A program made the position numbers and the translations under genes. A stretch of 64,000 nt of DNA from Actinomyces ruminicola. Its GTDB lineage: Bacteria; Actinomycetota; Actinomycetes; Actinomycetales; Actinomycetaceae. The notes beneath the pieces were generated by a model, which worked only from the letters and a program-made list of their open reading frames with translations, had not been told where the DNA came from and did not search any database. How positions within the stretch are numbered: position 1 is the first letter of the stretch; each line of letters begins with the position of its first letter. Positions 1 through 64,000 of the stretch are shown here, in pieces. The stretch lies in the NCBI RefSeq assembly GCF_900103885.1, contig NZ_FNIM01000003.1, positions 89,563 to 153,562 on the forward strand. The letters run 5' to 3'.

Positions 1-193
1 CATCTCCGACGTCCAGCAGGAGCGGACCATCACCGACCGCCTGTTCCGCTGCGGCAGCCTCTCACTGCAGACCAGCGCGGATGAGCCCCTCGTGCTCGTC
101 GACGTGCCCGACGTGGAGATGGTGCAGGTTGAGATCTCCAACCTCCTCTTCCACGACGTCGAGGGTGCTATCAACGCCGATCCCGACGACTGA
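1..193 (+). CDS. C-terminal end of a PH-domain (bPH) protein, 5' cut by window edge
   Basis: Only the last 63 codons are visible, read from base 2 to the TGA at 191-193. The translated tail (DVQQERTITDRLFRCGSLSL, then an acidic DADPDD-like end) has the alternating beta-strand look of bacterial PH domains of the YdbS/YdbT type: a short hydrophobic strand, a Gly turn, a second strand, then a VPDVEMVQVEI segment. These domains usually sit on membrane-associated proteins of unknown function. The family call rests on pattern similarity alone. The gene converges on the histidine kinase that ends at 425. Confidence 0.6.
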   Translation, partial: ISDVQQERTITDRLFRCGSLSLQTSADEPLVLVDVPDVEMVQVEISNLLFHDVEGAINADPDD

Positions 194-346
194 GCGGGGC
201 GCATGAGGCTCCCCGGTTACTTGCGTCAGCCGTAGGCTGGTGACGCCTTCCTCGGCACCTCCTCCCCGATCACCCGCAGCGTTCTGTCGCGGAAGGAAGG
301 AGCCGGAGAGGAGGCGGGGGCCGCGTCCAAGCCGAAGGGGAGTTAC

Positions 347-477
347 CGGCGCGATGGTGGTGTTTAAGATCGGGGTTTTGGTTGCCGTGGTGCGGGAAGG
401 TCGGGGTGATTGTGGTCTGGGGGGTTACTCCGGGCAGGTGCCTGACACCCGCGGGCAGATGTGCGGGCCGTGAGAAC
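347..477. repeat. 131-bp repeat, inverted partner at 31175-31307
   Basis: Reading the plus strand from about 347 (CGGCGCGATGGTGGTG) to about 477 gives a sequence that matches the reverse complement of 31307-31175 with scattered substitutions (roughly 85 percent by eye). The block includes the shared core TGCGGGAAGGTCGGGG. It covers the spacer between the PH-domain gene and the histidine kinase and runs into the kinase's last codons. No open frame or transposase is evident in it. Confidence 0.75.
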
Positions 478-2143
478 AGCGTTCTTTTGGACGCCCTCCG
501 CAGGCGGCGTCCTCGGGCGGTGGGGCCGTCGGCAGCGTCACGGTGAAGGTGGTGCCGTGGTTGTCGGCATCGGTGTGGGACTCCACGGTGAGGCTGCCGT
601 GGTGCGACTGCACGATCGCCAGGGCGATGCTCATGCCCAGGCCGGTCGAGCCGGTGCGCCGTTCCCGGGAGGCGTCTGCGCGGGCGAAGCGCTCAAACAG
701 GCGCTCGCGCACCGCCGGGGCTATGCCCGGGCCGTCGTCGGCGACGCGGATCACCAGGGTGCCGGCGTCGCCGCGCGAGAGGGTGGTGGTCACTCGGCTG
801 CCCGCCGGGGTGTGGACGCGGGCGTTGGCCAACAGGTTGACCATCACCTGTCGCAGGCGCGCCTCGTCTCCCACCACCAGCGTCGGCTCGGGGATGAACT
901 CCGCAGCCGCCTCGGGGCTCAGCTGCGCAGGCGGTTCAAGGACCTCCAGGTTCAGCTCCCAGACATGATCGGGTCCGGCGGCGCGGGCGTCGGAGACGGC
1001 GTCCACGACGATCTCCACCAGGTCCACCTCCGCGTGCTCCAGCTCGCGTCCCGCATCCAGGCGCGCCAGCAGCAGCAGGTCCTCCACCAGCGCCGTCATC
1101 CGCACCGACTCCGAATGCACCCGCTCCAGGGCATGCACGGAGTCCTCCGGGAGCACGGCGTCGGCGCCGCTGCGTTGAATCAACTCGGTGTAGCCGCGAA
1201 TGGAGGCCAGCGGGGTGCGCAGCTCGTGGGAGGCGTCGGCGACGAACTGGCGCACCTGCGTTTCGCTGCGCTGGCGGGCCGTAAGTGCTTCATCGACATG
1301 CCCGAGCAGGGTGTTCAGGGCGTTGCCGACCTGCCCGATCTCCTGGGAGGAGGCAACGTCGGCGGCGTCGACCCGCTCCCGGATGCTCACCTCACCGCGC
1401 GCGAGCGGCTGGGAGGCGACGCGCTCGGCCGTGTCCGCCACGCGCTCCAAGGGGGCCAGCGCCGCCCGCACCATGGTCCCGCCGGCGAGTGCGGCGCTCA
1501 GCGCGCCGATGATGGCGATCAACAGCTGGGCGAGCAACTGGGTGCGGATCAGCTTCTCATCACCGGTGGTCGACAGGCCGGTTACCACAATGTCGCCGCT
1601 GGTGGAGTCCTCGGTGACGAGCACGCGGTAGTTGCCCAGCGAGTCGACGGATACGGTCACCGGCTCGCCGGTGACCTCCAGCGACAGCAGCACCGCACAC
1701 TCGGCGTCCGTGAGCGTGCGGTAGGTGCCGTCGTCGTCGATGTAGCCCGCCTTGATCATTGAGGTGGCGCTGAAGGAGCCGTCCTCGCCGCGCGCGCCGG
1801 AGGCGATGACGGTCAACGTGCCGGTGGACTGCCCGACGGCGTCCAGGCCAAGGGGTACGTCTCCGCTCGTGCCGGTGGGCGGGGTGGCGCCGTCGCCGGG
1901 AGGCTGAGCGCTGGGGTCGTTGCCCTGAGCCTTGCCCGTGTCGCTGCCAGCGGGGGCGGCGCCCTGGCGGCGGGCGGCGGCGCGCTCGGAGGCGGCTGTG
2001 AGCTGCTCGTCCAGCCGGTCCATCAGCGAGTGGCGCAGCATGAGCGTTGACAGTGCTCCAATGCCGGCCGCCATGACCAGGACGATGCCGATCACGCCGA
2101 CGACGAGCCGGGTTCTCAGGCTGCGTGGGGTTATGCGCACCAT
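425..2143 (-). CDS. Two-component sensor histidine kinase
   Basis: 572-aa membrane kinase. TM1 is at about residues 12-34, followed by an extracytoplasmic region of about 165 residues rich in Gly, Asp and Thr. TM2 is at about 202-222, then a HAMP linker, then a HisKA domain with the phospho-acceptor His306 in DASHELRTPLASIR. The HATPase domain has its N box (VNLLANARVHTPAG), G1 (DDGPGIAP) and G2 (GSTGLGMSIAL) motifs. It lies 25 bp after the response regulator and is surely co-transcribed with it. The natural kinase end (TFTVTLPTAPPP) is followed by about 27 extra residues encoded by the 131-bp repeat, so the original C-terminus seems to have been replaced or extended. The ligand is unknown; the layout is like actinobacterial TrcS/MprB-type kinases. 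Confidence 0.93.
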   Translation of the reverse strand: MVRITPRSLRTRLVVGVIGIVLVMAAGIGALSTLMLRHSLMDRLDEQLTAASERAAARRQGAAPAGSDTGKAQGNDPSAQPPGDGATPPTGTSGDVPLGLDAVGQSTGTLTVIASGARGEDGSFSATSMIKAGYIDDDGTYRTLTDAECAVLLSLEVTGEPVTVSVDSLGNYRVLVTEDSTSGDIVVTGLSTTGDEKLIRTQLLAQLLIAIIGALSAALAGGTMVRAALAPLERVADTAERVASQPLARGEVSIRERVDAADVASSQEIGQVGNALNTLLGHVDEALTARQRSETQVRQFVADASHELRTPLASIRGYTELIQRSGADAVLPEDSVHALERVHSESVRMTALVEDLLLLARLDAGRELEHAEVDLVEIVVDAVSDARAAGPDHVWELNLEVLEPPAQLSPEAAAEFIPEPTLVVGDEARLRQVMVNLLANARVHTPAGSRVTTTLSRGDAGTLVIRVADDGPGIAPAVRERLFERFARADASRERRTGSTGLGMSIALAIVQSHHGSLTVESHTDADNHGTTFTVTLPTAPPPEDAACGGRPKERCSHGPHICPRVSGTCPE

Positions 2144-2168
2144 CAGTACCTGGCGGTAACAGGGGCGG

Positions 2169-2900
2169 CTACTGGGCGGTGGCCGGCTTGAGCACGTACC
2201 CGACCCCGCGCATCGTGTGGATCATGGGCTCGCGGCCCTTGTCGATCTTGCGGCGCAGGTAGGAGATGTACAGCTCCACGATGTTGGCCTGTCCGCCGAA
2301 GTCGTAGTTCCACACGCGGTCCAGGATCTGCGGCTTGGACAGCACCCGGCGGGGGTTGCGCATCAGGTAGCGCAGCAGCTCGAACTCGGTGGCGGTCAGG
2401 CGGATCTCGTCCTCCCCGCGCCACACCTCATGGGAGTCCTCGTTCATGCGCAGGTCGCCGACCTCCAGCACGTTGGACGGCCTCTCCGCGCCGGCGCCGG
2501 AGCGACGCAGCAGGGCGCGCAGCCGGGCGACGACCTCCTCCAGCGAGAAGGGCTTGGTGACGTAGTCGTCGCCGCCGGCGGTCAGTCCGGCTACCCGGTC
2601 CTCGACGGCGTCCTTGGCGGTCAGGAACAGGACGGGCACGGTGGGCTGGTGCCCGTGGATGCGGCGCATGACCTCCAGGCCGTCGAAGTCGGGCAGCATG
2701 ATGTCCAGGACGATGACGTCGGGGTCGAGCTCCTGGGCGATGCGCACCGCGGCCCTGCCGGTGCCGGCGGTGCTCACCTCCCAGCCCTCATAGCGCAGCG
2801 CGGAGGCGAGCAGGTCTGCGAGGGTCTGCTCGTCGTCGACGACCAGAACGCGTATGGGGGAGCCGTCAGGGCGGGTGAGCGTTTCAGTGGGGGTACTCAT
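2169..2900 (-). CDS. OmpR-family response regulator
   Basis: 243-aa DNA-binding response regulator. The receiver domain (residues about 17-128) has the acidic pair Asp22-Asp23, phospho-acceptor Asp66 (VIVLDIMLP) and Lys116 (YVTKPFS). A winged-helix Trans_Reg_C domain follows, with TATEFELLRYLM and the end GVGYVLKPA. The start is set at the ATG beginning MSTPTETLTRPDG, which puts the receiver at the normal distance; upstream Met codons in the same frame would add an atypical Pro-rich leader. First gene of a two-gene unit with the downstream kinase. Sequence features resemble TrcR of mycobacteria, but the regulon cannot be told from the sequence. Confidence 0.93.
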   Translation of the reverse strand: MSTPTETLTRPDGSPIRVLVVDDEQTLADLLASALRYEGWEVSTAGTGRAAVRIAQELDPDVIVLDIMLPDFDGLEVMRRIHGHQPTVPVLFLTAKDAVEDRVAGLTAGGDDYVTKPFSLEEVVARLRALLRRSGAGAERPSNVLEVGDLRMNEDSHEVWRGEDEIRLTATEFELLRYLMRNPRRVLSKPQILDRVWNYDFGGQANIVELYISYLRRKIDKGREPMIHTMRGVGYVLKPATAQ

Positions 2901-3109
2901 GCGCCTCATTGAACACATCCATGCTGTGCTGAAGCTGTGAATCGCGGGTGGGGCTCGAATGCCAGGTGGGGCGACGGCGAACATAGGTGCGAGTTCCTGC
3001 GCCCCGATCGCGTGTGGCAGCATGGCCCCGGTTGTCGGGTCGGGGCTGGTCCCGGCCATGCGGCGCCCAGACCGGTGCCGCCCCCACCGTCTATTCTCAC
3101 AGGAGTCTC

Positions 3110-4462
3110 ATGGAATACGTCGATGGCAACGAGCGTCGCTTCGGAGCCGCGGACCTGTTCTTCTCGACCACCGACGCCAAAGGCATCATCCGCAGGACCA
3201 ACGGGGTGTTCAACACCCTTTCCAGGTACAGCGCGGAGCAGCTCAGTGGCGCTCCGCACAACATCATCCGCCATGACGACATGCCGGCGGGCGCGTTCCG
3301 GCTCATGTGGGACGAGCTTGAGCAGGGGCGCACCGCCTGCGTCTACGTCCTTAACCGGGCACAGGACGGCCTGGACTACTGGGTCTTCGCCACCGTGACA
3401 CCCCTGGCCGACGGCTATCTATCGGTGCGGGTGCGCCCGAGCAACCATGCTCTGTTCGACCCGATCAAGCAGATGTACGCCCGGGTGCGCGCCGCCGAGC
3501 GTGAGTACGCCGCCCAAGGTCACAGCCGACACGAGGTGGGCGAGTACGGAGCCCGGCTCCTGTCCGAGGAGCTGGGCAAGGAGCGGTTTCGCGGGCTGCA
3601 CTCCTTCGCCAGGGCCGCCCTGCCCCGTGAGCTCGCGCTGCTCGTGGCCGAGGGGGTGCGGGTGCCGCATCGTGCCGAGTCTGACAGTCCCATGTCCATC
3701 ATCCTGTCCATGATGGGCGCCATCGAGCGAGACACCGACGAACTGGTCCACCAGTTGGGTGACTATCAGGACCTGATCAACGGCCTGGGCTTGTGGACGA
3801 CTGGGGTGCGCTCTGTCATCGACCGGGCCGCCAGAGTGGGCTCCCTGGTGACAGAGGTGACCAGCCCCGACCTGGACTCCTCCGCGCCCGCCGTCGCCGA
3901 GCGGGTCAGGGAGCGTAGCACCCAGGCTGTGGCACTGCTACAGCAGTTCAACTCCTCCCTGGTGGCGCTCTACGAGGTGGTTTCTGAGGTGCGCTTCCGC
4001 GCCTCCATGATGCGGCTGCACACCTTGATGGCGGGCATCTTCGCCGCGGCGGTCCTCGACGGGGATGAGGACGACTCCGCCGACGCCATCGGCGACCTCG
4101 CTGAGGCACTCATGGCCGACCTGGAGTCGCTGGTGCCCTCCTGTCGGAACGCCGCGGACCTGGCGAAGCGCCTGGACGCGGACATGCGCTCCTTGGTATC
4201 GAACCTGGACCGGGTCAAGCGTCCGTTCCAACGGTGGATCCGCGCCCTGCGGGACGAGGGCACTCAGCCGCTGACCGAGGGGGCGGACGCCGGCGCCCTG
4301 CTCCGGGAGGCGAAGGAACTGGGTGAGCAGGGGTTCCCGGAGACGTCGACCCTGGCCGAGCTGGCCGCCAAGGCGCGCGGCGTCGTGGTGCCCCTGGACG
4401 AGCCTGTCATCCGTGAGCGGGTGGCCACCGTCCGTGAGGTGCTGGCGCGGATGCAGGGGTGA
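3110..4462 (+). CDS. Soluble Aer-like PAS-domain sensor protein
   Basis: 450-aa cytosolic protein. Residues about 10-115 form a PAS domain of the Aer type. The segment NIIRHDDMPAGAFRLMW matches the Escherichia coli Aer motif around its FAD-binding Arg57/His58/Asp60; the equivalents here are Arg54, His55 and Asp57, so a flavin-bound redox sensor is possible. The rest (about 130-450) is helical and carries no transmembrane helix, HAMP or MCP signalling tip, so this is not a chemoreceptor. Start chosen at ATG 3110, 9 bp after an AGGAG; an ATG 123 bp upstream in frame lacks such a site. It is divergent from the response regulator and followed by a broken copy of itself. Output partner unknown. 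Confidence 0.85.
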   Translation: MEYVDGNERRFGAADLFFSTTDAKGIIRRTNGVFNTLSRYSAEQLSGAPHNIIRHDDMPAGAFRLMWDELEQGRTACVYVLNRAQDGLDYWVFATVTPLADGYLSVRVRPSNHALFDPIKQMYARVRAAEREYAAQGHSRHEVGEYGARLLSEELGKERFRGLHSFARAALPRELALLVAEGVRVPHRAESDSPMSIILSMMGAIERDTDELVHQLGDYQDLINGLGLWTTGVRSVIDRAARVGSLVTEVTSPDLDSSAPAVAERVRERSTQAVALLQQFNSSLVALYEVVSEVRFRASMMRLHTLMAGIFAAAVLDGDEDDSADAIGDLAEALMADLESLVPSCRNAADLAKRLDADMRSLVSNLDRVKRPFQRWIRALRDEGTQPLTEGADAGALLREAKELGEQGFPETSTLAELAAKARGVVVPLDEPVIRERVATVREVLARMQG

Positions 4463-4596
4463 CGATCTCACAAAGCGGACGTGGCTGTTTGAATCGACCC
4501 TAAAGTGGTTTGAGCCCGGATCTGCTGAGGGGCCGGCCGGGGTGTCGGGCGCGCGGCGGCCCGGGCAACGCATCCACCGAGCAGAAGAGGAATTCC

Positions 4597-5392
4597 GTGG
4601 AATCGCAGATCGGCTATGAGCGCCTGTTCGATCCGGAGGACATCTTCTTCTCCACCACGGACACCAGGGGTCATCCAGAACACCAATCGGACCTTCGACA
4701 CCCTGTCCCGCTACTCGCGCGACCGGCTAATTGGTGCCGCCCACAACATCATCCGCCACCTGGACATGCCCGCCGGCCTCTTCCGGCTCATGTGGGACGA
4801 CCTCCAGGAGGGCATGCCCGTGTGCGCCTACGTAACCAACCGGGCGCTGGACGGCCTGGACTATCGTGTGTTCGCCACGATCGTGCCTCTGCGCGAGGGG
4901 TATCTGTCGGTGCGGATCAAGCCGATGGACACGACCGCCCGGGCCCAGTTGGAGAAGGCCTAACGCAGGGTGCCTGCCGCAGAGCGTGAGCTGGCCGCAC
5001 ACGCGGCCTCGCGCCGCCGGATCGGTGAACACGGCGCCGTCGAGCTGGCAAAGGAGCTGGAGGGACTCGGCTTCGGCTCCCTCCACGAGATGAAGCGGGT
5101 CATGCTGCCACGCGAGGTGGCGGCGCTGGTGAGCGTCGGCGTGCGCGTGCCCGCGGCGACCTCCGCGGCCCTGGAGCCGGTGGCGCGCATCCTCGACTCG
5201 GCGGCGATGATCGAGAAGGAGACCGACGCCCTGGTCTACGAGCTCGCTTCCCTCGCATCCCAAGGCTTCCCCGAGGTACGTTCATTGGCGCAACTGGCGG
5301 CGGAATGCCGCGGACTGAGCCTGGTATACGACGACGCCGCGACCGAGCGGCGGCTGGCGGCGGCCCGTGACGCGCTTGCAGAGCTGTCCTGA
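4597..5392 (+). pseudogene. Decayed tandem paralogue of the Aer-like PAS protein
   Basis: Begins with GTG 4597 after GAAGAGG and reads VESQIGYERLFDPEDIFFS, clearly the PAS start of the neighbour. Near 4670 the frame is lost (AGGGGTCATCC; a 2-base loss would explain it) and the homology continues one frame on as VIQNTNRTFDTLSRYS through NIIRHLDMPAGLFRLMW. At 4961-4963 a TAA stands where the intact copy has the Tyr codon of MYARVRAAERE, and homology resumes in the same frame straight after it. After METDALVYELASLAS-like text the sequence jumps to QGFPEVRSLAQLAAE, so about 170 residues of the helical domain are missing. Three independent lesions make this a pseudogene rather than a sequencing slip. 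Confidence 0.88.
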
Positions 5393-5549
5393 GGCCGAGT
5401 GGCTGCGGAACGGCATAGTGTTGCCCTGGGCAACGGTGAGTTACGCTCACCCGGAGCGGTTGCCGGTCGGCTCCCGCCGCCGCGCTCGTGAGGCCCTGCG
5501 GTCGGTATGTCCAGGGCAATGTATGTGTTTGGAGTGAGAAAGGTCGCTC

Positions 5550-8501
5550 GTGTCCAAGAAGCTCGTCATCGTCGAGTCCCCCAACAAGGTCCGCTCCATC
5601 GCCGGCTACCTGGGGAAGGACTTCGACGTCGAGGCGTCGGTCGGCCATATCCGCGACCTGGCCCAGCCCTCCGAGTTGCCCGCAGCGCAGAAGAAGGGGC
5701 CGTACGGGAAGTTCGCCGTGGACGTGACCGACGGCTTCAAGCCCTACTACGTCGTCAACCCGGACAAGAAGAAGACGGTCACGCAGCTGCGCAAGGCCCT
5801 CAAGGACGCCGACGAGCTCTACCTGGCCACCGACGACGACCGTGAGGGGGAGGCCATCGCCTGGCACCTGTTGGAGGTGCTCAAGCCCAAGGTTCCGGTC
5901 AAGCGCATGACCTTCACCGAGATCACCAAGGAGGCGGTCACCCGCGCCCTGGACAACACCCGTGACCTGGACACCCACCGGGTGGACGCCCAGGAGACCC
6001 GCCGCATCCTCGACCGGCTGGTCGGCTACGAGGTCAGCCCCGTGCTGTGGCGCAAGGTCCGCGCCGGCCTGTCCGCCGGGCGCGTGCAGTCGGTGGCCAC
6101 CCGGCTCGTGGTCGAGCGCGAGCGCGAGCGCATGGCCTTCAAGGCGGCCGGCTACTGGGGGGTGGAGGCGCAGCTGTCCACCGACCTGTCCGCCGGCAGC
6201 TCGCTGCGCCCACCCGCCGGGACGGAGGCCGCCTTCACCGCCCGCCTGACCACCCTCGATGGGCGGCGCGTGGCCACCGGCCGCGACTTCACCGACGCCG
6301 GAGCGCTGCGCCCCGCCGCCGTCAAGGCCGGCACCGTGCACCTGCACGAGGGCGCCGCCCGCGCCGTCGCCGACGCCATCACCCGGGCCGTGCCGCGGGT
6401 GGCCCAGGTGGAGGACAAGCCCTACCGGCGGCGCCCGGCCGCGCCCTTCACCACCTCCACCCTGCAGCAGGAGGCCAGCCGCAAGCTGCGCATGAACCCG
6501 CGGGAGACCATGCGGGTGGCGCAGGCCCTGTACGAGAACGGCTTCATCACCTACATGCGCACCGACTCCACGGTGCTGTCCGGGCAGGCGATCGCCGCCG
6601 CCCGGGGGCAGGTGGCCGAGCTTTACGGGCCCGAGTACGTGGCCCCCAAGCCGCGCGTGTACGCCACCAAGACCAAGGGCGCTCAGGAGGCGCACGAGGC
6701 GATCCGCCCCGCGGGCGATCACTTCCGCACCCCCGCACAGGTGTCCGGGCGCCTGACCGGCTCCCAGTTCCGCCTGTACGAGCTCATCTGGCGGCGCACC
6801 GTGGCCTCCCAGATGGCCGACGCCACCGGCTCCACGGCGACCGTGCGCGTGGACGTGCCGCTGCGCCCCGCCGACGGCGGCTCCCGCGACGCCGGCATCA
6901 CCTTCAACACCGCGGGGCTGAGCGCCTCCGGCACCGTCATCACCTTCCGCGGCTTCCTGGCCGCCTATGAGGAGGGGCGCGACGCCGAGCGCTACGAGTC
7001 CGAGACCGCGCCCGCGGTGACGGACGGATCGGCGCCGTCGGACGGCGGCTCCGGGGCGGGCGGGTCCGCGGGCAACGCTGCGGCCGGCCGGGACCGGGAG
7101 GTGCGTCTGCCCGCCATGATCGCCGGGCAGGAACTGGTCGCGCTCGGGGCGCAGGCCGCCGGGCACGAGACCACTCCGCCGCCCCGCTACACGGAGGCCT
7201 CCCTGGTCAAGGCGCTGGAGGAGCGGGAGATCGGCCGCCCCTCCACCTACGCCTCCATCATGTCCACCATCTCCGACCGCGGCTACGTGGAGCACCGCGG
7301 CCAGGCGCTGGTGCCCACGTGGCTGGCCTTCGCCGTCACCCGCCTGCTGGAGGAGAACTTCAGCGAGCTGGTCGACTACGACTTCACCGCCTCCATGGAG
7401 GCGGACCTGGACCGCATCGCCGCCGGCGAGGAGGACCGGGTCAAGTGGCTCACCCACTTCTACTACGGGCAGCAGGGAATGGCCGGTGCGGGCGCGGCGC
7501 CGTCGGGACCTGCGGCCGCAGCGGTCGGCGGAGCGGGGGAGAGCCAGGGGCTGAAGGCCCTGGTGGACGGGCTCGGCGAGATCGACGCCCGCGCCGTCAA
7601 CTCCATCGACATCGGCGAGGGCATCACCCTGCGCGTGGGCCGCTACGGCCCCTACCTGGAGGACGCCGAGGGCAAGCGCGCCAACGTCCCCGGGGACCTG
7701 GCGCCCGACGAGCTGACCGTGGCCAAGGCACGCGAGCTGTTCACCCGCGCCGCCGACGACGGCCGTGAACTCGGCACCGACCCCTCCACCGGGCACACCA
7801 TCGTCGTCAAGGACGGCCGCTACGGGCCTTACGTCACCGAGATCCTGCCCGAGCCGGAGGCTCCGTCCACGCCTGAGGAGGCGGCCGATACGCCGACCGG
7901 CTCCAAGACCACCGCCAAGTCGGCGGCGAAGTCCACGGCCCGCAAGTCGCGCAAGGGCCCCAAGCCGCGCACCGCGTCGCTGCTGAAGTCAATGGATCTG
8001 GCCACCGTCACCCTGGAGCAGGCCCTCGATCTGCTCAGCCTGCCGCGCGTGGTGGGGCAGGACGCCGAGGGCGTCGACATCACCGCCCAGAACGGCCGCT
8101 ACGGCCCCTACCTGAAGAAGGGCACGGACTCGCGCTCCCTGGAGAGCGAGGAACAGCTGTTCACGGTGACCCTGGAGCAGGCGCTGGAGCTGTTCGCCCA
8201 GCCCAAGCGGCGCCGCGGCCAGGCGGCCGCCCGCGGTCCCCTGCGCGAGCTCGGCACCGACCCGGCCACCGGGCGCCCGGTGGTGATCAAGGACGGCCGC
8301 TTCGGCCCCTACTTCACCGACGGGGAGACGAATGTGACGCTGCGCCGCGACGACGACCCGGCCACCGTCACCCCCGAGCGCGCCTACGAGCTGCTCGCGG
8401 AGAAGCGCGCCAAGGGCCCCGCCAGGAAGCGCACCACCTCCAAGACCGCCACCAAGAAGACAGCGGGGAGGAAAACGACTGCCCGCAAGTCAGCCCGCTG
8501 A
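5550..8501 (+). CDS. topA: DNA topoisomerase I
   Basis: 983-aa type IA topoisomerase that relaxes negative supercoils by single-strand passage. GTG start (VSKKLVIVESPNKVRSIAGY). The TOPRIM domain carries DDDREGE at residues 95-101. The strand-breaking tyrosine is Tyr335 in GFITYMRTDS. The central DNA-gate region has the expected EAHEAIRPAG and GRPSTYASIMSTI motifs. In place of C4 zinc fingers the C-terminus has four repeats centred on GRYGPY/GRFGPY (about residues 690, 755, 850 and 915), followed by a Lys/Arg/Thr-rich tail. This is the actinobacterial form, in which these repeats and the basic tail give processive DNA binding. A large antisense open frame opposite is a codon-bias shadow. Confidence 0.98.
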   Translation: MSKKLVIVESPNKVRSIAGYLGKDFDVEASVGHIRDLAQPSELPAAQKKGPYGKFAVDVTDGFKPYYVVNPDKKKTVTQLRKALKDADELYLATDDDREGEAIAWHLLEVLKPKVPVKRMTFTEITKEAVTRALDNTRDLDTHRVDAQETRRILDRLVGYEVSPVLWRKVRAGLSAGRVQSVATRLVVERERERMAFKAAGYWGVEAQLSTDLSAGSSLRPPAGTEAAFTARLTTLDGRRVATGRDFTDAGALRPAAVKAGTVHLHEGAARAVADAITRAVPRVAQVEDKPYRRRPAAPFTTSTLQQEASRKLRMNPRETMRVAQALYENGFITYMRTDSTVLSGQAIAAARGQVAELYGPEYVAPKPRVYATKTKGAQEAHEAIRPAGDHFRTPAQVSGRLTGSQFRLYELIWRRTVASQMADATGSTATVRVDVPLRPADGGSRDAGITFNTAGLSASGTVITFRGFLAAYEEGRDAERYESETAPAVTDGSAPSDGGSGAGGSAGNAAAGRDREVRLPAMIAGQELVALGAQAAGHETTPPPRYTEASLVKALEEREIGRPSTYASIMSTISDRGYVEHRGQALVPTWLAFAVTRLLEENFSELVDYDFTASMEADLDRIAAGEEDRVKWLTHFYYGQQGMAGAGAAPSGPAAAAVGGAGESQGLKALVDGLGEIDARAVNSIDIGEGITLRVGRYGPYLEDAEGKRANVPGDLAPDELTVAKARELFTRAADDGRELGTDPSTGHTIVVKDGRYGPYVTEILPEPEAPSTPEEAADTPTGSKTTAKSAAKSTARKSRKGPKPRTASLLKSMDLATVTLEQALDLLSLPRVVGQDAEGVDITAQNGRYGPYLKKGTDSRSLESEEQLFTVTLEQALELFAQPKRRRGQAAARGPLRELGTDPATGRPVVIKDGRFGPYFTDGETNVTLRRDDDPATVTPERAYELLAEKRAKGPARKRTTSKTATKKTAGRKTTARKSAR

Positions 8502-8510
8502 CCCCTTCGC

Positions 8511-8547
8511 CGAGATCGGTAGAAGTTACGTGCCGAGATCGGTAGAA
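8511..8547 (+). repeat. 23-bp interspersed repeat, locus A (1 full + 1 partial unit)
   Basis: One full unit (CGAGATCGGTAGAAG then TTACGTGC) at 8511-8533 and the first 14 bases of a second unit at 8534-8547. It starts 9 bp after the topA stop codon and has the same orientation as topA. Four more loci of the same family are listed below. Confidence 0.9.
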
Positions 8548-8872
8548 ACGGTGACACCTACGACGCAGACGGCAACGGGTGCCGCCGGCGGCACCGGAGG
8601 TAGGGGACCCAGTGGCTCCAGAACTGGTGCGACCGCAGTCGCAGGCTGACGAAACTCCACTCGTTCCGACCGGCTGCGGCCCGCTCCTGCTTCCAGCGCT
8701 TGAGGAGGAGCACGACTACGGTGGCGATCTGAATGCGAGTCAGTACACCAACTGCCAGCAGGCACCGGTATCCCGACGCCCGGACTGCGGTCAGACCCGC
8801 CCGCCACCCCGAGCACGTCCCCACATCGCAGCCTGGGCCGGAACCATCACACCCTCAAACGCGAAGAGCTGT
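8548..8872. other. Convergent spacer topA / TetR, nothing recognised
   Basis: About 325 bp between the repeat and the stop of the TetR gene. Short open frames on both strands give Arg/Pro-rich text without recognisable motifs or ribosome sites. No terminator hairpin stands out. Confidence 0.5.
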
Positions 8873-9583
8873 TCATTGCCGCCGACTTCGGCAGTCATCA
8901 CGACCGATGTCGGTGGGACGACGGGTCGGGAGTGGCATCTCGCGGTTCATGCGGGTTCGGAACTCCTCGGGGGTGGCATCGGCGAGAACGGTGGAGCTCA
9001 ACTCCGACAACTGCACCAGGCGTCGCAGCAGGGCCAGGGCAGTGCTGCGGACATCGCGATGCTCGCTCAGCGCCGTCACCGCGGCTCCGTCGACCGTGGC
9101 GATGACGGTCTCCGCTGTGAGGTACAGACCGAGCCCATTGACCACACGGTCGACGGCGGCATTCAGCCGGTTGCGCCCCTCCCCGTAAGCGCGGCCGACG
9201 GGCACGGAGGTGTTGGCGGAGATAAGCTGCATGTAGTGGCCGAGGTACGGTCCGGCATCGGGCAGGGTGGCCGACAACAGGAGCTGGACGGCCTCCTCCA
9301 GCGAGGGAGAGTGATCCAGCGCCTCGACCCTTCTGGCGACACGTTCGGCGCGTTCTGCCCACAGGGCGATGTTCACTCGCCCGGCCTCGTAAAGCAGGTC
9401 ATCCAGGCCGGAGAAGTAGTACGTGGTGGCTGACAGCGAACAGCCGGCTCGTTCCGCGACGCCACGATGAGTCACGGCGCTGGGACCGGATTCACGGATG
9501 ATCTCGGCGGCCGCGTCGATGATGCTGCGACGTCGTGCCGCGCCCTTGGACGTCGCCGGGGTTCTGGGAGTGTCGGTGCTCAC
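8873..9583 (-). CDS. TetR/AcrR-family transcriptional regulator
   Basis: 236 aa. The N-terminal HTH is typical of TetR: RRRSIIDAAAEIIRESG, then AVTHRGVAERAGCSLSATTYYFSGLDDLL (residues about 17-63), followed by an all-helical ligand domain and a basic Arg-rich tail. It is the last gene of the minus-strand series, 207 bp after the BCCT transporter, so it may regulate the transporter/creatininase genes. That role is inferred from position only; the ligand is not predictable, although BetI, a choline sensor, belongs to the same family and also sits by BCCT genes. Confidence 0.88.
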   Translation of the reverse strand: MSTDTPRTPATSKGAARRRSIIDAAAEIIRESGPSAVTHRGVAERAGCSLSATTYYFSGLDDLLYEAGRVNIALWAERAERVARRVEALDHSPSLEEAVQLLLSATLPDAGPYLGHYMQLISANTSVPVGRAYGEGRNRLNAAVDRVVNGLGLYLTAETVIATVDGAAVTALSEHRDVRSTALALLRRLVQLSELSSTVLADATPEEFRTRMNREMPLPTRRPTDIGRDDCRSRRQ

Positions 9584-9790
9584 AATACGATGATGTTAAC
9601 GTCCGCGTGAGCGGTCGGCCTTCCGGTCTCAGCCTGCGGCTATCTCGCCTCCGGGGCGGTCTCGACGGGTCCACCGGCACCGGTGGACTCGGCCACGGGT
9701 AACAGTATGCAACAGCCCAGACAAGCAAGGATTCATCCTCCAGTGCGGCGAAGAGCGCGGAGGCGGGACTGAGCGGCTCTTCTGCGATCT

Positions 9791-11434
9791 TCAAGACTGA
9801 GCCCGGCGTGCGCAGATGTCGCGGGGCGGGCTGGTACCGGCATGCTTTTGCCGCCTCCGCAGCCTGCGGACGATGTTCACCATCATGAGCAGGATGACGA
9901 CGCTGAAGGGCAGCGCGCCGACGATGGTTCCGGTCTGAATCGTGGTCAGAGCCTTGCCCCCGCCCAGGGTCAGCAGAGCTATCGCCAGGGCCGAGATGAG
10001 TATCGCGAGCACCACCCGGAACCGCGGGGATGCCTTCGCACCCATGGATACGAATCCCGACAGTGCATGCACTCCGGAGTCCAGGGAGGTCACGAAGTAT
10101 GTCCCCACCAGTACCGTGGATACCAGGATGAGTAGACCTCCGACGAGGGGCACGAAGCCGAGCGCCGTGAACAGTCCTGCAGAGACGTCCGCGTTGAGGG
10201 AGTCTCCGACCGCACCATTCGATTCTGTGTCGTAGTGCAGGGCGGCACCACCGATGACACCGATCCATATCATGACGATGATCGTTGGGATGCCGAGCAC
10301 TCCGAGTACGAACTCCCTGAGCGTGCGCCCTTTGGAGATCGAGGCGATGAAGGAGGCGACGAAAGGGGAGAAGGCGATGCACCAGCACCAGATGAAGGTG
10401 GTCCACTGCCCGTTCCACGACTCACTCCACGTGGTGATGCCCGAGCCCAGGACCTCCGGCTCGGAGTACACCGACATGGCGACGAACCGATCGACGAACT
10501 CGCCGACGGACTGCGGCAGGATGTGCAGTATGTACATCGTCGGGCCGAAGACCAGGGTGAGGAAGACAAGGACCACGGATAGGACGGAGTTGAGCTCTGA
10601 GATGAGCCGCATTCCGCGGTTGATCCCGAAGTAGACCGAGATCGCGGTGACCGCTCCCATCGTGGTGATGACGGCGACCTTGCCGGAGGTGGAGACCTCG
10701 ATGCCCAGCAGCGCGGACAGCCCCGAGGACAACTGCAGTGAGGCGAAACCGAAGGACGTGGACAGGCCCAGGATCGTTGCGAGGATGGCGAAGAGCTCGA
10801 TCGCCAACCCGGTGTGGCGCCGGTGCCGTGCCGGGAAGAGATCCTCACAGGCGCCCCGGAATGTGGGTTGCTGTGCGCAGTTGTATGTGGAGTAGGCGAT
10901 GCACAGGGCGACGACGCAGTAGATCGCCCAGGCGGTCAGCCCCCAGTGGAAGTATCCCCAGGACAATGATGCCGAGTCGACGTCTCCCGGATTGGAATCG
11001 GCGAGAGGGTCATCGGTCTTGAGGAGGACGGGCTCGGCGACGGACCAGAAGATGAGTCCTATGCCCTGCCCCGAGGCGAAGAGCATCGAGTACCAGGCGA
11101 AGCGTCCATACTCGGTCCTCGCCTGCGGGCCGCCGAGTCTGATAGATCCGTGGGAGGGAGACAAGGCGATGACTAGGACGAAGGCGAGGGCGAGGACCGA
11201 GAAGACGACGAAGTACCAGGAGAAGTACTCGGTGACGAAAGTGCGGGCCACATCGATGATGGTGGAGGCCTGCTCCCGGAACAGGACGGTCCCCAGGGCC
11301 AGTAGGACGACAACGGCCACCGCCGCGATTCTGATGTTGTTGTCATCGTGGCGTCTGGCATCGGCGCTGATCTGGGCAGAGCCATCCAGCTCCTCACCGA
11401 AGTCATTGGCCCTGGGGCCGTCTTCAGAACTCAT
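9791..11434 (-). CDS. BCCT-family transporter (betaine/carnitine/choline type)
   Basis: 547-aa transporter with 12 predicted membrane helices and a charged 35-residue N-terminal leader. Family hallmarks are FAWYSMLFASGQGIGLIFWS early on and the TM8 signature WNGQWTTFIWCWCIAFSPFV. BCCT proteins import zwitterionic or quaternary compounds (betaine, carnitine, choline) with Na+ or H+ or by exchange. The ATG lies inside the 3' end of the creatininase gene (11-bp overlap), so the two are translationally coupled. Inference: substrates related to creatine, guanidinoacetate or creatinine are plausible, since creatine and guanidinoacetate are small zwitterions like the known substrates. Nothing in the sequence proves this. 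Confidence 0.93.
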   Translation of the reverse strand: MSSEDGPRANDFGEELDGSAQISADARRHDDNNIRIAAVAVVVLLALGTVLFREQASTIIDVARTFVTEYFSWYFVVFSVLALAFVLVIALSPSHGSIRLGGPQARTEYGRFAWYSMLFASGQGIGLIFWSVAEPVLLKTDDPLADSNPGDVDSASLSWGYFHWGLTAWAIYCVVALCIAYSTYNCAQQPTFRGACEDLFPARHRRHTGLAIELFAILATILGLSTSFGFASLQLSSGLSALLGIEVSTSGKVAVITTMGAVTAISVYFGINRGMRLISELNSVLSVVLVFLTLVFGPTMYILHILPQSVGEFVDRFVAMSVYSEPEVLGSGITTWSESWNGQWTTFIWCWCIAFSPFVASFIASISKGRTLREFVLGVLGIPTIIVMIWIGVIGGAALHYDTESNGAVGDSLNADVSAGLFTALGFVPLVGGLLILVSTVLVGTYFVTSLDSGVHALSGFVSMGAKASPRFRVVLAILISALAIALLTLGGGKALTTIQTGTIVGALPFSVVILLMMVNIVRRLRRRQKHAGTSPPRDICARRAQS

Positions 11435-12188
11435 GGCGGATAGCCTCGACCATGCCGGTTGCGGCGGTGTCCAGAAGGATCCGCCCCTTCTCCAGGGTTG
11501 CGTTCCTCGCCGAGGACAGGCAGCCCGACGGCGGGGTCAACTCGGGTTTGATGGGAAGGATGTCGTAGTTTGGCAGGACGGCGGGCGGGTCGTCGGAGAC
11601 CCGCTCCATGTCGACCAGGTCGGGGTGTAGCAGGAGCATGAGGGAGGTCTCCAGCACCCCGCCGTGTTCAAGATCCCAACCCGTGAAGCCCTCGGGGTAG
11701 AGCCGGTCTATGGTCGCGTCGTCGACGAAGTCCCAGTAGGATATGAGTTGACAGATGATCTCGATGCCTCGCGCCCGCAGGTCACGTACCGCCAGGTCGA
11801 CGCCCTCGAAGAGGAACTGGTAGTTTTCGTAGTGGCCGTTGCAGAAGACGAACCTGCGTATTCCGTGTTCGGCCAGCTCAAGGGTGATCTCCTTAGCAAG
11901 GTCGATAAAGGTCTTGCCCGTCATGCTAACGGTGCCCGCCAGGTGATACCCGCCCCCTGAGCGTTGCTGGGACTTGTAACCGAAGGTGATGGCCGGTCCG
12001 ACGACGGCACCTATCCTTTCGGCGACGGCGATGGCCATGTCGGTTGAAAGCAGCTCGTCCACGCACAGGGGCATGTGGGGCCCGTGCTGCTCCAATGAGC
12101 CGACCGGGATGATGACGATCGGGTTGGTGGCGAGGCGTTCGCGGTAGGTGAAGGCGTCCATTTCCTTCATGAGTACGGTCTGTTTCAT
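11424..12188 (-). CDS. Creatininase (creatinine amidohydrolase) family protein
   Basis: 254 aa, the normal length for the family. The metal-ligand set of Pseudomonas creatininase (Glu34, His36, Asp45, His120, Glu122, His178) is fully present as Glu33, His35, Asp44 (SLEQHGPHMPLCVDEL), His119 and Glu121 (CNGHYEN) and His175 (WDLEHGG). Aromatic residues Trp152 and Trp171 lie close to substrate-contacting tryptophans of the Pseudomonas enzyme. This supports a true creatinine-to-creatine ring opener more than a distant family member such as MftE, though other cyclic amides are possible. It overlaps the BCCT gene by 11 bp, and a truncated copy lies just upstream. Together with the nearby amidinotransferase and arc genes it suggests guanidino-compound catabolism. 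Confidence 0.88.
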   Translation of the reverse strand: MKQTVLMKEMDAFTYRERLATNPIVIIPVGSLEQHGPHMPLCVDELLSTDMAIAVAERIGAVVGPAITFGYKSQQRSGGGYHLAGTVSMTGKTFIDLAKEITLELAEHGIRRFVFCNGHYENYQFLFEGVDLAVRDLRARGIEIICQLISYWDFVDDATIDRLYPEGFTGWDLEHGGVLETSLMLLLHPDLVDMERVSDDPPAVLPNYDILPIKPELTPPSGCLSSARNATLEKGRILLDTAATGMVEAIRHEF

Positions 12189-12224
12189 GAGATCAGTGCT
12201 TTCTCGTGCTCGGCTGGGGATGTC

Positions 12225-12488
12225 TCAGCCTCGTTTGTACTGGGGGCGGCCGCGGTCCGGGTGGAGAAAAGTGCCTGAGCGCTGCTGGGACTTGTAACCG
12301 GTGGTGATGGTTGGCCCCACAAGGGCTGCTCCCAGGTGCTCAGCGGTCAACTCGGCCGTCGTAGTTGACAGAAGGACGTCGACGCTCACAGGCATGTGTG
12401 GTCCGTGCTGCTCGACGGCTCCCACGGGGATAAGGCATCGAGCCTCATGATGTTGTTCGTGTTCATGGGTATATGGACTCCTTGGCAA
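12225..12488 (-). pseudogene. Truncated creatininase remnant
   Basis: About 87 codons. The translated core LIPVGAVEQHGPHMPVSVD, followed by PTITTGYKSQQRSG, matches residues about 26-77 of the intact neighbour, including the first Glu/His/Asp ligands. Right after KSQQRSG the homology stops, replaced by about 15 unrelated residues and a stop. The His119/Glu121/His175 half is absent, so no activity is expected. It is most simply a tandem creatininase copy that lost its 3' two-thirds. Confidence 0.8.
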
Positions 12489-12539
12489 ATGGTGGCGGTA
12501 GCGTGCGTGATGGCTCGTCGGATTGATGGGGGCGAGTGT

Positions 12540-13514
12540 TCAGGAGCTCGTCGAGTCGGCGAATGCCTTGTCTGCGCCGGACTTTGCGGGGGCCTCCTGC
12601 TTGTCGTTCTTCGTCGAGAATATGATCTGAGAGACGCCTCCGGCGATGATGAGGGCGCCGCCGAGCCCCTGGGTGAAGGTGATGTGTTCGCTGAACAGGA
12701 TGATACCGAGCAACGTGGCCATGATTGTCTCCTGGTAGGAGATGGTGGCCAGTTCGGAGGCGAGTAGGATCTTCGAGGCGACCGTCAGGAAGAAGAAGGC
12801 GCCGAACCCGGTGATAAAGGCTGCCACGACGAGCACGGTCCAGCCGCGGGCGGTCATCTCAGACAGGTCCGGGCGATTAACGAGGAGGATCGTGCCTAGT
12901 GTGATGATCGCGAAGGTGAAGTTGCAGTAGGAGCGTATATCGGAGTCGACATCGGTCCGGTAGCGGCTGAAGAAGAGGAAGAGGCCGTAGGCCACGCCGG
13001 AAGCCAGGGCTACGAGATTGCCGGCCATGTACTTGGGGTCAAGGTCTAGGCTGACGGTGAATCCCTCGCCCGAGGTGTAGTTTATGATGCCTATAATCAT
13101 TAGGCAGCCGATAAGCACGGCGGCCAGTGATAGGCCGGTGACCTTTGTGAAGGGCTCCTTGAGGAAGATCGTCGCCAGTACCGTAGAGTATACGGGTCCG
13201 GTGTAGATGAGGAAGGCGGCGTTCGACAGGGTCGTCATTTGGGTGGACATGACGTAGAGGCCGGAGAGCAGGCCCAGGAAGATGCCCGTGAGGATGACGG
13301 CAGGAGATATCCTGAAGTTGCGGAACTTATGGAATCTCCGTGTTGCCAGGAATATCGCCGTCATTCCCAGGAATCCGGCGAAGCTGCGGTTGAACGAAAT
13401 AAAGAGCCCCGGCGCCTCGATATAGCGGGCGAAGGCGCCGATTCCTCCCATCAGGCTCGATGAGAGAAACATGAATGCGAATCCCTTGAGTTTTTCTCGA
13501 CTCGATGAGTCCAA
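12540..13514 (-). CDS. EamA/DMT-superfamily transporter
   Basis: 324-aa membrane protein with ten predicted helices in two EamA halves, the second ending GLGGALIIAGGVSQIIF, plus a hydrophilic 25-residue tail. No ATG fits the N-terminus. TTG at 13514 is placed 6 bp after a perfect AAAGGAG and gives the sequence (M)DSSSREKLKGFAFMFLSSS, so a TTG start is proposed. DMT proteins usually export amino acids or metabolites. It follows the amidinotransferase gene after a strong hairpin, so it may start a second unit with the creatininase and BCCT genes. A role exporting glycine, sarcosine or a similar product, or exchanging guanidino compounds, is guesswork. Confidence 0.88.
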   Translation of the reverse strand: MDSSSREKLKGFAFMFLSSSLMGGIGAFARYIEAPGLFISFNRSFAGFLGMTAIFLATRRFHKFRNFRISPAVILTGIFLGLLSGLYVMSTQMTTLSNAAFLIYTGPVYSTVLATIFLKEPFTKVTGLSLAAVLIGCLMIIGIINYTSGEGFTVSLDLDPKYMAGNLVALASGVAYGLFLFFSRYRTDVDSDIRSYCNFTFAIITLGTILLVNRPDLSEMTARGWTVLVVAAFITGFGAFFFLTVASKILLASELATISYQETIMATLLGIILFSEHITFTQGLGGALIIAGGVSQIIFSTKNDKQEAPAKSGADKAFADSTSS

Positions 13515-13642
13515 CGTCCGCTCCTTTGCGGGGGGCGTCGCCGACGAAGAGCGCCGGCGACAGAGTAGTGATAAGTGTGGGACTGGCGAAGACACGGCGA
13601 TCGGTCGACTGCATGTGGCCGAGAACGTCCGGCTACGCCCAC

Positions 13643-13680
13643 GCCGTGGGTGACGGTCGTCGCCGACCGTCACCCACGGC
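13643..13680 (-). terminator. Perfect 17-bp hairpin after the amidinotransferase gene
   Basis: Arms 13643-13659 (GCCGTGGGTGACGGTCG) and 13664-13680 pair without a mismatch around a 4-base loop (TCGC). There is no U-tract, as is common in actinobacteria. It lies 27 bp beyond the amidinotransferase stop and separates it from the EamA gene. Confidence 0.75.
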
Positions 13681-13707
13681 ATGCGGTGACGGCGCTGAGT
13701 TCTCGGA

Positions 13708-14835
13708 TCAGACGAGGGTCGGGTCCTCGACCTGGTTCGGGAAGTAGTCCTCGCAGCCGCCCTCGCGGTAAACGTCCGCGGTGGCGCAGTGCAGCGCGCC
13801 GCCGAAGGGGTAGGCATCGCGGAACGGCACGGGGATGACATTCATGCCGAGCTTGTCCATCTGCTCCATCTGGTGGACCTCGGAGGCCTCGCAGATGACC
13901 GTCTTGTGGTCGAGCACCAGACAGTTCATGGACAGCCACACCGAGGAGTAGCACAGCGGCGGGGGCGTGTCGTGAGCCGGCTGGGCGGCGTCGACGATCT
14001 GCCAGTCGTTGGCCTCGAAGATCTTGCGCTGCTCCTCGGGCAGACGACGCTGCGGGTTGTTGATGATCAGACCGGGCCGCAGCGGCACGAAGGTCGCATC
14101 AATGTGGATCGGGTAGGGGTCGCCCGGGAAGTTGACCGCGTGCACCCGCAGGTCCGGGTAGTAGCGCTTGAACCACTCCATGGCCGTGCGGTTGGTGGTC
14201 AGGCCGTGCTGGATGAACAGGTCCTTGCCCAGCCGGAGCACGTCGGCGGCGTCCCACATGGGCTCGACCTCGGTGGTGACGAAGTCCTTGTTCGCGGTAC
14301 GTTCGAGCCGCTCCTCCAGGGAGATCTGCTCGTCGTAGTAGTTGTGCTTGTAGGACTTGTCGGTCAGGCGGGGGCGAGGGGCCTGGGTCCACTTGAACTC
14401 CGGGTCCTCGTCGAAGTACTGCTTCATGAGCGGCCAGTAGGCCAGGTACTCGAAGTAGCGGCAGCGGAAGGAGTTGGCGGAGGCCATGATCTCGTTGCCG
14501 ATGGTGAGCAGGATGTCGCGCGGCGGCATGCAGGTCATCATCGAGTCGTTGCGGAAGTCCGGCGTCTGAATGTGCTGGTTCCACTGCAGCGGGGTGGGGC
14601 GGTCGACCTTGACGCCGTGCTCCTCAAGGGTCTTGGCGAGGAAGTCGAGCTGGGCGGCCGCCTTCTCCACGGTCTCCAGGGGGCGGGGCCCCCACATGCC
14701 GCGCATCTCGGAGTCGATCGGAACCTTCTCGGAGGTTGCGGGCTCCTCCGGCGGGATGACGGAGTGCTCGGCCCGGCCGACGATGACATGCTTGAGCGGG
14801 TCGAAGTCGTTCCATGAGTTGACGATCTTCGTCAT
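13708..14835 (-). CDS. Arginine:glycine amidinotransferase (AGAT/GATM) homologue
   Basis: 375 aa. Colinear with vertebrate glycine amidinotransferase through the catalytic half: MWDAADVLRLGKDLF, PIHIDATFVPLRPGLI, SVWLSMNCLVLDHK and GGALHCATADVYREG. The catalytic triad of human AGAT (Asp254, His303, Cys407) corresponds to Asp195, His244 and Cys350. The family reversibly moves the amidino group between arginine/ornithine and glycine/guanidinoacetate. Start taken at ATG 14835, 10 bases after AAGGA; a GTG three codons upstream is too close to that site. It is the fourth gene of the arcABC unit, 128 bp after arcC, an unusual neighbour for an arginine deiminase pathway. It is not arginine deiminase, which is encoded separately. 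StrB-like aminocyclitol amidinotransferases are the main alternative, but no such pathway is nearby. Confidence 0.88.
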   Translation of the reverse strand: MTKIVNSWNDFDPLKHVIVGRAEHSVIPPEEPATSEKVPIDSEMRGMWGPRPLETVEKAAAQLDFLAKTLEEHGVKVDRPTPLQWNQHIQTPDFRNDSMMTCMPPRDILLTIGNEIMASANSFRCRYFEYLAYWPLMKQYFDEDPEFKWTQAPRPRLTDKSYKHNYYDEQISLEERLERTANKDFVTTEVEPMWDAADVLRLGKDLFIQHGLTTNRTAMEWFKRYYPDLRVHAVNFPGDPYPIHIDATFVPLRPGLIINNPQRRLPEEQRKIFEANDWQIVDAAQPAHDTPPPLCYSSVWLSMNCLVLDHKTVICEASEVHQMEQMDKLGMNVIPVPFRDAYPFGGALHCATADVYREGGCEDYFPNQVEDPTLV

Positions 14836-14963
14836 GGTGGTCACTTCCTTAGTGAGTGTGTGTCGGTGCGTCTGCTGCCTGATAGTTGCGGACGGTGGGT
14901 CGGTTCTTGAAGATCTGGTGGTTGAGTGCTGGCATCACCTTCTCGACGTGTGTCTCGGTAGGT

Positions 14964-15944
14964 TCAGAACTGTTGGTGACGGGGGAACATGAGTCCCGGC
15001 ATGGGCGGGCGGATGTCCTCCGGTCCGCCGTAGTCCCCGCCCGCGGTGACGATGGTTCCCGCGGTGCCGTCGATAATCTCGGTGGTGTCCTCCAGGCGGC
15101 CAATGGCGGCCATGTCTCCGGTCAACTCCACGAAACGGCACACCGCCTCCACCTTGGGTCCCATTGAGCCGGCGGGCAGGTCCAGGGCGCGCAGAGATGC
15201 CGGGGTGGCCCGGTCGATGCGCCGCTCCTGCGGGGTGCCATAGCCGGTCCTCACGCCGTCGACATCGGTGAGAATGAGCAGGGCGTCGGCCTCCAGGTGC
15301 TCTGCGAGCACGGCGGCGGTCAGATCCTTGTCGACGACGGCCTCGACGCCCTCCAGCTTGCCCTTGGCGTTGCGGATCACCGGTACTCCGCCCCCGCCGG
15401 AGCAGACGACTACGGCGCCGGCCTGAAGCAGGATGCGGGCCATGCGCGTCTCGATGAAACGCTGCGGTTTGGGAGAGGCGACCACACGACGCCAATGGGC
15501 GCCGTCGGGCTTGACGGTCCAGCCTCGCTCGGCCGCAAGCGCCCGGGCCGTGGCCTCGTCGTAGACCTCGCCCACGAACTTGGTGGGGTTGTTGAAGGCC
15601 GGATCGCCGGAAAGGACCAGGGTCTGGCTGATCAGCGAGGCGACGTGGCGGCCCGGCAGTGCGTTCTGCATGGCCTGGAGGAGCCAGTAGCCGATCATGC
15701 CCTGGGTCTCGGCTCCGAGTGTGTCGAAGGGGTAGGGCTCGCTCAGCCGCTCGTCGTTGGCGGACTCCAGAGCCAGCGTTCCGACCTGCGGGCCGTTGCC
15801 GTGGGTGATGATGAGCTCATGCTCCTCGGCCAGTGCGGCCAGCGCCTTGGCCGCCCGCTTGACGTTGGCGATCTGGGTGCGGGCGTCGGGCTTGTCTCCC
15901 CGACGCATGAGCGCATTGCCTCCGAGTGCGGCGACGATTCTCAT
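14964..15944 (-). CDS. arcC: Carbamate kinase
   Basis: 326 aa, usual length about 310. Opens MRIVAALGGNALMRRGD, the amino-acid-kinase nucleotide loop, with ITHGNGPQVG and VVCSGGGGVPV further on and AVVDKDLTAAVLAEHLEAD, the Lys-containing carbamate kinase motif. It makes ATP from carbamoyl phosphate and ADP, the energy-yielding last step of the arginine deiminase pathway. It starts 7 bp after the arcB stop, so the two are translationally coupled. Confidence 0.96.
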   Translation of the reverse strand: MRIVAALGGNALMRRGDKPDARTQIANVKRAAKALAALAEEHELIITHGNGPQVGTLALESANDERLSEPYPFDTLGAETQGMIGYWLLQAMQNALPGRHVASLISQTLVLSGDPAFNNPTKFVGEVYDEATARALAAERGWTVKPDGAHWRRVVASPKPQRFIETRMARILLQAGAVVVCSGGGGVPVIRNAKGKLEGVEAVVDKDLTAAVLAEHLEADALLILTDVDGVRTGYGTPQERRIDRATPASLRALDLPAGSMGPKVEAVCRFVELTGDMAAIGRLEDTTEIIDGTAGTIVTAGGDYGGPEDIRPPMPGLMFPRHQQF

Positions 15945-15951
15945 GGTCGCA

Positions 15952-16959
15952 TCAGTCCCATTCGCCCAGGGTCGCCACCATGACGGCCTTGATGGTGTGC
16001 ATACGGTTCTCCGCCTGGTCGAAGGCGACGTTGCGCTCGGTCTCGAAGACGTCGTCGGTCACCTCCAGGCCGTCCAGTCCTGTCTTGGTGTAGATGTCCT
16101 CCCCGACGGTCGTGTTGCGGTCGTGGAAGGCCGGCAGGCAGTGCAGGAACTTCACGTCCGGGTTGCCAGTCCGCTCTACTAGGGAGGCGTTGACCTGGTA
16201 GGGCTTGAGCAGGGCGATGCGCTGATCCCATACCTCCTTCGGCTCGCCCATGGACACCCACACGTCTGTGTACAGGAAGTCGGCTCCCTTGACGCCCTCA
16301 TCGACGTCGGAGCCGATGGTGATCCGGGCGCCGGACTCCTCCGCCAGGCGCCTGGCCGAGGCGACGACGTCGTCGGCGGGCAGCAGTTCGGCGGGCCCGA
16401 CCAGGCGCACGTCCATGCCCATGAGGGCCCCGGAGACGAGCAACGAGTTGGCAACGTTGTTGCGACAGTCGCCCAGGTAGGCGAAGGAGATCTCCTTCAG
16501 CGGCCGCTCCGCGTGTTCCAGCATCGTCAGCTGGTCGGCCAGGGCCTGGGTGGGGTGCCAGTCGTCGGTCAGCCCGTTCCACACCGGCACGCCGGACAGG
16601 TCGGCGAGTTGCTGGACGTGTTCCTGCTTGCGGCCCCGGAACTCGATGCCGTCGAACATGCGCCCCAGCACGCGGGCGGTGTCGGCGACGGACTCCTTGT
16701 GCCCCATCTGAGAGCCGGAGGGGTCGAGGTAGGTGGTACTGGCTCCCTGGTCGGCGGCGCCGACCTCGAAGGCACAGCGAGTGCGCGTAGAGGTCTTTCC
16801 GAACAGCAGGGCGATGTTCTTACCCTTGAGGCGCTGGACCTCCCGGCCCGCCCGCTTGTCGGCCTTGAGCTGGCCGGCCAGATTGAGCAGGATGCTCCAC
16901 TGCGAGGCCGTGAAGTCGAGCTCCTTGAGGAAGGAGCGCCCGGACAAAGGATGCGGCAT
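15952..16959 (-). CDS. arcB: Ornithine carbamoyltransferase (catabolic)
   Basis: 335 aa. The carbamoyl-phosphate loop STRTR is at residues 57-61. [12 protein letters not shown], the [11 protein letters not shown] loop and the HCLPAFHD motif holding the catalytic Cys are all present. In the pathway it phosphorolyses citrulline to ornithine and carbamoyl phosphate. AGGAGA sits before the ATG. The 335-residue length and position between arcA and arcC favour the catabolic ArcB role over anabolic ArgF. Its product ornithine is also the amidino acceptor of the nearby AGAT homologue. Confidence 0.96.
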
Positions 16960-16993
16960 GTTGTTCTCCTGATGTGTTTCGAATGCGGATGGA

Positions 16994-18217
16994 TCAGTCG
17001 ACGGGATTGCGCAGGACTGGGCAGCTCATGCAGTGTGGTCCGCCACGGCCGCGGCCCAGCTCCGACCCGGGAATGGTGAGCACCTCGATGCCCTTGCTCG
17101 TCAGGTACCTGTTGGTGTTGACGTTGCGCTCGTAAGTGATGATCGTGCCGGGGGCGATGGCCAAGGAGTTGGCGCCGTCGTCCCACTGCTCGCGGGCGGC
17201 GGAGCGGGAGTCCTGGGGGGTGGTCAACACGACGATCTCATCGAGCCCGAGGGCCTCGGCGATGACTTGGTGCATGAGCTCGGGGGCGTTCTCCCTGACC
17301 TCGATCTCATCGGGGCTGTCGCCGGGGCGCAGTGTGACGGTGGGGAGCATCCCGGCGCCCGCATACTTGGTGAAGGTGCCGCGGTCCACCATCGTCATGA
17401 TGGTGTCCAGGTGCATCTGTGCACGCGACTTGTGCATGCGCACGGCGACGACCTCACGAATGCCTCCGGCGAAGAGCTTCGCCGCCAGATGCTCCACGCC
17501 CTGCGGGCAGGTACGTTCGGAAACGCCGATCATGACCGCGCCGTTGCCGATGATTTGGATGTCGCCGCCCTCGATGCTCATTTCGCGGCCGAGCGTGCCA
17601 TCGTTCCACAGGGGGAAGTCGGCGTTGGCGAACAGCGGATGCCACCGGTAGATGGCCCGATAGTTGAGGGTCTCGCGGCGGCGGGCGGTGCGGCGCATGG
17701 TGTTGACCGAGACTCCGTCGTAGATCCAGCTGGAGGAGTCCCTGGTGAACAGGTGGTTGGGCAGAGGCGACAGCAGGAGGTCCTCGTCGTCGATGGAGGA
17801 CATGACCATCGAGGAGACGCCGGGAAGCTGTTCAAGGAGCTCTGCCTTGGTGATGCCGGCGATGAGTACCTCGGCCAGTACCGCGGCGGGGGCCTCCTCG
17901 GCCCACCGGCGCACCGTGGGGGCGGCCGTGAGGCCGGTGTGATCAGGGGTGAGTGCGCCTTCGAGCAGGTACTCCCGGGCCGCGGGGACCTCGATGGTGT
18001 CGGTGAGGAGGTCCTGGAGATACAGGATATTGACGCCGCGCTGTTTGAGGATCGCCGCGAACTGGTCGTGATCCTGCTGGGCCCTCTCCAACCACAGCAC
18101 GTCGTCGAACAGAAGCTCGTCCTTGTTGTCCGGGGTGAGTCGGTTCATCTCCCTGCCGGGGCGGTGAAGGATGACCGTTGCTAGCTCGCCGATCTCAGAG
18201 GCGACGGAAAACTTCAT
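16994..18217 (-). CDS. arcA: Arginine deiminase
   Basis: 407 aa, standard length. Catalytic residues known from Pseudomonas ADI (Asp166, Glu224, His278, Asp280, Cys406) are found as Asp160 (HLFTRDSS), Glu216 (MSIEGGD), His269 and Asp271 (QMHLDTIMT) and Cys396 ([11 protein letters not shown]). It converts arginine to citrulline and NH3 in the cytosol. Start at ATG 18217 ([20 protein letters not shown]) behind GGAG; a longer in-frame extension upstream is not conserved-looking. First gene of arcA-arcB-arcC-amidinotransferase. There is no arcD antiporter or ArgR gene in the window. Confidence 0.97.
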
Positions 18218-18783
18218 GTCGTGTCTCCAGGTCTTGATCTTCGGCACACCTGCGTGCCTGCGTGGGGTGGGTGCCCCGTCACGATTGGGACAAGCGTACC
18301 AATGTTCGTGTGAACCTAAAAGAGGGGTGGGCGGATTTCTGGTACGTTTGTGCAAAAAGTCTAGCCCGGGTGGCGGGCGGCCTTTCTCGGAGAGGCTCGT
18401 TCACGCAGGTTTTCGCAGGCGATGTTTGGACGTCCTGGGGTGGGTGTGGTGAAGAACGGTCAAACGTTGATCTTTGTAGATAACCACAGTTTCGATAGTC
18501 TTGCTTGCTGGTCGGCGGTCGGACGGCGCCTCCACGGCTGCGCGTGTTCTCGGCGTCTACCCGGCTTTCTGGCGGCCTGCCCTGCGTTGCCGTCATCCCG
18601 GCCGCCGCCGACAGCTCGCAAAGGTCGGTCTCAGGTGCCGCCCCGCCGCGCTCTCGAGGCGGAAGAGCTATGAATGTGACTTGCGGCCGGGTCGCAGGAT
18701 TGCGACAGGGTGGCGACAGCCTGGCGGTATGCGGGCCTGTAATCTTCCGGTACACGATTTCTTGAACCCCGGAAGGAACCCCC
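18218..18783. other. 566-bp divergent spacer arcA / DUF3060 lipoprotein
   Basis: Must hold the arcA promoter (minus strand) and the promoter of the lipoprotein (plus strand). A relatively AT-rich patch at about 18295-18360 and another at 18450-18500 are the likely promoter zones. I could not pick convincing -35/-10 pairs, nor a clear ArgR-type operator. No open frame in it looks real. Confidence 0.5.
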
Positions 18784-19383
18784 ATGCGTATCCCCAACAA
18801 GCTCCTGGTCCCCGCCGCCGTCCTCGCCCTGGGCGCCTCCCTGGCCGCCTGCTCCATCAGCGTCGGCGGCTCCGACGGCGAGTCCGCCTCCTCGCAGGAG
18901 ACCACCGCCGTCGTCGCCACCGAGGAGGCCACGCAGGAAACTGATGACTCCGAGGACACCGACAGCGACGACACCGCCACAGACGACGCCGAGGACGCCG
19001 GCGCCGACAAGGCCGACGGCGACGCCGCGGGCGCGGGTGCCTCCGGATCCTCCACCGCGGGCATCACCAACTCCGACTGGCTCGGCGTCATTGCCGGCAG
19101 CACCCAGGAGAACGTCTCCGGCGATTACGCGATCCAGAGCTCCGGGGGCACCTACAACCTTGTCGGTGAGCTCAACAGCCTGACGATTCAGGGATCGGAG
19201 GTCACCGTTTCCGCGGAGAGCATCGGGACTCTGACCGTGCAGGGCTCGGACGTGACCGTCTACGTCCGCGAGGTGGACGAGGTGCTGGCCTTCGGCTCGG
19301 ACGTGAAGGTCTACTACCTCGACGGCGACCCGGCCGTGCAGGACATCGGTGCCGGCAACACCGTCGAGCAGCTGAGCAACTGA
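18784..19383 (+). CDS. DUF3060-type secreted lipoprotein
   Basis: 199 aa. Signal peptide MRIPNKLLVPAAVLALGASL with lipobox LAAC (Cys23), then a low-complexity Ser/Glu/Thr/Asp linker of about 75 residues that can span the cell wall. The C-terminal domain of repeating short beta strands (GGTYNLVGELNSLTIQGSEV, TLTVQGSDVTVYVREVDEV) matches the DUF3060 pattern known from actinobacterial lipoproteins. Function unknown. It precedes a response regulator and kinase pair by 41 bp and may be an input or target of that system. RBS GGAAGGA just before the ATG. Confidence 0.85.
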   Translation: MRIPNKLLVPAAVLALGASLAACSISVGGSDGESASSQETTAVVATEEATQETDDSEDTDSDDTATDDAEDAGADKADGDAAGAGASGSSTAGITNSDWLGVIAGSTQENVSGDYAIQSSGGTYNLVGELNSLTIQGSEVTVSAESIGTLTVQGSDVTVYVREVDEVLAFGSDVKVYYLDGDPAVQDIGAGNTVEQLSN

Positions 19384-19424
19384 CCGGCACGCCCGGACAT
19401 CCAACTCACCCCGGTCCAGAACCA

Positions 19425-20189
19425 ATGCCCCGGCCCGCTCCCGCCCCGCCCGCCGCCCCTGCGGCACCCGTACCGTCCACCGCGCCGACCGCGACCGTCC
19501 TGCTCGTCGACGACGAGGCCCCCATCCGCACTTCGCTGGGCTCCTACTTGGAGCGCAGCGGCTACCGGGTGATGCGCGCGAGTGACGGCGTGGAGGCGCT
19601 CGACCTGCTCGCCGCCTACGACGTCGACATCATCGTCAGCGACGTGCTCATGCCCCGCATGGACGGGCGCGAGCTGGTGCGGCGGGTGCGGGCCGGCGGC
19701 ACCTGGACCCCGATCATCCTGCTCACCCAGGTCGACGCCTCCTACGAGCGCGTCTCCGCCCTGGACGACGGTGCCGACGACTACCTGTCCAAACCCTTCG
19801 ACCCCGCCGAGCTGGCCTCCCGGATTCGCGCCGTCCTGCGCCGCACCCGCGGGGCGGGACAGCCGCTGACCGCCGCCTCCCGGCTGGTGTCGGGGGAACT
19901 GACTGTGGACCGGGCCGCTCGCCGCGTCACCCTGGCGGGCCGGGAGCTGTCGCTGACTCCCAAGGCCGTGACCCTGCTCGACTTCCTCATGAGCCATCCC
20001 GGTGAGCTGCACACCCGCGAGGCGCTGCTGTCCGCCCTGTGGGGCATCGACTTCGCCTCCTCCACGCGCGCCGTCGACCACCGCATCCGCGAGATCCGCC
20101 GGGCGCTGGGCGACGACGCCACCAACCCGACCTTCATCGAGACCGTGCCCCAGGGCGGCTACCGCTTCCGCGCTGAGGTGCACGTATGA
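19425..20189 (+). CDS. OmpR-family response regulator
   Basis: 254 aa. Receiver with Asp29-Asp30, phospho-acceptor Asp73 (IIVSDVLMPRMDG) and Lys123 (YLSKPFD); winged helix ending QGGYRFRAEVHV. A Pro/Ala-rich N-terminal stretch of about 22 residues precedes the receiver and may be partly untranslated, since no strong ribosome site marks the first ATG. Its stop overlaps the next gene's ATG (ATGA), so kinase and regulator are coupled. Confidence 0.92.
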   Translation: MPRPAPAPPAAPAAPVPSTAPTATVLLVDDEAPIRTSLGSYLERSGYRVMRASDGVEALDLLAAYDVDIIVSDVLMPRMDGRELVRRVRAGGTWTPIILLTQVDASYERVSALDDGADDYLSKPFDPAELASRIRAVLRRTRGAGQPLTAASRLVSGELTVDRAARRVTLAGRELSLTPKAVTLLDFLMSHPGELHTREALLSALWGIDFASSTRAVDHRIREIRRALGDDATNPTFIETVPQGGYRFRAEVHV

Positions 20190-21229
20190 GCGCCGCCGTG
20201 CCTCGAGACATGCGCGGGACAGCGCCGGGAATCGGACGGCCCGACGCCGGCCCCGGGGGCGGACGACGGGCCGGGGGCGGCCGACTACTGTGGTTGTGGT
20301 GGGGGTGCGCCGTCGTCGCGGTCGTGGTGCTGACGATCCTGGCGCAGGTGATCTGGGGCGGATTGAACCTGTATGTGACGGTCGGCGTGCCCGCCGCCGT
20401 GGGAGCGACCGGCACGGCGCTGCTCCTTGCCGTCGCGCTGGCCGCGCTCGCCCGCACCCGTCGGCGCAATGCCGAGCAGCGGCTGCGCGAGACCGTGCAG
20501 GAGGAGTCCCGTAACCGCCACCGCCAGTTCCTGCGGCGCCTGGACCACGAGCTGAAGAACCCGTTGACGGCGGTGCGCGCCGCCGTCGCCGACGCCTCCC
20601 GCACCGCCGCCCCGGCCGTGGCCGCCGACCTGGAGGTGGTGGACGCCCAGTCGCGGCGGATGAGCCGACTGCTGACCGACCTGCGCAAGCTCGCCGAGCT
20701 GGAGACCGCCCCGCTGGCCCTGGAGGACGTCGACCTGGCCGAGACGGTTCAGGACGCGGTCTCCGCCGTCATCGAGGAGGCCGCCGGGCGCGGCGCGGCG
20801 GTGCGGGTGCGCCTGGACCTGCCCGCCGTGCCCTGGCCGCTGCCGCACGTGCGCGGCGACGGCGACCTGCTCTACTCGGCCGTCTACAACGTCATCGCCA
20901 ATGCCGCCAAGTACACCCCGCATGGCGGCGCCGTGGAGGTGCGCGGTCGGGAGGAGGCCGGCGCCGTCACCATCGAGGTGGCCGACACCGGCATCGGCGT
21001 GCCCGAGGCGGACCTGGCCCGCGTCTTCCACGAGCTGGAGCGCGCGGGCAATGCCCGGGCCCTGCCCGGATCCGGGCTGGGCCTGGCCCTGGTGCGCACG
21101 ATCGTGAGCAGGCACGGCGGCCAGGTCCGCATGGCCTCGCGCGAGGGCGTGGGTACCCGGGTGTGGCTGACGCTGCCGGTCATGGGACCGTCCGCCGCCG
21201 GTCCCAGCACTCACGCGCGCCAAGGCTGA
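20186..21229 (+). CDS. Two-component sensor histidine kinase (short N-terminus)
   Basis: 347 aa. Two membrane helices (about residues 34-56 and 64-88) joined by a very short loop, so there is almost no external sensor domain; this fits intramembrane-sensing kinases. HisKA has His121 in RRLDHELKNPLTAVR. The HATPase domain has NVIANAAKYTPHGG, DTGIGVPE and GSGLGLALVRTIV. Overlaps the response regulator by 4 bp. With lipoprotein genes on both sides, an envelope-stress role is a reasonable guess. Confidence 0.92.
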   Translation: MSAAVPRDMRGTAPGIGRPDAGPGGGRRAGGGRLLWLWWGCAVVAVVVLTILAQVIWGGLNLYVTVGVPAAVGATGTALLLAVALAALARTRRRNAEQRLRETVQEESRNRHRQFLRRLDHELKNPLTAVRAAVADASRTAAPAVAADLEVVDAQSRRMSRLLTDLRKLAELETAPLALEDVDLAETVQDAVSAVIEEAAGRGAAVRVRLDLPAVPWPLPHVRGDGDLLYSAVYNVIANAAKYTPHGGAVEVRGREEAGAVTIEVADTGIGVPEADLARVFHELERAGNARALPGSGLGLALVRTIVSRHGGQVRMASREGVGTRVWLTLPVMGPSAAGPSTHARQG

Positions 21230-21270
21230 GCACTCAGCCGGCCCCCGGACCGGCAGCCACCGGATCACCT

Positions 21271-21316
21271 GACAGACAACTCGACAGACAACTCGACAGA
21301 CAACTCGACAGACAAG
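21271..21316 (+). repeat. 12-bp tandem repeat in a lipoprotein leader
   Basis: Unit GACAGACAACTC occurs three times in perfect tandem (21271-21306), followed by a partial fourth copy that runs into GACAAGGA, the ribosome site of the OmpA-like gene. Copy-number change would alter the leader length by whole 12-bp steps. Confidence 0.9.
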
Positions 21317-21326
21317 GACTCGACCC

Positions 21327-22604
21327 GTGCACTCCCAACTCGCCTTCCCCCAGCACCACCGGTTTCCCCGCATGTCGGCGGGGCTCGCGGCCGCCGCAGC
21401 CCTGACCCTCGCCCTGGTCGGCTGCTCGGGCACCGATTCCCCGGCATCCGGTTCCCAGAGCCCGGAGGCGCAGGCCCCCACGGCGACCGCCGCAGCGACG
21501 CAGAGCGCGCAGGCGAGCGCCTCGGCCGCCGCGACCGACTCCGCCCTGGCCGTTGCCGGGTACCAGGTCGGCGAGATTCCGCCGGTCCCGCTGTTCGCGC
21601 TGCCGGACCTGGGGCTGCTGACCGCCTCCACCGGAAGTCTCACGCCGGATCTGACCACGGGCCTCACCTCCCGGCCGGGCATCACCGTCTCCCCGGCGCG
21701 CTGCGATGAGGCGGGGAACCTGAACGGGGGTAGGACCGTCGTCGGCGCAGACGGCTCCGTGGTCACCTCCGACGGCAGCTCCTCCCTGGTCAACGACGGC
21801 GAGGGCGCCGCCGTGTATGACGACGGCACCGTGAGCATCGTCAACAACGGCGACGGCTCGGGCACCTACGACGACGGCACCACCAGCATCGTGGTGGACA
21901 CCGACGGCACCGGCACCTACACGGATGAGACCCTCAGCGTCGTCGTCGGGGAGGACGGCGCCGGCACCTATGACAACTCCGCCACCGGCGAGTCGATCGT
22001 GATCGGCGGGGACGGCTCGGGCGTGTATTCCACCCGGACGGTCAGCATCACCAATGAGGGCGACGGCTCGGGGACGTACAGCGACGCCGAGACCGGGCTG
22101 AGCATCGTCAACGAGGGCAATGGCGCCGCACTGGTCACCCGGGGCGCCCAGAGCGTGCAGGTCGACGCCGAGCCGCTGCCCCCGGTGGGGTCCATCGGGT
22201 CCTTCCCGAGCATTGATGCGGCCCAGCCGGTTGAGTCCTGCGGGACGGTCATCACCCTGGAGGACGGGATCCTGTTCGACTTCGGCTCCGCCGAGATTCG
22301 CGCCGACGCCGACGCCACGCTGGAGGAACTGGCCGGGCTGCTCAACGAGGCGGGGGTCCCCGCCGCCAACGTCTATGGGCACACGGACTCGATCTCGGAT
22401 GAGGAATTCAACCAGACCCTGTCCGAGCAGCGCGCCCAGGCGGTGCTCGACGCCCTGGTGCAGGACGGGGTGACGGCGCAGCTTGAGGCGGCGGGCTTCG
22501 GTGAGACGCGGCCGGTGGCGCCCAACGAGAACGCGGACGGTTCGGACAACCCGGCCGGGCGCCAGCTCAACCGCCGCGTGGAGGTATACGTCCCGGCCTT
22601 CTGA
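21327..22604 (+). CDS. OmpA-family lipoprotein with Gly/Asp-rich beta repeats
   Basis: 425 aa from a GTG start 8 bp after AAGGA. Signal peptide with lipobox LVGC (Cys33), a Ser/Ala/Thr linker, then about seven imperfect repeats of the form NDGDGSGTYDDGTTSIV (residues about 150-265). A C-terminal OmpA/MotB domain follows, with ILFDFGSAEIRADA and the peptidoglycan-binding motif NVYGHTDSISDEEFNQ then LSEQRAQAVLDAL. Likely an outer-surface lipoprotein that binds peptidoglycan in a Gram-positive wall. It follows the two-component pair by 97 bp. Substrate or structural role unknown. Confidence 0.88.
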   Translation: MHSQLAFPQHHRFPRMSAGLAAAAALTLALVGCSGTDSPASGSQSPEAQAPTATAAATQSAQASASAAATDSALAVAGYQVGEIPPVPLFALPDLGLLTASTGSLTPDLTTGLTSRPGITVSPARCDEAGNLNGGRTVVGADGSVVTSDGSSSLVNDGEGAAVYDDGTVSIVNNGDGSGTYDDGTTSIVVDTDGTGTYTDETLSVVVGEDGAGTYDNSATGESIVIGGDGSGVYSTRTVSITNEGDGSGTYSDAETGLSIVNEGNGAALVTRGAQSVQVDAEPLPPVGSIGSFPSIDAAQPVESCGTVITLEDGILFDFGSAEIRADADATLEELAGLLNEAGVPAANVYGHTDSISDEEFNQTLSEQRAQAVLDALVQDGVTAQLEAAGFGETRPVAPNENADGSDNPAGRQLNRRVEVYVPAF

Positions 22605-22619
22605 TGCGGGTGCGGCGCT

Positions 22620-22659
22620 GGGCGTAAAGCGGTGTCATGAAATGCACCGCTTTACGCCC
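22620..22659 (+). terminator. 15-bp perfect hairpin after the OmpA-like gene
   Basis: Arms 22620-22634 (GGGCGTAAAGCGGTG) and 22645-22659 pair perfectly around a 10-base loop, 15 bp beyond the stop. There is no T-run. Confidence 0.75.
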
Positions 22660-22818
22660 GGCTGTTGCCGTATCCGCCGACTGCGTTCGCGGGATCATGC
22701 GGTTTTTCGTCTTTGGATGCTGGTAGGCGCTCGGAAAGTGGTGCATTTGGTGACAGAGGCGGGCCCGGCGCCAGGCGAGAACGGGGCACGGCGCGCTGCG
22801 TCCGGCTACGCTGGCGCC

Positions 22819-23526
22819 GTGAACTCGTCCGCTTCCGCGCCCGCGCGTGCTCACCGTGGCCTGTTCATCTCCTTCGAGGGCGGCGACGGGGTCGGCAAGA
22901 CCACCCAGATCGAACAGCTGTGCTCCCTGCTGGATGAGGCCCGGATCGCCTGCCGGCGTACGCGCGAGCCCGGTGGCACCGAGCTCGGCAGTCAGATCCG
23001 CAAGCTGCTGCTGCACGGCGGCCAGGTGAGCCCGCGGGCCGAGGCCCTGCTGTATGCCGCCGACCGCGCCCACCACGTCGCCACGGTGGTGCGCCCCGCC
23101 CTCGCCCGCGGCGAGGTGGTGCTCACCGACCGCTACCTGGACTCCTCAGTGGCCTACCAGGGCGCGGCCCGTGCGCTCGGCCCGCAGGAGGTGCGCGACC
23201 TGTCCCTGTGGGCCACCGACGGCCTGCTGCCCGACCTGACCATTCTGCTCGACGCCGACCCTGCCGTCGGTTCCGCGCGCGCCGGTGCACGCGGGCGCCG
23301 GGACCGGCTGGAGCGCGAGCCCGACGCCTTCCACGTCGCCCTGCGCGAGGAGTTCCTGGTGCTGGCGAGTCGGGAGCCCGAACGTATCAAGATCGTTGAC
23401 GCCGACCGGCCCGCGGAGGAGGTGGCCGCGGACGTGGCCGGGCACATGGAGCGGCTGATCGCCGAGCGTGGTACCGCCGCACAGCTTGCCTCCTTCCGCG
23501 CCGCGTTCCTGCACCGAGATCGGTAG
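22819..23526 (+). CDS. tmk: Thymidylate kinase
   Basis: 235 aa from GTG 22819 (VNSSASAPARAHRGLFISFE). P-loop FEGGDGVGKTT, the TREPGGTELG motif, the DRY-type LTDRYLDSSVAYQGAAR and an Arg-rich lid GARGRRDRLE are all present. It makes dTDP from dTMP. A longer reading back to 22483 overlaps the OmpA-like gene and its terminator and is not used. Odd feature: the last four residues (HRDR) and the TAG stop come from the first unit of the 23-bp repeat, so the repeat entered or arose at the very end of the gene. Confidence 0.95.
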   Translation: MNSSASAPARAHRGLFISFEGGDGVGKTTQIEQLCSLLDEARIACRRTREPGGTELGSQIRKLLLHGGQVSPRAEALLYAADRAHHVATVVRPALARGEVVLTDRYLDSSVAYQGAARALGPQEVRDLSLWATDGLLPDLTILLDADPAVGSARAGARGRRDRLEREPDAFHVALREEFLVLASREPERIKIVDADRPAEEVAADVAGHMERLIAERGTAAQLASFRAAFLHRDR

Positions 23527-23570
23527 AAGTTACGTGCCCAGATCGGTAGAAGTTACGTGCCGAGATCGGT
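23515..23570 (+). repeat. 23-bp interspersed repeat, locus B (2 full + 1 partial unit)
   Basis: Units at 23515-23537 and 23538-23560, and the first ten bases of a third at 23561-23570, same orientation as tmk. The tmk stop TAG (23524-23526) is the GGTAG of the first unit. Confidence 0.9.
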
Positions 23571-23810
23571 CGCAATCGTCTACCACTCCACTTAGCTGTT
23601 GGCTGTGTGCCTGTAGGGGGCGCAGCAGACCGCTTACCGGCGTACCAAGGCCAAACCGGCGTGTGGCTGGCGGCTTCGGTGGGCGGCATGTGCCGGGCGG
23701 GTAGGGCGGGCTGACCGCGTCGGTGGATGCCGCTACCCTGTGGGCGTGAGCCGCTCCATCCCGACGTCGACCGCAGGCCGGGCGCTCTTGCCCTCCACGC
23801 GGGAGCGCGC

Positions 23811-25064
23811 ATGAGCGTCTGGGACGACGTCGTCGGCCAGGAGCGGGTCGTCGCCGCCTTCCGGGCCGCCGCCGAGGCCGCCCGCGCCGTCGTCGCCGCC
23901 CGCGCAGGAGACGGCGGCCAGGCTCCATCCGCCCGGCAGCCGGCGCCGGAGAACGCCGACGTAGCACCTGCAGCCGTAGCCAACGTTGACACCTCGGCCA
24001 TGACCCACGCCTGGCTGGTGACCGGCCCTCCCGGTTCCGGCCGGAGCGTTGCCGCCCGGGCCTTCGCGGCCGCCCTGCAGTGCACCGGGGAGGTACCCGG
24101 CTGCGGGGCGTGCAAGGCCTGCCGCGACGTGCTCAGCGGCGCCCACCCCGACGTGGTGCGCATGGCCACCGAGAAGCTCCTGATCACCATGGACGAGGTC
24201 AAGACGCTGATCGGAGAGGCGCAGCGCCGCCCCTGGACCGGCAACTGGCGGGTGATCCTGGTGGAGGATGCCGACCGCATGGCCGAGCGCACCACCAACG
24301 TGCTGCTGAAGTCGATTGAGGAGCCCCCGCCGCAGACCGTCTGGATTCTGTGCACACCCAGCGCCGACGACGTGCTGCCCACCATTCGCTCACGGTGCCG
24401 CCTGGTCACGCTGCGCATTCCGAGCGCCGACGCCGTCGCCGAGCTGCTCGTGCGCCGTGACGGCGCCGACCCGGAGTTGGCCGCCCGTGCCGCCCGCGCC
24501 AGCCAGTCCCACATAGGACTGGCCCGGCACCTGGCCACCGACCCCGGCGCCTGGGAGCGGCGCCGACGCCTGTTGCTGGCACCCATATCGCTGCGCAGCG
24601 TGGGTGATGCGGTCCTGGCCGCCGCGGACCTGGTGGACGCCGCCGAGGCGGAGGCCGGCCAGTCCACCGCCGAGCGGGACGCCGCCGAGAAGGCCGCCCT
24701 GCTGCGGGCGCTCGGGCTGGAGGAGGGCGGTCGGGTTCCGCCGTCGCTGCGTGCCCAGGTCCGGCAGCTGGAGGAGGACCAGAAGCGGCGCGCCCGCCGG
24801 GCCCGCACCGACGTGCTCGACCGGGCCATGATCGACCTGTTGTCCTTCTACCGGGACGTGCTCGCGGTGCAGCTCGGCAGTGACGTGGAGCAGGTCAATA
24901 TCGACCTGTCCGACGCCGTGGCCCAGGTGGCCGCCTCCACCGGACCGCGGCAGTCGCTGACGCGCATCGGCGCCATTGAGGAGTGTCGCACCCGGCTGCG
25001 GTCCAACGCGGCGCCGCTGCTGGCGGTGGAGGCCCTCATGGTGCAGCTGCGGCCCCAGGCGTAG
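23811..25064 (+). CDS. holB: DNA polymerase III subunit delta'
   Basis: 417 aa clamp-loader subunit. Opens MSVWDDVVGQERVVAAFRAA. The degenerate P-loop GPPGSGRSVAAR has Arg in place of the Lys expected for ATPases, typical of delta'. The four-Cys zinc module appears as CTGEVPGCGACKACRD, and the sensor region is NVLLKSIEEPPPQTVWIL. Start at ATG 23811 behind GGGAG. It follows tmk, as in many actinobacteria (tmk-holB), with 284 bp between that hold the repeat. Confidence 0.95.
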   Translation: MSVWDDVVGQERVVAAFRAAAEAARAVVAARAGDGGQAPSARQPAPENADVAPAAVANVDTSAMTHAWLVTGPPGSGRSVAARAFAAALQCTGEVPGCGACKACRDVLSGAHPDVVRMATEKLLITMDEVKTLIGEAQRRPWTGNWRVILVEDADRMAERTTNVLLKSIEEPPPQTVWILCTPSADDVLPTIRSRCRLVTLRIPSADAVAELLVRRDGADPELAARAARASQSHIGLARHLATDPGAWERRRRLLLAPISLRSVGDAVLAAADLVDAAEAEAGQSTAERDAAEKAALLRALGLEEGGRVPPSLRAQVRQLEEDQKRRARRARTDVLDRAMIDLLSFYRDVLAVQLGSDVEQVNIDLSDAVAQVAASTGPRQSLTRIGAIEECRTRLRSNAAPLLAVEALMVQLRPQA

Positions 25065-25100
25065 GTGCTGCGGGGCGTACTCGCACAGGCCCCGGAGGCT

Positions 25101-26033
25101 TCAGCGTTGCTCGGTCGGTTGGGCGGCGGCATCCGTCGGCGCCAGCTCGGTAGCTGCCCAGGAGGACAGCAGCCTCATGGCCTCCTGACTCGCGCTGCCG
25201 GGCTCCACCCCGTACACGAGCATGGTCATGCCGGGCGCGGACGTCATGGCGGCGGATTCGTAGAACAGGTGCATCCGTCCGACGACCGGGTGATTGATCA
25301 CCTTCTCCGCACGGCACACGTAGCCGACGTCGTGGCGCGCCCACAGGTCGGCGAAGTCCCGGCTGCGCGTGGACAGCTCTCCGATGAGTGCCTGCAGGCA
25401 CGGGTCGGTCGGATCAGTGCCGGCCTCCAGACGCAGCATGGCCACGAGGTCCTCCGCCCCCGCCTGCCAGTTTGGGAAGAAGTCGCGCGAGCGCGGATCC
25501 AGGAAGACGAAGCGCGCCATATTCGGGTGCTGGCCGGAAACATCCGGTACCGGGTCGACGAACATGGGGGAGTACAGGGCCCGGGCCATGTCGTTGACCG
25601 CAAGGTAATCGCCTGAGCCGTTGCGCACCGCGGCCGGCATCACCATCGAGTCCAGAATCCACTGCGTGCCCGGGCGCACCACACAGCTCTTGGTGCGGGC
25701 ACGACGGCGACGCACCCGCCCCGTGGGGGTGACGGCGCGGGCGAGGTCGACCAGGTGCTGCCGCTCGGCGTCGTCCAGCAGCAGCGCGGAGGCGAGTGCG
25801 TCCAGGACCTCCTCGGAGGCGCCGGCCGCATTGCCGCGCTCGAGCCGCGTGTAGTAGTCCACGCTCACGCCGGCCAGCATGGCGACCTCCTCGCGTCGCA
25901 GCCCCGGCACGCGGCGGTGTCCGGCCACCACGGGTAGTCCCACCATCTGCGGGGTCACCTTCGCTCGACGCGTGGTCAGGAAGTCCTTGATCTCGGCACG
26001 GGCGTCAACGGACTTGGGCGGCTGCTGGCTCAT
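25101..26033 (-). CDS. XRE-family regulator with MmyB-like ligand domain
   Basis: 310 aa. The N-terminal HTH is the MmyB type: HRRVPGLRREEVAMLAGVSV then DYYTRLERG (residues about 40-85). It is followed by the MLTR-type C-terminal domain, with the marker RNGSGDYLAVNDMARALYSP and DFFPNWQAGAEDLVAMLR. These proteins repress neighbouring genes, often oxidoreductases, and may bind fatty-acyl ligands. Start at ATG 26033 (MSQQPPKSVDARAEI). Divergent from the secreted peptidase gene, which is the best candidate target. Confidence 0.9.
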   Translation of the reverse strand: MSQQPPKSVDARAEIKDFLTTRRAKVTPQMVGLPVVAGHRRVPGLRREEVAMLAGVSVDYYTRLERGNAAGASEEVLDALASALLLDDAERQHLVDLARAVTPTGRVRRRRARTKSCVVRPGTQWILDSMVMPAAVRNGSGDYLAVNDMARALYSPMFVDPVPDVSGQHPNMARFVFLDPRSRDFFPNWQAGAEDLVAMLRLEAGTDPTDPCLQALIGELSTRSRDFADLWARHDVGYVCRAEKVINHPVVGRMHLFYESAAMTSAPGMTMLVYGVEPGSASQEAMRLLSSWAATELAPTDAAAQPTEQR

Positions 26034-26206
26034 GACTTCCAGGCTATGCGCAGCGGAGAGGGCGTGGGAGGTCCGCCGAGGGCCTGCCTGGGGCCGCCAC
26101 GGACGCCGGTGCCGGGGCACGGCATCCTTAACGGGTGCGTCGCAATGGGGAGGACTCCACCCGGTGGCGTGCCGGACGGATACGCTCATACCCGTAGGCT
26201 GCCTGA

Positions 26207-27829
26207 GTGGACTTCCTCAAGGCTCGCCCCGGCCGCGCGCTCGCGGCCGTCACCGCAGTGCTCGCCGCGGCCGGCCTGGTCGCCTGCGACAGCCTGATCC
26301 CCGGCTCGGGCGTCAGCCCCTCGGCCGCGGCCAGAGCAACGGCCTCTACCACCGCGTCCGTTCCGGCCGGCCTGGAGCACTACTACACCCAGCACGCCGA
26401 CTGGTACCCCTGCGCGGAGGCCGGCATGGAGGAGGCCGACGGCGAAGCCGACTTCAGCTGCGCCTATGTCACCGTGCCCCTGGACTACGCGGAGCCGGAT
26501 GGACAGACCATCGACATCGCCATGAAGCGGCGCTCCGCCAACGGCACCGCGATCGGGACCCTGTTCATCAACCCGGGTGGCCCGGGCGGCTCGGGCTTGA
26601 GCCTCGTAGAGTCCGTAGACGACTACTTCTCCGACGCCCTGCTCAAGTCCTATGACGTGATCGGCTTCGATCCGCGTGGCGTCGGCAGCTCCACGGCGAT
26701 CGACTGCCTGACCGACGCCGAGCTGGACGCGGCCCGCTCCGCCTCCGAGCTCGAGGCGGCCACCGGTGCCGGGGATGCCTACGCCGATGACGAGGCTGCC
26801 GTCCAGGAGGAGGTGGAGGAGTACGCCGCCTGGTATGAGGGCAAGTGCGCGGCCAGTACTCCCGTAGGCCTGCTCGACCACGTCGACACGATCTCCGCCG
26901 CCCGCGACCTGGACGTACTGCGCGCCGTCGTCGGCGAAGACGTCCTGACCTACCTCGGCTACTCCTACGGCACGTACCTGGGCGCCACCTATGCTGAGCT
27001 GTTCCCCTCCAACGTCGGCCGAATGGTCCTTGACGGCGCCATCGACCCAACTCTGAGTGCCGGCGAGATAACCCTCGGGCAGGCCGCCGGTTTCGAGAAT
27101 GCGCTGCGCGTCTATGTGGAGGACTGCCTCAGCGGTGACAAGTGCCCGCTCAGTGGTGATGTCGACAAAGGCGTGGCCCAGATCCGAGACCTTCTCCAAG
27201 TCACCGCGGATGCGCCGATTCCCACCTCCGATCCCGACCGGCCCCTGACCTACTCGCTCGCGGAGTCCGCGATCCTCGGCATCATGTACCAGTCCGAATC
27301 CTGGTCTGTGCTCACCGAGGGACTGGACCAGGCGATGAACCAGAACGACGGCTCGGTGCTGCTGCGCGTCGCCGACCTGTTCGCCTCGCGGGAGAGCGAC
27401 GGCTCCTACAGCGGCAACGGTAACGAGGCCATCAATGCGATCAACTGCCTGGACTATCCGGTGGTCGGCGACGCCGACAGCTGGGAGGCCGAGCGGAGGG
27501 CGCTGCAGGAGGCATCCCCGACCTTCGGCGTCGACCTGGGCTACTCCGATCTGTTCTGCCAGGCCTGGGGGCATGAGTCCACACGCGAGCGGACCGAGAT
27601 CCACGCCTCCGGCGCGGCCCCCATCCTGGTGGTGGGCACCACCGGTGATCCGGCCACTCCCTACTCCTGGTCACAGGCGCTGGCCGAGCAGCTCGACGAC
27701 GCTCGCCTGGTCACCTGGAAGGGCAATGGGCACACCGCTTACGGGCGGTCCGACGAGTGCGTGACCGCCGCCGTCGACGACTACCTGCTGGCGGGCGTCC
27801 TGCCGGAGGCGGGACTCACCTGCGGCTGA
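26207..27829 (+). CDS. Secreted alpha/beta-hydrolase lipoprotein, tripeptidyl aminopeptidase family
   Basis: 540 aa from GTG. Lipobox LVAC (Cys27) after MDFLKARPGRALAAVTAVLA. The alpha/beta-hydrolase fold has the oxyanion motif NPGGPGGSGLSL, nucleophile elbow GYSYGTYLG (Ser in GxSxG), a late Asp in TTGDPATPY and His in GNGHTAYG. A TAP-like C-terminal domain is present. This is the S33 peptidase layout of Streptomyces secreted tripeptidyl aminopeptidases, so it likely trims peptides outside the membrane. Monocistronic, divergent from the XRE regulator. Confidence 0.9.
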   Translation: MDFLKARPGRALAAVTAVLAAAGLVACDSLIPGSGVSPSAAARATASTTASVPAGLEHYYTQHADWYPCAEAGMEEADGEADFSCAYVTVPLDYAEPDGQTIDIAMKRRSANGTAIGTLFINPGGPGGSGLSLVESVDDYFSDALLKSYDVIGFDPRGVGSSTAIDCLTDAELDAARSASELEAATGAGDAYADDEAAVQEEVEEYAAWYEGKCAASTPVGLLDHVDTISAARDLDVLRAVVGEDVLTYLGYSYGTYLGATYAELFPSNVGRMVLDGAIDPTLSAGEITLGQAAGFENALRVYVEDCLSGDKCPLSGDVDKGVAQIRDLLQVTADAPIPTSDPDRPLTYSLAESAILGIMYQSESWSVLTEGLDQAMNQNDGSVLLRVADLFASRESDGSYSGNGNEAINAINCLDYPVVGDADSWEAERRALQEASPTFGVDLGYSDLFCQAWGHESTRERTEIHASGAAPILVVGTTGDPATPYSWSQALAEQLDDARLVTWKGNGHTAYGRSDECVTAAVDDYLLAGVLPEAGLTCG

Positions 27830-27868
27830 TTGCGCGCCGGCCGGTGGAGACAACCGGCTGCCGCCATA

Positions 27869-27904
27869 TCTACCGATCTCGGCACGTAACTTCTACCGAT
27901 CTCG
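27869..27904 (-). repeat. 23-bp interspersed repeat, locus C (1 full + 1 partial unit)
   Basis: Reverse-oriented: full unit at 27904-27882, then 13 bases of the next unit to 27869. It starts 18 bp beyond the asparaginase stop and has the same orientation as that gene; the convergent peptidase gene ends 39 bp away on the other side. Confidence 0.9.
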
Positions 27905-27922
27905 GCGCAGGGGAGGGGCGCC

Positions 27923-29005
27923 TCAGCGCTGGGCGGCCGGCTCCGTGAGCTCTCCGGCCAGGTTCCGCCCCAGCCAAGCCCCGAGCTCGGCGCCACGCAG
28001 CCCCTGGGACGCCAGGAACTGCAGCTTCGCATAGGTGGCCTCCAGGGTCATGTCACCGCTGCCCACCGCACCGACCTCGGCGGCACCGGCGCCGGCGGCG
28101 TAGCGGTCGAGCGCGACCTCACCCTGAAGGCACTGCGAGGCGAGCACCACCGTGATACCGGCGCGCACCGCCTCCGCGAGCACGGACACCGGGCCGTCCG
28201 GAGCCCCGGGCAGGTTCCCGACGCCGAAGGCCCGCAGGATCACCGCCACGGGCGACGGCGTCAGGGCGGCCCGCAGGCGGGCGGCGCTGAGCCCGGGGAC
28301 CAGATCGACGACGACAACGTCGTGGGTGGTGAAGGGCAGCGGCGAGGACCAGCCGGCGCCGGCAGTCGGACCGCCCGGTGACCAGTGCCAGGGGGCGCCC
28401 GCGACGGCCAGGGCCGGGGAGAGCGGGGAGTCGAAGCCCTGGAAGGCCCAGGTGGAGAGCTTCGTGGCCCGGTTGCCGGCCAGCAGGCGCCCGCCGAAGA
28501 ACAGGTGTACCCCGCGGGGCGCACCGTGCGTGAGCGCATACAGCGCGCCGGTGACGTTTGCGGCGGCGTCGGATCCGGCCGCGTTCAGGGGCAGCTGAGA
28601 ACCGGTGACCACGATCGGTTGACTGAGCTCGGTAAGCGCATAGGACAGTGCCGCGGTCGTATAGGCCAGGGTGTCGGTGCCGTGCAGCACCACGAATGCG
28701 TCCGCCCGACCGGCGTGCCGACGCACGTCGTCGACGATTGCCTGCCAGGTGCTAGGCGTGGCATCCGCGGAGTCGAGCAGCGGTTGCAATGCTGTGAGTG
28801 AGTATGTCGCGTCGGGGGTTGGTGAAGGCCTTGGCGCCGGGGCATTGGATTGCGGTGCCGCGGTTTCCCGGGGAGTGAGAGGAGGCGCGGCGAAGCCTGG
28901 AATCAACCCGGACAACCAGCCCTCCAGGTCGGCGCCGGGCCTAAGTCCGCGGGGAGAATCGACCATGCCGATGGTGCCGCCGGCGTAGGTGAAGTGGATG
29001 TGCAT
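27923..29005 (-). CDS. L-asparaginase
   Basis: 360 aa. The first threonine site is in YAGGTIGMVDSP (residues about 7-18) and the second in VVLHGTDTLAYTTAALSY, the two hallmark motifs of bacterial asparaginases; the ASQCLQGEVALDRY region follows. Hydrolyses asparagine to aspartate and NH3. There is no signal peptide, so it is cytosolic (type I-like). Start at ATG 29005 (MHIHFTYAGGT); a further in-frame Met adds 14 residues ahead of the first strand and is less likely. Confidence 0.93.
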   Translation of the reverse strand: MHIHFTYAGGTIGMVDSPRGLRPGADLEGWLSGLIPGFAAPPLTPRETAAPQSNAPAPRPSPTPDATYSLTALQPLLDSADATPSTWQAIVDDVRRHAGRADAFVVLHGTDTLAYTTAALSYALTELSQPIVVTGSQLPLNAAGSDAAANVTGALYALTHGAPRGVHLFFGGRLLAGNRATKLSTWAFQGFDSPLSPALAVAGAPWHWSPGGPTAGAGWSSPLPFTTHDVVVVDLVPGLSAARLRAALTPSPVAVILRAFGVGNLPGAPDGPVSVLAEAVRAGITVVLASQCLQGEVALDRYAAGAGAAEVGAVGSGDMTLEATYAKLQFLASQGLRGAELGAWLGRNLAGELTEPAAQR

Positions 29006-29127
29006 ATGGCCAGGGTACGCATCGCCCGGCCCGGCGTTGTGCTCCAAACCACCGTCTGGGACTGGGGCGGCGAATTGCGTGTCGCGCCGGTCAGGCGGTA
29101 GCCTGCGTCTCGCCGCTTTGGCGGCAG

Positions 29128-29203
29128 GCCACCTTAGCTCAGTCGGCAGAGCGATTCACTCGTAATGAATAGGTCGTGGGTTCGATTCCCACAGGTGGCT
29201 CCA
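29128..29203 (+). tRNA. tRNA-Thr (anticodon CGT)
   Basis: Folds as a full cloverleaf: acceptor GCCACCT/AGGTGGC, D arm GCTC/GAGC, anticodon stem ATTCA/TGAAT with loop CTCGTAA (anticodon CGT at 29161-29163), T arm GTGGG/CCCAC with loop TTCGATT. The discriminator T is at 29200 and an encoded CCA ends at 29203. Confidence 0.97.
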
Positions 29204-29269
29204 CCTGGCGTCGGGCGCGAGCGGTTTCGGTGCGGTCCGCCCGTGACACGCTAAGAATTCCCGATTACC

Positions 29270-29297
29270 TTGCCTCAATTGGCCCGTTATGTATATT
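29270..29297 (+). promoter_or_regulatory. Probable sigma-70-type promoter of lsr2
   Basis: TTGCCT at 29270-29275 and TATATT at 29292-29297 with a 16-bp spacer, 65 bp before the lsr2 ATG and just after the tRNA, in a clearly AT-richer patch than its surroundings. Confidence 0.5.
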
Positions 29298-29362
29298 CTC
29301 CTTCGTGGGGTGATCCCGTACTGGACGCGGGATCCACGTAATCTGTGGCAAGGAGGACCAAT

Positions 29363-29695
29363 ATGGCACAGAAGACCCAGATTGTTCTTGTGGATGACAT
29401 CGACGGCTCCGAGGCGACTCAGACCATCACCTTCGCTCTTGACGGCGTCACTTACGAGATCGACCTCAATGAGGAACACGCGGCCGCATTGCGCGAGTCG
29501 ATCGAGGAATGGACTGTGAAGGCCCGCCGTCGCGGTGGACGCCGGACGCTCCGCCGTCGTCCGCCGACGGGCGTCACCCAGAAGATTCGCGAGTGGGCCC
29601 GTGCCAACGGCTACGAGGTGTCCGACCGCGGGCGCATTCCTGCTCCGGTGCGTGAGGCCTACATGGCGGCTAACAACCCCGCCAACAACGGCTGA
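29363..29695 (+). CDS. lsr2: Lsr2 nucleoid-associated protein
   Basis: 110 aa, standard length. The N-terminal dimerisation domain is [18 protein letters not shown] through [16 protein letters not shown]. After a basic linker ([13 protein letters not shown]) comes the DNA-binding domain with [20 protein letters not shown], containing the RGR hook that binds the AT-rich minor groove. It silences AT-rich and foreign DNA in actinobacteria. AGGAGG lies 7 bp before the chosen ATG. Confidence 0.97.
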
Positions 29696-29769
29696 GCCGA
29701 GGCTATCGCCGTTCTGCCGCGGTCGCAGCGCCACGGCAGACGCTCACGCGTCGCAACCAGGCTTGCGTT

Positions 29770-29810
29770 CACCAGGCCCCGGTTCCTTTTGTAGGACCCG
29801 GGGCCTGGTG
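29770..29810 (+). terminator. Strong hairpin after lsr2
   Basis: Arms CACCAGGCCCCGGTTCC and GGACCCGGGGCCTGGTG (one G-T wobble in 17 pairs) enclose a short TTTTGTA loop, 75 bp past the lsr2 stop and before gpmA. Confidence 0.8.
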
Positions 29811-29841
29811 GCGTCCGGGAGGTCCTGGCACAATGTTCCCC

Positions 29842-30579
29842 ATGGCTTACACCCTTGTGCTGCTCCGCCACGGCGAGAGCGAATGGAATGCTAAGAACCT
29901 GTTCACCGGTTGGGTGGACGTCGCACTGTCGGAGAAGGGACGCGCCGAGGCGACCCACGGCGGTGAACTCCTCAAGGAGGCCGGCGTCCTGCCTGACAAG
30001 CTCTTCACCTCCGTGCTGCGCCGCGCCATCATGACCGCTAACCTGGCTCTCGACGCGGCCGACCGCCACTGGATCCCGGTGGAGCGCCACTGGCGGCTCA
30101 ACGAGCGCCACTACGGCGCCCTTCAGGGCAAGAACAAGAAGGAGATCCGCGAGCAGTACGGCGACGAGCAGTTCATGCTCTGGCGCCGTTCCTACGATGT
30201 GCCGCCGCCGGCGATTGAGCTCGGCTCGGAGTTCTCCCAGGACTCCGACCCGCGCTATGCCGGTGAGCCGATTCCCGCCACCGAGTGCCTGAAGGACGTC
30301 CTGGCGCGCCTGCTGCCGTACTGGGAGGAGACGATCGTCCCCGAGATCAAGACCGGTAAGACGGTCATGATCGCCGCCCACGGGAACTCGCTGCGCGCCA
30401 TCGTCAAGCACCTCGATGACATCTCCGATGAGGATATCGCCGGGGTCAACATTCCCACCGGCATTCCACTCGTTTACGAGCTCGACGAGGAGACCCTCAA
30501 GCCCATCAAGAAGGGCGGTCGCTACCTGGACCCCGAGGCCGAGGCGAAGATCGCCGCGGTCGCCAACCAGGGCAAGTGA
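29842..30579 (+). CDS. gpmA: 2,3-bisphosphoglycerate-dependent phosphoglycerate mutase
   Basis: 245 aa. The catalytic His is in [12 protein letters not shown] near the start. [12 protein letters not shown] and the second His in [12 protein letters not shown] follow, with the C-terminal tail [17 protein letters not shown]. It interconverts 3- and 2-phosphoglycerate in glycolysis. The start at [12 protein letters not shown] is preferred over a Met three codons earlier because it gives the usual N-terminus. Confidence 0.97.
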
Positions 30580-30648
30580 GTCGCTAGCGGCCGACCGGCA
30601 TCCGCACCGGGAGCGCGTGCTTCAGGCGCGGCAGGCCTTGACTGATAA

Positions 30649-30685
30649 GACGGGGCGGGATGACGAACAGTCGTCCCGCCCCGTC
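30649..30685 (+). terminator. gpmA terminator hairpin
   Basis: Arms GACGGGGCGGGATGAC and GTCGTCCCGCCCCGTC (one wobble) around GAACA, 69 bp after the gpmA stop. Confidence 0.8.
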
Positions 30686-30708
30686 GCATTCTCCCACCGG
30701 GGTTGCTT

Positions 30709-30738
30709 ACGGGGCGTTCGCGGGTTATCGGCGCGAGC
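30709..30738 (+). repeat. 30-bp direct repeat, copy 1
   Basis: TTACGGGGCGTTCGCGGG then TTATCGGCGCGAGCGT; matched by 31318-31347 with three to four changes. The second copy abuts the 131-bp repeat at 31307. Confidence 0.75.
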
Positions 30739-30789
30739 GTGGTGCTTTGGGCCGGTGTGTCGGGGGAGGTGTGCTGGCGGCCTCCTCGG

Positions 30790-30967
30790 TTTGGACCGCT
30801 GTCCCCCTGTTTGGACCCCGGAACTCTGTTTGGACCGCTGTCCCCCTGTTTAGACCCCGGAACTCTGTTTGGACCGCTGTCCCGTGTTTGGACCGCCGTT
30901 GCGTGCGGCGTGGGCGGTCCAAACCGGCGCAAGGGGTCCGAACCGGCCCGAGGGGGTCCAAACCGGT
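30790..30967. repeat. Phased TTTGGACC octamer array with 39-bp tandem unit
   Basis: TTTGGACC (one copy TTTAGACC) occurs on the plus strand at 30790, 30810, 30829, 30849, 30868 and 30887, then inverted as GGTCCAAA/GGTCCGAA at 30916, 30935 and 30955. Spacing is 19-20 bp throughout each half. The plus-strand half is a 39-bp tandem unit in 2.3 copies. It looks like an iteron or multi-site operator, but no known box matches. Confidence 0.85.
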
Positions 30968-31174
30968 GTCGGTTCAGCGTCGATGCACAGTGGATGTACA
31001 CCTGGGAGCACCCCTGGCCGGGCGGGGCGGGCGGGAGCTGGCGGACCGGCACCAGGGGCGCGGTGGCCGGGGCCCGGCAGGTGTTGGGCTTGCACCGTTG
31101 GGTGCCTGCGGCGGGGGCTGGACTTCTTCGCACGGGTCTGGCGGATCGGGCGGAGCCCTTGCCCGCGGGGACCG

Positions 31175-31307
31175 TGCTCTCACGGCCCGTACATCTACCC
31201 GCGGATGTCAGGCACCGTCCCGGCTCAACCCCCCCAGACCACAATCGCCCCGACCTTCCCGCACCACACCAACCAAGACCCCGACCTTAAACACCGCCAT
31301 CACGCCG
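31175..31307. repeat. Inverted partner of the 131-bp repeat at 347-477
   Basis: The reverse complement of this stretch matches 347-477 through GATGG-GGTGTTTAAG, TGCGGGAAGGTCGGGG, TGTGGTCTGGGGGG and GGGCCGTGAGA, with scattered single-base differences and small gaps. Confidence 0.75.
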
Positions 31308-31391
31308 ATGACTCGCTTACGGGGCGTTCGCGGGGTATCGGCACGAACGTGTGTGTGGTTCGGGTATGTGGGGACGTGTTTGGGCTGTTGG

Positions 31392-31433
31392 GGTCGTACT
31401 CGGCGAGTTCTGCCCTGCCGAGTACGACCTTTT
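31392..31433 (+). terminator. Intrinsic terminator with T-run
   Basis: Arms GGTCGTACTCGGC and GCCGAGTACGACC pair perfectly (13 bp) around a 12-base loop and are followed by TTTT, pointing to termination of plus-strand transcription before the convergent phoU. Confidence 0.8.
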
Positions 31434-31479
31434 GGTCCCCAAGCCCGCCTCGTTGGTGAGGTGGTGGGCGCAGGAGGAC

Positions 31480-32130
31480 TTAGTCGCTGGGCACGGTGAT
31501 GCCCGAGACCAGGTAGGCCATGCGGCGGGCGACCGACGTCGAGTGATCGCCGAAGCGCTCCAGGAAACGCCCCATGAGCACCGCGTCGACCACCTGCTGG
31601 CGGGTGAGCTCGATCTCCGGGTCGAGGATCATCTGGAAGGACTCCCGGTGCAGTGCGTCCAGTTCGGCGTCGCGCCGCTGGATCTCGGCGGCCAGCTCCA
31701 GGTCCTGGGTCTCGATGAGCGTGCGCACATCGCGGCCGGCGCGAACCGCGGCGTCGGCCATCTTCACCATGAGTCCGAGGATCGGCTCGGGCACCGGAGT
31801 CAGCGGGTAGCGTCCCCGGGCGATGGCCGCGACGTGACGGGCCAGGTCCCCCTGCCGCTCCAGGGTCTGGGCCATGCGCAGGGCGGAGATGACATTGCGC
31901 AGGTCCCGGTCCACCGGCTGCTGCCGGGCCAGCAGCATGACGCACATGTCGTCGATGTCCCGCTGCAGGTCGTTGATGCGCTCGTCGGCGTCAATGACCT
32001 GCTCGGCGACGATGATGTCCCCGGTGCGCAGGGACTCGGCGGCGCGTTCGATGGCGGTGGCGACCTGCGCGGCCATGGACGCCAGGTCGGTCCCCAGCTG
32101 TTTCAGCTCCTGGTTGAAGATGTCACGCAC
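31480..32130 (-). CDS. phoU: Phosphate-signalling complex protein PhoU
   Basis: 216 aa, all-helical, two PhoU repeats. Opens MRDIFNQELKQLGTDLASMA. The metal-binding acidic patches are represented by VIDADERINDLQRDIDDM in repeat one and DAELDALHRESFQMILDP in repeat two. It damps phosphate uptake and the SenX3 kinase when phosphate is plentiful. Divergent from senX3 with 72 bp between, the classical actinobacterial layout. Confidence 0.96.
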   Translation of the reverse strand: MRDIFNQELKQLGTDLASMAAQVATAIERAAESLRTGDIIVAEQVIDADERINDLQRDIDDMCVMLLARQQPVDRDLRNVISALRMAQTLERQGDLARHVAAIARGRYPLTPVPEPILGLMVKMADAAVRAGRDVRTLIETQDLELAAEIQRRDAELDALHRESFQMILDPEIELTRQQVVDAVLMGRFLERFGDHSTSVARRMAYLVSGITVPSD

Positions 32131-32202
32131 GATGAGCCTCCCACATAGCGGCCGCGGTGCCGGGCTCGCGGATCACCCGGCCACACCTCTACCCTAGGGG
32201 GC

Positions 32203-33510
32203 GTGGGAACCGTTTGGCTGATCATCGCCGTAGCCGTCGCAGGTGTCGCGACCGGCGCCGCGGCAGGACTCGCCCTCGGGCACTCCACCCGCGACGTCCG
32301 TGGCAACGGGATCGTCGCCGGCTCCACGCTCGAGCGGGACGGGCTGATCCCCATACTCGCCGCGCTGAGCTCCACCATCGTCCTCCTCGACGACGACGGC
32401 GAGGTGCTGCGCGCCTCCGCGGCCGCCTACACCTACAACATCGTGCACGACGACGAGGTCAGTGAACCGCAGGTGGCCCAGATGGTTGACCGCGTGCGCG
32501 CCACCGGCCGGGCCCAGGACGCCGAGATCACGGTGGCGCGCGGCCGCGTCGCGGGCGCCGGCAACTTCCACCTGCAAGTGCGTGTGGCCGGTATCGGCCG
32601 CGGTCGGGTCCTGGTGCTGATCGAGGACCGTACCGCCGCTCGCCGGGTGGAGGACATGCGCCGCGACTTCGTCGTCAACGCCTCCCACGAGCTCAAGACG
32701 CCGGTCGGCGCGATCTCGCTGCTGGCCGAGACCGTGCGCGACAACGCCGACGATCCCGCGCTGGTCGCCGACTATGCCGAGCGCATGAGCCGGGAGTCGC
32801 GCCGCCTGGAGCTGCTGGTGGGAGACATCATCGAGCTGTCCCGGCTGCAGGACGGCGACGCCCTGGTCGAGCCCGAGGACGTGAGCGTCGACGATGTCGT
32901 CGTCGACGCCCTGGACCGGGTGCGCGTGGAGGCGGACGCCAAAGAGGTCGTCCTCGTTTCTGGCGGCACCGAGAACCTCCACGTACTCGGGGACGCGTCG
33001 CTGCTGGTGACCGCCGTCAGCAACCTGCTGGACAACGCCATCCGCTACTCGGATCCGCGCACCCGCGTGAGCGTGGGCCTGAGCGTCGACGCCAACGACC
33101 CGGAGCTGGTGCGCATCGCCGTCGTCGACCAGGGGATCGGCATCCCCAAGGAGGCGCAGGAGCGCGTGTTCGAACGCTTCTACCGGGTGGACAAGGCCCG
33201 CTCCCGCGCGACCGGCGGCACCGGCCTGGGACTGTCGATCGTCAAGCACGTGGCCGCCGACCACGGCGGCACCGTTGAGCTGTGGTCCGCCCCCGGGCGG
33301 GGGAGCACCTTCACCCTGGTGCTGCCCCGGCATCGCACCGCGGCGGACCTGCCCGGCCCTGCCCCCGAGGCGGTCCAGGCGGTGGCCAGCGGCGCCGCCG
33401 GCGCGTCCTTCGCCGCCATCGCCGCCATCTCCGATGCGCCCGTTCCACTGGCACCGCCGAGCACATCGCCCGCGACACCGGACGCGGATCCGCAGGAGGT
33501 ACGTCCATGA
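32203..33510 (+). CDS. senX3: Phosphate-responsive sensor kinase SenX3
   Basis: 435 aa from GTG. One N-terminal membrane helix (residues about 2-22), a PAS-like region (about 45-150), HisKA with His162 in NASHELKTPVGAISLL, and HATPase motifs NLLDNAIRYSDP, DQGIGIPKEAQERVFERFYR and GGTGLGLSIVKH. A Pro/Ala-rich tail of about 60 residues is longer than usual. The stop overlaps regX3 by 4 bp. The partner PhoU is encoded divergently. Confidence 0.95.
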   Translation: MGTVWLIIAVAVAGVATGAAAGLALGHSTRDVRGNGIVAGSTLERDGLIPILAALSSTIVLLDDDGEVLRASAAAYTYNIVHDDEVSEPQVAQMVDRVRATGRAQDAEITVARGRVAGAGNFHLQVRVAGIGRGRVLVLIEDRTAARRVEDMRRDFVVNASHELKTPVGAISLLAETVRDNADDPALVADYAERMSRESRRLELLVGDIIELSRLQDGDALVEPEDVSVDDVVVDALDRVRVEADAKEVVLVSGGTENLHVLGDASLLVTAVSNLLDNAIRYSDPRTRVSVGLSVDANDPELVRIAVVDQGIGIPKEAQERVFERFYRVDKARSRATGGTGLGLSIVKHVAADHGGTVELWSAPGRGSTFTLVLPRHRTAADLPGPAPEAVQAVASGAAGASFAAIAAISDAPVPLAPPSTSPATPDADPQEVRP

Positions 33511-34205
33511 CTCGCATCCTGTTGGTTGAGGACGAGGAGAACTACCGGGAGCCGCTGGCACTGAACCTGCGGCGCGACGGCTTCGACGTCGTCGAGGCGC
33601 AGGACGGAGCGGCCGCGATTCAGCGCTTCGAGGCGGCCGGAGCCCCGGACGGTCCCGGCCCCATCGACCTGGTCCTGCTGGACCTGATGCTGCCGCGCAT
33701 GTCCGGTGCGGAGGTGTGCCGGCGCATCCGCCGCACCTCCCGCGTCCCCGTCATCATGCTCACGGCCCGGGATGCGGAGATGGACAAGATCGCCGGGTTG
33801 GAACTCGGCGCCGACGACTACGTCACCAAGCCCTACTCCTACCGGGAGCTCGTCGCCCGGGTGCACGCCGTGCTGCGCCGCACCGCCGAGGACGCCCCCG
33901 AGGAGTCGGTGCTGACCGCGGGGCGGGTGACCATGGATGTGAGCCGCCACGAGGTCAGCGTTGCCGGACAGGTGGTGCCCATGCCCAAGCGCGAGTTCGA
34001 GCTGCTGGAGCTGTTCCTGCGCCATCCCGACCGCGTGCTCACCCGCAGCCAGATCATCGGGCGCCTGTGGGGCACCAACTATGTGGGCGACACCAAGACC
34101 CTGGACGTCCACGTCAAGCGGATCCGCGCCAAGATCGAGGAGGATCCGAGCTCTCCGAAGCTGCTGACCACCGTGCGCGGAGTGGGCTACCGGCTCGTCG
34201 TGTGA
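33507..34205 (+). CDS. regX3: Response regulator RegX3
   Basis: 232 aa. Opens MTRILLVEDEENYREPLALN. Phospho-acceptor Asp59 in LVLLDLMLPRMSG, the YVTKPYSYRELVARVHAVLRR motif and the winged helix ending RGVGYRLVV. A short Pro/Gly insertion (AGAPDGPGP) lies before the Asp59 strand, a few residues longer than usual. ATG overlaps the senX3 stop (ATGA) with AGGAGG in front. Confidence 0.95.
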   Translation: MTRILLVEDEENYREPLALNLRRDGFDVVEAQDGAAAIQRFEAAGAPDGPGPIDLVLLDLMLPRMSGAEVCRRIRRTSRVPVIMLTARDAEMDKIAGLELGADDYVTKPYSYRELVARVHAVLRRTAEDAPEESVLTAGRVTMDVSRHEVSVAGQVVPMPKREFELLELFLRHPDRVLTRSQIIGRLWGTNYVGDTKTLDVHVKRIRAKIEEDPSSPKLLTTVRGVGYRLVV

Positions 34206-34280
34206 GCTAGCTCCCCGGCCTTCCGGCGATATTTCCTGATAAACTTGTGGTCCCGCTACAAATCTGGAGTGACCTCACAC

Positions 34281-34775
34281 ATGACATTTGAAGTCGGCGA
34301 GACCGTTGTTTATCCCCACCACGGAGCCGCCCGGATCATCGACATCCGGCAGCGCAAGGTAAGGGGTGAGGAGAAGACCTACCTGCAGCTCGAGGTCGCA
34401 CAGGGCGACCTGACCATCCTGGTCCCGGCAGACAGCGTCGACCTCATCGGGGTGCGCGACGTCGTCGACGAGTCCGGGCTCGAGCGCGTCTTCGAGGTGC
34501 TGCGGGCGCCGCTGACCGAGGAGCCCACCAACTGGTCGCGCCGCTTCAAGGCCAACCAGGAGAAGATCGCCTCCGGTGACGTGATCAAGGTCGCCGAGGT
34601 CGTGCGCGACCTGTCCCGCCGCGATACCGACCGCGGCCTGTCCGCCGGGGAGAAGCGCATGCTGGCCAAGGCCCGGCAGATCCTCGTCTCCGAGCTCGCC
34701 CTCGCGCAGAAGACCGCCGAGGAGGAGGCCGAGAACACCCTTGACGAGGTGCTGGCCTCCGGCACCGCTGCCTGA
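34281..34775 (+). CDS. carD: CarD-family RNA polymerase-binding regulator
   Basis: 164 aa. Opens [20 protein letters not shown], the Tudor-like RNA polymerase interaction domain, with the typical [18 protein letters not shown]. The helical DNA-binding half contains [18 protein letters not shown] and [20 protein letters not shown]. It stabilises open promoter complexes, notably at rRNA promoters. The carD-ispD order is conserved in actinobacteria and supports the call. Confidence 0.96.
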
Positions 34776-34823
34776 GACCGGACGGCGCGCAGGCGGCGGG
34801 ACGGCGCTGGTAGGTTCCCGAGC

Positions 34824-35576
34824 ATGTCGGACACGCCCTCACACAGCACCGCCGTCGCCGTGCTCACCGCCGCGGGCTCCGGCACCAGGCTCGGGGGGCG
34901 CGGACCCAAGGCGCTGGTGGAGATCTGCGGCGAGTCCCTGCTGCACCGGGCAACACGCGGCCTGCTCGCCGCCGGCGTCATCGACCACATCAGCATCACC
35001 GCCCCGGCCACCGCGGTCGAGCGCTTCACCGCCGAGGTCGCCGACCTGGCGGACCCGGGGCGGATCGGCGTCGTCGCCGGCTCGCCCGCCTCCCGGCAGG
35101 CCTCGGTCGCCCGTGGGCTCGCCGCGGCGCTCAGGGCCCGGCCCGACGCCGAGATCGTGCTCGTGCACGACGCCGCCCGCGCCCTGACCCCGCCCGATCT
35201 GGTGCGCCGCATCGTCGCCGCCGTGCGCTCCGGGCACGACGCCGTCGTCCCCGGCCTGCCCGTGGTCGACACGGTCAAGGAGGTCGCCGTCGAGGAGGCG
35301 ATCGAGCGCGTGGTCGGCACCCCGGACCGGGAGCGGCTGCGGGCCGTCCAGACCCCGCAGGGCTTCTCCCGCGCCACCCTGGAGGCCGCGCATCGGTTCG
35401 GGGCCGGCAGTGCCGATGACGAGGCGCGCTCCGCCCGGGACGACGCCGCGCTCGTCGAGGCCATGGGCGGTCAGGTCGCCGTCGTCGCCGGGGACCCGCT
35501 CGCCCTGAAGGTGACCACGCCGCTGGATCTGGCCCTCGCCGAGATTCTTGCCCGTGGGGAGCGTGAGCAGTCTTAG
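34824..35576 (+). CDS. ispD: 2-C-methyl-D-erythritol 4-phosphate cytidylyltransferase
   Basis: 250 aa. The nucleotide-binding start AVLTAAGSGTRLGGRGPKAL has the Gly-rich loop and Lys, with DAARALTPPDLV and LRAVQTPQGFSRATLEAAH later. Third enzyme of the non-mevalonate isoprenoid route: CTP plus MEP gives CDP-ME. The usual fusion or neighbour ispF is not here; the next gene is a transporter 10 bp downstream. Confidence 0.96.
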   Translation: MSDTPSHSTAVAVLTAAGSGTRLGGRGPKALVEICGESLLHRATRGLLAAGVIDHISITAPATAVERFTAEVADLADPGRIGVVAGSPASRQASVARGLAAALRARPDAEIVLVHDAARALTPPDLVRRIVAAVRSGHDAVVPGLPVVDTVKEVAVEEAIERVVGTPDRERLRAVQTPQGFSRATLEAAHRFGAGSADDEARSARDDAALVEAMGGQVAVVAGDPLALKVTTPLDLALAEILARGEREQS

Positions 35577-35586
35577 GCTCTGAGGC

Positions 35587-37077
35587 ATGAGGCCTCATGT
35601 TCCGGGACGGGACTCAGAATTCAACCCCGCGTTCAGCCCCGCGGGTGCGGCGGACGGCGGTGCCACCGTCGCCCCGCGCGGCAAGCTGCTCACCTGGCCG
35701 GTGGTGGCCTGGGGACTGTGGGACTGGGGATCGGCCGCCTTCAATGCGGTGATCACCACCTTCGTCTTCTCCGTCTACCTGACCAGTTCCGACTTCGGCG
35801 ACCCCACCGCCAACCAGTCGGCGCTCTCGGTGGGGCTGGCAATTGCGGGTGCCTGCATCGCGCTGCTGGCTCCAGTCACCGGGCAGCGCTCCGACCGTGC
35901 CGGGCGCAGTGTGTTCTGGCTGGGTGCGTACACGGCGGTGGTGGTCGCCGTCAGCGCGGCCATGTACTTCGTGCTGCCCGAGCCCGGCTACCTGTGGTTG
36001 GGCGTGACGCTGCTCGGCGTGGGCAACGTGTTCTTCGAGCTGGCCTCCGTCAACTACAACGGCCTGCTGGCCCGCCTGGCCACCAAGGACCGGGTCGGTG
36101 CCGTCTCCGGGCTCGGCTGGGGTATGGGGTACCTCGGCGGGATCGTGCTGCTGCTGATCCTGTACGTCGGCTTCATCAACCCGGAGGTCGGCTGGTTCGG
36201 GGTGACGGATGACAACCGCCTGGATATACGCGTGTCCATGCTGGTGTCCGCCGGCTGGTTCGGCCTGTGCGCGATTCCGGTGCTGGTCACCCAGTCGGGC
36301 AAGCGGGCCTGGCGGCGCTGGGCGGCCATCGAGGAGGCGGAGGGCGATGACGCCCGCGCGCTCGCTGGATTGGAGAACGAGCCCACCGACCCCATCCAGG
36401 CGCCGCCGCGGATCATGCGGCACGAGTCCCTGGCGGCCTCATACAGGCACCTGTGGCGCACACTCGTGGGCCTTTACCGCACCCACCCGGAGGTGCTGTG
36501 GTTCCTGCTGGCGGCAGCCGTCTTCCGTGACGGGCTCGCCGGGGTGTTCACCTATGGCGGGATCATTGCTCAGAACACCTTCGGCTTCTCCTCGGGGGAC
36601 GTGATCGTCTTTGCGGTGGCGGCCAATGTGGTGGCCGGGGTGGCAACCATCGCCGCCGGTCGGCTGGATGACCTGCTCGGGCCGCGCCGGGTGATCCTGG
36701 GAGCGTTGGTGGTGCTGGTGGGGGCCGGAACGGCGGTGTTCTTCCTCCATTCGGCGGGGGCGAGGATCTTCTGGGTGCTCGGACTGGTGCTGTCAGGCTG
36801 CGTGGGACCGGCACAGTCCGCCGCCCGTTCCTACTTGGCGCGGCTGGCGCCAGAGGGACGCGAGGGTGAGATCTTCGGCCTGTACGCCACCACCGGGCGG
36901 GCGGTGTCCTTCATGGCGCCGGCGATGTACGGCGCCAGCATCTGGGTCGGCACCCGGGTGGTCGGCGGTGGCGCCGGCTACTGGGGCATTCTCGGGATCG
37001 TGGCGGTGCTCGGCGTCGGGCTGCTGCTGATGCTGCGGGTCAAGGACCCCGTCGGCCGCATCACCGTCGTCGAGTAG
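35587..37077 (+). CDS. MFS transporter, UMF1/Atg22-like
   Basis: 496 aa, about 12 membrane helices. UMF1 hallmarks are VVAWGLWDWGSAAFNAVITT near the start, FFELASVNYNGLLARLA, and GAVSGLGWGMGYLGGIVLLL. A hydrophilic middle loop separates the halves. Eukaryotic Atg22 relatives export amino acids from vacuoles; bacterial members have no assigned substrate. It starts 10 bp after ispD, so is likely co-transcribed. The 23-bp repeat follows 97 bp after its stop. Confidence 0.9.
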   Translation: MRPHVPGRDSEFNPAFSPAGAADGGATVAPRGKLLTWPVVAWGLWDWGSAAFNAVITTFVFSVYLTSSDFGDPTANQSALSVGLAIAGACIALLAPVTGQRSDRAGRSVFWLGAYTAVVVAVSAAMYFVLPEPGYLWLGVTLLGVGNVFFELASVNYNGLLARLATKDRVGAVSGLGWGMGYLGGIVLLLILYVGFINPEVGWFGVTDDNRLDIRVSMLVSAGWFGLCAIPVLVTQSGKRAWRRWAAIEEAEGDDARALAGLENEPTDPIQAPPRIMRHESLAASYRHLWRTLVGLYRTHPEVLWFLLAAAVFRDGLAGVFTYGGIIAQNTFGFSSGDVIVFAVAANVVAGVATIAAGRLDDLLGPRRVILGALVVLVGAGTAVFFLHSAGARIFWVLGLVLSGCVGPAQSAARSYLARLAPEGREGEIFGLYATTGRAVSFMAPAMYGASIWVGTRVVGGGAGYWGILGIVAVLGVGLLLMLRVKDPVGRITVVE

Positions 37078-37113
37078 TAGCCGAGCGGGGCGCGGCAGGT
37101 GAGCCGCAGGGGG

Positions 37114-37150
37114 TGTGGCGGAGCGGCAGGGGTGTGGCGGAGCGGCAGGC
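37114..37150. repeat. 19-bp tandem repeat
   Basis: TGTGGCGGAGCGGCAGGGG at 37114 is repeated at 37133, and the pair is bracketed by two copies of GTGAGCCGCAGG. Confidence 0.75.
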
Positions 37151-37174
37151 GGGTGAGCCGCAGGTCCCTCTCGC

Positions 37175-37230
37175 CGAGATCGGTAGAAGTTACGTACCCA
37201 AATCGGTAGAAGTTACGTGCCCAAATCGGT
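37175..37230 (+). repeat. 23-bp interspersed repeat, locus D (2 full + 1 partial unit)
   Basis: Units at 37175-37197 and 37198-37220 and ten bases of a third at 37221-37230. The second and third begin CCAAATCGG instead of CGAGATCGG. Same orientation as the upstream MFS gene. Confidence 0.9.
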
Positions 37231-37271
37231 CTGCTGTGCGCGGGCGGGTACGGCAGACCGATTCGGGCACG
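37216..37271 (+). terminator. Hairpin built partly from the 23-bp repeat
   Basis: CGTGCCCAAATCGGTCTGC pairs with GCAGACCGATTCGGGCACG (18 of 19 bases) around a 17-base GC-rich loop. The 5' arm is the junction of the second and third repeat units. It lies between convergent genes and probably ends transcription from one or both. Confidence 0.7.
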
Positions 37272-37321
37272 CGCTCGACGGCGTGAGTGCTCAGCTCTGA
37301 TGGCTGAACGCGCGACAGGCC

Positions 37322-37759
37322 CTAGTCGTCGGAGACGGTGACGGTCACCGGAATGTTGCCGCGGGTGGCGTTGGAGTAGGGACACACTTGGTGAGCGGCC
37401 TCGGCCAGCGCCTGAGCGGCGTCGTGTGGCTGCGCGGGGATTACGACCTCCAGCTCGACGGCGAGGCCGAAACCGCCCGCACCATTCGAGCCGATGGAGA
37501 CCCGGGCGCCTACGCTGGAGTCGCCCAACTCGGCCTTCTGAGACCGGGCGACCACCTGCAGGGCGGAGTGGAAGCAGGCTGCGTAGCCGGCTGCGAACAG
37601 CTCCTCGGGGTTGGGCAGGTTGGCGCCGGAGCCGCCCATCTCCTTCGGCACGGCCAGGTCGGTGTCGATGCGGCCGGTTGCGGAGGTGACGTGGCCGTTG
37701 CGGCCGTCCCCGGTGGCCAGGGCCTCAATCGTGTACAGGGGGTTGGTGAGCTCCGGCAT
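37322..37759 (-). CDS. ohr: Organic hydroperoxide resistance protein (Ohr/OsmC)
   Basis: 145 aa. The two redox cysteines lie where Ohr has them: Cys62 in YAACFHSALQVVA and Cys126 in HQVCPYSNATRGNIPV. NPEELFAAGYA and IDTDLAVPKEMGG are typical. It reduces organic hydroperoxides using lipoylated partners. Start at ATG 37759 with AAGGA upstream. No OhrR gene is adjacent. Confidence 0.95.
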   Translation of the reverse strand: MPELTNPLYTIEALATGDGRNGHVTSATGRIDTDLAVPKEMGGSGANLPNPEELFAAGYAACFHSALQVVARSQKAELGDSSVGARVSIGSNGAGGFGLAVELEVVIPAQPHDAAQALAEAAHQVCPYSNATRGNIPVTVTVSDD

Positions 37760-37836
37760 GGGGATGTCCTTTCCGGTTGGGTGAACAGGGGCAGATGTGC
37801 GCGAGAGTGAAGACCTTCCCGGCACCGTTGGCTAGC

Positions 37837-38295
37837 TTAGTTCAGGTTGCTGGGGCCGGTGCCTTCGCGCGCGGCCCGGGCCTCGTACTCGCGGCGCATG
37901 CGCTCCAGGTCCTCCTTGGTCAGGGGGCCCTGTGCGGTTCCGGCGGAACCGTCGTCGCGCGTCCAGGAGACGACCAGGCCATCCTCGTAGCCGAAGCGCG
38001 CCAGGTGCCGTCCGGCCACGTCCTCCAGGCGCGGCAGCTCCTGCGCGGAGGCCGACAGGGTCAGGACGAGTGCTCGGTCCTCGCAGGTCAGGTCCGCGAC
38101 GCCGACCACCGGCCCTTCACGGTTGAAGACCAGGCGACCCGTGGAGGCGGCCTCATCCCAGGTCGCCTCGAGCTTGTGCGTCATGTGGTTCACGAGACGG
38201 CGGCCGTAGTAGGCGGGCCGGTCTGTGTCCACGCGGGCGACCGAGCGGTGGTCGAAAACGGGGGCTACGTCTGTAAACGCGAATCCGGCGCTCAT
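37837..38295 (-). CDS. DUF2218-domain protein
   Basis: 152 aa soluble protein. The pattern VDTDRPAYYGRRLVNHMTHK followed by an alternating-strand core (GRLVFNREGPVVGVADL, ALVLTLSASAQELPRLE) fits DUF2218, small proteins of unknown function often near iron- or stress-related genes. A charged C-terminal helix (LTKEDLERMRREYEARAA) ends it. It lies 77 bp upstream of ohr on the same strand, so may be co-transcribed. Confidence 0.75.
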   Translation of the reverse strand: MSAGFAFTDVAPVFDHRSVARVDTDRPAYYGRRLVNHMTHKLEATWDEAASTGRLVFNREGPVVGVADLTCEDRALVLTLSASAQELPRLEDVAGRHLARFGYEDGLVVSWTRDDGSAGTAQGPLTKEDLERMRREYEARAAREGTGPSNLN

Positions 38296-38365
38296 AAGGA
38301 CAGGCTAGCCTGAATCGGGACGGAGTGGCCAAGGCTGTATCGCCGACGGCGGATCGGCCGGCGTC

Positions 38366-40390
38366 CTAGGCGGGGCGGTCCATGTGTGCGGCCGGCCGGT
38401 TGCTGAGCCCGATGATCACCGTCTCGGCGCCGCCGGAGTCAGCGGGCGCGGAGGCACCCGCTCCCCCAGTGGATGCGGAGCGCGAGCACACCAGGGCGAT
38501 GATGCCGGGCGCCGGCACCAGGTAGCCGTCGTCGCGGTAGCGCGGAGCGGCGGAGGAGGCATTGTCGGAGTCCTGGATGTCGGCGTAGCTCAGACGGACT
38601 GCAGTGGTGTTGTCGGCGCGAAGCACCTCTAGGTCCCTGCCGTCTTCGGTGACGGCGTCGCCTGAGCAGCTGGCGGTGAGGGTGTCGAGGTAACCGAATC
38701 CGTAGGCTTGTTCGGTTAGTTCTTGAACAGTGCCGACCTGCCCGGTGGCGGGATCGAAGACGACATCGGTGGAGGGGCCCTGAAGGCGTAGGGTCCGGGT
38801 GCCGTCGTCGTCTACCGGCGCCGTGAGATCGCCCAGGGCGACCGCAGGCCCCGCGACCGCGCCGGACAGGGCGTCGAGGCTGACGGCCTCCAGCGATCGG
38901 GTCTTGGAATCCGCGCCCGACTCCTCGAGTTCCTGGTATGCCGCGTCGGGATTGCGGTAACGCACGCTCCAACCGTCGACGACAACCGGACCGCTCCCGT
39001 TCGCGGCGGGGACGAACCCGCCAACAGTGGTGATGGCGGTGAGATCGTCATCGGGGACCAGCGTCAACTCGCACCAACCGCTCCGATCGCTTGGGCAGTG
39101 CGCGCCGAGGATGAGGGTCGAGTGGCCGCCTTGGAAGAACGACGCGAAGACCGGTTTAGAAGTGGCGCAGTCCGCATCCCCCGCGCAGGCGGGGAAACGG
39201 ACTCTCGGCGCGGTGGCCAGGACAGAGCCGTCCTCCAGCGACAGGATGTCCTGATCGATCATGACCACGTGGTCGGTGATCTGAACCCGCGCGCGCTGGT
39301 CGGCTTGGGGAGGGTAGGTGTACTGGTGCATGTGCTCGAAGGCGACTCGTCCGGTGGCGGTGTCGATGCCGACGAACAGGGTACGAGTGGGGCCGGCGTC
39401 GTAGGCGATGACCAGGTGGGCGCGGTTCGGGCTGAGGGCCGCGTGGCAGGAGGCTCCCTTGGGGCCGTCGGCGCAGTCGCCGAGCGCGATGGTCTCCGCC
39501 GGGCGGGTGTGGACCCAGTCGGTGTAGCCGCTATTGGGATCGAGGCCGAGGACGCCATGGTCGGTGACCACAATCGGGGTGAAGCTTCCCGCGATGACGC
39601 CCCGGACCGGCTCGTCCGCGGCGAACACCCGCTGCCAGGCGACGTCGTCGTCGAGCGTCTCGGGGACGGATACCGGGCGGACGGCGGTCAGCCACACGGA
39701 TCGGGAGGGGAAGGACAGGGCCGGGACCATGACCGCAGAGGTGGCGAGAACGAGCACCACGGCGGTGGCGACGAGCGCCGTCGGCGTGGGGCGCAGGCGG
39801 CGCCTCAGAGGCAGGCGCACATCCGGGCGCGGCCTGCGTAGCAGGCGCACGAAGATATCGGCGGTGACGGTGACGGCGAGCCCCGCGGCGGCGATGGCCA
39901 GCGGGAACAGCCCCGGGTAATCCATGCCGATCGCCCGGGACTGGCTCCGCCACAACGCGCCGAAGCGGAATGCGGCGATGAATGTTGGCAAGGCGGCCAG
40001 GAGAATCGCTAGCAGGGTCACGCTCACCACGCGGCGACGGCGGGCGCGCAGGCCGCCGATCAAGCCCGCGTAACACGCCCAAGCCACCAGGGCGACGAGA
40101 GCGAACAGGGTCAGCATGGGGAGCATCTGATCCACCGCGATCTCGACCATGCCCGGGTTGATGGAGACCTGGTACGCGGCCCACACGATGCCCCCGAGGG
40201 CCAGCAACGCCCCGCCGACGCGCAGCCCGCGCAGGAACTCGGCGACGGCCCGGGACTTGTCGGCGGTCTCACGGACGGGCGACGGCGGAGGGGGCGCGAA
40301 CGCCGGGTCAGCGGCGGATCGGGAGCCTGAGGACGCGGGCGGTGCGGTGTTGTCTTCGGTAGCGTCGGCTGGTTCGGCGGAGGGGCGCAT
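38366..40390 (-). CDS. Large membrane protein with PQQ-like beta-propeller region, function unknown
   Basis: 674 aa. A Pro/Ser/Ala-rich cytosolic start of about 50 residues is followed by five predicted membrane helices (about 55-250). A long extracellular part then carries repeated short-strand blocks such as GVLGLDPNSGYTDWVHTRPA and TLFVGIDTATGRVAFEHM, which resemble PQQ-type beta-propeller blades. Cys pairs (GDCADGPKGASC, CAGDADC) suggest disulphides. A Ser/Gly-rich tail follows. I do not recognise a named family; similar actinobacterial membrane proteins are annotated as hypothetical. A sensor or binding role in the envelope is possible but unsupported. Confidence 0.8.
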   Translation of the reverse strand: MRPSAEPADATEDNTAPPASSGSRSAADPAFAPPPPSPVRETADKSRAVAEFLRGLRVGGALLALGGIVWAAYQVSINPGMVEIAVDQMLPMLTLFALVALVAWACYAGLIGGLRARRRRVVSVTLLAILLAALPTFIAAFRFGALWRSQSRAIGMDYPGLFPLAIAAAGLAVTVTADIFVRLLRRPRPDVRLPLRRRLRPTPTALVATAVVLVLATSAVMVPALSFPSRSVWLTAVRPVSVPETLDDDVAWQRVFAADEPVRGVIAGSFTPIVVTDHGVLGLDPNSGYTDWVHTRPAETIALGDCADGPKGASCHAALSPNRAHLVIAYDAGPTRTLFVGIDTATGRVAFEHMHQYTYPPQADQRARVQITDHVVMIDQDILSLEDGSVLATAPRVRFPACAGDADCATSKPVFASFFQGGHSTLILGAHCPSDRSGWCELTLVPDDDLTAITTVGGFVPAANGSGPVVVDGWSVRYRNPDAAYQELEESGADSKTRSLEAVSLDALSGAVAGPAVALGDLTAPVDDDGTRTLRLQGPSTDVVFDPATGQVGTVQELTEQAYGFGYLDTLTASCSGDAVTEDGRDLEVLRADNTTAVRLSYADIQDSDNASSAAPRYRDDGYLVPAPGIIALVCSRSASTGGAGASAPADSGGAETVIIGLSNRPAAHMDRPA

Positions 40391-40595
40391 TACCCAAGAA
40401 TGTCAGCCGACGGCGGGTCAGGGGCGTCGGTGCGCGAATAACGACCTCGGTGTACGTTGCGCGGCCTCGGGGTGGTCGTGGAACGGGCAACAAGGTCGTG
40501 CAGTGTCCCCAAGGTCGTGAATTGCCTGTGCTGGACGCGGGCGGTGCGGTGTTGACGCCACTCCGAGCGCGGATTACGGTGGAAGCGTAAACGAA

Positions 40596-40605
40596 AACGA
40601 TCGTT
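40596..40605. promoter_or_regulatory. Possible operator before the MMPL gene
   Basis: Palindrome AACGATCGTT in an AT-richer pocket (GTAAACGAAAACGATCGTTG), 70 bp before the MMPL start. It resembles TetR-type half-sites, but no regulator gene is adjacent. Confidence 0.35.
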
Positions 40606-40674
40606 GTTCTATGGTTGTGCCGGCTCCCGCTCGTCGCACGGAGCCGGCGCGGCCGCCTCCGTGAAAGGTCCCTC

Positions 40675-42930
40675 ATGTTCAGTCGTATCGGTCGCGCCGT
40701 CTCCCACCACCCCGCGAGTTTCGTCATCGGCTGGGTCCTGCTGGTCGCCGTCGCGGTCTCCCTCGTCTTCCAGGGCTGGGGGGCCGGCGGCCTGTTCCAG
40801 AGACTGGCCAGCGGCGACGCCACCACCCCGGACACCGAGTCCAGCGTCGTCGCCGACCTGACCAGATCCAACGAGGATGCCGGGGAGGTGATTTCGATCG
40901 TCGTCGACGGCGTGGATGTGGTTGGCGATCCTGCCGGAGCAGGCCTTGCGGCTACGTCCGCTCGCGGGAGCCTGGGTGAGCTGGAAGGCGTCGCCTCGGT
41001 TACCGACGCCTTTGCGCTGCCCGACCCCACTTCGCAGGAGGCGCGAGCCCTGCTGTCAACTGGTGGTGACGGCTACGTCGTGATCGTCACGCTCGACGCC
41101 GACCTGTCCGAGCAGGAGGTCGCCTCCGTCTCCGAGCGCGTGGCCGAGACTGCGGAGGGGGCCTATGTCGACTCCCTGCATACCTACGAGCCGCGCGCCG
41201 AGGCGTACGCCGTGTCCTCAGAGCTGATCGGCGACTCGATCGGCGAACTGGTGCAAAGAGACCTCGCCCAGGGGGAGTCCGTGAGCCTCCCCGTGGCCCT
41301 CATCCTGCTGGTGATCATCTTCGGCGGACTGCTCGCGGCAGGGCTCCCCGTTGTCAACGCGCTCGCCTCGATAGTCATCGGCATGGCGGCGCTGTGGGGC
41401 CTGACCTTCGTCCTCGAAGTACAGTCCTTCATCCTCAACGTCATCTCCATACTCGGCCTCGCCCTGTCCATCGACTACGGGCTGCTGTTCGTCAGCCGCT
41501 ACCGCGAGGAAGTGGCCGCACAGCTCGCGAAGGCCGGCCATGGGGCCGCCAAGCGGTCCGAGGAGCTGCCCGCCGGCGAGCAGATGAAGCAACTGGTGCG
41601 CGTCAGTGTCCAACGTACCGTTGCCACCGCCGGGCGCACGGTCTCCTTCTCGGCGCTGACGATCGCCTGCTCGATCGCCGGACTGCTGGTGATGAGCTCC
41701 TCCATGCTGAAGACGATCGCCACGGGCGCGATTGCCGTGGCGCTGGTGGCGGTGCTGTGCACCATAACGCTCGTGCCCGCCGTGATCACGCTGCTGGGCG
41801 GCCGCCTGGTTCGCCCGAGTGCGCTGAGCCGGGTTCCCGGGGTGGGCCGCGTGCTGCGCGCCGTCGGCGACTCCTCCTCGGATCACGGCGTATTCAGTCG
41901 GCTGTCGCATCGCGTGGTGGCGCACCCGTGGATCGTCATGGCCGCAGTCGCCGCCGTCCTGGCCGTAATGGTGGCGCCGATCGGGTCGGCGCGCATGCGC
42001 ACCAACATCATCGAGTACGTGCCGCAGGACGCACCGGTGCGTACCGGCTACAACATCATCCAGGACGACTACCCCGCGCTGGCCACGCCCACTATCAGCG
42101 TCGTGGCTCAGGCCGGTGCCGACGACGCAAACGGGCTCGTCTCCGCCATCCGGGCACTGGACGACGTCGCTCGGGTCACCGCCGCGGAGCTTCCCGGGCA
42201 GGAAGGCATGACGCTGATCAGCGTCCTCATGGACGTAGAGGACCCGGTCGGCCCGCAGGCGAGCGACGCCGTCGAGACCATCCGCGGCATGGAACCCGGA
42301 TATGAGTACTGGGTCGGCGGCGCGGCGGCCCAGCAGGAGGACTTCATCGACTCCATGGCCGAGCGGGCGCCCTGGGCGGCACTCATCGTCATCACAGCCG
42401 TATTCCTGTTGCTGTTCTGCATGACCGGCTCGCTCGTGGTTCCGCTCAAGGCGCTGCTGATAAACAGCGCCTCGCTGATCGCCGCCCTCGGCGCCACCTC
42501 CTGGCTCTTCGAGCATGTCCGCCTCGGCCTGCCGCAGACCCCGGGCCTGCAAACCTTCGTGGTGGCCTGCCTGATGGCCTTCGGATTCGGGCTGGCCATG
42601 GACTATGAGGTGTTCCTGCTGGCCCGCATCAACGAGTACTGGGAGGCCGGTCACGACAACGACGACGCCGTTGCCCGTGGCCTCCAGCGCTCGGGGCGCA
42701 TCATCACCTCGGCCGCGGTGATCATCATTGCGGTGTTCCTCGGCTTCGTCTCGGGCGAGATGATCGCCATCAAGGAGCTCGGGGTCGGCCTGGCCGTCAT
42801 GGTCGCGGTGGACGCCACACTGGTGCGGCTGCTACTGGTCCCCGCGACCATGACGGTACTCGGCCGTTGGAACTGGTGGGCGCCGGCTCCCCTGGCCCAC
42901 CTGTACCAGCGCTTCCGTCAGCAGGTCTGA
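40675..42930 (+). CDS. MMPL/RND-family membrane transporter
   Basis: 751 aa with 12 predicted helices in two RND halves. Start MFSRIGRAVSHHPASFVIGW, then a first external domain. TM4 region has ILGLALSIDYGLLFVSRYREE, the MMPL proton-relay Asp-Tyr motif, and TM10 has AFGFGLAMDYEVFLLARINEY, its second-half equivalent. The family exports lipids or drugs with proton motive force. Actinomyces-type bacteria lack mycolates, so the cargo is probably another lipid or a toxic compound. AAAGG lies upstream of ATG 40675; an earlier in-frame ATG has no such support. Confidence 0.93.
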   Translation: MFSRIGRAVSHHPASFVIGWVLLVAVAVSLVFQGWGAGGLFQRLASGDATTPDTESSVVADLTRSNEDAGEVISIVVDGVDVVGDPAGAGLAATSARGSLGELEGVASVTDAFALPDPTSQEARALLSTGGDGYVVIVTLDADLSEQEVASVSERVAETAEGAYVDSLHTYEPRAEAYAVSSELIGDSIGELVQRDLAQGESVSLPVALILLVIIFGGLLAAGLPVVNALASIVIGMAALWGLTFVLEVQSFILNVISILGLALSIDYGLLFVSRYREEVAAQLAKAGHGAAKRSEELPAGEQMKQLVRVSVQRTVATAGRTVSFSALTIACSIAGLLVMSSSMLKTIATGAIAVALVAVLCTITLVPAVITLLGGRLVRPSALSRVPGVGRVLRAVGDSSSDHGVFSRLSHRVVAHPWIVMAAVAAVLAVMVAPIGSARMRTNIIEYVPQDAPVRTGYNIIQDDYPALATPTISVVAQAGADDANGLVSAIRALDDVARVTAAELPGQEGMTLISVLMDVEDPVGPQASDAVETIRGMEPGYEYWVGGAAAQQEDFIDSMAERAPWAALIVITAVFLLLFCMTGSLVVPLKALLINSASLIAALGATSWLFEHVRLGLPQTPGLQTFVVACLMAFGFGLAMDYEVFLLARINEYWEAGHDNDDAVARGLQRSGRIITSAAVIIIAVFLGFVSGEMIAIKELGVGLAVMVAVDATLVRLLLVPATMTVLGRWNWWAPAPLAHLYQRFRQQV

Positions 42931-42937
42931 GACGCGC

Positions 42938-43939
42938 TCAGCGGTTGTCGAAGTGGGAGTCGAAGGCGGCCTCGGGCAGGTCGTAGACGTGCTCGCGCGC
43001 GAACTTCAGGGCGAGGGGTGCGCCGTGCAGGCGGTCCATGCCGGAGTCCTCCCACTCGATCGAGATGGGTCCCTCGTAGCCGATCTGGTTCAGCGTGCGG
43101 AAGTAGCCGTCCAGGTCGGCCTCGCCCAGGCCGGCGGAGACGAAGGTCCAGCCGCGGCGCGGGTCGTCCCAGGGCAGGTGGCTGGACAGGCGGCCGTTGC
43201 GCCCGTCGAAGTGGGTCTTGGTGTCCTTGCAGTGGACGTGGTAGATGCGGTCGGCGAAGTCGGTGAGGAAGACGGCCGGGTCGATCTGCTGCCAGATCAT
43301 GTGGGAGGGGTCCCAGTTGATGCCGAAGGCCTCGCGGTTGTCGATGGCGTCCAGGGTGGCCTTGGTGGTCCAGTAGTCGTAGGCGATCTCGCTGGGGTGG
43401 ACCTCGAGGGCGAACTTGACGCCCTCGGAGTCGAAGACGTCGATGATCGGGTTCCAGCGGCGGGCGAAGTCCTCGTAGCCGTCGGCGATCACGTCGGCGC
43501 CTACCGGCGGGTACATGGCCACGTACTTCCAGATCTTGGAGCCGGTGAAGCCGGTGACGACCTTGGCGCCGAGCTTGGCGGCCACCTTGGCGGTGAGCTT
43601 GAGCTCCTCGGCGGCGCGGGTGCGCACGCCCTCGGCCTCGCCGTCGCCCCACACCTTGTCCGACAGCAGGCCGCGGTGACGGAAGTCGATCGGGTCGTCG
43701 CAGATGCACTGGCCGGTGGAGTGGTTGGAGATGGCGTAAACGCTCAGGTTGTGGCGTGCCAGGGTGTCCTTCCACTGCTGGCAGTAGGTGTCGTCCTCGG
43801 CGGCGCGGTAGACGTCCAGGTGGTCGCCGGCCACGGGAACCTCCAGGCCGTCGAAGCCCCACTGCTCCGCCAGGGTGCACACCTCCTCGAACGGCAGATC
43901 CACCCACTGGCCGGTGAACAGGTTGATCGGACGCGGCAT
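42938..43939 (-). CDS. Sugar phosphate isomerase/epimerase (IolE-like TIM barrel)
   Basis: 333 aa. Xylose-isomerase-like TIM barrel with a metal set visible as Glu in ALEVHPSEIAYD, Asp in GINWDPSHMIWQ, His in IYHVHCKDTK and Glu in PISIEWEDSGM. Start at ATG 43939 with AAGGAG 7 bp upstream. Such proteins act on keto-sugars, inosose or related compounds; the exact substrate is unclear. An inverted repeat sits just upstream, so it is probably locally regulated. It ends 7 bp from the convergent MMPL gene. Confidence 0.85.
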   Translation of the reverse strand: MPRPINLFTGQWVDLPFEEVCTLAEQWGFDGLEVPVAGDHLDVYRAAEDDTYCQQWKDTLARHNLSVYAISNHSTGQCICDDPIDFRHRGLLSDKVWGDGEAEGVRTRAAEELKLTAKVAAKLGAKVVTGFTGSKIWKYVAMYPPVGADVIADGYEDFARRWNPIIDVFDSEGVKFALEVHPSEIAYDYWTTKATLDAIDNREAFGINWDPSHMIWQQIDPAVFLTDFADRIYHVHCKDTKTHFDGRNGRLSSHLPWDDPRRGWTFVSAGLGEADLDGYFRTLNQIGYEGPISIEWEDSGMDRLHGAPLALKFAREHVYDLPEAAFDSHFDNR

Positions 43940-43954
43940 GATAAAGCTCCTTCG

Positions 43955-43972
43955 CAGACGAACGGTCGTCTG
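43955..43972. promoter_or_regulatory. Inverted-repeat operator candidate
   Basis: CAGACGA-ACGG-TCGTCTG, a perfect 7-4-7 inverted repeat, centred about 25 bp upstream of the isomerase start codon on the minus strand. Confidence 0.5.
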
Positions 43973-44158
43973 GAGGCTGATGCGGCGGCGTCGCACGACC
44001 CGAGCCCCCCGACGCCCACGAAGCTACCGACGCCGGTCCCGCCGCCGACAGGGGCGATCACCTGACTTCTGTGCGCACGGTGCAGAAGGCCTGCGTTCTT
44101 CACGGTTCATCGGATAGCAGCCCTTCCGCAGAACGAATGTGACCGATATCATGTACGC

Positions 44159-44440
44159 ATGGCTGAGAAGAAGTCCCTGCGCAACCGTTTCCTCAACTGG
44201 CTCAAGGCCGATATGCGTTCCACCTCCTTCGTCGGTGGTGACCAGGTGCGGGAGAAGACCCGTAAGTACGGCCCCATCGTCGGGGCGTTGTGGGCGTTCA
44301 AGTGCTGGGTGGTTGACACCTGGGCCGGCACCGAGCCCTACGGACCCCACAAGGAGTCGCCGTCCTACATCCCCATGCCGGAGGAGGGTACGGCGAAGCT
44401 CTATGACAAGCAGCCCCGGCTCTTGAGGCGACGCAAGTAA
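44159..44440 (+). CDS. Small basic protein of unknown function
   Basis: 93 aa: MAEKKSLRNRFLNWLKADMR at the start, a moderately hydrophobic middle (YGPIVGALWAFKCWVVDTWA) that is too short for a confident membrane helix, then PYGPHKESPSYIPMPEEGTA and a basic end RLLRRRK. Real-gene signs are consistent GC3 bias in this frame, a hairpin terminator 15 bp after the stop and no overlap with neighbours. No family recognised. The ribosome site is weak; an ATG 2 codons earlier is out of frame. Confidence 0.65.
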   Translation: MAEKKSLRNRFLNWLKADMRSTSFVGGDQVREKTRKYGPIVGALWAFKCWVVDTWAGTEPYGPHKESPSYIPMPEEGTAKLYDKQPRLLRRRK

Positions 44441-44454
44441 GACGATGCTCCACG

Positions 44455-44489
44455 ACGGCGCCCAACCGGGCTGGGAGCCGGGGCGCCGT
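44455..44489. terminator. Hairpin between convergent genes
   Basis: ACGGCGCCC pairs with GGGCGCCGT, extended inward by CCGG/CCGG, between the small unknown gene and the next isomerase gene; it could serve both strands. Confidence 0.65.
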
Positions 44490-44497
44490 GCGCGGGC

Positions 44498-45289
44498 TCA
44501 GGCGTCGTGCTCGCGTAGCCAGGCCAGCGAAGTCGCGATGCCCTCGAAGATGTCGCCCGCGTAATCATCGAACTCAACCACGCGCAGCGCCTGTGGCGCC
44601 GCCCGCAATGATGCGACTATGTCGACCTCGCCGCGGCCGGCCGGTTGCTGTTGGGCGGTGTACTGTGCCATGACGGCGGTGATCCCCTCGGCGTCGTCGG
44701 GAAGCGGTGGGGGAGTGGTCGGCATGATGCCGTCCTTGATGTGGATCGCCTTGACCCGCTGTTCCAGCCGTCGCAGCAGCGCCGGGGCGTCCGCACCGCC
44801 GAAGGCGGCCCAGAACGTGTCCACCTCCAGCGCCACGCCCGACTCGAGCTCGTCGGCGAAGACCTCCAGCGCGTGCCTGCCGTTGATCAGTGTGGACGTC
44901 TCCCAGGAGTGGTTGTGGTAGCCGAGCGTCATCCCCGCCTGCGCCGCGAGTGCGGCCGCCGCGTTGGCCCTCTCGGCCAGGCGGGCGACGTCGTCTGCGG
45001 TCCGCCAACGATCTGGCGGCAGGTACGGGTCGATGAGCAGCTCGGCTCCGACCTCCTGCGCCGCCTCCAGCACCGGCTCTGGGTCCGCAGCCTCAATGAT
45101 CGAGGCGTGCACACTCGGGGCGGCCAGCCCGGCGGCATCCAGGGCGCGGCGCAGGCGCGCGGCCTGCTCGACGAAGGCGAAGGCCTCAACCCGGGCGTAG
45201 CCGATCTCGGCTATGCGGGCGAGGGTGCCCTCCAGGTCTGCGGCGAGGGCGTCGCGAACGGCGTATAGCTGAACACTGAGCGCTTGCAT
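44498..45289 (-). CDS. Sugar phosphate isomerase/epimerase (TIM barrel)
   Basis: 263 aa. Opens MQALSVQLYAVRDALAADLE, a common start for this family, with TLGYHNHSWE, VALEVDTFWAAFGG, VKAIHIKDG and LRVVEFDDYAGD marking the usual metal-site strands. Start ATG 45289, GGAGG upstream. This shorter class often acts on 3-keto sugars or inososes. It is only distantly like the other two isomerases in the window. Confidence 0.85.
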   Translation of the reverse strand: MQALSVQLYAVRDALAADLEGTLARIAEIGYARVEAFAFVEQAARLRRALDAAGLAAPSVHASIIEAADPEPVLEAAQEVGAELLIDPYLPPDRWRTADDVARLAERANAAAALAAQAGMTLGYHNHSWETSTLINGRHALEVFADELESGVALEVDTFWAAFGGADAPALLRRLEQRVKAIHIKDGIMPTTPPPLPDDAEGITAVMAQYTAQQQPAGRGEVDIVASLRAAPQALRVVEFDDYAGDIFEGIATSLAWLREHDA

Positions 45290-46100
45290 GGCGGGGGATC
45301 CTCCTTGACCGGCTTCTGCCATCCTCGTGCGGGCGGGCCGCCTCCGGCAGGGGGGATGCGGCTGGTACTGCACGTCCCGGGCGGAAGGAGTCTGCAATCT
45401 CCCACTTTTGGCTCCCGCAAAACCCTACTTACAGCGCCTGCAGGTCCGTACCTTCATCTGTGCTACGGACATGGAAGCGGCACAGGATGAGGGCATCGCA
45501 TACCTCCTCCGTGCTCCCAACCTCATCCGGGGTTACGGTTGCCTAATTGCTGAACTGCTGTCGCGCGTGTTCGTGGTTGCGGCCGTGCCGCTGGCGGCGT
45601 TCCATACTGTGATCGCCGGAACCGGCTTCACTACCACGACGCCCGACGGCTGACCTTCCTGCTGGGTGCGCGGCGCCCACGACCGGGGAGTTTGTTGCAT
45701 GCACTGGTCGGCCGAAGCGTTCAGGGGGCGGCTGCCTAACTGAAAATGTCCATCGGTGACCACTTTGCCGCATGGTGGCGGTTGTACGCGGATCGCTGTG
45801 GTTGACTTAACGCGGTTTTCCTTCGGTGTCCAGCTGATACTGTGGAGGAGAGCGCCGAAACTGGTCACCGATGGACACTACTGGCTCTTCCGGTTTGAAT
45901 CGGATGATGCCTTGTCCCGGTGCTGACACTGTGCGCACTAGGACGATCCCACTTTCGTGATGTGCGCCGAGGGTCGGTGTGTGCGTGGTAGCGGATGCAG
46001 ACACCTGGAGGACGAGGCCTGTTCTTCGGCAGCCAAGAGGCGAGCCAGGGCTCCATCCACGACTGCTAGAGGCCACATCCGCAAACGCGAAGAGCCGGAT
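45290..46100. other. 811-bp spacer without a credible gene
   Basis: Lower GC than its surroundings in places and no supported open frame. The only structure I see is a short element with inverted ends at 45747-45877. The rest may be decayed mobile DNA. Confidence 0.5.
45747..45877. mobile_element. 131-bp MITE-like element with 16-bp perfect inverted ends
   Basis: TGTCCATCGGTGACCA at 45747-45762 is the exact reverse complement of 45862-45877; similarity extends a few bases inward (CTTT/GTTT, GCCG/CGGCG). The ends begin TGT, as in several IS families. There is no transposase inside and no clear target duplication. Confidence 0.5.
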
Positions 46101-46385
46101 TCAGACCTGCTCGTACTGGACGATGGCGGGGTCGCCGTCGGACAGGGCGATTAGCTGGGGGATGAGCGTGGTGAAGTGCGCCGAGGCGTTGTGCGCCGCG
46201 ATGGCGTCGTCGTCGGCCCACGCCTCGAGGAAGGTCAGGGTGGCGTCGTCGTCGCGGGCGCGCAGCAACTCGTAGGAGATGTTTCCGGATTCGGCGCGTG
46301 AGCCCGCCACCAGTTCACGCGCCTTGGCGGTGAACCCCTCGACGGCGTCGGGGCGGACCTTGAATGTGGCGATGATGCGGATCAC
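46101..46385 (-). CDS. Antibiotic biosynthesis monooxygenase (ABM) domain protein
   Basis: 94 aa. Ferredoxin-like ABM fold: MIRIIATFKVRPDAVEGFTA, SGNISYELLRARDDDATLTF, EAWADDDAIAAHNASAHFTT. Family members include quinol monooxygenases (YgiN) and LsrG-type isomerases. No cofactor is needed. No functional partner beside it; it lies between the ROK regulator and a gene-poor stretch. Confidence 0.88.
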   Translation of the reverse strand: MIRIIATFKVRPDAVEGFTAKARELVAGSRAESGNISYELLRARDDDATLTFLEAWADDDAIAAHNASAHFTTLIPQLIALSDGDPAIVQYEQV

Positions 46386-46428
46386 GGGAACTCCTTCGAG
46401 GGACGGCGCGTAACAACTGTCGGTTCCG

Positions 46429-46474
46429 GCATGCTACTTCTACCGATCTCGGCATGTTACTTCTACCGATCTCG
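46429..46474 (-). repeat. 23-bp interspersed repeat, locus E (2 full units)
   Basis: Two tandem units on the minus strand (46474-46452 and 46451-46429) with small changes (AGTAACATGC, AGTAGCATGC ends). They begin 19 bp after the stop of the ROK gene, in its orientation. Confidence 0.9.
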
Positions 46475-46493
46475 GCGAATGGGGGCGGGCGGA

Positions 46494-47699
46494 TCAGGCG
46501 GTGGCGGCCTTGAAGACCGAGTCGACGGCGAGCAGGGCACAGCCGCGCAGCTCGTCGTCGAGTCCGCTGGTGGCGGGCAGGATCTCCAGGTCGGCCGTGG
46601 CCAGGGACAGCGCTCGCTCCCCCACGATCCGCTTGATGACGTCGAGGAACATGGTGCAGCCCTGCGGCATCGGGCCGGCTAGCACCACCCGGTCTGGATT
46701 GAAGAAGCTCACCAGCATCGCCAGCGCGTCGCCGACGGCGGTCGCCGAGCGCACCATCAGCGTGACGCACTCGGTGTCGCCCGAGCTCACGCCGGCCACG
46801 ATGTCCTCGGTGGTCAACTCGCCGCTGCGGTCCAGGCACTCCCGCAGGTGGGGGCTCAGCCCCTCCACTGCGGCGCGGCGGGCATCGCGCAGCAGCGCCC
46901 AGCCGCCCGCCACGGCCTCCAGGCAGCCGGTGCGACCACAGCGGCAGATCACCGAGTCCATGCCGGAAACCTGCACGTGCCCGATGTCGCCGGCCGCTCC
47001 CGCGGCCCCCAGGTGCAGGTGGCCGTTGGAGATGATCCCCACGCCGATGCCGGTGCCGACCTGCAGGTAGAGGATGTTCGCGGGCTCGCGTCTGACCCTG
47101 CCGGGGAGCGCCGAGGCATAGCCGAGCAGCATGATGTTGACGTCGTTTCCCGTGGTGACCGGTACTTCGAGGGAGCGGCTGAGGGTGCCGATGATGTCGA
47201 AGTCGTCCCAGCCCGGCATGATCGGCGGACTCGATGGACGCCCCGTCTCCTGGTCGATCGGGCCGGGCAGGGAGACGGCCGCCGCCCACACCGGCAGATC
47301 GTGGCCGCGCACCATGTCATGCAGTCCCTCGGCGGCCCGTGCCAGCGTCGCCGCGGGACCGCGGGTGATGGGCCAGTTCAGGGTGCGCCGCTCAATCGGC
47401 TTCCCGGCCAGATCCGTGACCGCCAGGCGCAGCGTCGAAGTGTGTACGCCGACGACGAGCGCCAGCCCGGCCTCCTGGCGGAAGCGCCAGGTGGCCGGCG
47501 CCCTGCCGCCCGTAGACGGCGCGGACCCGTCCGGTGCGATGAGCCCGGCCTCTATGGCGACGTTGATCAGCGAGGAGATCGTGTTGCGCCCCATGCCGGT
47601 CAAGCGGGCGAGTTCCTGCCGGGTACGGGCGCGGCCCGTACGGATGAGGTTAACGGTCGTCAGCACGTCGGTGTCGATTGCGGAGATGGGGCTGGACAC
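46494..47699 (-). CDS. ROK-family transcriptional regulator
   Basis: 401 aa from GTG 47699 behind GGGAGG. N-terminal winged helix (RTRQELARLTGMGRNTISSL, residues about 22-65), then a ROK domain with the zinc motif region GHVQVSGMDSVICRCGRTGC and NPDRVVLAGPMPQGC. ROK regulators sense sugars or sugar phosphates and usually repress glycoside genes. It is divergent from the C-deglycosidase-like pair with 311 bp between, so that pair is the likely target. An upstream in-frame Pro/Arg-rich extension is rejected as a shadow. Confidence 0.9.
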   Translation of the reverse strand: MSSPISAIDTDVLTTVNLIRTGRARTRQELARLTGMGRNTISSLINVAIEAGLIAPDGSAPSTGGRAPATWRFRQEAGLALVVGVHTSTLRLAVTDLAGKPIERRTLNWPITRGPAATLARAAEGLHDMVRGHDLPVWAAAVSLPGPIDQETGRPSSPPIMPGWDDFDIIGTLSRSLEVPVTTGNDVNIMLLGYASALPGRVRREPANILYLQVGTGIGVGIISNGHLHLGAAGAAGDIGHVQVSGMDSVICRCGRTGCLEAVAGGWALLRDARRAAVEGLSPHLRECLDRSGELTTEDIVAGVSSGDTECVTLMVRSATAVGDALAMLVSFFNPDRVVLAGPMPQGCTMFLDVIKRIVGERALSLATADLEILPATSGLDDELRGCALLAVDSVFKAATA

Positions 47700-48010
47700 G
47701 GCTGCCTCCCGGGATAGTGACCACGGCGCCGCAGGGGGAGGGCGTCGGCGTGGGCCCAGCCTAGAACAGACGGGCACGCCGGGCGGGCCGGTAGGCGTCG
47801 GCGGCGGGGCTAATGCCGTGATCGTGCAGAAGCCGCGCCCGGGGGCCTGGCCCTGCGCACCTGCGGCGCCATAGCCTCGGGGCAACCGGGGCATCCCGAG
47901 AAAGATGCGGCTATCACCCGTGGGCAATCCCGCCCGCGGCGCCTGCCGGCCGCGCTTGCACTGACAAGCACCCTCCAGGAACCCTCCAAGGACGGAGAGA
48001 GGACGGATAC
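47700..48010. promoter_or_regulatory. Divergent regulatory region ROK / C-deglycosidase-like operon
   Basis: 311 bp holding promoters for both directions. A spaced inverted repeat CTCGGG...CCCGAG (about 47876-47901) is the clearest candidate operator. GGAGAGAGGA before 48011 is the ribosome site of the isomerase-like gene. Confidence 0.45.
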
Positions 48011-49045
48011 ATGACTATCAAGAAGGGCGTCTCCCTGTACTCGCTGCAGGACGCCTACGGACGCGGCGGCCTCGGGCTTGAGGGCACCGTCGCCGCCGTC
48101 GAGGACATGGGCACGCAGGGCATTGAGATCCTCTCCGATGAGATGATCCGCGGTGCCGCGCGCGCCAGCGAGGAGACCCTCGCCGAGTGGGACGCGATCA
48201 TGGAGCGCCACCCGCTGGAGCGCGTCTCCAACGACATCTTCATCAACTCCTCGCTGTACAAGAACCGCTGGCTGACGCTGGAGGAGCAGGTAGAGCTGCT
48301 CAGTGCCGACCTGCGCCTGACCCACCGGCTGGGTTTCCCGCTGGTGCGCATCGTCTCCCAGACTGACCCGGCCGTCATCCGCCCGACCCTGCCGCTGGCG
48401 GAGAAGCTGGGGATCACCATGGCGGTGGAGGTGCACGCGGGCATGAGCTACGACCACCCCATGACCGCCGCCTGGATCAAGGAGATGAAGGAGGTCGACA
48501 ACCCGCACGTCGGGCTCGTGGTCGACTTCGGCATCTACTGCCAGCGCCACCCGCGCGTGTCCACCAACTACTTCCGCGAGACGCTCGGGGTCAACGAGGA
48601 CGTCATCAAGTACATCGACGACATCTTCGCCCGCGGCACCGACCCGCGCCAGTTCTTCCCGCGCAACCCGGACAACCCGGACGACTACATGTTCCCCGAG
48701 GAGCTGAGCCGGCACTTCCACAGCTTCCAGGACCGCTTCTACGCCATGATGTCCACCGGGTACGAGAACACCCCGCTGGAGACCCTGGACGAGTACCTGC
48801 CCTACATCAAGTCCTTCCACGGCAAGTTCTGGGAGGTCACCGATGAGGGCGAGGAGTACTCCATCGACTACGGCCGCATCTTCACCCGGCTCAACCAGCT
48901 CGGCTTCGACGGCTACGTGTGCTCCGAGTACGAGGGGCAGCGCTTCACCCTGCCGGGCGAGGAGATCAAGGATCTGGAGCAGGTGCGCCGCCACCAGGAG
49001 CTCATGGAGCGGCACCTCAACGACGGCAAGAACGACGGAAAGTGA
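48011..49045 (+). CDS. TIM-barrel protein resembling C-glycoside deglycosidase alpha subunit
   Basis: 344 aa. Xylose-isomerase-type barrel with a metal set Glu140 (TMAVEVHAGMSY, with His142 next to it), Asp172 (GLVVDFGIYC), His270 (IKSFHGKFWE) and Glu306 (YVCSEYEGQ). On its own it would be called sugar phosphate isomerase/epimerase. The next gene, 9 bp on, is a DUF6379 protein, and this alpha/beta pair is how known bacterial C-glycoside deglycosidases (Dfg, Car and Dgp-type systems) are encoded. Those enzymes cleave the C-C bond of 3-oxo-C-glycosides using a Mn-type metal. The assignment to that class is from partner and residue pattern, not from alignment. Confidence 0.75.
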   Translation: MTIKKGVSLYSLQDAYGRGGLGLEGTVAAVEDMGTQGIEILSDEMIRGAARASEETLAEWDAIMERHPLERVSNDIFINSSLYKNRWLTLEEQVELLSADLRLTHRLGFPLVRIVSQTDPAVIRPTLPLAEKLGITMAVEVHAGMSYDHPMTAAWIKEMKEVDNPHVGLVVDFGIYCQRHPRVSTNYFRETLGVNEDVIKYIDDIFARGTDPRQFFPRNPDNPDDYMFPEELSRHFHSFQDRFYAMMSTGYENTPLETLDEYLPYIKSFHGKFWEVTDEGEEYSIDYGRIFTRLNQLGFDGYVCSEYEGQRFTLPGEEIKDLEQVRRHQELMERHLNDGKNDGK

Positions 49046-49054
49046 GTAGGACCA

Positions 49055-49447
49055 ATGTTCGACGGATACATCTTCACTGAGAACTCCCTCGCCAACGTCG
49101 AGGAGGACGGCAAGACCATCGGCTTCGAGATGCGCACCCGCATCCCGTACTACCGCGGCATTCCGCTGTCGATGGTGCACGACGTCGAGGTAGAGGTGGA
49201 CGGCCAGGCGGTGCCCCGCGAGGACATCCGCTTCACCGCCGACGACGGTAAGCACTGGTTCACCCTGGAGGAGATGGAGACGGTCACCTTCTTCCGCTGG
49301 GAGTACGCCGACGAGGCGACGGTGCGGGTGCTCAAGGACGGCGGGCTGGCCCCCGGCGAGCACGAGGTGCTGCTGCGGGTCTCGGCGCGCGTGGCCTACA
49401 TCCCCGTGCCCTTCTCCGGCGAGATGAAGCGCACCGTCACGGTCTAG
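49055..49447 (+). CDS. DUF6379 protein, C-glycoside deglycosidase beta-subunit-like
   Basis: 130 aa, all-beta appearance: MFDGYIFTENSLANVEEDGK, then EMRTRIPYYRGIPLSMVHDV, VEVDGQAVPREDIRFTADDG and HEVLLRVSARVAYIPVPFSG. Matches DUF6379, the small partner of C-deglycosidases. It is 9 bp after the barrel gene and surely co-translated. In the characterised complexes this subunit shapes the aglycone pocket and activity needs both chains. The 3-oxidation enzyme that normally prepares the substrate (a GMC- or Gfo/Idh-type oxidoreductase) is not in this window. Confidence 0.78.
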   Translation: MFDGYIFTENSLANVEEDGKTIGFEMRTRIPYYRGIPLSMVHDVEVEVDGQAVPREDIRFTADDGKHWFTLEEMETVTFFRWEYADEATVRVLKDGGLAPGEHEVLLRVSARVAYIPVPFSGEMKRTVTV

Positions 49448-49464
49448 AACCGCCTCAGGTGCAT

Positions 49465-49514
49465 CCCGACGGCGGCGGCTCGGTCGGCATCCGCGCTGGA
49501 CCGCCGCCGTCGGG
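49465..49514 (+). terminator. 14-bp perfect hairpin, long loop
   Basis: CCCGACGGCGGCGG (49465-49478) pairs exactly with CCGCCGCCGTCGGG (49501-49514), loop 22. It lies between the DUF6379 and DUF5597 genes and could end or attenuate the first unit. Confidence 0.65.
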
Positions 49515-49583
49515 CACCGAATCCACAACCGACCACAGCCGCCACCGCCGCTACCGACCCGAAAGACGAAGGAGACTTTCATA

Positions 49584-51173
49584 ATGAACCGCAAAGACAG
49601 CCGTCACCCGGTGGTCGGGGGGCGGCCCCGGCTGCTGCTGGGCGGCCAGCTGCACAACTCGACCAGCTCCGACATCGAGCTCGCCCGGGCCGCCTTCGAC
49701 AGGGTGGTCGAGCTTGGCGGCAACGCCGTCACCGCCACCGTCAGCTGGCACCTGGTGGAGCCTCGCGAGGGCACCTTCGACTTCACGGGCGTGGACGCCC
49801 TGATCGGCCTGGCGTGCGAGCGCGGCCTGGCGCTGACGCTGCTTTGGTTCGGTGCCTTCAAGAACGCCGCCTCCACCTACGCGCCCCGCTGGGTACGCGC
49901 CGATGCCGGGCGCTTCCCACGCGCGCAGGCCGGCGCCGACGGCGCCACCGGCGCCTTCACCCGACCCGGCACCCCCGTGCTGTCGGTGTTCTCTCCGGCT
50001 CTGCTGGAGGCCGACCGGCGCGCCTTCACCGCCCTGACCCGCCACATCGCCGAAGTGGACGCCGACGGCACCGTGGTCATGGTGCAGGTGGAGAACGAGA
50101 CCGGGCTGCTGGGCGCCTCCCGCGACCGTGCGGCCGACGCCGAGGCCGCCTGGGCCGCTCCGGTGCCGACGGCGCTGCTGGACTGGCTCGCCGCGCACCC
50201 AGAGGCCACTGGCACCGCTTCGCGGCTGTGGCGCGAGCAGGGCTCTCCCGCCTCGGGCACGTGGGCGCAGGTGTTCGGGGACGGCCCGGGCGCCGACGAG
50301 GTCTTCATGGCCTGGGGCTTCGCCTCCTACTGCGAGGCGCTGGCCGCCGCCGCGGCTGAGCACTTGGACGTCGCCTACTACGCCAACGCCTGGCTGGGAC
50401 CCCAGCCGGGGCAGGAGCTGCCGGGCCAGTACCCCAGCGGCGGGCCCGTGGCCGGTGTCGTGGACGTGTGGAAGGCCGCCGCTCCCACGCTCGCCCTGCT
50501 CGGCCCCGACATCTACGTCGACGACGTCAAGGGCGCCGTGGCCGGGTATGTGCGCGAGGACAACGCCCTGCTGGTGCCCGAGTCGCGGGTGGCCGTCGGC
50601 AACGTCTTCTGGGCGGTCGGCTCGGGGGCGGTCGGCTTCAACGTCTTCGGGGTGGACGACCTGCGCCCGGACGGACAGTTCGCCGCCGCCTACCACCTGC
50701 TCACCGGAGCGGAGGACGTGATCGTGGCGGCGCAGCGCACCGGCCGTATCCGGCCGGTGCTACTGGAGTCGGGTGAGAGCGCCGTCGTCGAGCTGGGCGG
50801 CCTGACCTGGACCGTGCGCGGGGCCGCAGATGTACTGAGCCGGATCTTCCTGGATGCCGGTGTGCAGGTGCGCACGCAGGCGCGCGGCGAGCAGGAGAAC
50901 CTGGAGGAGGCGCTCATGCCCGCCCCGGCGGACACGCGCGCCATGGGCGTGCTGATCGACCTGGGTGAGGACGAGGTGCTCGTGATCGGCCAAGGGCTCA
51001 TGCTGGAGCCGGCCGGCGCCCCGGGCGAGATCGTGGAGATCGACGACGCCGTCGAGGGCCGTTACGAGGCGGGGGAGTGGCTGAACGGACGCAATCTAAA
51101 CGGCGACGAGCGCCTGAATCTGCTGCCGCTGGACCGCCTGGCCGCCGTGCGCATCAAGGTCCTGCGGCGGTGA
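49584..51173 (+). CDS. DUF5597 beta-galactosidase-like glycoside hydrolase (GH35-related)
   Basis: 529 aa, no signal peptide. Barrel with LLLGGQLHNSTSSDIELARA and TVSWHLVEPREGTFDFTGVD, typical GH35/GH42-like openings. The putative acid/base Glu is in VQVENETGLLG and a second Glu in ALLVPESRVAVG. The C-terminal DUF5597 region ends LNLLPLDRLAAVRIKVLRR. GAAGGAG precedes the ATG. Probably removes galactose or similar from imported glycosides. A diverged copy of its last 35 codons lies 830 bp downstream beyond a toxin-antitoxin pair. Confidence 0.88.
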   Translation: MNRKDSRHPVVGGRPRLLLGGQLHNSTSSDIELARAAFDRVVELGGNAVTATVSWHLVEPREGTFDFTGVDALIGLACERGLALTLLWFGAFKNAASTYAPRWVRADAGRFPRAQAGADGATGAFTRPGTPVLSVFSPALLEADRRAFTALTRHIAEVDADGTVVMVQVENETGLLGASRDRAADAEAAWAAPVPTALLDWLAAHPEATGTASRLWREQGSPASGTWAQVFGDGPGADEVFMAWGFASYCEALAAAAAEHLDVAYYANAWLGPQPGQELPGQYPSGGPVAGVVDVWKAAAPTLALLGPDIYVDDVKGAVAGYVREDNALLVPESRVAVGNVFWAVGSGAVGFNVFGVDDLRPDGQFAAAYHLLTGAEDVIVAAQRTGRIRPVLLESGESAVVELGGLTWTVRGAADVLSRIFLDAGVQVRTQARGEQENLEEALMPAPADTRAMGVLIDLGEDEVLVIGQGLMLEPAGAPGEIVEIDDAVEGRYEAGEWLNGRNLNGDERLNLLPLDRLAAVRIKVLRR

Positions 51174-51235
51174 GCGCTGCGGCAGCCTGTCTCCTTCGCC
51201 TCCGGCAGCTAATGTGACAGTGACAAACGGCGTCG

Positions 51236-51547
51236 TCAGTCGAGGTGAGAGTCAAGATCCCTGCTGCTGTGCACGATGTGGGTGACCGTGACCACCTGCT
51301 CGGCCTGGTCGATGCGATAGAACACCAGATGGCTTCTGGCACGTGCGTACCTGTACTCGTGCCGGAGTGAACGCGATGGCCTATATACCGGGTGACGGTA
51401 GGGCATGGTGCTCAAGGAGTCGACTGTCCGAATAATCGCCTCGGTTAGACGGTCAGCAGCTTCAGGCGCGTTGAGCTCGTTGATCAGCTGGGCGTTGATC
51501 GCAGACATCGTCTTACGGACTGACTGCAGGACGACGACTTGATACAT
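51236..51547 (-). CDS. RelE/ParE-family toxin
   Basis: 103 aa. Compact RelE/ParE fold pattern: MYQVVVLQSVRKTMSAINAQ, LSTMPYRHPVYRPSRSLR and a C-terminal strand block HLVFYRIDQAEQVVTVTHIV. Such toxins cut mRNA at the ribosome or poison gyrase. Starts 4 bp after the antitoxin stop. Both genes have lower GC3 than their neighbours, suggesting acquisition. Confidence 0.88.
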   Translation of the reverse strand: MYQVVVLQSVRKTMSAINAQLINELNAPEAADRLTEAIIRTVDSLSTMPYRHPVYRPSRSLRHEYRYARARSHLVFYRIDQAEQVVTVTHIVHSSRDLDSHLD

Positions 51548-51551
51548 GTTT

Positions 51552-51845
51552 TTATACGCTCTGCGACTGCTCGGTCGCTCTGGCTGCCAGGAGCTCGTCG
51601 AGGTCGGCGCGGATGTCGGCCGTGGTGAACCGCTCCGTGGTCGTCGACATCTCGACTTCCGCCGCGGCCAGCGCCTCGGTGATCTCCCGATGCAGCGCGA
51701 GCGCCTCGTAGTGCTCGATGCTCATCACCACCATGTCACCCACCCCGTTGCGAGTCAGGAAGACCGGGCGGTCGGCATCGTGGACAGTCTTTGAGATCTC
51801 CGTGAACTTGTTGCGCAGGTCGGAGATCGGGCGGATGACTGGCAT
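51552..51845 (-). CDS. Phd/YefM-family antitoxin
   Basis: 97 aa. N-terminal DNA-binding and dimer region MPVIRPISDLRNKFTEISKT, then VFLTRNGVGDMVVMSIEHYE, the Phd/YefM hallmark, and an acidic disordered C-terminus that neutralises the toxin. Start at ATG 51845, preceded by GAGG at 6 bp; a Met four codons earlier is less well placed. The operator palindrome lies just upstream. Confidence 0.9.
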   Translation of the reverse strand: MPVIRPISDLRNKFTEISKTVHDADRPVFLTRNGVGDMVVMSIEHYEALALHREITEALAAAEVEMSTTTERFTTADIRADLDELLAARATEQSQSV

Positions 51846-51876
51846 GGATATCCTCAACCCCTCATTGAAGACGTTT

Positions 51877-51892
51877 TATCATCAGCATGATA
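51877..51892. promoter_or_regulatory. Antitoxin operator palindrome
   Basis: TATCAT-CAGC-ATGATA, perfect 6-4-6 palindrome in an AT-rich patch 32 bp upstream of the antitoxin start; fits autorepression by the antitoxin. Confidence 0.65.
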
Positions 51893-51902
51893 GCAGAGCT
51901 GT

Positions 51903-52009
51903 GAGGCGGGGAGTGGGTGAGCGGACGCAACCTCAACGGCGACGAGCGCCTGAACCTGCTGCCGCTGGACCGCCTGGCCGCCGTGCGTATCAAGGTCCTG
52001 CGCCGCTGA
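51903..52009 (+). pseudogene. 3' remnant of a second DUF5597 glycosidase gene
   Basis: 107 bp that align with 51066-51173, the last codons of the intact gene, with eight substitutions and one indel. Six changes are synonymous (for example AAT/AAC, CTA/CTC, CGC/CGT), and the frame reads EWVSGRNLNGDERLNLLPLD to a TGA. Synonymous divergence means this was once a coding paralogue; the rest of it is gone, and the toxin-antitoxin pair occupies its place. Confidence 0.82.
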
Positions 52010-52316
52010 GGGCTTGTCTCGGCTCGCCGAGGACGCGGCTCCGCCGTCGAGAACGCTGGGCAGCCGCCCAGGACGCTCTCCGGGACTGCGTCCTCGACGG
52101 CGGTGGAGCGTTCTCGCGGGCCATCCCGCGTGCTCGACGCGCGCGGGGAACCTGGGCGCGGCATTCCTGGTGTCTTTGAGGGGTGATCGTCCAGGAACAC
52201 CAGCGCGAATTTGATGATGCGTTCCTGCCAGCCGACTGTGGACGCCTGGCCGTTCTGGCCGCAAGGAGCTCGACGTGCTCTTCCTGGCCAGGGTCCCGGT
52301 ATGAGCTCGCCGTGCC
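52010..52316. other. Spacer after the glycosidase remnant, nothing recognised
   Basis: About 307 bp. It contains partially complementary blocks (ATTCCTGGTGTC and CCAGGAACACCAG; GGACGCGGCTCCGCCGTCGA and TCCTCGACGGCGG) but no supported gene. Confidence 0.45.
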
Positions 52317-53690
52317 TCACGCGTCCTGGCGGCGGTGGGTTACCAGTTCCTGTACCCCCACGGGGGAGCCGTGGGGCAGCCAGACGTGCATTACGTGGGC
52401 GGATAACAGGCGATCGGTGACCATGCGGCAGGCGCCCTTGAGTGCATCGTCCTCGTGCCCCATGCGCACCCGCAGGCGTTCAGAGGTGGCGGGCAGGACG
52501 CGGCGGCGCAGCGCCTGGCCGACCGCTCGGGAAAAGAACTCGCCGGCCTGTGCTACGCCGCCACCGAGCACGACCTCGCCCGGGTTATAGGTGGTGGTCA
52601 GCACCGCCAGTACCACCGAGAGTCGGTCTGCCGCCTCGGTCAACAGGCGTACGCACACGGGATCCCCTTCCGCTGCGCCGCGGAAGACGTGCTCGCAGCG
52701 AATACCACCGTTCTCGTCGAGGTGGCGCAGGTAGGGAGAGCGTTTCAGGGCCTGGGGGGTGACCGCGGCATCCTCCATGGCGCCGCCGGACAGCGTCGTC
52801 TCCAAGCAGCCTCTGCGGCCGCACCGGCAGGCGCGCCCGCCCGAGTTCGCCATCTGGATATGCGCGATCTCCCCGGAGGCGGCCGCGGCGCCGCGATGCA
52901 CCTGTCCGCGTGAGACGATGCCCAGGCCCAGGCCCAGGCTGAGGCGGACATACAGGAGGTCCTGCGGAGCCCCGATGCGCTTGGCGGCAGCCAGGGCCAT
53001 GACGTTGACCTCGTCGTCGAGCCACACGGGCAGGTTGAGTCCTTGGGAGAGCTGCCGCCGCAGTGGGAATCCGGTCCAATTGAGCGTGTCGGCGGCGCCG
53101 CCGGTTCCGGCCGTGGCCGGGGCAATCAGCGTCCCGTCACGGAAATCGACGGCGGTCGGGATGCAGATTCCCAGGCCCCAGGTCGGGGGGAGTTCGGGAT
53201 GGCGGTCGCGCAGGGCCCGGAGATGTGCCAGAGCGTGGTCGGTGACCGCCTCCGGTTCGCAAAGTATGCCCTCGTCCCAATGACTCTGATCAATAACCGT
53301 GCCGTTCAGGTCCGTCAGTGCCACAGTGCTGGAACGGTAGGAGATCGACAGGACGAGGATCGTGGCTGCCGACGGATTGAAGCGCCACATCTCCGGGGCG
53401 CGACCGCCGGTGGACATGCCGCGTCCGGCGGGGGATAGCAGGCCGAGGCCAACGGCGGTCTTGAGCCGGCGGTCCACGGCGTTGCGGCCCAGCGTCAGCG
53501 TCTCGCACAGGTCCGCGCGGGAGACCCCCTGGGGATACTGGCGTGCCTCGGTGATGAGCTCGGCCAACTGCGAGACGTGGGCGAATGAGAGCGTGCGGGG
53601 CTGGGCTGCGCAGTTGTGGAGGTGCTCCGGGGAGGACGATGGGGAGCCGGGCGGGCGCCCCCCATCGTGCTGGCTGTCGTGTGTCGTCAC
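52317..53690 (-). CDS. ROK-family transcriptional regulator
   Basis: 457 aa from GTG 53690. HTH region SRADLCETLTLGRNAVDRRL (about 57-100), ROK core with WLDDEVNVMALAAAKR, the zinc motif in SGGRACRCGRRGCLETTL, and NPGEVVLGGGVAQAG. Divergent from the GPH transporter gene, with an inverted repeat just upstream of its own start, so it probably controls both itself and the transporter and glycosidase genes. It shares layout but only moderate similarity with the ROK gene at 46494. Confidence 0.88.
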   Translation of the reverse strand: MTTHDSQHDGGRPPGSPSSSPEHLHNCAAQPRTLSFAHVSQLAELITEARQYPQGVSRADLCETLTLGRNAVDRRLKTAVGLGLLSPAGRGMSTGGRAPEMWRFNPSAATILVLSISYRSSTVALTDLNGTVIDQSHWDEGILCEPEAVTDHALAHLRALRDRHPELPPTWGLGICIPTAVDFRDGTLIAPATAGTGGAADTLNWTGFPLRRQLSQGLNLPVWLDDEVNVMALAAAKRIGAPQDLLYVRLSLGLGLGIVSRGQVHRGAAAASGEIAHIQMANSGGRACRCGRRGCLETTLSGGAMEDAAVTPQALKRSPYLRHLDENGGIRCEHVFRGAAEGDPVCVRLLTEAADRLSVVLAVLTTTYNPGEVVLGGGVAQAGEFFSRAVGQALRRRVLPATSERLRVRMGHEDDALKGACRMVTDRLLSAHVMHVWLPHGSPVGVQELVTHRRQDA

Positions 53691-54059
53691 GTAGGCAGTC
53701 TCCGTCGCACTTTCGTAAGCGTCAACCGAATTCGACGCTACACTTCGCCAACTTGCGCCTCGGTCGTGCGGAACTGAGGGGCGGCTGCGCGGGGCGTTGC
53801 CGTATGCCGTGGCTGCGCGGTGAATCGGCTGAAAACGCCGGGAACTGGGGCGACGTCGTGATCGGGGCGTTGCCGTCGGAGTCGGCGTGCGTGCGGGCTT
53901 ATGCACGGGGAGTGCGGAAGGGGTGTTTCTGTGTCTTGTTGCTTGTGGCGTGCCCGCGTTGACTGTGGTCCAGAACGCAACGAGGTGCGGACGTCGCAGT
54001 CCCTGACCTCGGGAGTTCCGGGCAGAGCAGCCCGTACTTCGATCACAGAAAGGCCTGTC
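53691..54059. promoter_or_regulatory. Divergent regulatory region ROK / GPH transporter
   Basis: 369 bp without a gene. It should contain promoters for both directions; the clearest element is the inverted repeat at 53718-53739 listed separately. Confidence 0.5.
53718..53739. promoter_or_regulatory. Inverted-repeat operator candidate for ROK regulator
   Basis: AGCGTC-AACCGAATTC-GACGCT, perfect 6-bp arms around a 10-bp centre holding GAATTC, 28 bp upstream of the ROK start codon. Confidence 0.5.
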
Positions 54060-55550
54060 ATGACGACCCAGTCGGAGGCTCCCCGCACACCAGGGGCACA
54101 GGTTCCCCTCAAGGAGAAGGTCTCCTATGCCTTCGCCGAGTTCGGTTCCCAGTTCATTTGGACGACCGTCGGCTCCTACCTCATGACCTTCTACACCGAC
54201 GTCGCCCTCATCCCCGCGGCGGTTGCCGGAAACATCCTGCTACTCGCCCGTGTCCTGGACGGCATCCAGGACCTCGGGTTCGGGTACATCGCCGAGCGCA
54301 CCAAGAGCCGCTGGGGCCGCTTCCGTCCCTACGTCATCTTCGGCGCCCCGCTGCTGTCGATTTCGATGGTGCTCGCCTTCTGGATGCCCTTCCACGGCGG
54401 CTCAATGACCAAGGCCGTGTGGGCCGCGATCACCTACGTGCTGCTGTGCTTCCTCTACACCGTGGCCAACATGTCCTACGGCTCGCTGGCCGGTGTCATG
54501 ACCACGGACTCGGGTGAGCGCGTCATCCTCAACTGGATCCGCAACATCGGTTCCCAGGCTGCCCAGCTCATTATGAACGTGGCGACGCCGTTCTTGCTGC
54601 TCGCCCTCGTTGCTTCGGCGGCTGCCAAAGATCGTGGCTTCGATGCTCGGTCCTTCTTCCTCACGATGCTCATCTACTCGCTCGTTGCGCTGCCTGCCTT
54701 CCTCATCACGGGCATCAACGTCCGCGAGCGCATCACCATGACGCCGGAGCAGCAGAAAGTACCCTTCGGCCGGACGGTCAAGGCGGTCCTCGGCAACGGC
54801 CAGCTCATGGTCGTCTTCTTCACGCTGCTGCTGCAGCTCTTCGGCCTCTTCGGCCGCATCGGCGTCATGTTCTACTACTGCCGCTGGATCCTGGGCAGCC
54901 CGCTGCTCATGGCGGGCGTCATGAGTGCCTTCCAGATCGGCATGATCATCGGTGGCCTCCTCCTGCCGCCCTTCGCCCTCAAGCTGGGCAAGCGCAACAT
55001 GATGATGGCCTCGGTGCTCTCGGGTGGCATCGTCCTCATGCTCATCTTCTTCTTCGGGCAGACGAACCTCACGGTGCTGCTGGTGCTGCAGTTCCTCTAC
55101 GGCTTCTCCGGCTTCGCCTCTCCGATCGCCCTGTCCATGGTTCCGGACGCCGTCGACTACTACGAGCACAAGACCGGCATCCGCGCCGACGGCACCTCCT
55201 ACGCGACCGTCTCCCTGTCCACGAAGTTCGCCAACGCCATCGGCGGTGCCTTTGCCCTGTACATCATGGGCTGGTTCGGATACAACGGGGCTCTGGACGT
55301 GCAGAGCTCTTCTGCGCTGACCGGTATCAACATCGCGGCGAACCTCGTCCCCGCCATCATGTCCTTCCTCGCATTAGTTCCGCTGCTGTTCTGGAAGCTG
55401 GACACGAAGACGATGGCGAGGATCTCCGCCGAGCTCGAGGTCAAGCGCGCCGCCCAGGCCGAGGCCCTTGCCGAGGGCAAGTCCCTCGACGAGGCCGAGG
55501 CTCTTGCGGAGCACGCGCTTGAGGAAGGCGACTCCTCAGGCCGAGCCTGA
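54060..55550 (+). CDS. GPH-family sugar/glycoside transporter (MFS)
   Basis: 496 aa, 12 helices. Glycoside-pentoside-hexuronide hallmarks: LARVLDGIQDLGFGYIAERT followed by KSRWGRFRPYVIFGAPLL, and SIALSMVPDAVDYYEHKTG in the second half. It imports glycosides or oligosaccharides with H+ or Na+. An unusual acidic/Ala-rich C-terminal tail of about 40 residues is predicted helical. The start is at the ATG of MTTQSEAPRTPGAQ; earlier in-frame codons lie in the regulatory region. First gene of the GH3-esterase-GH43-GH106 series, though a terminator follows it. Confidence 0.93.
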   Translation: MTTQSEAPRTPGAQVPLKEKVSYAFAEFGSQFIWTTVGSYLMTFYTDVALIPAAVAGNILLLARVLDGIQDLGFGYIAERTKSRWGRFRPYVIFGAPLLSISMVLAFWMPFHGGSMTKAVWAAITYVLLCFLYTVANMSYGSLAGVMTTDSGERVILNWIRNIGSQAAQLIMNVATPFLLLALVASAAAKDRGFDARSFFLTMLIYSLVALPAFLITGINVRERITMTPEQQKVPFGRTVKAVLGNGQLMVVFFTLLLQLFGLFGRIGVMFYYCRWILGSPLLMAGVMSAFQIGMIIGGLLLPPFALKLGKRNMMMASVLSGGIVLMLIFFFGQTNLTVLLVLQFLYGFSGFASPIALSMVPDAVDYYEHKTGIRADGTSYATVSLSTKFANAIGGAFALYIMGWFGYNGALDVQSSSALTGINIAANLVPAIMSFLALVPLLFWKLDTKTMARISAELEVKRAAQAEALAEGKSLDEAEALAEHALEEGDSSGRA

Positions 55551-55622
55551 CCCGACCTGTACTATCCACGGGCGGCCACCGCCAACTGGTGACCGACCCG
55601 CCTGGAGATCCAGGCACATACC

Positions 55623-55667
55623 GTTGGGGCTGTGGCCCGGGTGCCATGCCCGAGTCACAGCCCCAAC
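55623..55667 (+). terminator. Strong hairpin after the GPH transporter
   Basis: GTTGGGGCTGTG pairs with CACAGCCCCAAC, continued by CGGG/CCCG after a small bulge, 73 bp past the stop. It may partly insulate the transporter from the hydrolase genes. Confidence 0.8.
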
Positions 55668-55747
55668 GTCCAACAGCACACACCGCAGTCCTCACCCGAC
55701 ACACAACCGCCCCGCTCATCCGCCCCCAGCTCAACGAGGAGCCCCAC

Positions 55748-58039
55748 GTGACCGCCGCCTCCGCCGCCAACGCCAACACCTCCACCAACGCCAAGAGCCC
55801 CCTCGTCCAGCTCACCGCCGCCCAGCGCGAGCACATCGAGGCCCTGCTGGCCTCCCTGACCTGGGAGGAGAAGCTCGCACAGATCCAGATCACCTTCAAG
55901 ATGACCCAGGAGGAATGCCTGGACGCCGCCCGCTCCGGCATCGGCGCCCTGTTCTGGCCCGGCAACGCGGCGGACACCAACGCGGTCCAGCGCGTGGCCG
56001 TGGAGGAGACCGCACACGGCATCCCCCTGCTGATCGGCCTGGACGTCATTCACGGCCAGCGCACCACCTTCCCCACACCACTGGCCATGGGCGCCTCCTT
56101 CTCCGCCGCCGCCGCCCAGTCCTGCGCCGCCGTCTCCGCCGCCGAGGCCCGCTCCGGCGGGGTCACCTGGACCTTCTCACCCATGGTGGACGTCTCCCGC
56201 GACCCGCGCTGGGGCCGCGTGGCTGAGGGCTTCGGCGAGGACCCGCTGCTGACCGCCGAACTGGGCGCCGCCATGGTCTCCGGCTACCAGCACGAGCGCC
56301 TGGACGAGCCCGGCACCATGGCGGCCACCGCCAAGCACTTCATCGGCTACGGCGCCGCCGAGGGCGGCCGCGACTACAACACCGTGGACATGTCCGCCCA
56401 GCGGCTCCACTCCGTCTACCTGCCGCCCTTCGCCGCCTGCGTTCAGGCCGGCGTCGGCTCCGTCATGGCGTCCTTCAACACCTTCAACGGCCGCCCCGTC
56501 CACGCCAGCCGCCGCCTGCTCACCGGCGTCCTCAAGGATGAGCTGGGCTTCACCGGCGCCATCGTCGGTGACGCCTCCGGCGTGGAGAACCTCATCCCCC
56601 ACGGGGTCGCCGCGAACCTTCCCGACGCCGCCCGCATGTCGCTTGCCGCCGGGCTCGACGTCGAAATGGGCGGTCACCTCCACGACCCCGCAGCCCGCCC
56701 CGAGCACCCGGCCCTCCTGGACGGGGACGACCCGGCCCTGGCGGCCCGGGTGGACGATGCCGTGCGCCGCGTCCTGGCCCTCAAGCTCGCCCTCGGCCTG
56801 TTCGAGAACCCCTACGTGGACCCCGCTGCCGAGATCACCGCCCCCACCACCGAGCACCTGGCCGCCGCCCGCGCCGCCGCCGAGAAGTGCCCCGTGCTGC
56901 TCACCAACGACGGCGCCCTGCCGATCGCCCCCACTGCCCGCCGCATCCTGCTGGCCGGCCCGGCCGCCACCCACACCGACCACCTGGGCGCCTGGGTGCA
57001 GCACTTCGCCGCCCCACCCGCCCAGTCACTGGCCGACGCGCTCACCGCCGCCCTGGCCGCACGCGCCGCCGACGCCGACACGCCCGCCCCCGAGCTCACG
57101 GTGCTGGGCGGCCAGGACCCACTCGGCGTCACCGAGGCGGAGGTCGCCGAAGTCGCTGCGGCCGCAGCCGACGCCGACCTGGTCATCCTCGCCCTGGACG
57201 AGCCCAGCCAGCTCACCGGCGAGGCCACCTCCCGCGCCGACCTGCACCTGCCCGGCGACCAGGCCGCCCTGGTACACGCCGTCGCCGCCACCGGCACGCC
57301 CCTGGCCGTGGTGCTCGTGGCCGGGCGCCCGCTCGTCGTCGAGGACTGGATCGAGGAGCCGGGCGCCGTCCTCATGGCCTGGCACCTGGGCACCACCGCC
57401 CCGGAGGTCATCGCCGACATCCTCACCGGCACCGTCAACCCCTCCGGGCGCCTGCCCATGGGCTTCCCCCGGCACTCCGGGCAGCTGCCCGCCACCTACG
57501 ACGCCCACGAGAACACCGGCCGCCCCGCCACCCGCGGCGGGGAGATGATCAAGCCCGCCTTCGACATGGGCCTGGACGGCCCCGCCAACCTCCAGGAGTT
57601 CTTCACCTCCAAGTACCGCGACCTGGAGCTCGGACCCCGCTTCCGCTTCGGCCACGGCCTGTCCTACACCGGCTTCACCTACCGGGACGCCGAGCTGAAC
57701 CGCGCCACCATCACCCTGGCCGAGCTCAACGCCGGCCAGGCCGTGGAGGTGACCGCCACGGTCGCCAACACCGGCGAGCGCGACGGCGAGGACGTGGTCC
57801 TGCTGTTCACCCGGGACGTGCTCGCCTCGCTCGCCCCCGCCGTGCGCAGGCTTGCCGGCTTCCAGCGCGTCGCCGTCCCCGCGGGCGGCAGCGCTCAGGT
57901 CACCTTCCGGCTGGAGCGCAGCCACCTGGCCCTGTGGGATGACGACGGGCAGGGCTGGCGCGTCGAGCCCGGTGACTTCGAGATCCGCCTGGGGCCGGAC
58001 CCCGCCGCCGAGCCGCTGCTCCTGACCGTCACCGACTGA
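55748..58039 (+). CDS. GH3-family beta-glucosidase/xylosidase
   Basis: 763 aa from GTG 55748 with GAGGAG upstream. The N-terminal GH3 barrel has the HGIPLLIGLDVIHGQRTTFP and DPRWGRVAEGFGEDP motifs and the nucleophile Asp275 in GAIVGDASGVENL. The alpha/beta sandwich domain includes GEATSRADLHLPGDQAALV, and the C-terminal FnIII-like domain includes VEVTATVANTGERDGEDVVL. No signal peptide, so it works on imported glycosides. Likely beta-glucosidase or beta-xylosidase; the exact sugar is not decidable here. Confidence 0.93.
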   Translation: MTAASAANANTSTNAKSPLVQLTAAQREHIEALLASLTWEEKLAQIQITFKMTQEECLDAARSGIGALFWPGNAADTNAVQRVAVEETAHGIPLLIGLDVIHGQRTTFPTPLAMGASFSAAAAQSCAAVSAAEARSGGVTWTFSPMVDVSRDPRWGRVAEGFGEDPLLTAELGAAMVSGYQHERLDEPGTMAATAKHFIGYGAAEGGRDYNTVDMSAQRLHSVYLPPFAACVQAGVGSVMASFNTFNGRPVHASRRLLTGVLKDELGFTGAIVGDASGVENLIPHGVAANLPDAARMSLAAGLDVEMGGHLHDPAARPEHPALLDGDDPALAARVDDAVRRVLALKLALGLFENPYVDPAAEITAPTTEHLAAARAAAEKCPVLLTNDGALPIAPTARRILLAGPAATHTDHLGAWVQHFAAPPAQSLADALTAALAARAADADTPAPELTVLGGQDPLGVTEAEVAEVAAAAADADLVILALDEPSQLTGEATSRADLHLPGDQAALVHAVAATGTPLAVVLVAGRPLVVEDWIEEPGAVLMAWHLGTTAPEVIADILTGTVNPSGRLPMGFPRHSGQLPATYDAHENTGRPATRGGEMIKPAFDMGLDGPANLQEFFTSKYRDLELGPRFRFGHGLSYTGFTYRDAELNRATITLAELNAGQAVEVTATVANTGERDGEDVVLLFTRDVLASLAPAVRRLAGFQRVAVPAGGSAQVTFRLERSHLALWDDDGQGWRVEPGDFEIRLGPDPAAEPLLLTVTD

Positions 58040-58067
58040 CCCGCTGCGCGCACCAGGAGGCAAGCCC

Positions 58068-59105
58068 ATGCGCTTCAACTCAACCCAGGGGCCGGTCGTC
58101 GACGACGGCGTCCCCGAGAAGGTCGGCCACCTCACCGGCGTGCACGCCCAGCGCCTGCAACTCATGGAGGGGCTGCCCCCGCGCGGGCCCGCCTGGGGGC
58201 CGGAGGAGAACGCCCGGCTGGCCCGCTTCGACGCCCCGGTCGAGCCCATTGACCTGCCGGCGGTGGATCGACGCGAGGCATTCGCTCCCGGCCCCAACGG
58301 GGACGTCCGCGTCATCGTCACCACCCCGAGGAGGCTCGCTGAGCCCGACGCCGCCGGCCGTCGCGGCGTCATCGTGTGGATGCACGGCGGCGCCTTCCTC
58401 GGCGGCAGCCCGGAGATGCCCGAGGGCGACCACACGGCCGCCCGCCTGGCGCACGCCACCGGCCTGCCCGTCGTCAACGTCGACTACCGGCTCGCCACCG
58501 AGGGACGTCACCACCCGGTGCTCCACGACGACGTCTGGGCCGCCTACACCTGGGCGCGCTCCGGCGGCCACGGAACGCCCACCGACCCCGGGCTGGTGTT
58601 CGTCGGCGGTGGCAGCGCCGGCGCGGCCCTGGCCGCCACCATCGGCCACCACGGGCGCGACGCCGAGGCCGCGGCCGCCGGCGTCTTCCTCGCCTACCCG
58701 CTCGTGCACTACCCTCGCCCGCCGGCCTCCGCGGAGCTCGCCGCCGCCCTCGCCGTCCTGCCGGACGCCTTCCAGGACAACCCAGACGGCGACGACTGGC
58801 TGATGAGCAACATGCTTGGCCCGGACATGCTGGACATCGAGCGCCCCGAGTACGCGCTCGCGGGCATGACCGAGGACTTCAACGGCTACCCGCGCACCTT
58901 CATCGAGAACTGCGAGCTCGACGGCCTGCGCGCCTCCGGGGAGCGCTTCGCCCAGCAGCTCGCCGATGCGGGGGTCGACGTCGAGGTCCACACCTGCCCC
59001 GGCGAGCTGCACGCCCCATTGAACGTGCCCGGCCTGGACTCCGGCGTGCGCATGTGCGCACACCTGGCCGCCTTCATCAACGACGTCATCAACCACCACG
59101 CCTGA
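58068..59105 (+). CDS. Alpha/beta-hydrolase, acetyl-esterase (HSL) type, copy 1
   Basis: 345 aa. Oxyanion motif VWMHGGAFLGGS, nucleophile Ser in VGGGSAGAALAATIG (GxSxG), late Asp in the ENCELDGLRASGER segment and His in CPGELHAPLN. Cytosolic. It probably removes acyl groups from glycosides handled by the neighbouring hydrolases. AGGAGG lies before ATG 58068, 28 bp after GH3. Closely similar along its length to the next gene, so a tandem duplication. Confidence 0.9.
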   Translation: MRFNSTQGPVVDDGVPEKVGHLTGVHAQRLQLMEGLPPRGPAWGPEENARLARFDAPVEPIDLPAVDRREAFAPGPNGDVRVIVTTPRRLAEPDAAGRRGVIVWMHGGAFLGGSPEMPEGDHTAARLAHATGLPVVNVDYRLATEGRHHPVLHDDVWAAYTWARSGGHGTPTDPGLVFVGGGSAGAALAATIGHHGRDAEAAAAGVFLAYPLVHYPRPPASAELAAALAVLPDAFQDNPDGDDWLMSNMLGPDMLDIERPEYALAGMTEDFNGYPRTFIENCELDGLRASGERFAQQLADAGVDVEVHTCPGELHAPLNVPGLDSGVRMCAHLAAFINDVINHHA

Positions 59106-59114
59106 GGACCAACC

Positions 59115-60143
59115 ATGCGCAAGAACAGTTCAGCAGCACCCGTCGTCGTCACCGAGGGCCCCGAGAAGGTCGGCCACCTCGCCGGTCCCCACGGTGAGCG
59201 CGTCCACCACCTCGAGGGCGTCTCACGGATCGGGCCGCATCTGACCGAGGCGGAGCAGGCCCAGCTCGCACGCTTCGACGCCCCCGTCGAGCCCATCGAC
59301 CTGCCCGAGGTCGAGCGCCGCGACGCCGTCGCCCCCGGTCCGCACGGGGACGTGCCAGTGCGCGTGTACACCCCGGCCGAGCTCGCCGCTCCCGACGCCG
59401 AAGGCCGCCGTGCGGCGGTGGTCTGGATCCACGGGGGCGCCTTCATCTTCGGCGACCTGGACACCGGCGAGGCCGATCACACCGCCGCCCGCCTGGCCGA
59501 CGCCACCGGGCTTCCCGTCATCAGCGTCGCCTACCGGCTGTGCCGTGACGGCATCCACCACCCCGTCCCGCACGACGACTGCTGGGCGGCCTACCAGTGG
59601 GTGCGCGCCGGCGGACACGGCCTGCCCACCGACCCCGAGCGCGTAGCCGTCGGCGGCGGCAGCGCCGGCGCCTGCCTGGCCGCCACCATCGGCCTGCACG
59701 GGCGCGACGCGGACTGCCCACCCGCCGGCGTCTTCCTCGCCTACCCGCTGGTGCACTATCCCCGTCCGCCTGCCTCCACCGAACTCGCCGCAGCCATCGC
59801 CACCCTCCCCCCGGCCCTCGTCGACGACCCCGAGCAGGACCACTTCCTCATGGGCAACTACCTCGGCCCCGACCTGCTGAACATCGGCCATCCCGGCTAC
59901 GCGCTGCCCGGCATGGCCGAGGACCTCACCGGCTACCCGCGCACCTTCATCGAGAACTGCGAACTGGACACCCTGCGCGTCTCCGGGGAGCGCTTCGCCG
60001 CCCAGCTGGAGGAGGCCGGGGTCGACGTCGAGCAGCACACCGTGCCCGGGGAGATCCACGGGCACCTGTCCGTGCCCGGCCTGCCCACGGCCAAGGCCAC
60101 CTGTGCCCACTTCGCCGCCTTCATCAGTGACGTCACGCGCTGA
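59115..60143 (+). CDS. Alpha/beta-hydrolase, acetyl-esterase (HSL) type, copy 2
   Basis: 342 aa. Same plan as the preceding gene: PEKVGHLAGPHGERVHHLEG start, VWIHGGAFIFGDLD, Ser in VGGGSAGACLAATIG, and the ENCELDTLRVSGERF and VPGEIHGHLS end. It begins 9 bp after copy 1. Both copies retain the catalytic triad, so neither looks decayed; split substrate ranges are likely. Confidence 0.9.
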   Translation: MRKNSSAAPVVVTEGPEKVGHLAGPHGERVHHLEGVSRIGPHLTEAEQAQLARFDAPVEPIDLPEVERRDAVAPGPHGDVPVRVYTPAELAAPDAEGRRAAVVWIHGGAFIFGDLDTGEADHTAARLADATGLPVISVAYRLCRDGIHHPVPHDDCWAAYQWVRAGGHGLPTDPERVAVGGGSAGACLAATIGLHGRDADCPPAGVFLAYPLVHYPRPPASTELAAAIATLPPALVDDPEQDHFLMGNYLGPDLLNIGHPGYALPGMAEDLTGYPRTFIENCELDTLRVSGERFAAQLEEAGVDVEQHTVPGEIHGHLSVPGLPTAKATCAHFAAFISDVTR

Positions 60144-60211
60144 GCCCATACAGCGGGCCTTCCTCCCGCACTCCTTACAAAGAACCACCATCGCACCACC
60201 GGAGAGACCTC

Positions 60212-61798
60212 ATGACGACCGCTAACCAGAACGCCGCCCCCGCCTGGGGGCGCGGTATTGAGAACCAGCGCCGCGCCAACCTCGGCGACGGCACCTACCG
60301 CAACCCCGTCATGGGCGGGGACTACCCCGACCCCACCGTCCTGCGCGTGGGGGACCGCTACTACCTGACCTACTCCTCCTTCGAGTCCAGCCCCGGCATC
60401 GTGCTGTGGCGCTCGGAGAACCTGGTGGACTGGGAGCCCGTCGGCCCCACCTGCCCCGAGCCCTGGGGCAGCGTCTTCGCCATCGACCTGGTCGAGCACG
60501 CCGGCCGCTACTACATGTACATCCCCTTCATGCCCACCTCCTGGTCCCGGGTGGACGCCCCCACCATCGCGGTGATGTGGGCCGACGACATCGAGGGCGA
60601 GTGGCACGGCCCCATCGACCTGGGCCTGCGCGGCTACATCGACCCCGGCCACGCCGTGGGCGAGGACGGTGAGCGCTACCTGTTCCTCAACGGCGTCGAC
60701 CGGGTCCGGCTCACCGACGACGGCCTGGCCACCGTCGGGGACGTCGAGCACGTCTACGACGGCTGGCACTACCCCGAGGACTGGGTGGTGGAGGCCTACT
60801 CCCTGGAGGGGCCCAAGCACGTGATGCGCGACGGCTGGCACTACCTGGTCTCCGCCGTCGGCGGCACCGCCGGCCCCGCCACCGGGCACATGGTCATCGT
60901 GGCCCGCTCCCGCTCCATCGACGGCCCCTGGGAGAACATGCCCACCAACCCGCTGCTGCGCTGCACCGACCCCGCCCAGCCCTGGTGGTCCCGCGGCCAC
61001 GGCACCCTGCTGGAGGGGCCCGGCGGGCAGTGGTACGTCATCTACCACGCCTACGAGAACGGCCATGCCGGCTTGGGTCGGCAGATCCTGCTCGAACCGG
61101 TCGACTGGACCGAGGACGGCTGGCCGGTGGCCCGCGGCGGCGGCCTGACCGCCCCGTTGCCCCTGCCCGGCGGCGGCAGCGAGCAGCGTCCCCACGGCGT
61201 CGCCCTGTCCGACGACTTCGCTGCGCCCGCCTGGGGCTGGCGGTGGACCTTCGATCAGCCGGGCGCCGACGAGACCGCCCGCGCCGACTTCACCGGTGAG
61301 GGCCTGGTGCTGGCAGGCAAGGGGGAGGGGCCGGCGTCGGCCTCGCCCATGACCGTGCGTGCCCCCGACCGCTCCTACCGGGTGCAGGTGGGTGTTGAGC
61401 TGCTCGGCTCCACGGGCGCCGACGGCGGCGCGGGCGACCCGGGGGCACCCGAGACCACGGCCGGTCTGCTGCTGTTCTTCAACCACCGGCTCTTCCTCGG
61501 GCTGGAGCTTGCCGAGGGACGGCTGCAGGCCTGGACCGGCGGCACCCCCACCTGGGCCGGCCAGCCGCTGCCGGAGGGCACCCGCGCGCTGGAACTCGCC
61601 CTGGAGAAGCGTGAGCACATCGTGCAGATGTACTACCGCGTCCCCGGGCAGGCGGAGTGGACCCACTACCCGCTCACCCTGGAGTGCTCCGGCTACCACG
61701 CCAACACCGCGAACGACCTGGTCTCGCTGCGCCCCGCCGTCTTCGCCGCCGGGCCGGGCAGCGCCCGCATCACCGACTTCCGCTACCGGGCCCTGTGA
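60212..61798 (+). CDS. GH43-family glycosidase with C-terminal beta-sandwich
   Basis: 528 aa. Five-bladed GH43 propeller: catalytic base Asp40 in GDYPDPTVLRVGDRYYL, pKa-setting Asp in GYIDPGHAVGEDGERYLF, and general acid Glu in SLEGPKHVMRDGWHYLV. A C-terminal domain (about 340-528) with DRSYRVQVGVELLG and LLFFNHRLFLGLELAEG is the sandwich seen in beta-xylosidase/arabinofuranosidase members. No signal peptide. Probably releases xylose or arabinose from plant glycosides. Confidence 0.92.
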   Translation: MTTANQNAAPAWGRGIENQRRANLGDGTYRNPVMGGDYPDPTVLRVGDRYYLTYSSFESSPGIVLWRSENLVDWEPVGPTCPEPWGSVFAIDLVEHAGRYYMYIPFMPTSWSRVDAPTIAVMWADDIEGEWHGPIDLGLRGYIDPGHAVGEDGERYLFLNGVDRVRLTDDGLATVGDVEHVYDGWHYPEDWVVEAYSLEGPKHVMRDGWHYLVSAVGGTAGPATGHMVIVARSRSIDGPWENMPTNPLLRCTDPAQPWWSRGHGTLLEGPGGQWYVIYHAYENGHAGLGRQILLEPVDWTEDGWPVARGGGLTAPLPLPGGGSEQRPHGVALSDDFAAPAWGWRWTFDQPGADETARADFTGEGLVLAGKGEGPASASPMTVRAPDRSYRVQVGVELLGSTGADGGAGDPGAPETTAGLLLFFNHRLFLGLELAEGRLQAWTGGTPTWAGQPLPEGTRALELALEKREHIVQMYYRVPGQAEWTHYPLTLECSGYHANTANDLVSLRPAVFAAGPGSARITDFRYRAL

Positions 61799-61831
61799 GG
61801 CCCAGGCACTGAGAGATTCGAGGAACGTCCA

Positions 61832-64000
61832 ATGAGCACGCCCGCAGACCTGCACCGCCCCGCCACCCGCGCATCCCTGACCCGGGCCCGCTTCGCCACC
61901 CCGGAGGCCGCCGACCGCCCCGGGATCCGCTGGTGGTGGCAGCAGCCCACCCCCGTGGCGGAGCTACTTGAAGAGCTGCGGGCGATCGCAGCCGCCGGCT
62001 TCGGGGAGGTGGAGATCGCCTTCTCACCGGGCTTCTGGGCCGATGCCGCCCAGCGCGAGGCACTGGGGGCCGTCCTGGAGGAGGCCCGGGGCCTGGGGGT
62101 GGGCGTGGCCATGACTCTAGGAGCCGCCTGGCCGCTGCAGACCCCCAACACCGCCCGCGGCACCGCCCACGCCGCGCAGGAGCTCCAGTACGGGGTCGCC
62201 TGGGTCGAGGGCGACCGCCGGAGCGCCGCTCGGGCCGGCACCGGCCGGGGCGCCGCTGAGAGCTCCGCACCCGCCGACAGCCTGGGCGGCGCCATCACCA
62301 CGCCCGTGCCGGCGCCCTTCGACGACCCGGACCGCGAGCGCGGCGGGAAGCTGATCGCCGTCGTCGCCGCCCGGGTGGTGCAGCGCGGCACGCCGCCGCG
62401 CGTGGTGGACTCCGGCAACCCCTGGGGCAAGCCCACCAAGATCATCGAGCCCGAGCGCTCCACCCTGCTGGATGAGACCACCCTGACCGTCCTGACCGGT
62501 GCCGTGCGCGGCGAGGGCGCGAGCGCCGTCGTCACCTGGAGGCCCGGGCCGGGTCAGTGGGCGCTCATGGCGTTTTGGAGCCGCGACAGCGAGCAGGGGG
62601 TCACCAGCTTCCTGGACGCGACCGCCGCCCGCGCCGCCCTGGGCTACCTGGACGAGCACCAGATCGGGGCGGCGGGTGCGGCCGCCCTGGAGGCGGAGGA
62701 CTCCACCGCCACCGAACTGTTCGAGGACTCCCTGGAGCTGAACGCCGACTGCCTGTTCTGGAGCCGCGGCTTCCTCGAGCGCTTCCGGGCCCGGCGCGGC
62801 TACGACCCCACCCGCTACCTGCCGCTGCTCATGGCTCACGGCCAGTGCCGCTACTGGGTGCCCGAGGCGCCCCCGCGGCCCGACTTCGAATCCGCCGACG
62901 CGGACGGAGCCACCACCGACCTGGGGCGGCGCGTGCGCGCCGACTACGACCGCACCGTCACCGACCTTTACGTCGGCGACCACCTGGCCCTCATCCAGGA
63001 CTGGGCCGCCGGGCACGGCATGCGGCACAAGGCCCAGGCCGCCTATGGGCAGAACCTGGAACCGGTCCGCTCCTTCCGCGAGCTGGTGCGCTGCGGCGGG
63101 CGCGCGGAGGTGGAGTCCCTGAACTCCGGCGACCGCGTCCCCATGCGCATGGACCACCCCAACTGGCGCTTCTCCCTGGACTGGCAGCGCAGCTGCGTGG
63201 CCGGCGCCCACCAGGGCGGGGCCGCGCGCGTGTCCACCGAGCTCGGCGCCCAGATGGACAAGTGCTACGACTTCTCCCTGGCCGACTACCGGCACATGCT
63301 CGACAAGGAGTGGGCGGTGGGCGTCACCAAGCCCTTCGTGCACGGCTTCGCCGCCCAGGACCCCGAGGCGCCCTGGCCCACCCGCGGACGCTTCGGCACG
63401 GTGGTCTCCGAGTCCTGGAACCACCGGCACTTCCCCCAGTGGCAGCACTGGCGGGGCCTGACCGACTACTGGGCGCGGGGCACCGCCGTGCTGGAGACCG
63501 GCACCCCCCGGGCGGACGTGGCCGTCTACCGCGACGGCTTCCTGACCACCGCCGCCCGCGGCAACGCCGAGGCCGACGCCACCGCCCCCGACCGACTCAT
63601 CGACGCCGAGCCGCTGGAACGGGCCGGATACAACGTGCAGATCCTCGACCCGGTCGGCCTGGCCGAGGAGGGGGTCGTCGGCCCCGAACGCGACACGGAT
63701 GCCGACGGGACGGTGCTCTTCCCCGACGGGCCGGCCTATCGGGCCCTGATTCTGGACGCCGCGCTTCAGGGCGGCACCATCCCGCTGGATGCGGCCCGCG
63801 CGCTGGCGCGTGTCGCTGCGGCAGGGCTGGCCATCATCTTCGTCGGGCAGCCGCCCGCCGGGGATGCGGGCTGGGGCGGAGCCGACGCCGGCGAGGCGGT
63901 GCGGGAGGCGATCACCGCCGTGCTCACCGGGGCGCGCGTGAAGCGTGTGGATGGCTGGGAGGAGGTGCCCGCCGCGCTCGCGGCGCTCGGCGTGCGGCCG
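61832..64000 (+). CDS. GH106-like alpha-L-rhamnosidase, 3' cut by window edge
   Basis: 723 codons visible, open to the last base. It opens ATRASLTRARFATPEAADRP then RWWWQQPTPVAELLEELRAI and AAAGFGEVEIAFSPGFW, the start pattern of GH106-type rhamnosidases. Further signs are ELFEDSLELNADCLFWSRGF, LERFRARRGYDPTRYLPLL and WAAGHGMRHKAQAAYGQNLE. Glu residues in these blocks are candidate catalytic acids. No signal peptide; AGGA before the ATG. Rhamnosidases of this class act on rutinosides and similar plant glycosides, fitting the locus. The missing 3' end would hold the C-terminal sandwich domains. Confidence 0.82.
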   Translation, partial: MSTPADLHRPATRASLTRARFATPEAADRPGIRWWWQQPTPVAELLEELRAIAAAGFGEVEIAFSPGFWADAAQREALGAVLEEARGLGVGVAMTLGAAWPLQTPNTARGTAHAAQELQYGVAWVEGDRRSAARAGTGRGAAESSAPADSLGGAITTPVPAPFDDPDRERGGKLIAVVAARVVQRGTPPRVVDSGNPWGKPTKIIEPERSTLLDETTLTVLTGAVRGEGASAVVTWRPGPGQWALMAFWSRDSEQGVTSFLDATAARAALGYLDEHQIGAAGAAALEAEDSTATELFEDSLELNADCLFWSRGFLERFRARRGYDPTRYLPLLMAHGQCRYWVPEAPPRPDFESADADGATTDLGRRVRADYDRTVTDLYVGDHLALIQDWAAGHGMRHKAQAAYGQNLEPVRSFRELVRCGGRAEVESLNSGDRVPMRMDHPNWRFSLDWQRSCVAGAHQGGAARVSTELGAQMDKCYDFSLADYRHMLDKEWAVGVTKPFVHGFAAQDPEAPWPTRGRFGTVVSESWNHRHFPQWQHWRGLTDYWARGTAVLETGTPRADVAVYRDGFLTTAARGNAEADATAPDRLIDAEPLERAGYNVQILDPVGLAEEGVVGPERDTDADGTVLFPDGPAYRALILDAALQGGTIPLDAARALARVAAAGLAIIFVGQPPAGDAGWGGADAGEAVREAITAVLTGARVKRVDGWEEVPAALAALGVRP

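What the first reader, a model, noticed from the sequence alone, without database searches (positions are those of the whole stretch)
11424..18217. Possible ornithine-cycled, ATP-yielding guanidino-compound pathway: arcABC + amidinotransferase + creatininase + BCCT
Seen: arcA, arcB, arcC and an AGAT homologue with intact catalytic Asp/His/Cys in one minus-strand series, then an EamA transporter, a creatininase with all six metal ligands and a BCCT importer. No arcD is present. Known: AGAT chemistry is readily reversible; the ADI pathway turns arginine into ornithine, NH3, CO2 and ATP. Inference: run in reverse, AGAT could move the amidino group of guanidinoacetate (or a related compound such as creatine, made from creatinine) onto ornithine to give arginine, which ArcABC burns for one ATP while ornithine is regenerated. 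Ornithine would be catalytic, which would explain the missing arginine/ornithine antiporter. I know of no described pathway with this layout.
Basis: partly seen in the sequence, partly recalled or inferred. Interest (0 to 1): 0.85.

Follow-up and report, generated by a model that had tools for sequence, protein, structure and literature searches.

The report
Creatine-to-ATP operon in Actinomyces
This gene cluster probably lets Actinomyces and related animal-associated bacteria gain energy from creatinine, creatine or guanidinoacetate by moving their amidino group onto ornithine to make arginine and then breaking that arginine down; the chemistry has not yet been tested.

Summary
The genes are real and intact: arcA-arcB-arcC-AGAT-EamA-creatininase-BCCT (minus strand), then TetR. 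The layout is a conserved module: 80 loci encode AGATs 83-98% identical to the window's. Of 51 AGAT genomes tested, 51 have arcA, 30 within 6 kb of AGAT. A palindrome precedes 23 of 72 AGAT clusters and none of 14 other arcA genes in AGAT genomes. Creatininase, found in 17 of 51, lies within 5 kb of AGAT in 13. The window genome and 11 of 15 others with creatininase beside AGAT show no Creatinase_N domain, leaving AGAT as the operon's candidate creatine consumer. A published proteome of Actinobaculum massiliense on urinary catheters puts AGAT and ArcABC in its >8-fold in vivo class (authors: polyketide synthesis). Its missing-arcD argument is weak: arcD is equally scarce in AGAT-free arcA genomes (24 of 75; 2 of 7 with AGAT). 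Substrate and direction remain unassayed; a creatinine-deaminase route was not searched. Ten open-access literature searches (capped listings) showed no prior description.

The parts
18340..18355 (.). operator-like palindrome, weak copy (consensus TGGTACGnnCGTACCA, 3 mismatches)
   Evidence: same place as stronger copies in relatives; 3-mismatch matches are at background level
18286..18301 (.). operator-like palindrome (2 mismatches), upstream of arcA
   Evidence: control
16994..18217 (-). arcA, arginine deiminase (407 aa from ATG at 18217)
15952..16959 (-). arcB, ornithine carbamoyltransferase
14964..15944 (-). arcC, carbamate kinase
13708..14844 (-). L-arginine:glycine amidinotransferase homologue (378 aa; an ATG three codons in is also possible)
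12540..13514 (-). EamA (DMT) transporter, of the type seen only beside creatininase; proposed sarcosine exporter (inference)
12273..12473 (-). remnant of an older creatininase gene, 89% identical over 55 aa to the one in L019
11424..12188 (-). creatininase (creatinine amidohydrolase), intact metal and active-site residues
9791..11434 (-). BCCT-family importer with altered aromatic box; proposed creatine/creatinine importer (inference)
8873..9583 (-). TetR-family regulator; a relative lies near AGAT in 53 of 80 loci

Best explanation
The cluster is a dedicated catabolic operon for guanidino acids of animal origin. In the window form, BCCT brings in creatine or creatinine (inferred), creatininase opens creatinine to creatine (family shown, activity inferred), and the AGAT homologue runs toward arginine, moving the amidino group of creatine (or guanidinoacetate) onto ornithine, giving arginine plus sarcosine (or glycine) (inferred). 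ArcA turns arginine into citrulline and NH3, ArcB regenerates ornithine with carbamoyl phosphate, and ArcC makes ATP, NH3 and CO2 (family functions established). Ornithine is then catalytic. Net: creatine + ADP + Pi + H2O -> sarcosine + 2 NH3 + CO2 + ATP. EamA would export sarcosine (inferred). A sister form with another EamA and a ProP-like MFS importer instead of creatininase/BCCT would take guanidinoacetate or creatine directly.
For: (1) Linkage: 51 of 51 AGAT genomes tested have arcA; within 6 kb of AGAT in 30 of 51 (in G040 divergent). In 198 genomes drawn from the order, 7 have AGAT at E <= 1e-100, all 7 have arcA, 6 within 4 kb; arcA in 82 of 198 (P 0.0018, or 0.004 without the window genome). 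Linkage also holds with very different ArcA proteins (30-38% identical to the window's in L045, L046, L075, L076) while AGAT stays at 84-86%. (2) Co-regulation: 33 of 43 palindrome matches (<=2 mismatches, 1.48 Mb) lie within 320 nt upstream of the cluster's first gene, in 23 of 72 clusters, including AGAT itself in L011 where no arc gene is linked; 0 of 14 non-AGAT arcA regions carry one, 2 of 2 AGAT-type arcA on contig ends do. (3) Creatininase over cut-off in 17 of 51 genomes, in 13 within 5 kb of AGAT. (4) No Creatinase_N in the window genome and in 11 of 15 other genomes with AGAT-linked creatininase; 13 of 14 control genomes have that domain. (5) The creatininase-type EamA (53-91% to the window's) is in 15 of 15 creatininase loci and 0 of 65 others. 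(6) All 8 linked BCCTs (the window's included) carry C/T and F where the solved trimethylamine and choline transporters have W in the WW..W motif. (7) A. massiliense AGAT, ArcA, ArcB, ArcC all in the '>8' class of in vivo/in vitro abundance ratio (PMC6314084 table passages). (8) AGAT equilibrium constant near 1 in vitro (PMC9950171 passage), so the ADI reactions can pull it toward arginine.
Against: No enzyme assay. That vertebrate AGAT does not use creatine/sarcosine well is recalled; the bacterial clade has Y for N300 and I for M302 (83 of 83) and M or F for Y164 (63 and 20 of 83), which may or may not allow it. Creatininase is near only 15 of 80 AGAT loci; 25 of the 63 loci with at least 4 kb upstream have no arc gene near, about 20 of them Coriobacteriia, though arcA is in the genome wherever tested. 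arcD is in 26 of 50 AGAT genomes, inside the cluster in Austwickia (L010) and 5 kb from AGAT in G217, and alone in 7 of the 30 linked genomes. The palindrome is absent from most clusters (49 of 72), and in the window alone it is not above chance. Several of the creatininase genomes are MAGs, where absence of creatinase is less sure; other creatine routes (creatine -> creatinine -> N-methylhydantoin as in PMC8864220; ureohydrolases; monomeric sarcosine oxidase) were not searched. The catheter proteome could reflect arginine or low oxygen. The serum-derived quotient in PMC9950171 (0.0075) differs from the in vitro constant. E. lenta in mice lowers creatine but also sarcosine (PMC11149096), whereas the scheme predicts sarcosine release unless it is used; E. 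lenta itself was not among the 80 loci kept.
Confidence: 0.67

Rival explanations
1. Same direction and energy logic, but the true donor is another guanidino compound (guanidinoacetate only, guanidinobutyrate, guanidinopropionate, taurocyamine, homoarginine); the creatininase works on a side substrate or detoxifies creatinine, or creatine is used through creatinine and a deaminase as in Corynebacterium glutamicum (PMC8864220 passages).
For: Most AGAT loci lack creatininase nearby (15 of 80 have it); AGATs with and without creatininase do not form separate clades (10 changes of the label at fewest, at least 4 forced; still more clustered than in 500 shuffles); the two AGATs of L031 are identical proteins. 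Creatinine deaminase was not searched in the window genome.
Against: The window creatininase passes a curated creatininase model by 95 bits and was apparently replaced rather than lost (remnant plus intact divergent copy), which suggests selection for that step here; it sits in the operon with AGAT.
Confidence: 0.18
2. AGAT runs forward: arginine + glycine -> guanidinoacetate + ornithine, with guanidinoacetate exported by EamA or used as a solute or precursor (the polyketide reading of PMC6314084).
For: This is the annotated AGAT direction; EamA carriers are often exporters (recalled).
Against: ArcA in the same operon would compete for arginine; forward synthesis gives no role to creatininase; the A. 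massiliense synthase has a distant locus tag (01364 against 01650). Neighbours of the 80 loci were not scanned for polyketide synthases.
Confidence: 0.1
3. An ordinary ADI operon for arginine with unrelated passengers.
For: ArcABC is complete; arcD is often missing in this order anyway; lone arcD genes elsewhere exist in 7 of 30 linked genomes.
Against: AGAT-arc linkage in Actinomycetaceae, Dermatophilaceae, Georgenia, Adlercreutzia and Desulfobacterota-type loci; shared palindrome; separate arcA-arcD sets without it in the same genomes.
Confidence: 0.05

Closest known systems
Arginine deiminase (ArcABCD) pathway
   Same: ArcA, ArcB, ArcC, same ATP-yielding chemistry
   Different: Arginine would be an internal intermediate made by AGAT; no arcD found in the genome (TIGR00905, PF03606); own upstream palindrome and linked TetR
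Classical creatinine degradation (creatininase - creatinase - sarcosine oxidase; Pseudomonas, Arthrobacter; recalled)
   Same: First step, creatininase
   Different: No creatinase domain found in the window genome; its only GCV_T match is a YgfZ/CAF17-like protein. Georgenia (G023) carries a true creatinase (best PDB match 1chm, E 2e-169) on contig C64 with another creatininase, besides its AGAT cluster
Vertebrate AGAT (creatine synthesis)
   Same: 43% identity, eight catalytic/binding positions conserved
   Different: N300Y and M302I in 83 of 83 of this bacterial clade, Y164M/F; linked to arginine breakdown
CreT-CrnA of Corynebacterium glutamicum ATCC 14067 (PMC8864220, passages)
   Same: MFS creatine importer next to creatininase; the paper's model marks creatinase as absent there too
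   Different: No AGAT or arcABC mentioned in the passages seen; creatine and creatinine serve as nitrogen source, through N-methylhydantoin
SxtG, HsvA and inosamine-phosphate amidinotransferase
   Same: Same family by sequence search
   Different: Weaker matches (157-203 against 279 bits); biosynthetic roles recalled

Membership tests
Arginine deiminase pathway operon | arcA, arcB and arcC together | tested here: met
Arginine deiminase pathway operon | arginine/ornithine antiporter arcD | tested here: not met
   also missing from 51 of 75 AGAT-free arcA genomes of the order sample
L-arginine:glycine amidinotransferase | homology plus Asp/His/Cys and substrate residues | tested here: met
L-arginine:glycine amidinotransferase | amidino transfer between arginine/ornithine and glycine | not testable with these tools
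   needs assay
Creatininase | TIGR04448 above cut-off; metal ligands and active-site Trp/His | tested here: met
Classical creatininase-creatinase pathway | creatinase (Creatinase_N domain) in the genome | tested here: not met
   0 in G000, 0 in 11 of 15 others
Classical creatininase-creatinase pathway | sarcosine-degrading enzyme | tested here: inconclusive
   one weak GCV_T place in G000, a YgfZ/CAF17-like protein (name partly recalled); monomeric sarcosine oxidase not searched
Creatinine deaminase route | creatinine deaminase in the genome | not tested
   no search left
BCCT transporter of quaternary ammonium compounds | aromatic box WW..W | tested here: not met
   two of the Trp are C/T and F in 8 of 8 linked BCCTs (role of the box recalled)

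The most novel reading that the evidence does not exclude
A creatinase-independent, ATP-yielding fermentation of creatinine, creatine and guanidinoacetate, with catalytic ornithine, is widespread in animal-associated Actinomycetota (mouth, skin, urogenital tract, gut Eggerthellaceae) and has passed between them and Desulfobacterota-type bacteria; it would explain creatine loss where a creatininase but no creatinase gene is found.
Probability: 0.5. Interest if true: 0.88.

Novelty: new variant of a known kind. Interest (0 to 1): 0.8.

Why it matters
Creatine and creatinine are abundant in meat, muscle and urine, and their bacterial loss matters in kidney failure and nutrition (recalled). A pathway that burns them through arginine would give these bacteria an energy source independent of free arginine, would reassign an enzyme now read as creatine or polyketide synthesis to creatine breakdown, and makes the unexplained creatine loss reported with Eggerthella lenta in mice (creatininase gene found, genes for the further steps not found: PMC11149096, passages) directly testable.

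Tried and rejected
Missing arcD as proof: rejected after the order-wide control. Separate AGAT clades for creatininase-linked and other clusters: not found. Sigma-70 promoters and terminators in the cluster: no more than in shuffles. Palindrome in the window alone: 3 matches against 2.05 expected, so it stands only by comparison. The small protein x9 of Eggerthellaceae-type clusters: no Pfam or NCBIfam hit for the one copy scanned, AlphaFold pLDDT 82.5 but no PDB match at E <= 0.001. Papers: ten searches of an open-access library; I saw listings (12-20 rows of up to 208 hits) and passages of ten papers, none read whole; nothing seen describes AGAT feeding ArcABC. Subscription papers and preprints are not covered. 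Gene orders come from my own ORF choice and misplace some genes (wrong-strand ORFs over AGAT in L014, L015 and over ArcC in L002); locus counts come from tblastn. In one search the two printed lists of arcD genomes were spoilt by a slip in my script and were recounted.
Full report
WHAT IS THERE. The window lies in a genome of 3.10 Mb in 39 contigs; its nearest AGAT is from Actinomyces sp. AC-20-1, 98%, so the host is Actinomyces-like. On the minus strand lie arcA, arcB, arcC, AGAT, EamA, creatininase, BCCT and then TetR. arcA-arcB and arcB-arcC are separated by 34 and 7 nt, arcC-AGAT by 119 nt, and creatininase and BCCT overlap by 11 nt (from coordinates). The gap before the intact creatininase holds a remnant of another creatininase (12273-12473), 89% identical over 55 aa to the one in L019, whereas the intact gene is 58% identical to L019's and 77% to L057's: the gene seems to have been replaced by a divergent one, not dropped.

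A CONSERVED MODULE. One scan of species genomes gave 150 AGAT relatives, of which the best 80 were kept, 83-98% identical to the window's: Actinomycetaceae, several Micrococcales, Cutibacterium, Eggerthellaceae and other Coriobacteriia, and two records labelled Deltaproteobacteria and Desulfosarcina, which nest inside the Actinomycetaceae AGATs in a tree. By tblastn with the window proteins (>=60 bits, within 6.5 kb of AGAT), of 80 loci 44 have ArcC, 42 ArcB, 36 ArcA, 47 any of them (38 of the 63 with at least 4 kb upstream), 65 an EamA, 53 a TetR, 15 a creatininase, 7 the BCCT. An MFS protein cluster is present in 67 loci by my ORF method; the four members scanned match ProP and TIGR00883 best, below those cut-offs. 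L004 and L031 have two AGATs in one series; the two of L031 are identical proteins.

GENOME-WIDE TESTS. In 51 genomes with AGAT (50 through loci plus the window's), arcA is present in 51 and within 6 kb of AGAT in 30. In 198 genomes sampled from the order, AGAT is in 7, arcA in 82, both in 7 (P 0.0018); in the seventh, G211, AGAT is not near arcA and its match carries one in-frame stop. arcD (TIGR00905) is above cut-off in 26 of 50 AGAT genomes and not in the window genome. In the order sample arcD is in 2 of 7 AGAT genomes with arcA and 24 of 75 arcA genomes without AGAT (P 1.0), so its absence says little. Of the 30 genomes with arcA linked to AGAT, 19 have no arcD above cut-off; in G021, G022 and G027 it adjoins a different arcA; in Austwickia (G009) it lies in the AGAT cluster; in G005, G019, G024, G025, G028, G048 and G049 it is away from any arcA. 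G018 and G043, where the AGAT-type arcA lies on a contig end, also have arcD beside another arcA.

CREATININE LINK. Creatininase above the TIGR04448 cut-off occurs in 17 of 51 genomes; in 13 it lies within 5 kb of AGAT, in G032 14.5 kb away but beside AGAT fragments, and in G036, G040 and G048 it is unlinked. Creatinase_N is absent from the window genome and from 11 of the 15 other genomes whose AGAT locus carries creatininase; 13 of 14 control genomes have the domain. Nine hits lie in the other four genomes. One, in Georgenia (G023), was followed up: it is a true creatinase (best match 1chm, E 2e-169) on a contig with another creatininase and GCV_T matches, i.e. the classical pathway besides the AGAT one; the other eight were not identified. 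The EamA type of the window (53-91% identical) occurs in 15 of 15 creatininase loci and in none of the other 65. All 8 linked BCCTs have C/T and F in place of two tryptophans of the WW..W motif seen in the solved trimethylamine and choline transporters; that this box binds quaternary ammonium is recalled, so a different substrate is an inference. The window genome's only GCV_T match is YgfZ/CAF17-like. Creatinine deaminase, ureohydrolases and monomeric sarcosine oxidase were not searched.

CO-REGULATION. A palindrome, TGGTACGnnCGTACCA, was found by comparing upstream regions. With up to 2 mismatches it occurs 43 times in 1.48 Mb, 33 of them within 320 nt upstream of the first gene of an AGAT cluster (1.6% of the sequence), in 23 of 72 clusters; none of the 23 is in Eggerthellaceae. 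It precedes AGAT itself in L011 and arcB in L056 and L059, where no linked arcA is seen. Of 14 regions with an arcA not linked to AGAT, from 14 AGAT-bearing genomes, 0 have it at this level (3-mismatch matches occur in three); 2 of 2 AGAT-type arcA genes on contig ends have two each. The motif was derived from some of the same loci, and the loci are related, so the binomial value is not a true probability; the control regions are the better test.

EXPRESSION IN NATURE. In PMC6314084 (passages and table) the A. massiliense proteins 01647 ArcA, 01648 ArcB, 01649 ArcC and 01650 AGAT are all in the '>8' class of the in vivo to in vitro abundance ratio, AGAT being fifth by in vivo quantity among the table rows I saw (a list of proteins chosen for possible host crosstalk). 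This is the gene order in L016 (same species, another strain), whose arcA carries two copies of the palindrome, and whose genome has one arcA, no arcD above cut-off and no creatininase. The authors suggest creatine synthesis or polyketide synthesis; catheter biofilms are bathed in urine, which holds creatine, creatinine and guanidinoacetate (recalled), so breakdown fits at least as well. The data cannot tell creatine from arginine as inducer.

MECHANISM. AGAT is reversible with K near 1 in vitro (PMC9950171 passage, citing Ratner and Rochovansky 1956; the same paper derives a much lower quotient from serum). With ArcA removing arginine and ArcB returning ornithine, net flow toward arginine is favoured. 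Shown here: gene content, linkage, conserved residues, palindrome, no creatinase domain found. Inferred: substrates, direction, transport roles, ornithine as catalyst. In PMC11149096 (passages) mice with E. lenta have less colonic creatine; a creatininase gene was found but genes for the further steps were not; sarcosine also fell. The pathway would explain the first but not, by itself, the second; I did not locate AGAT in E. lenta.

VERDICT. Real, non-random and probably a new catabolic wiring of known enzymes.

Noticed in passing
window 12273-12473 (minus): Remnant of an older creatininase gene beside an intact, divergent creatininase: apparent gene replacement.
   Followed up: yes
L085:806-4370 (G000 contig C17): Second arcA-arcB pair in the window genome, with no arcD above cut-off in the genome, of a more divergent ArcA type (346 bits) also found in several relatives.
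   Followed up: partly
L052:3589-4158, L075:12567-13127 and 14 other Eggerthellaceae-type loci: Conserved protein of about 187 aa downstream of EamA with no Pfam/NCBIfam match in the copy scanned; AlphaFold pLDDT 82.5 and no PDB fold match at E <= 0.001.
   Followed up: partly
L097 (G023 contig C64): Georgenia carries a creatininase and a true creatinase on one contig in addition to the AGAT-linked creatininase.
   Followed up: partly
L036:14691, L038:14699: The same palindrome (2 mismatches) precedes a neighbouring amino-acid permease gene (PF00324), possibly part of the regulon.
   Followed up: partly
L046, L047: AGATs of Desulfosarcina widdelii and a deltaproteobacterial MAG (dolphin mouth, judging by its name) nest inside Actinomycetaceae AGATs: likely transfer between phyla.
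   Followed up: partly
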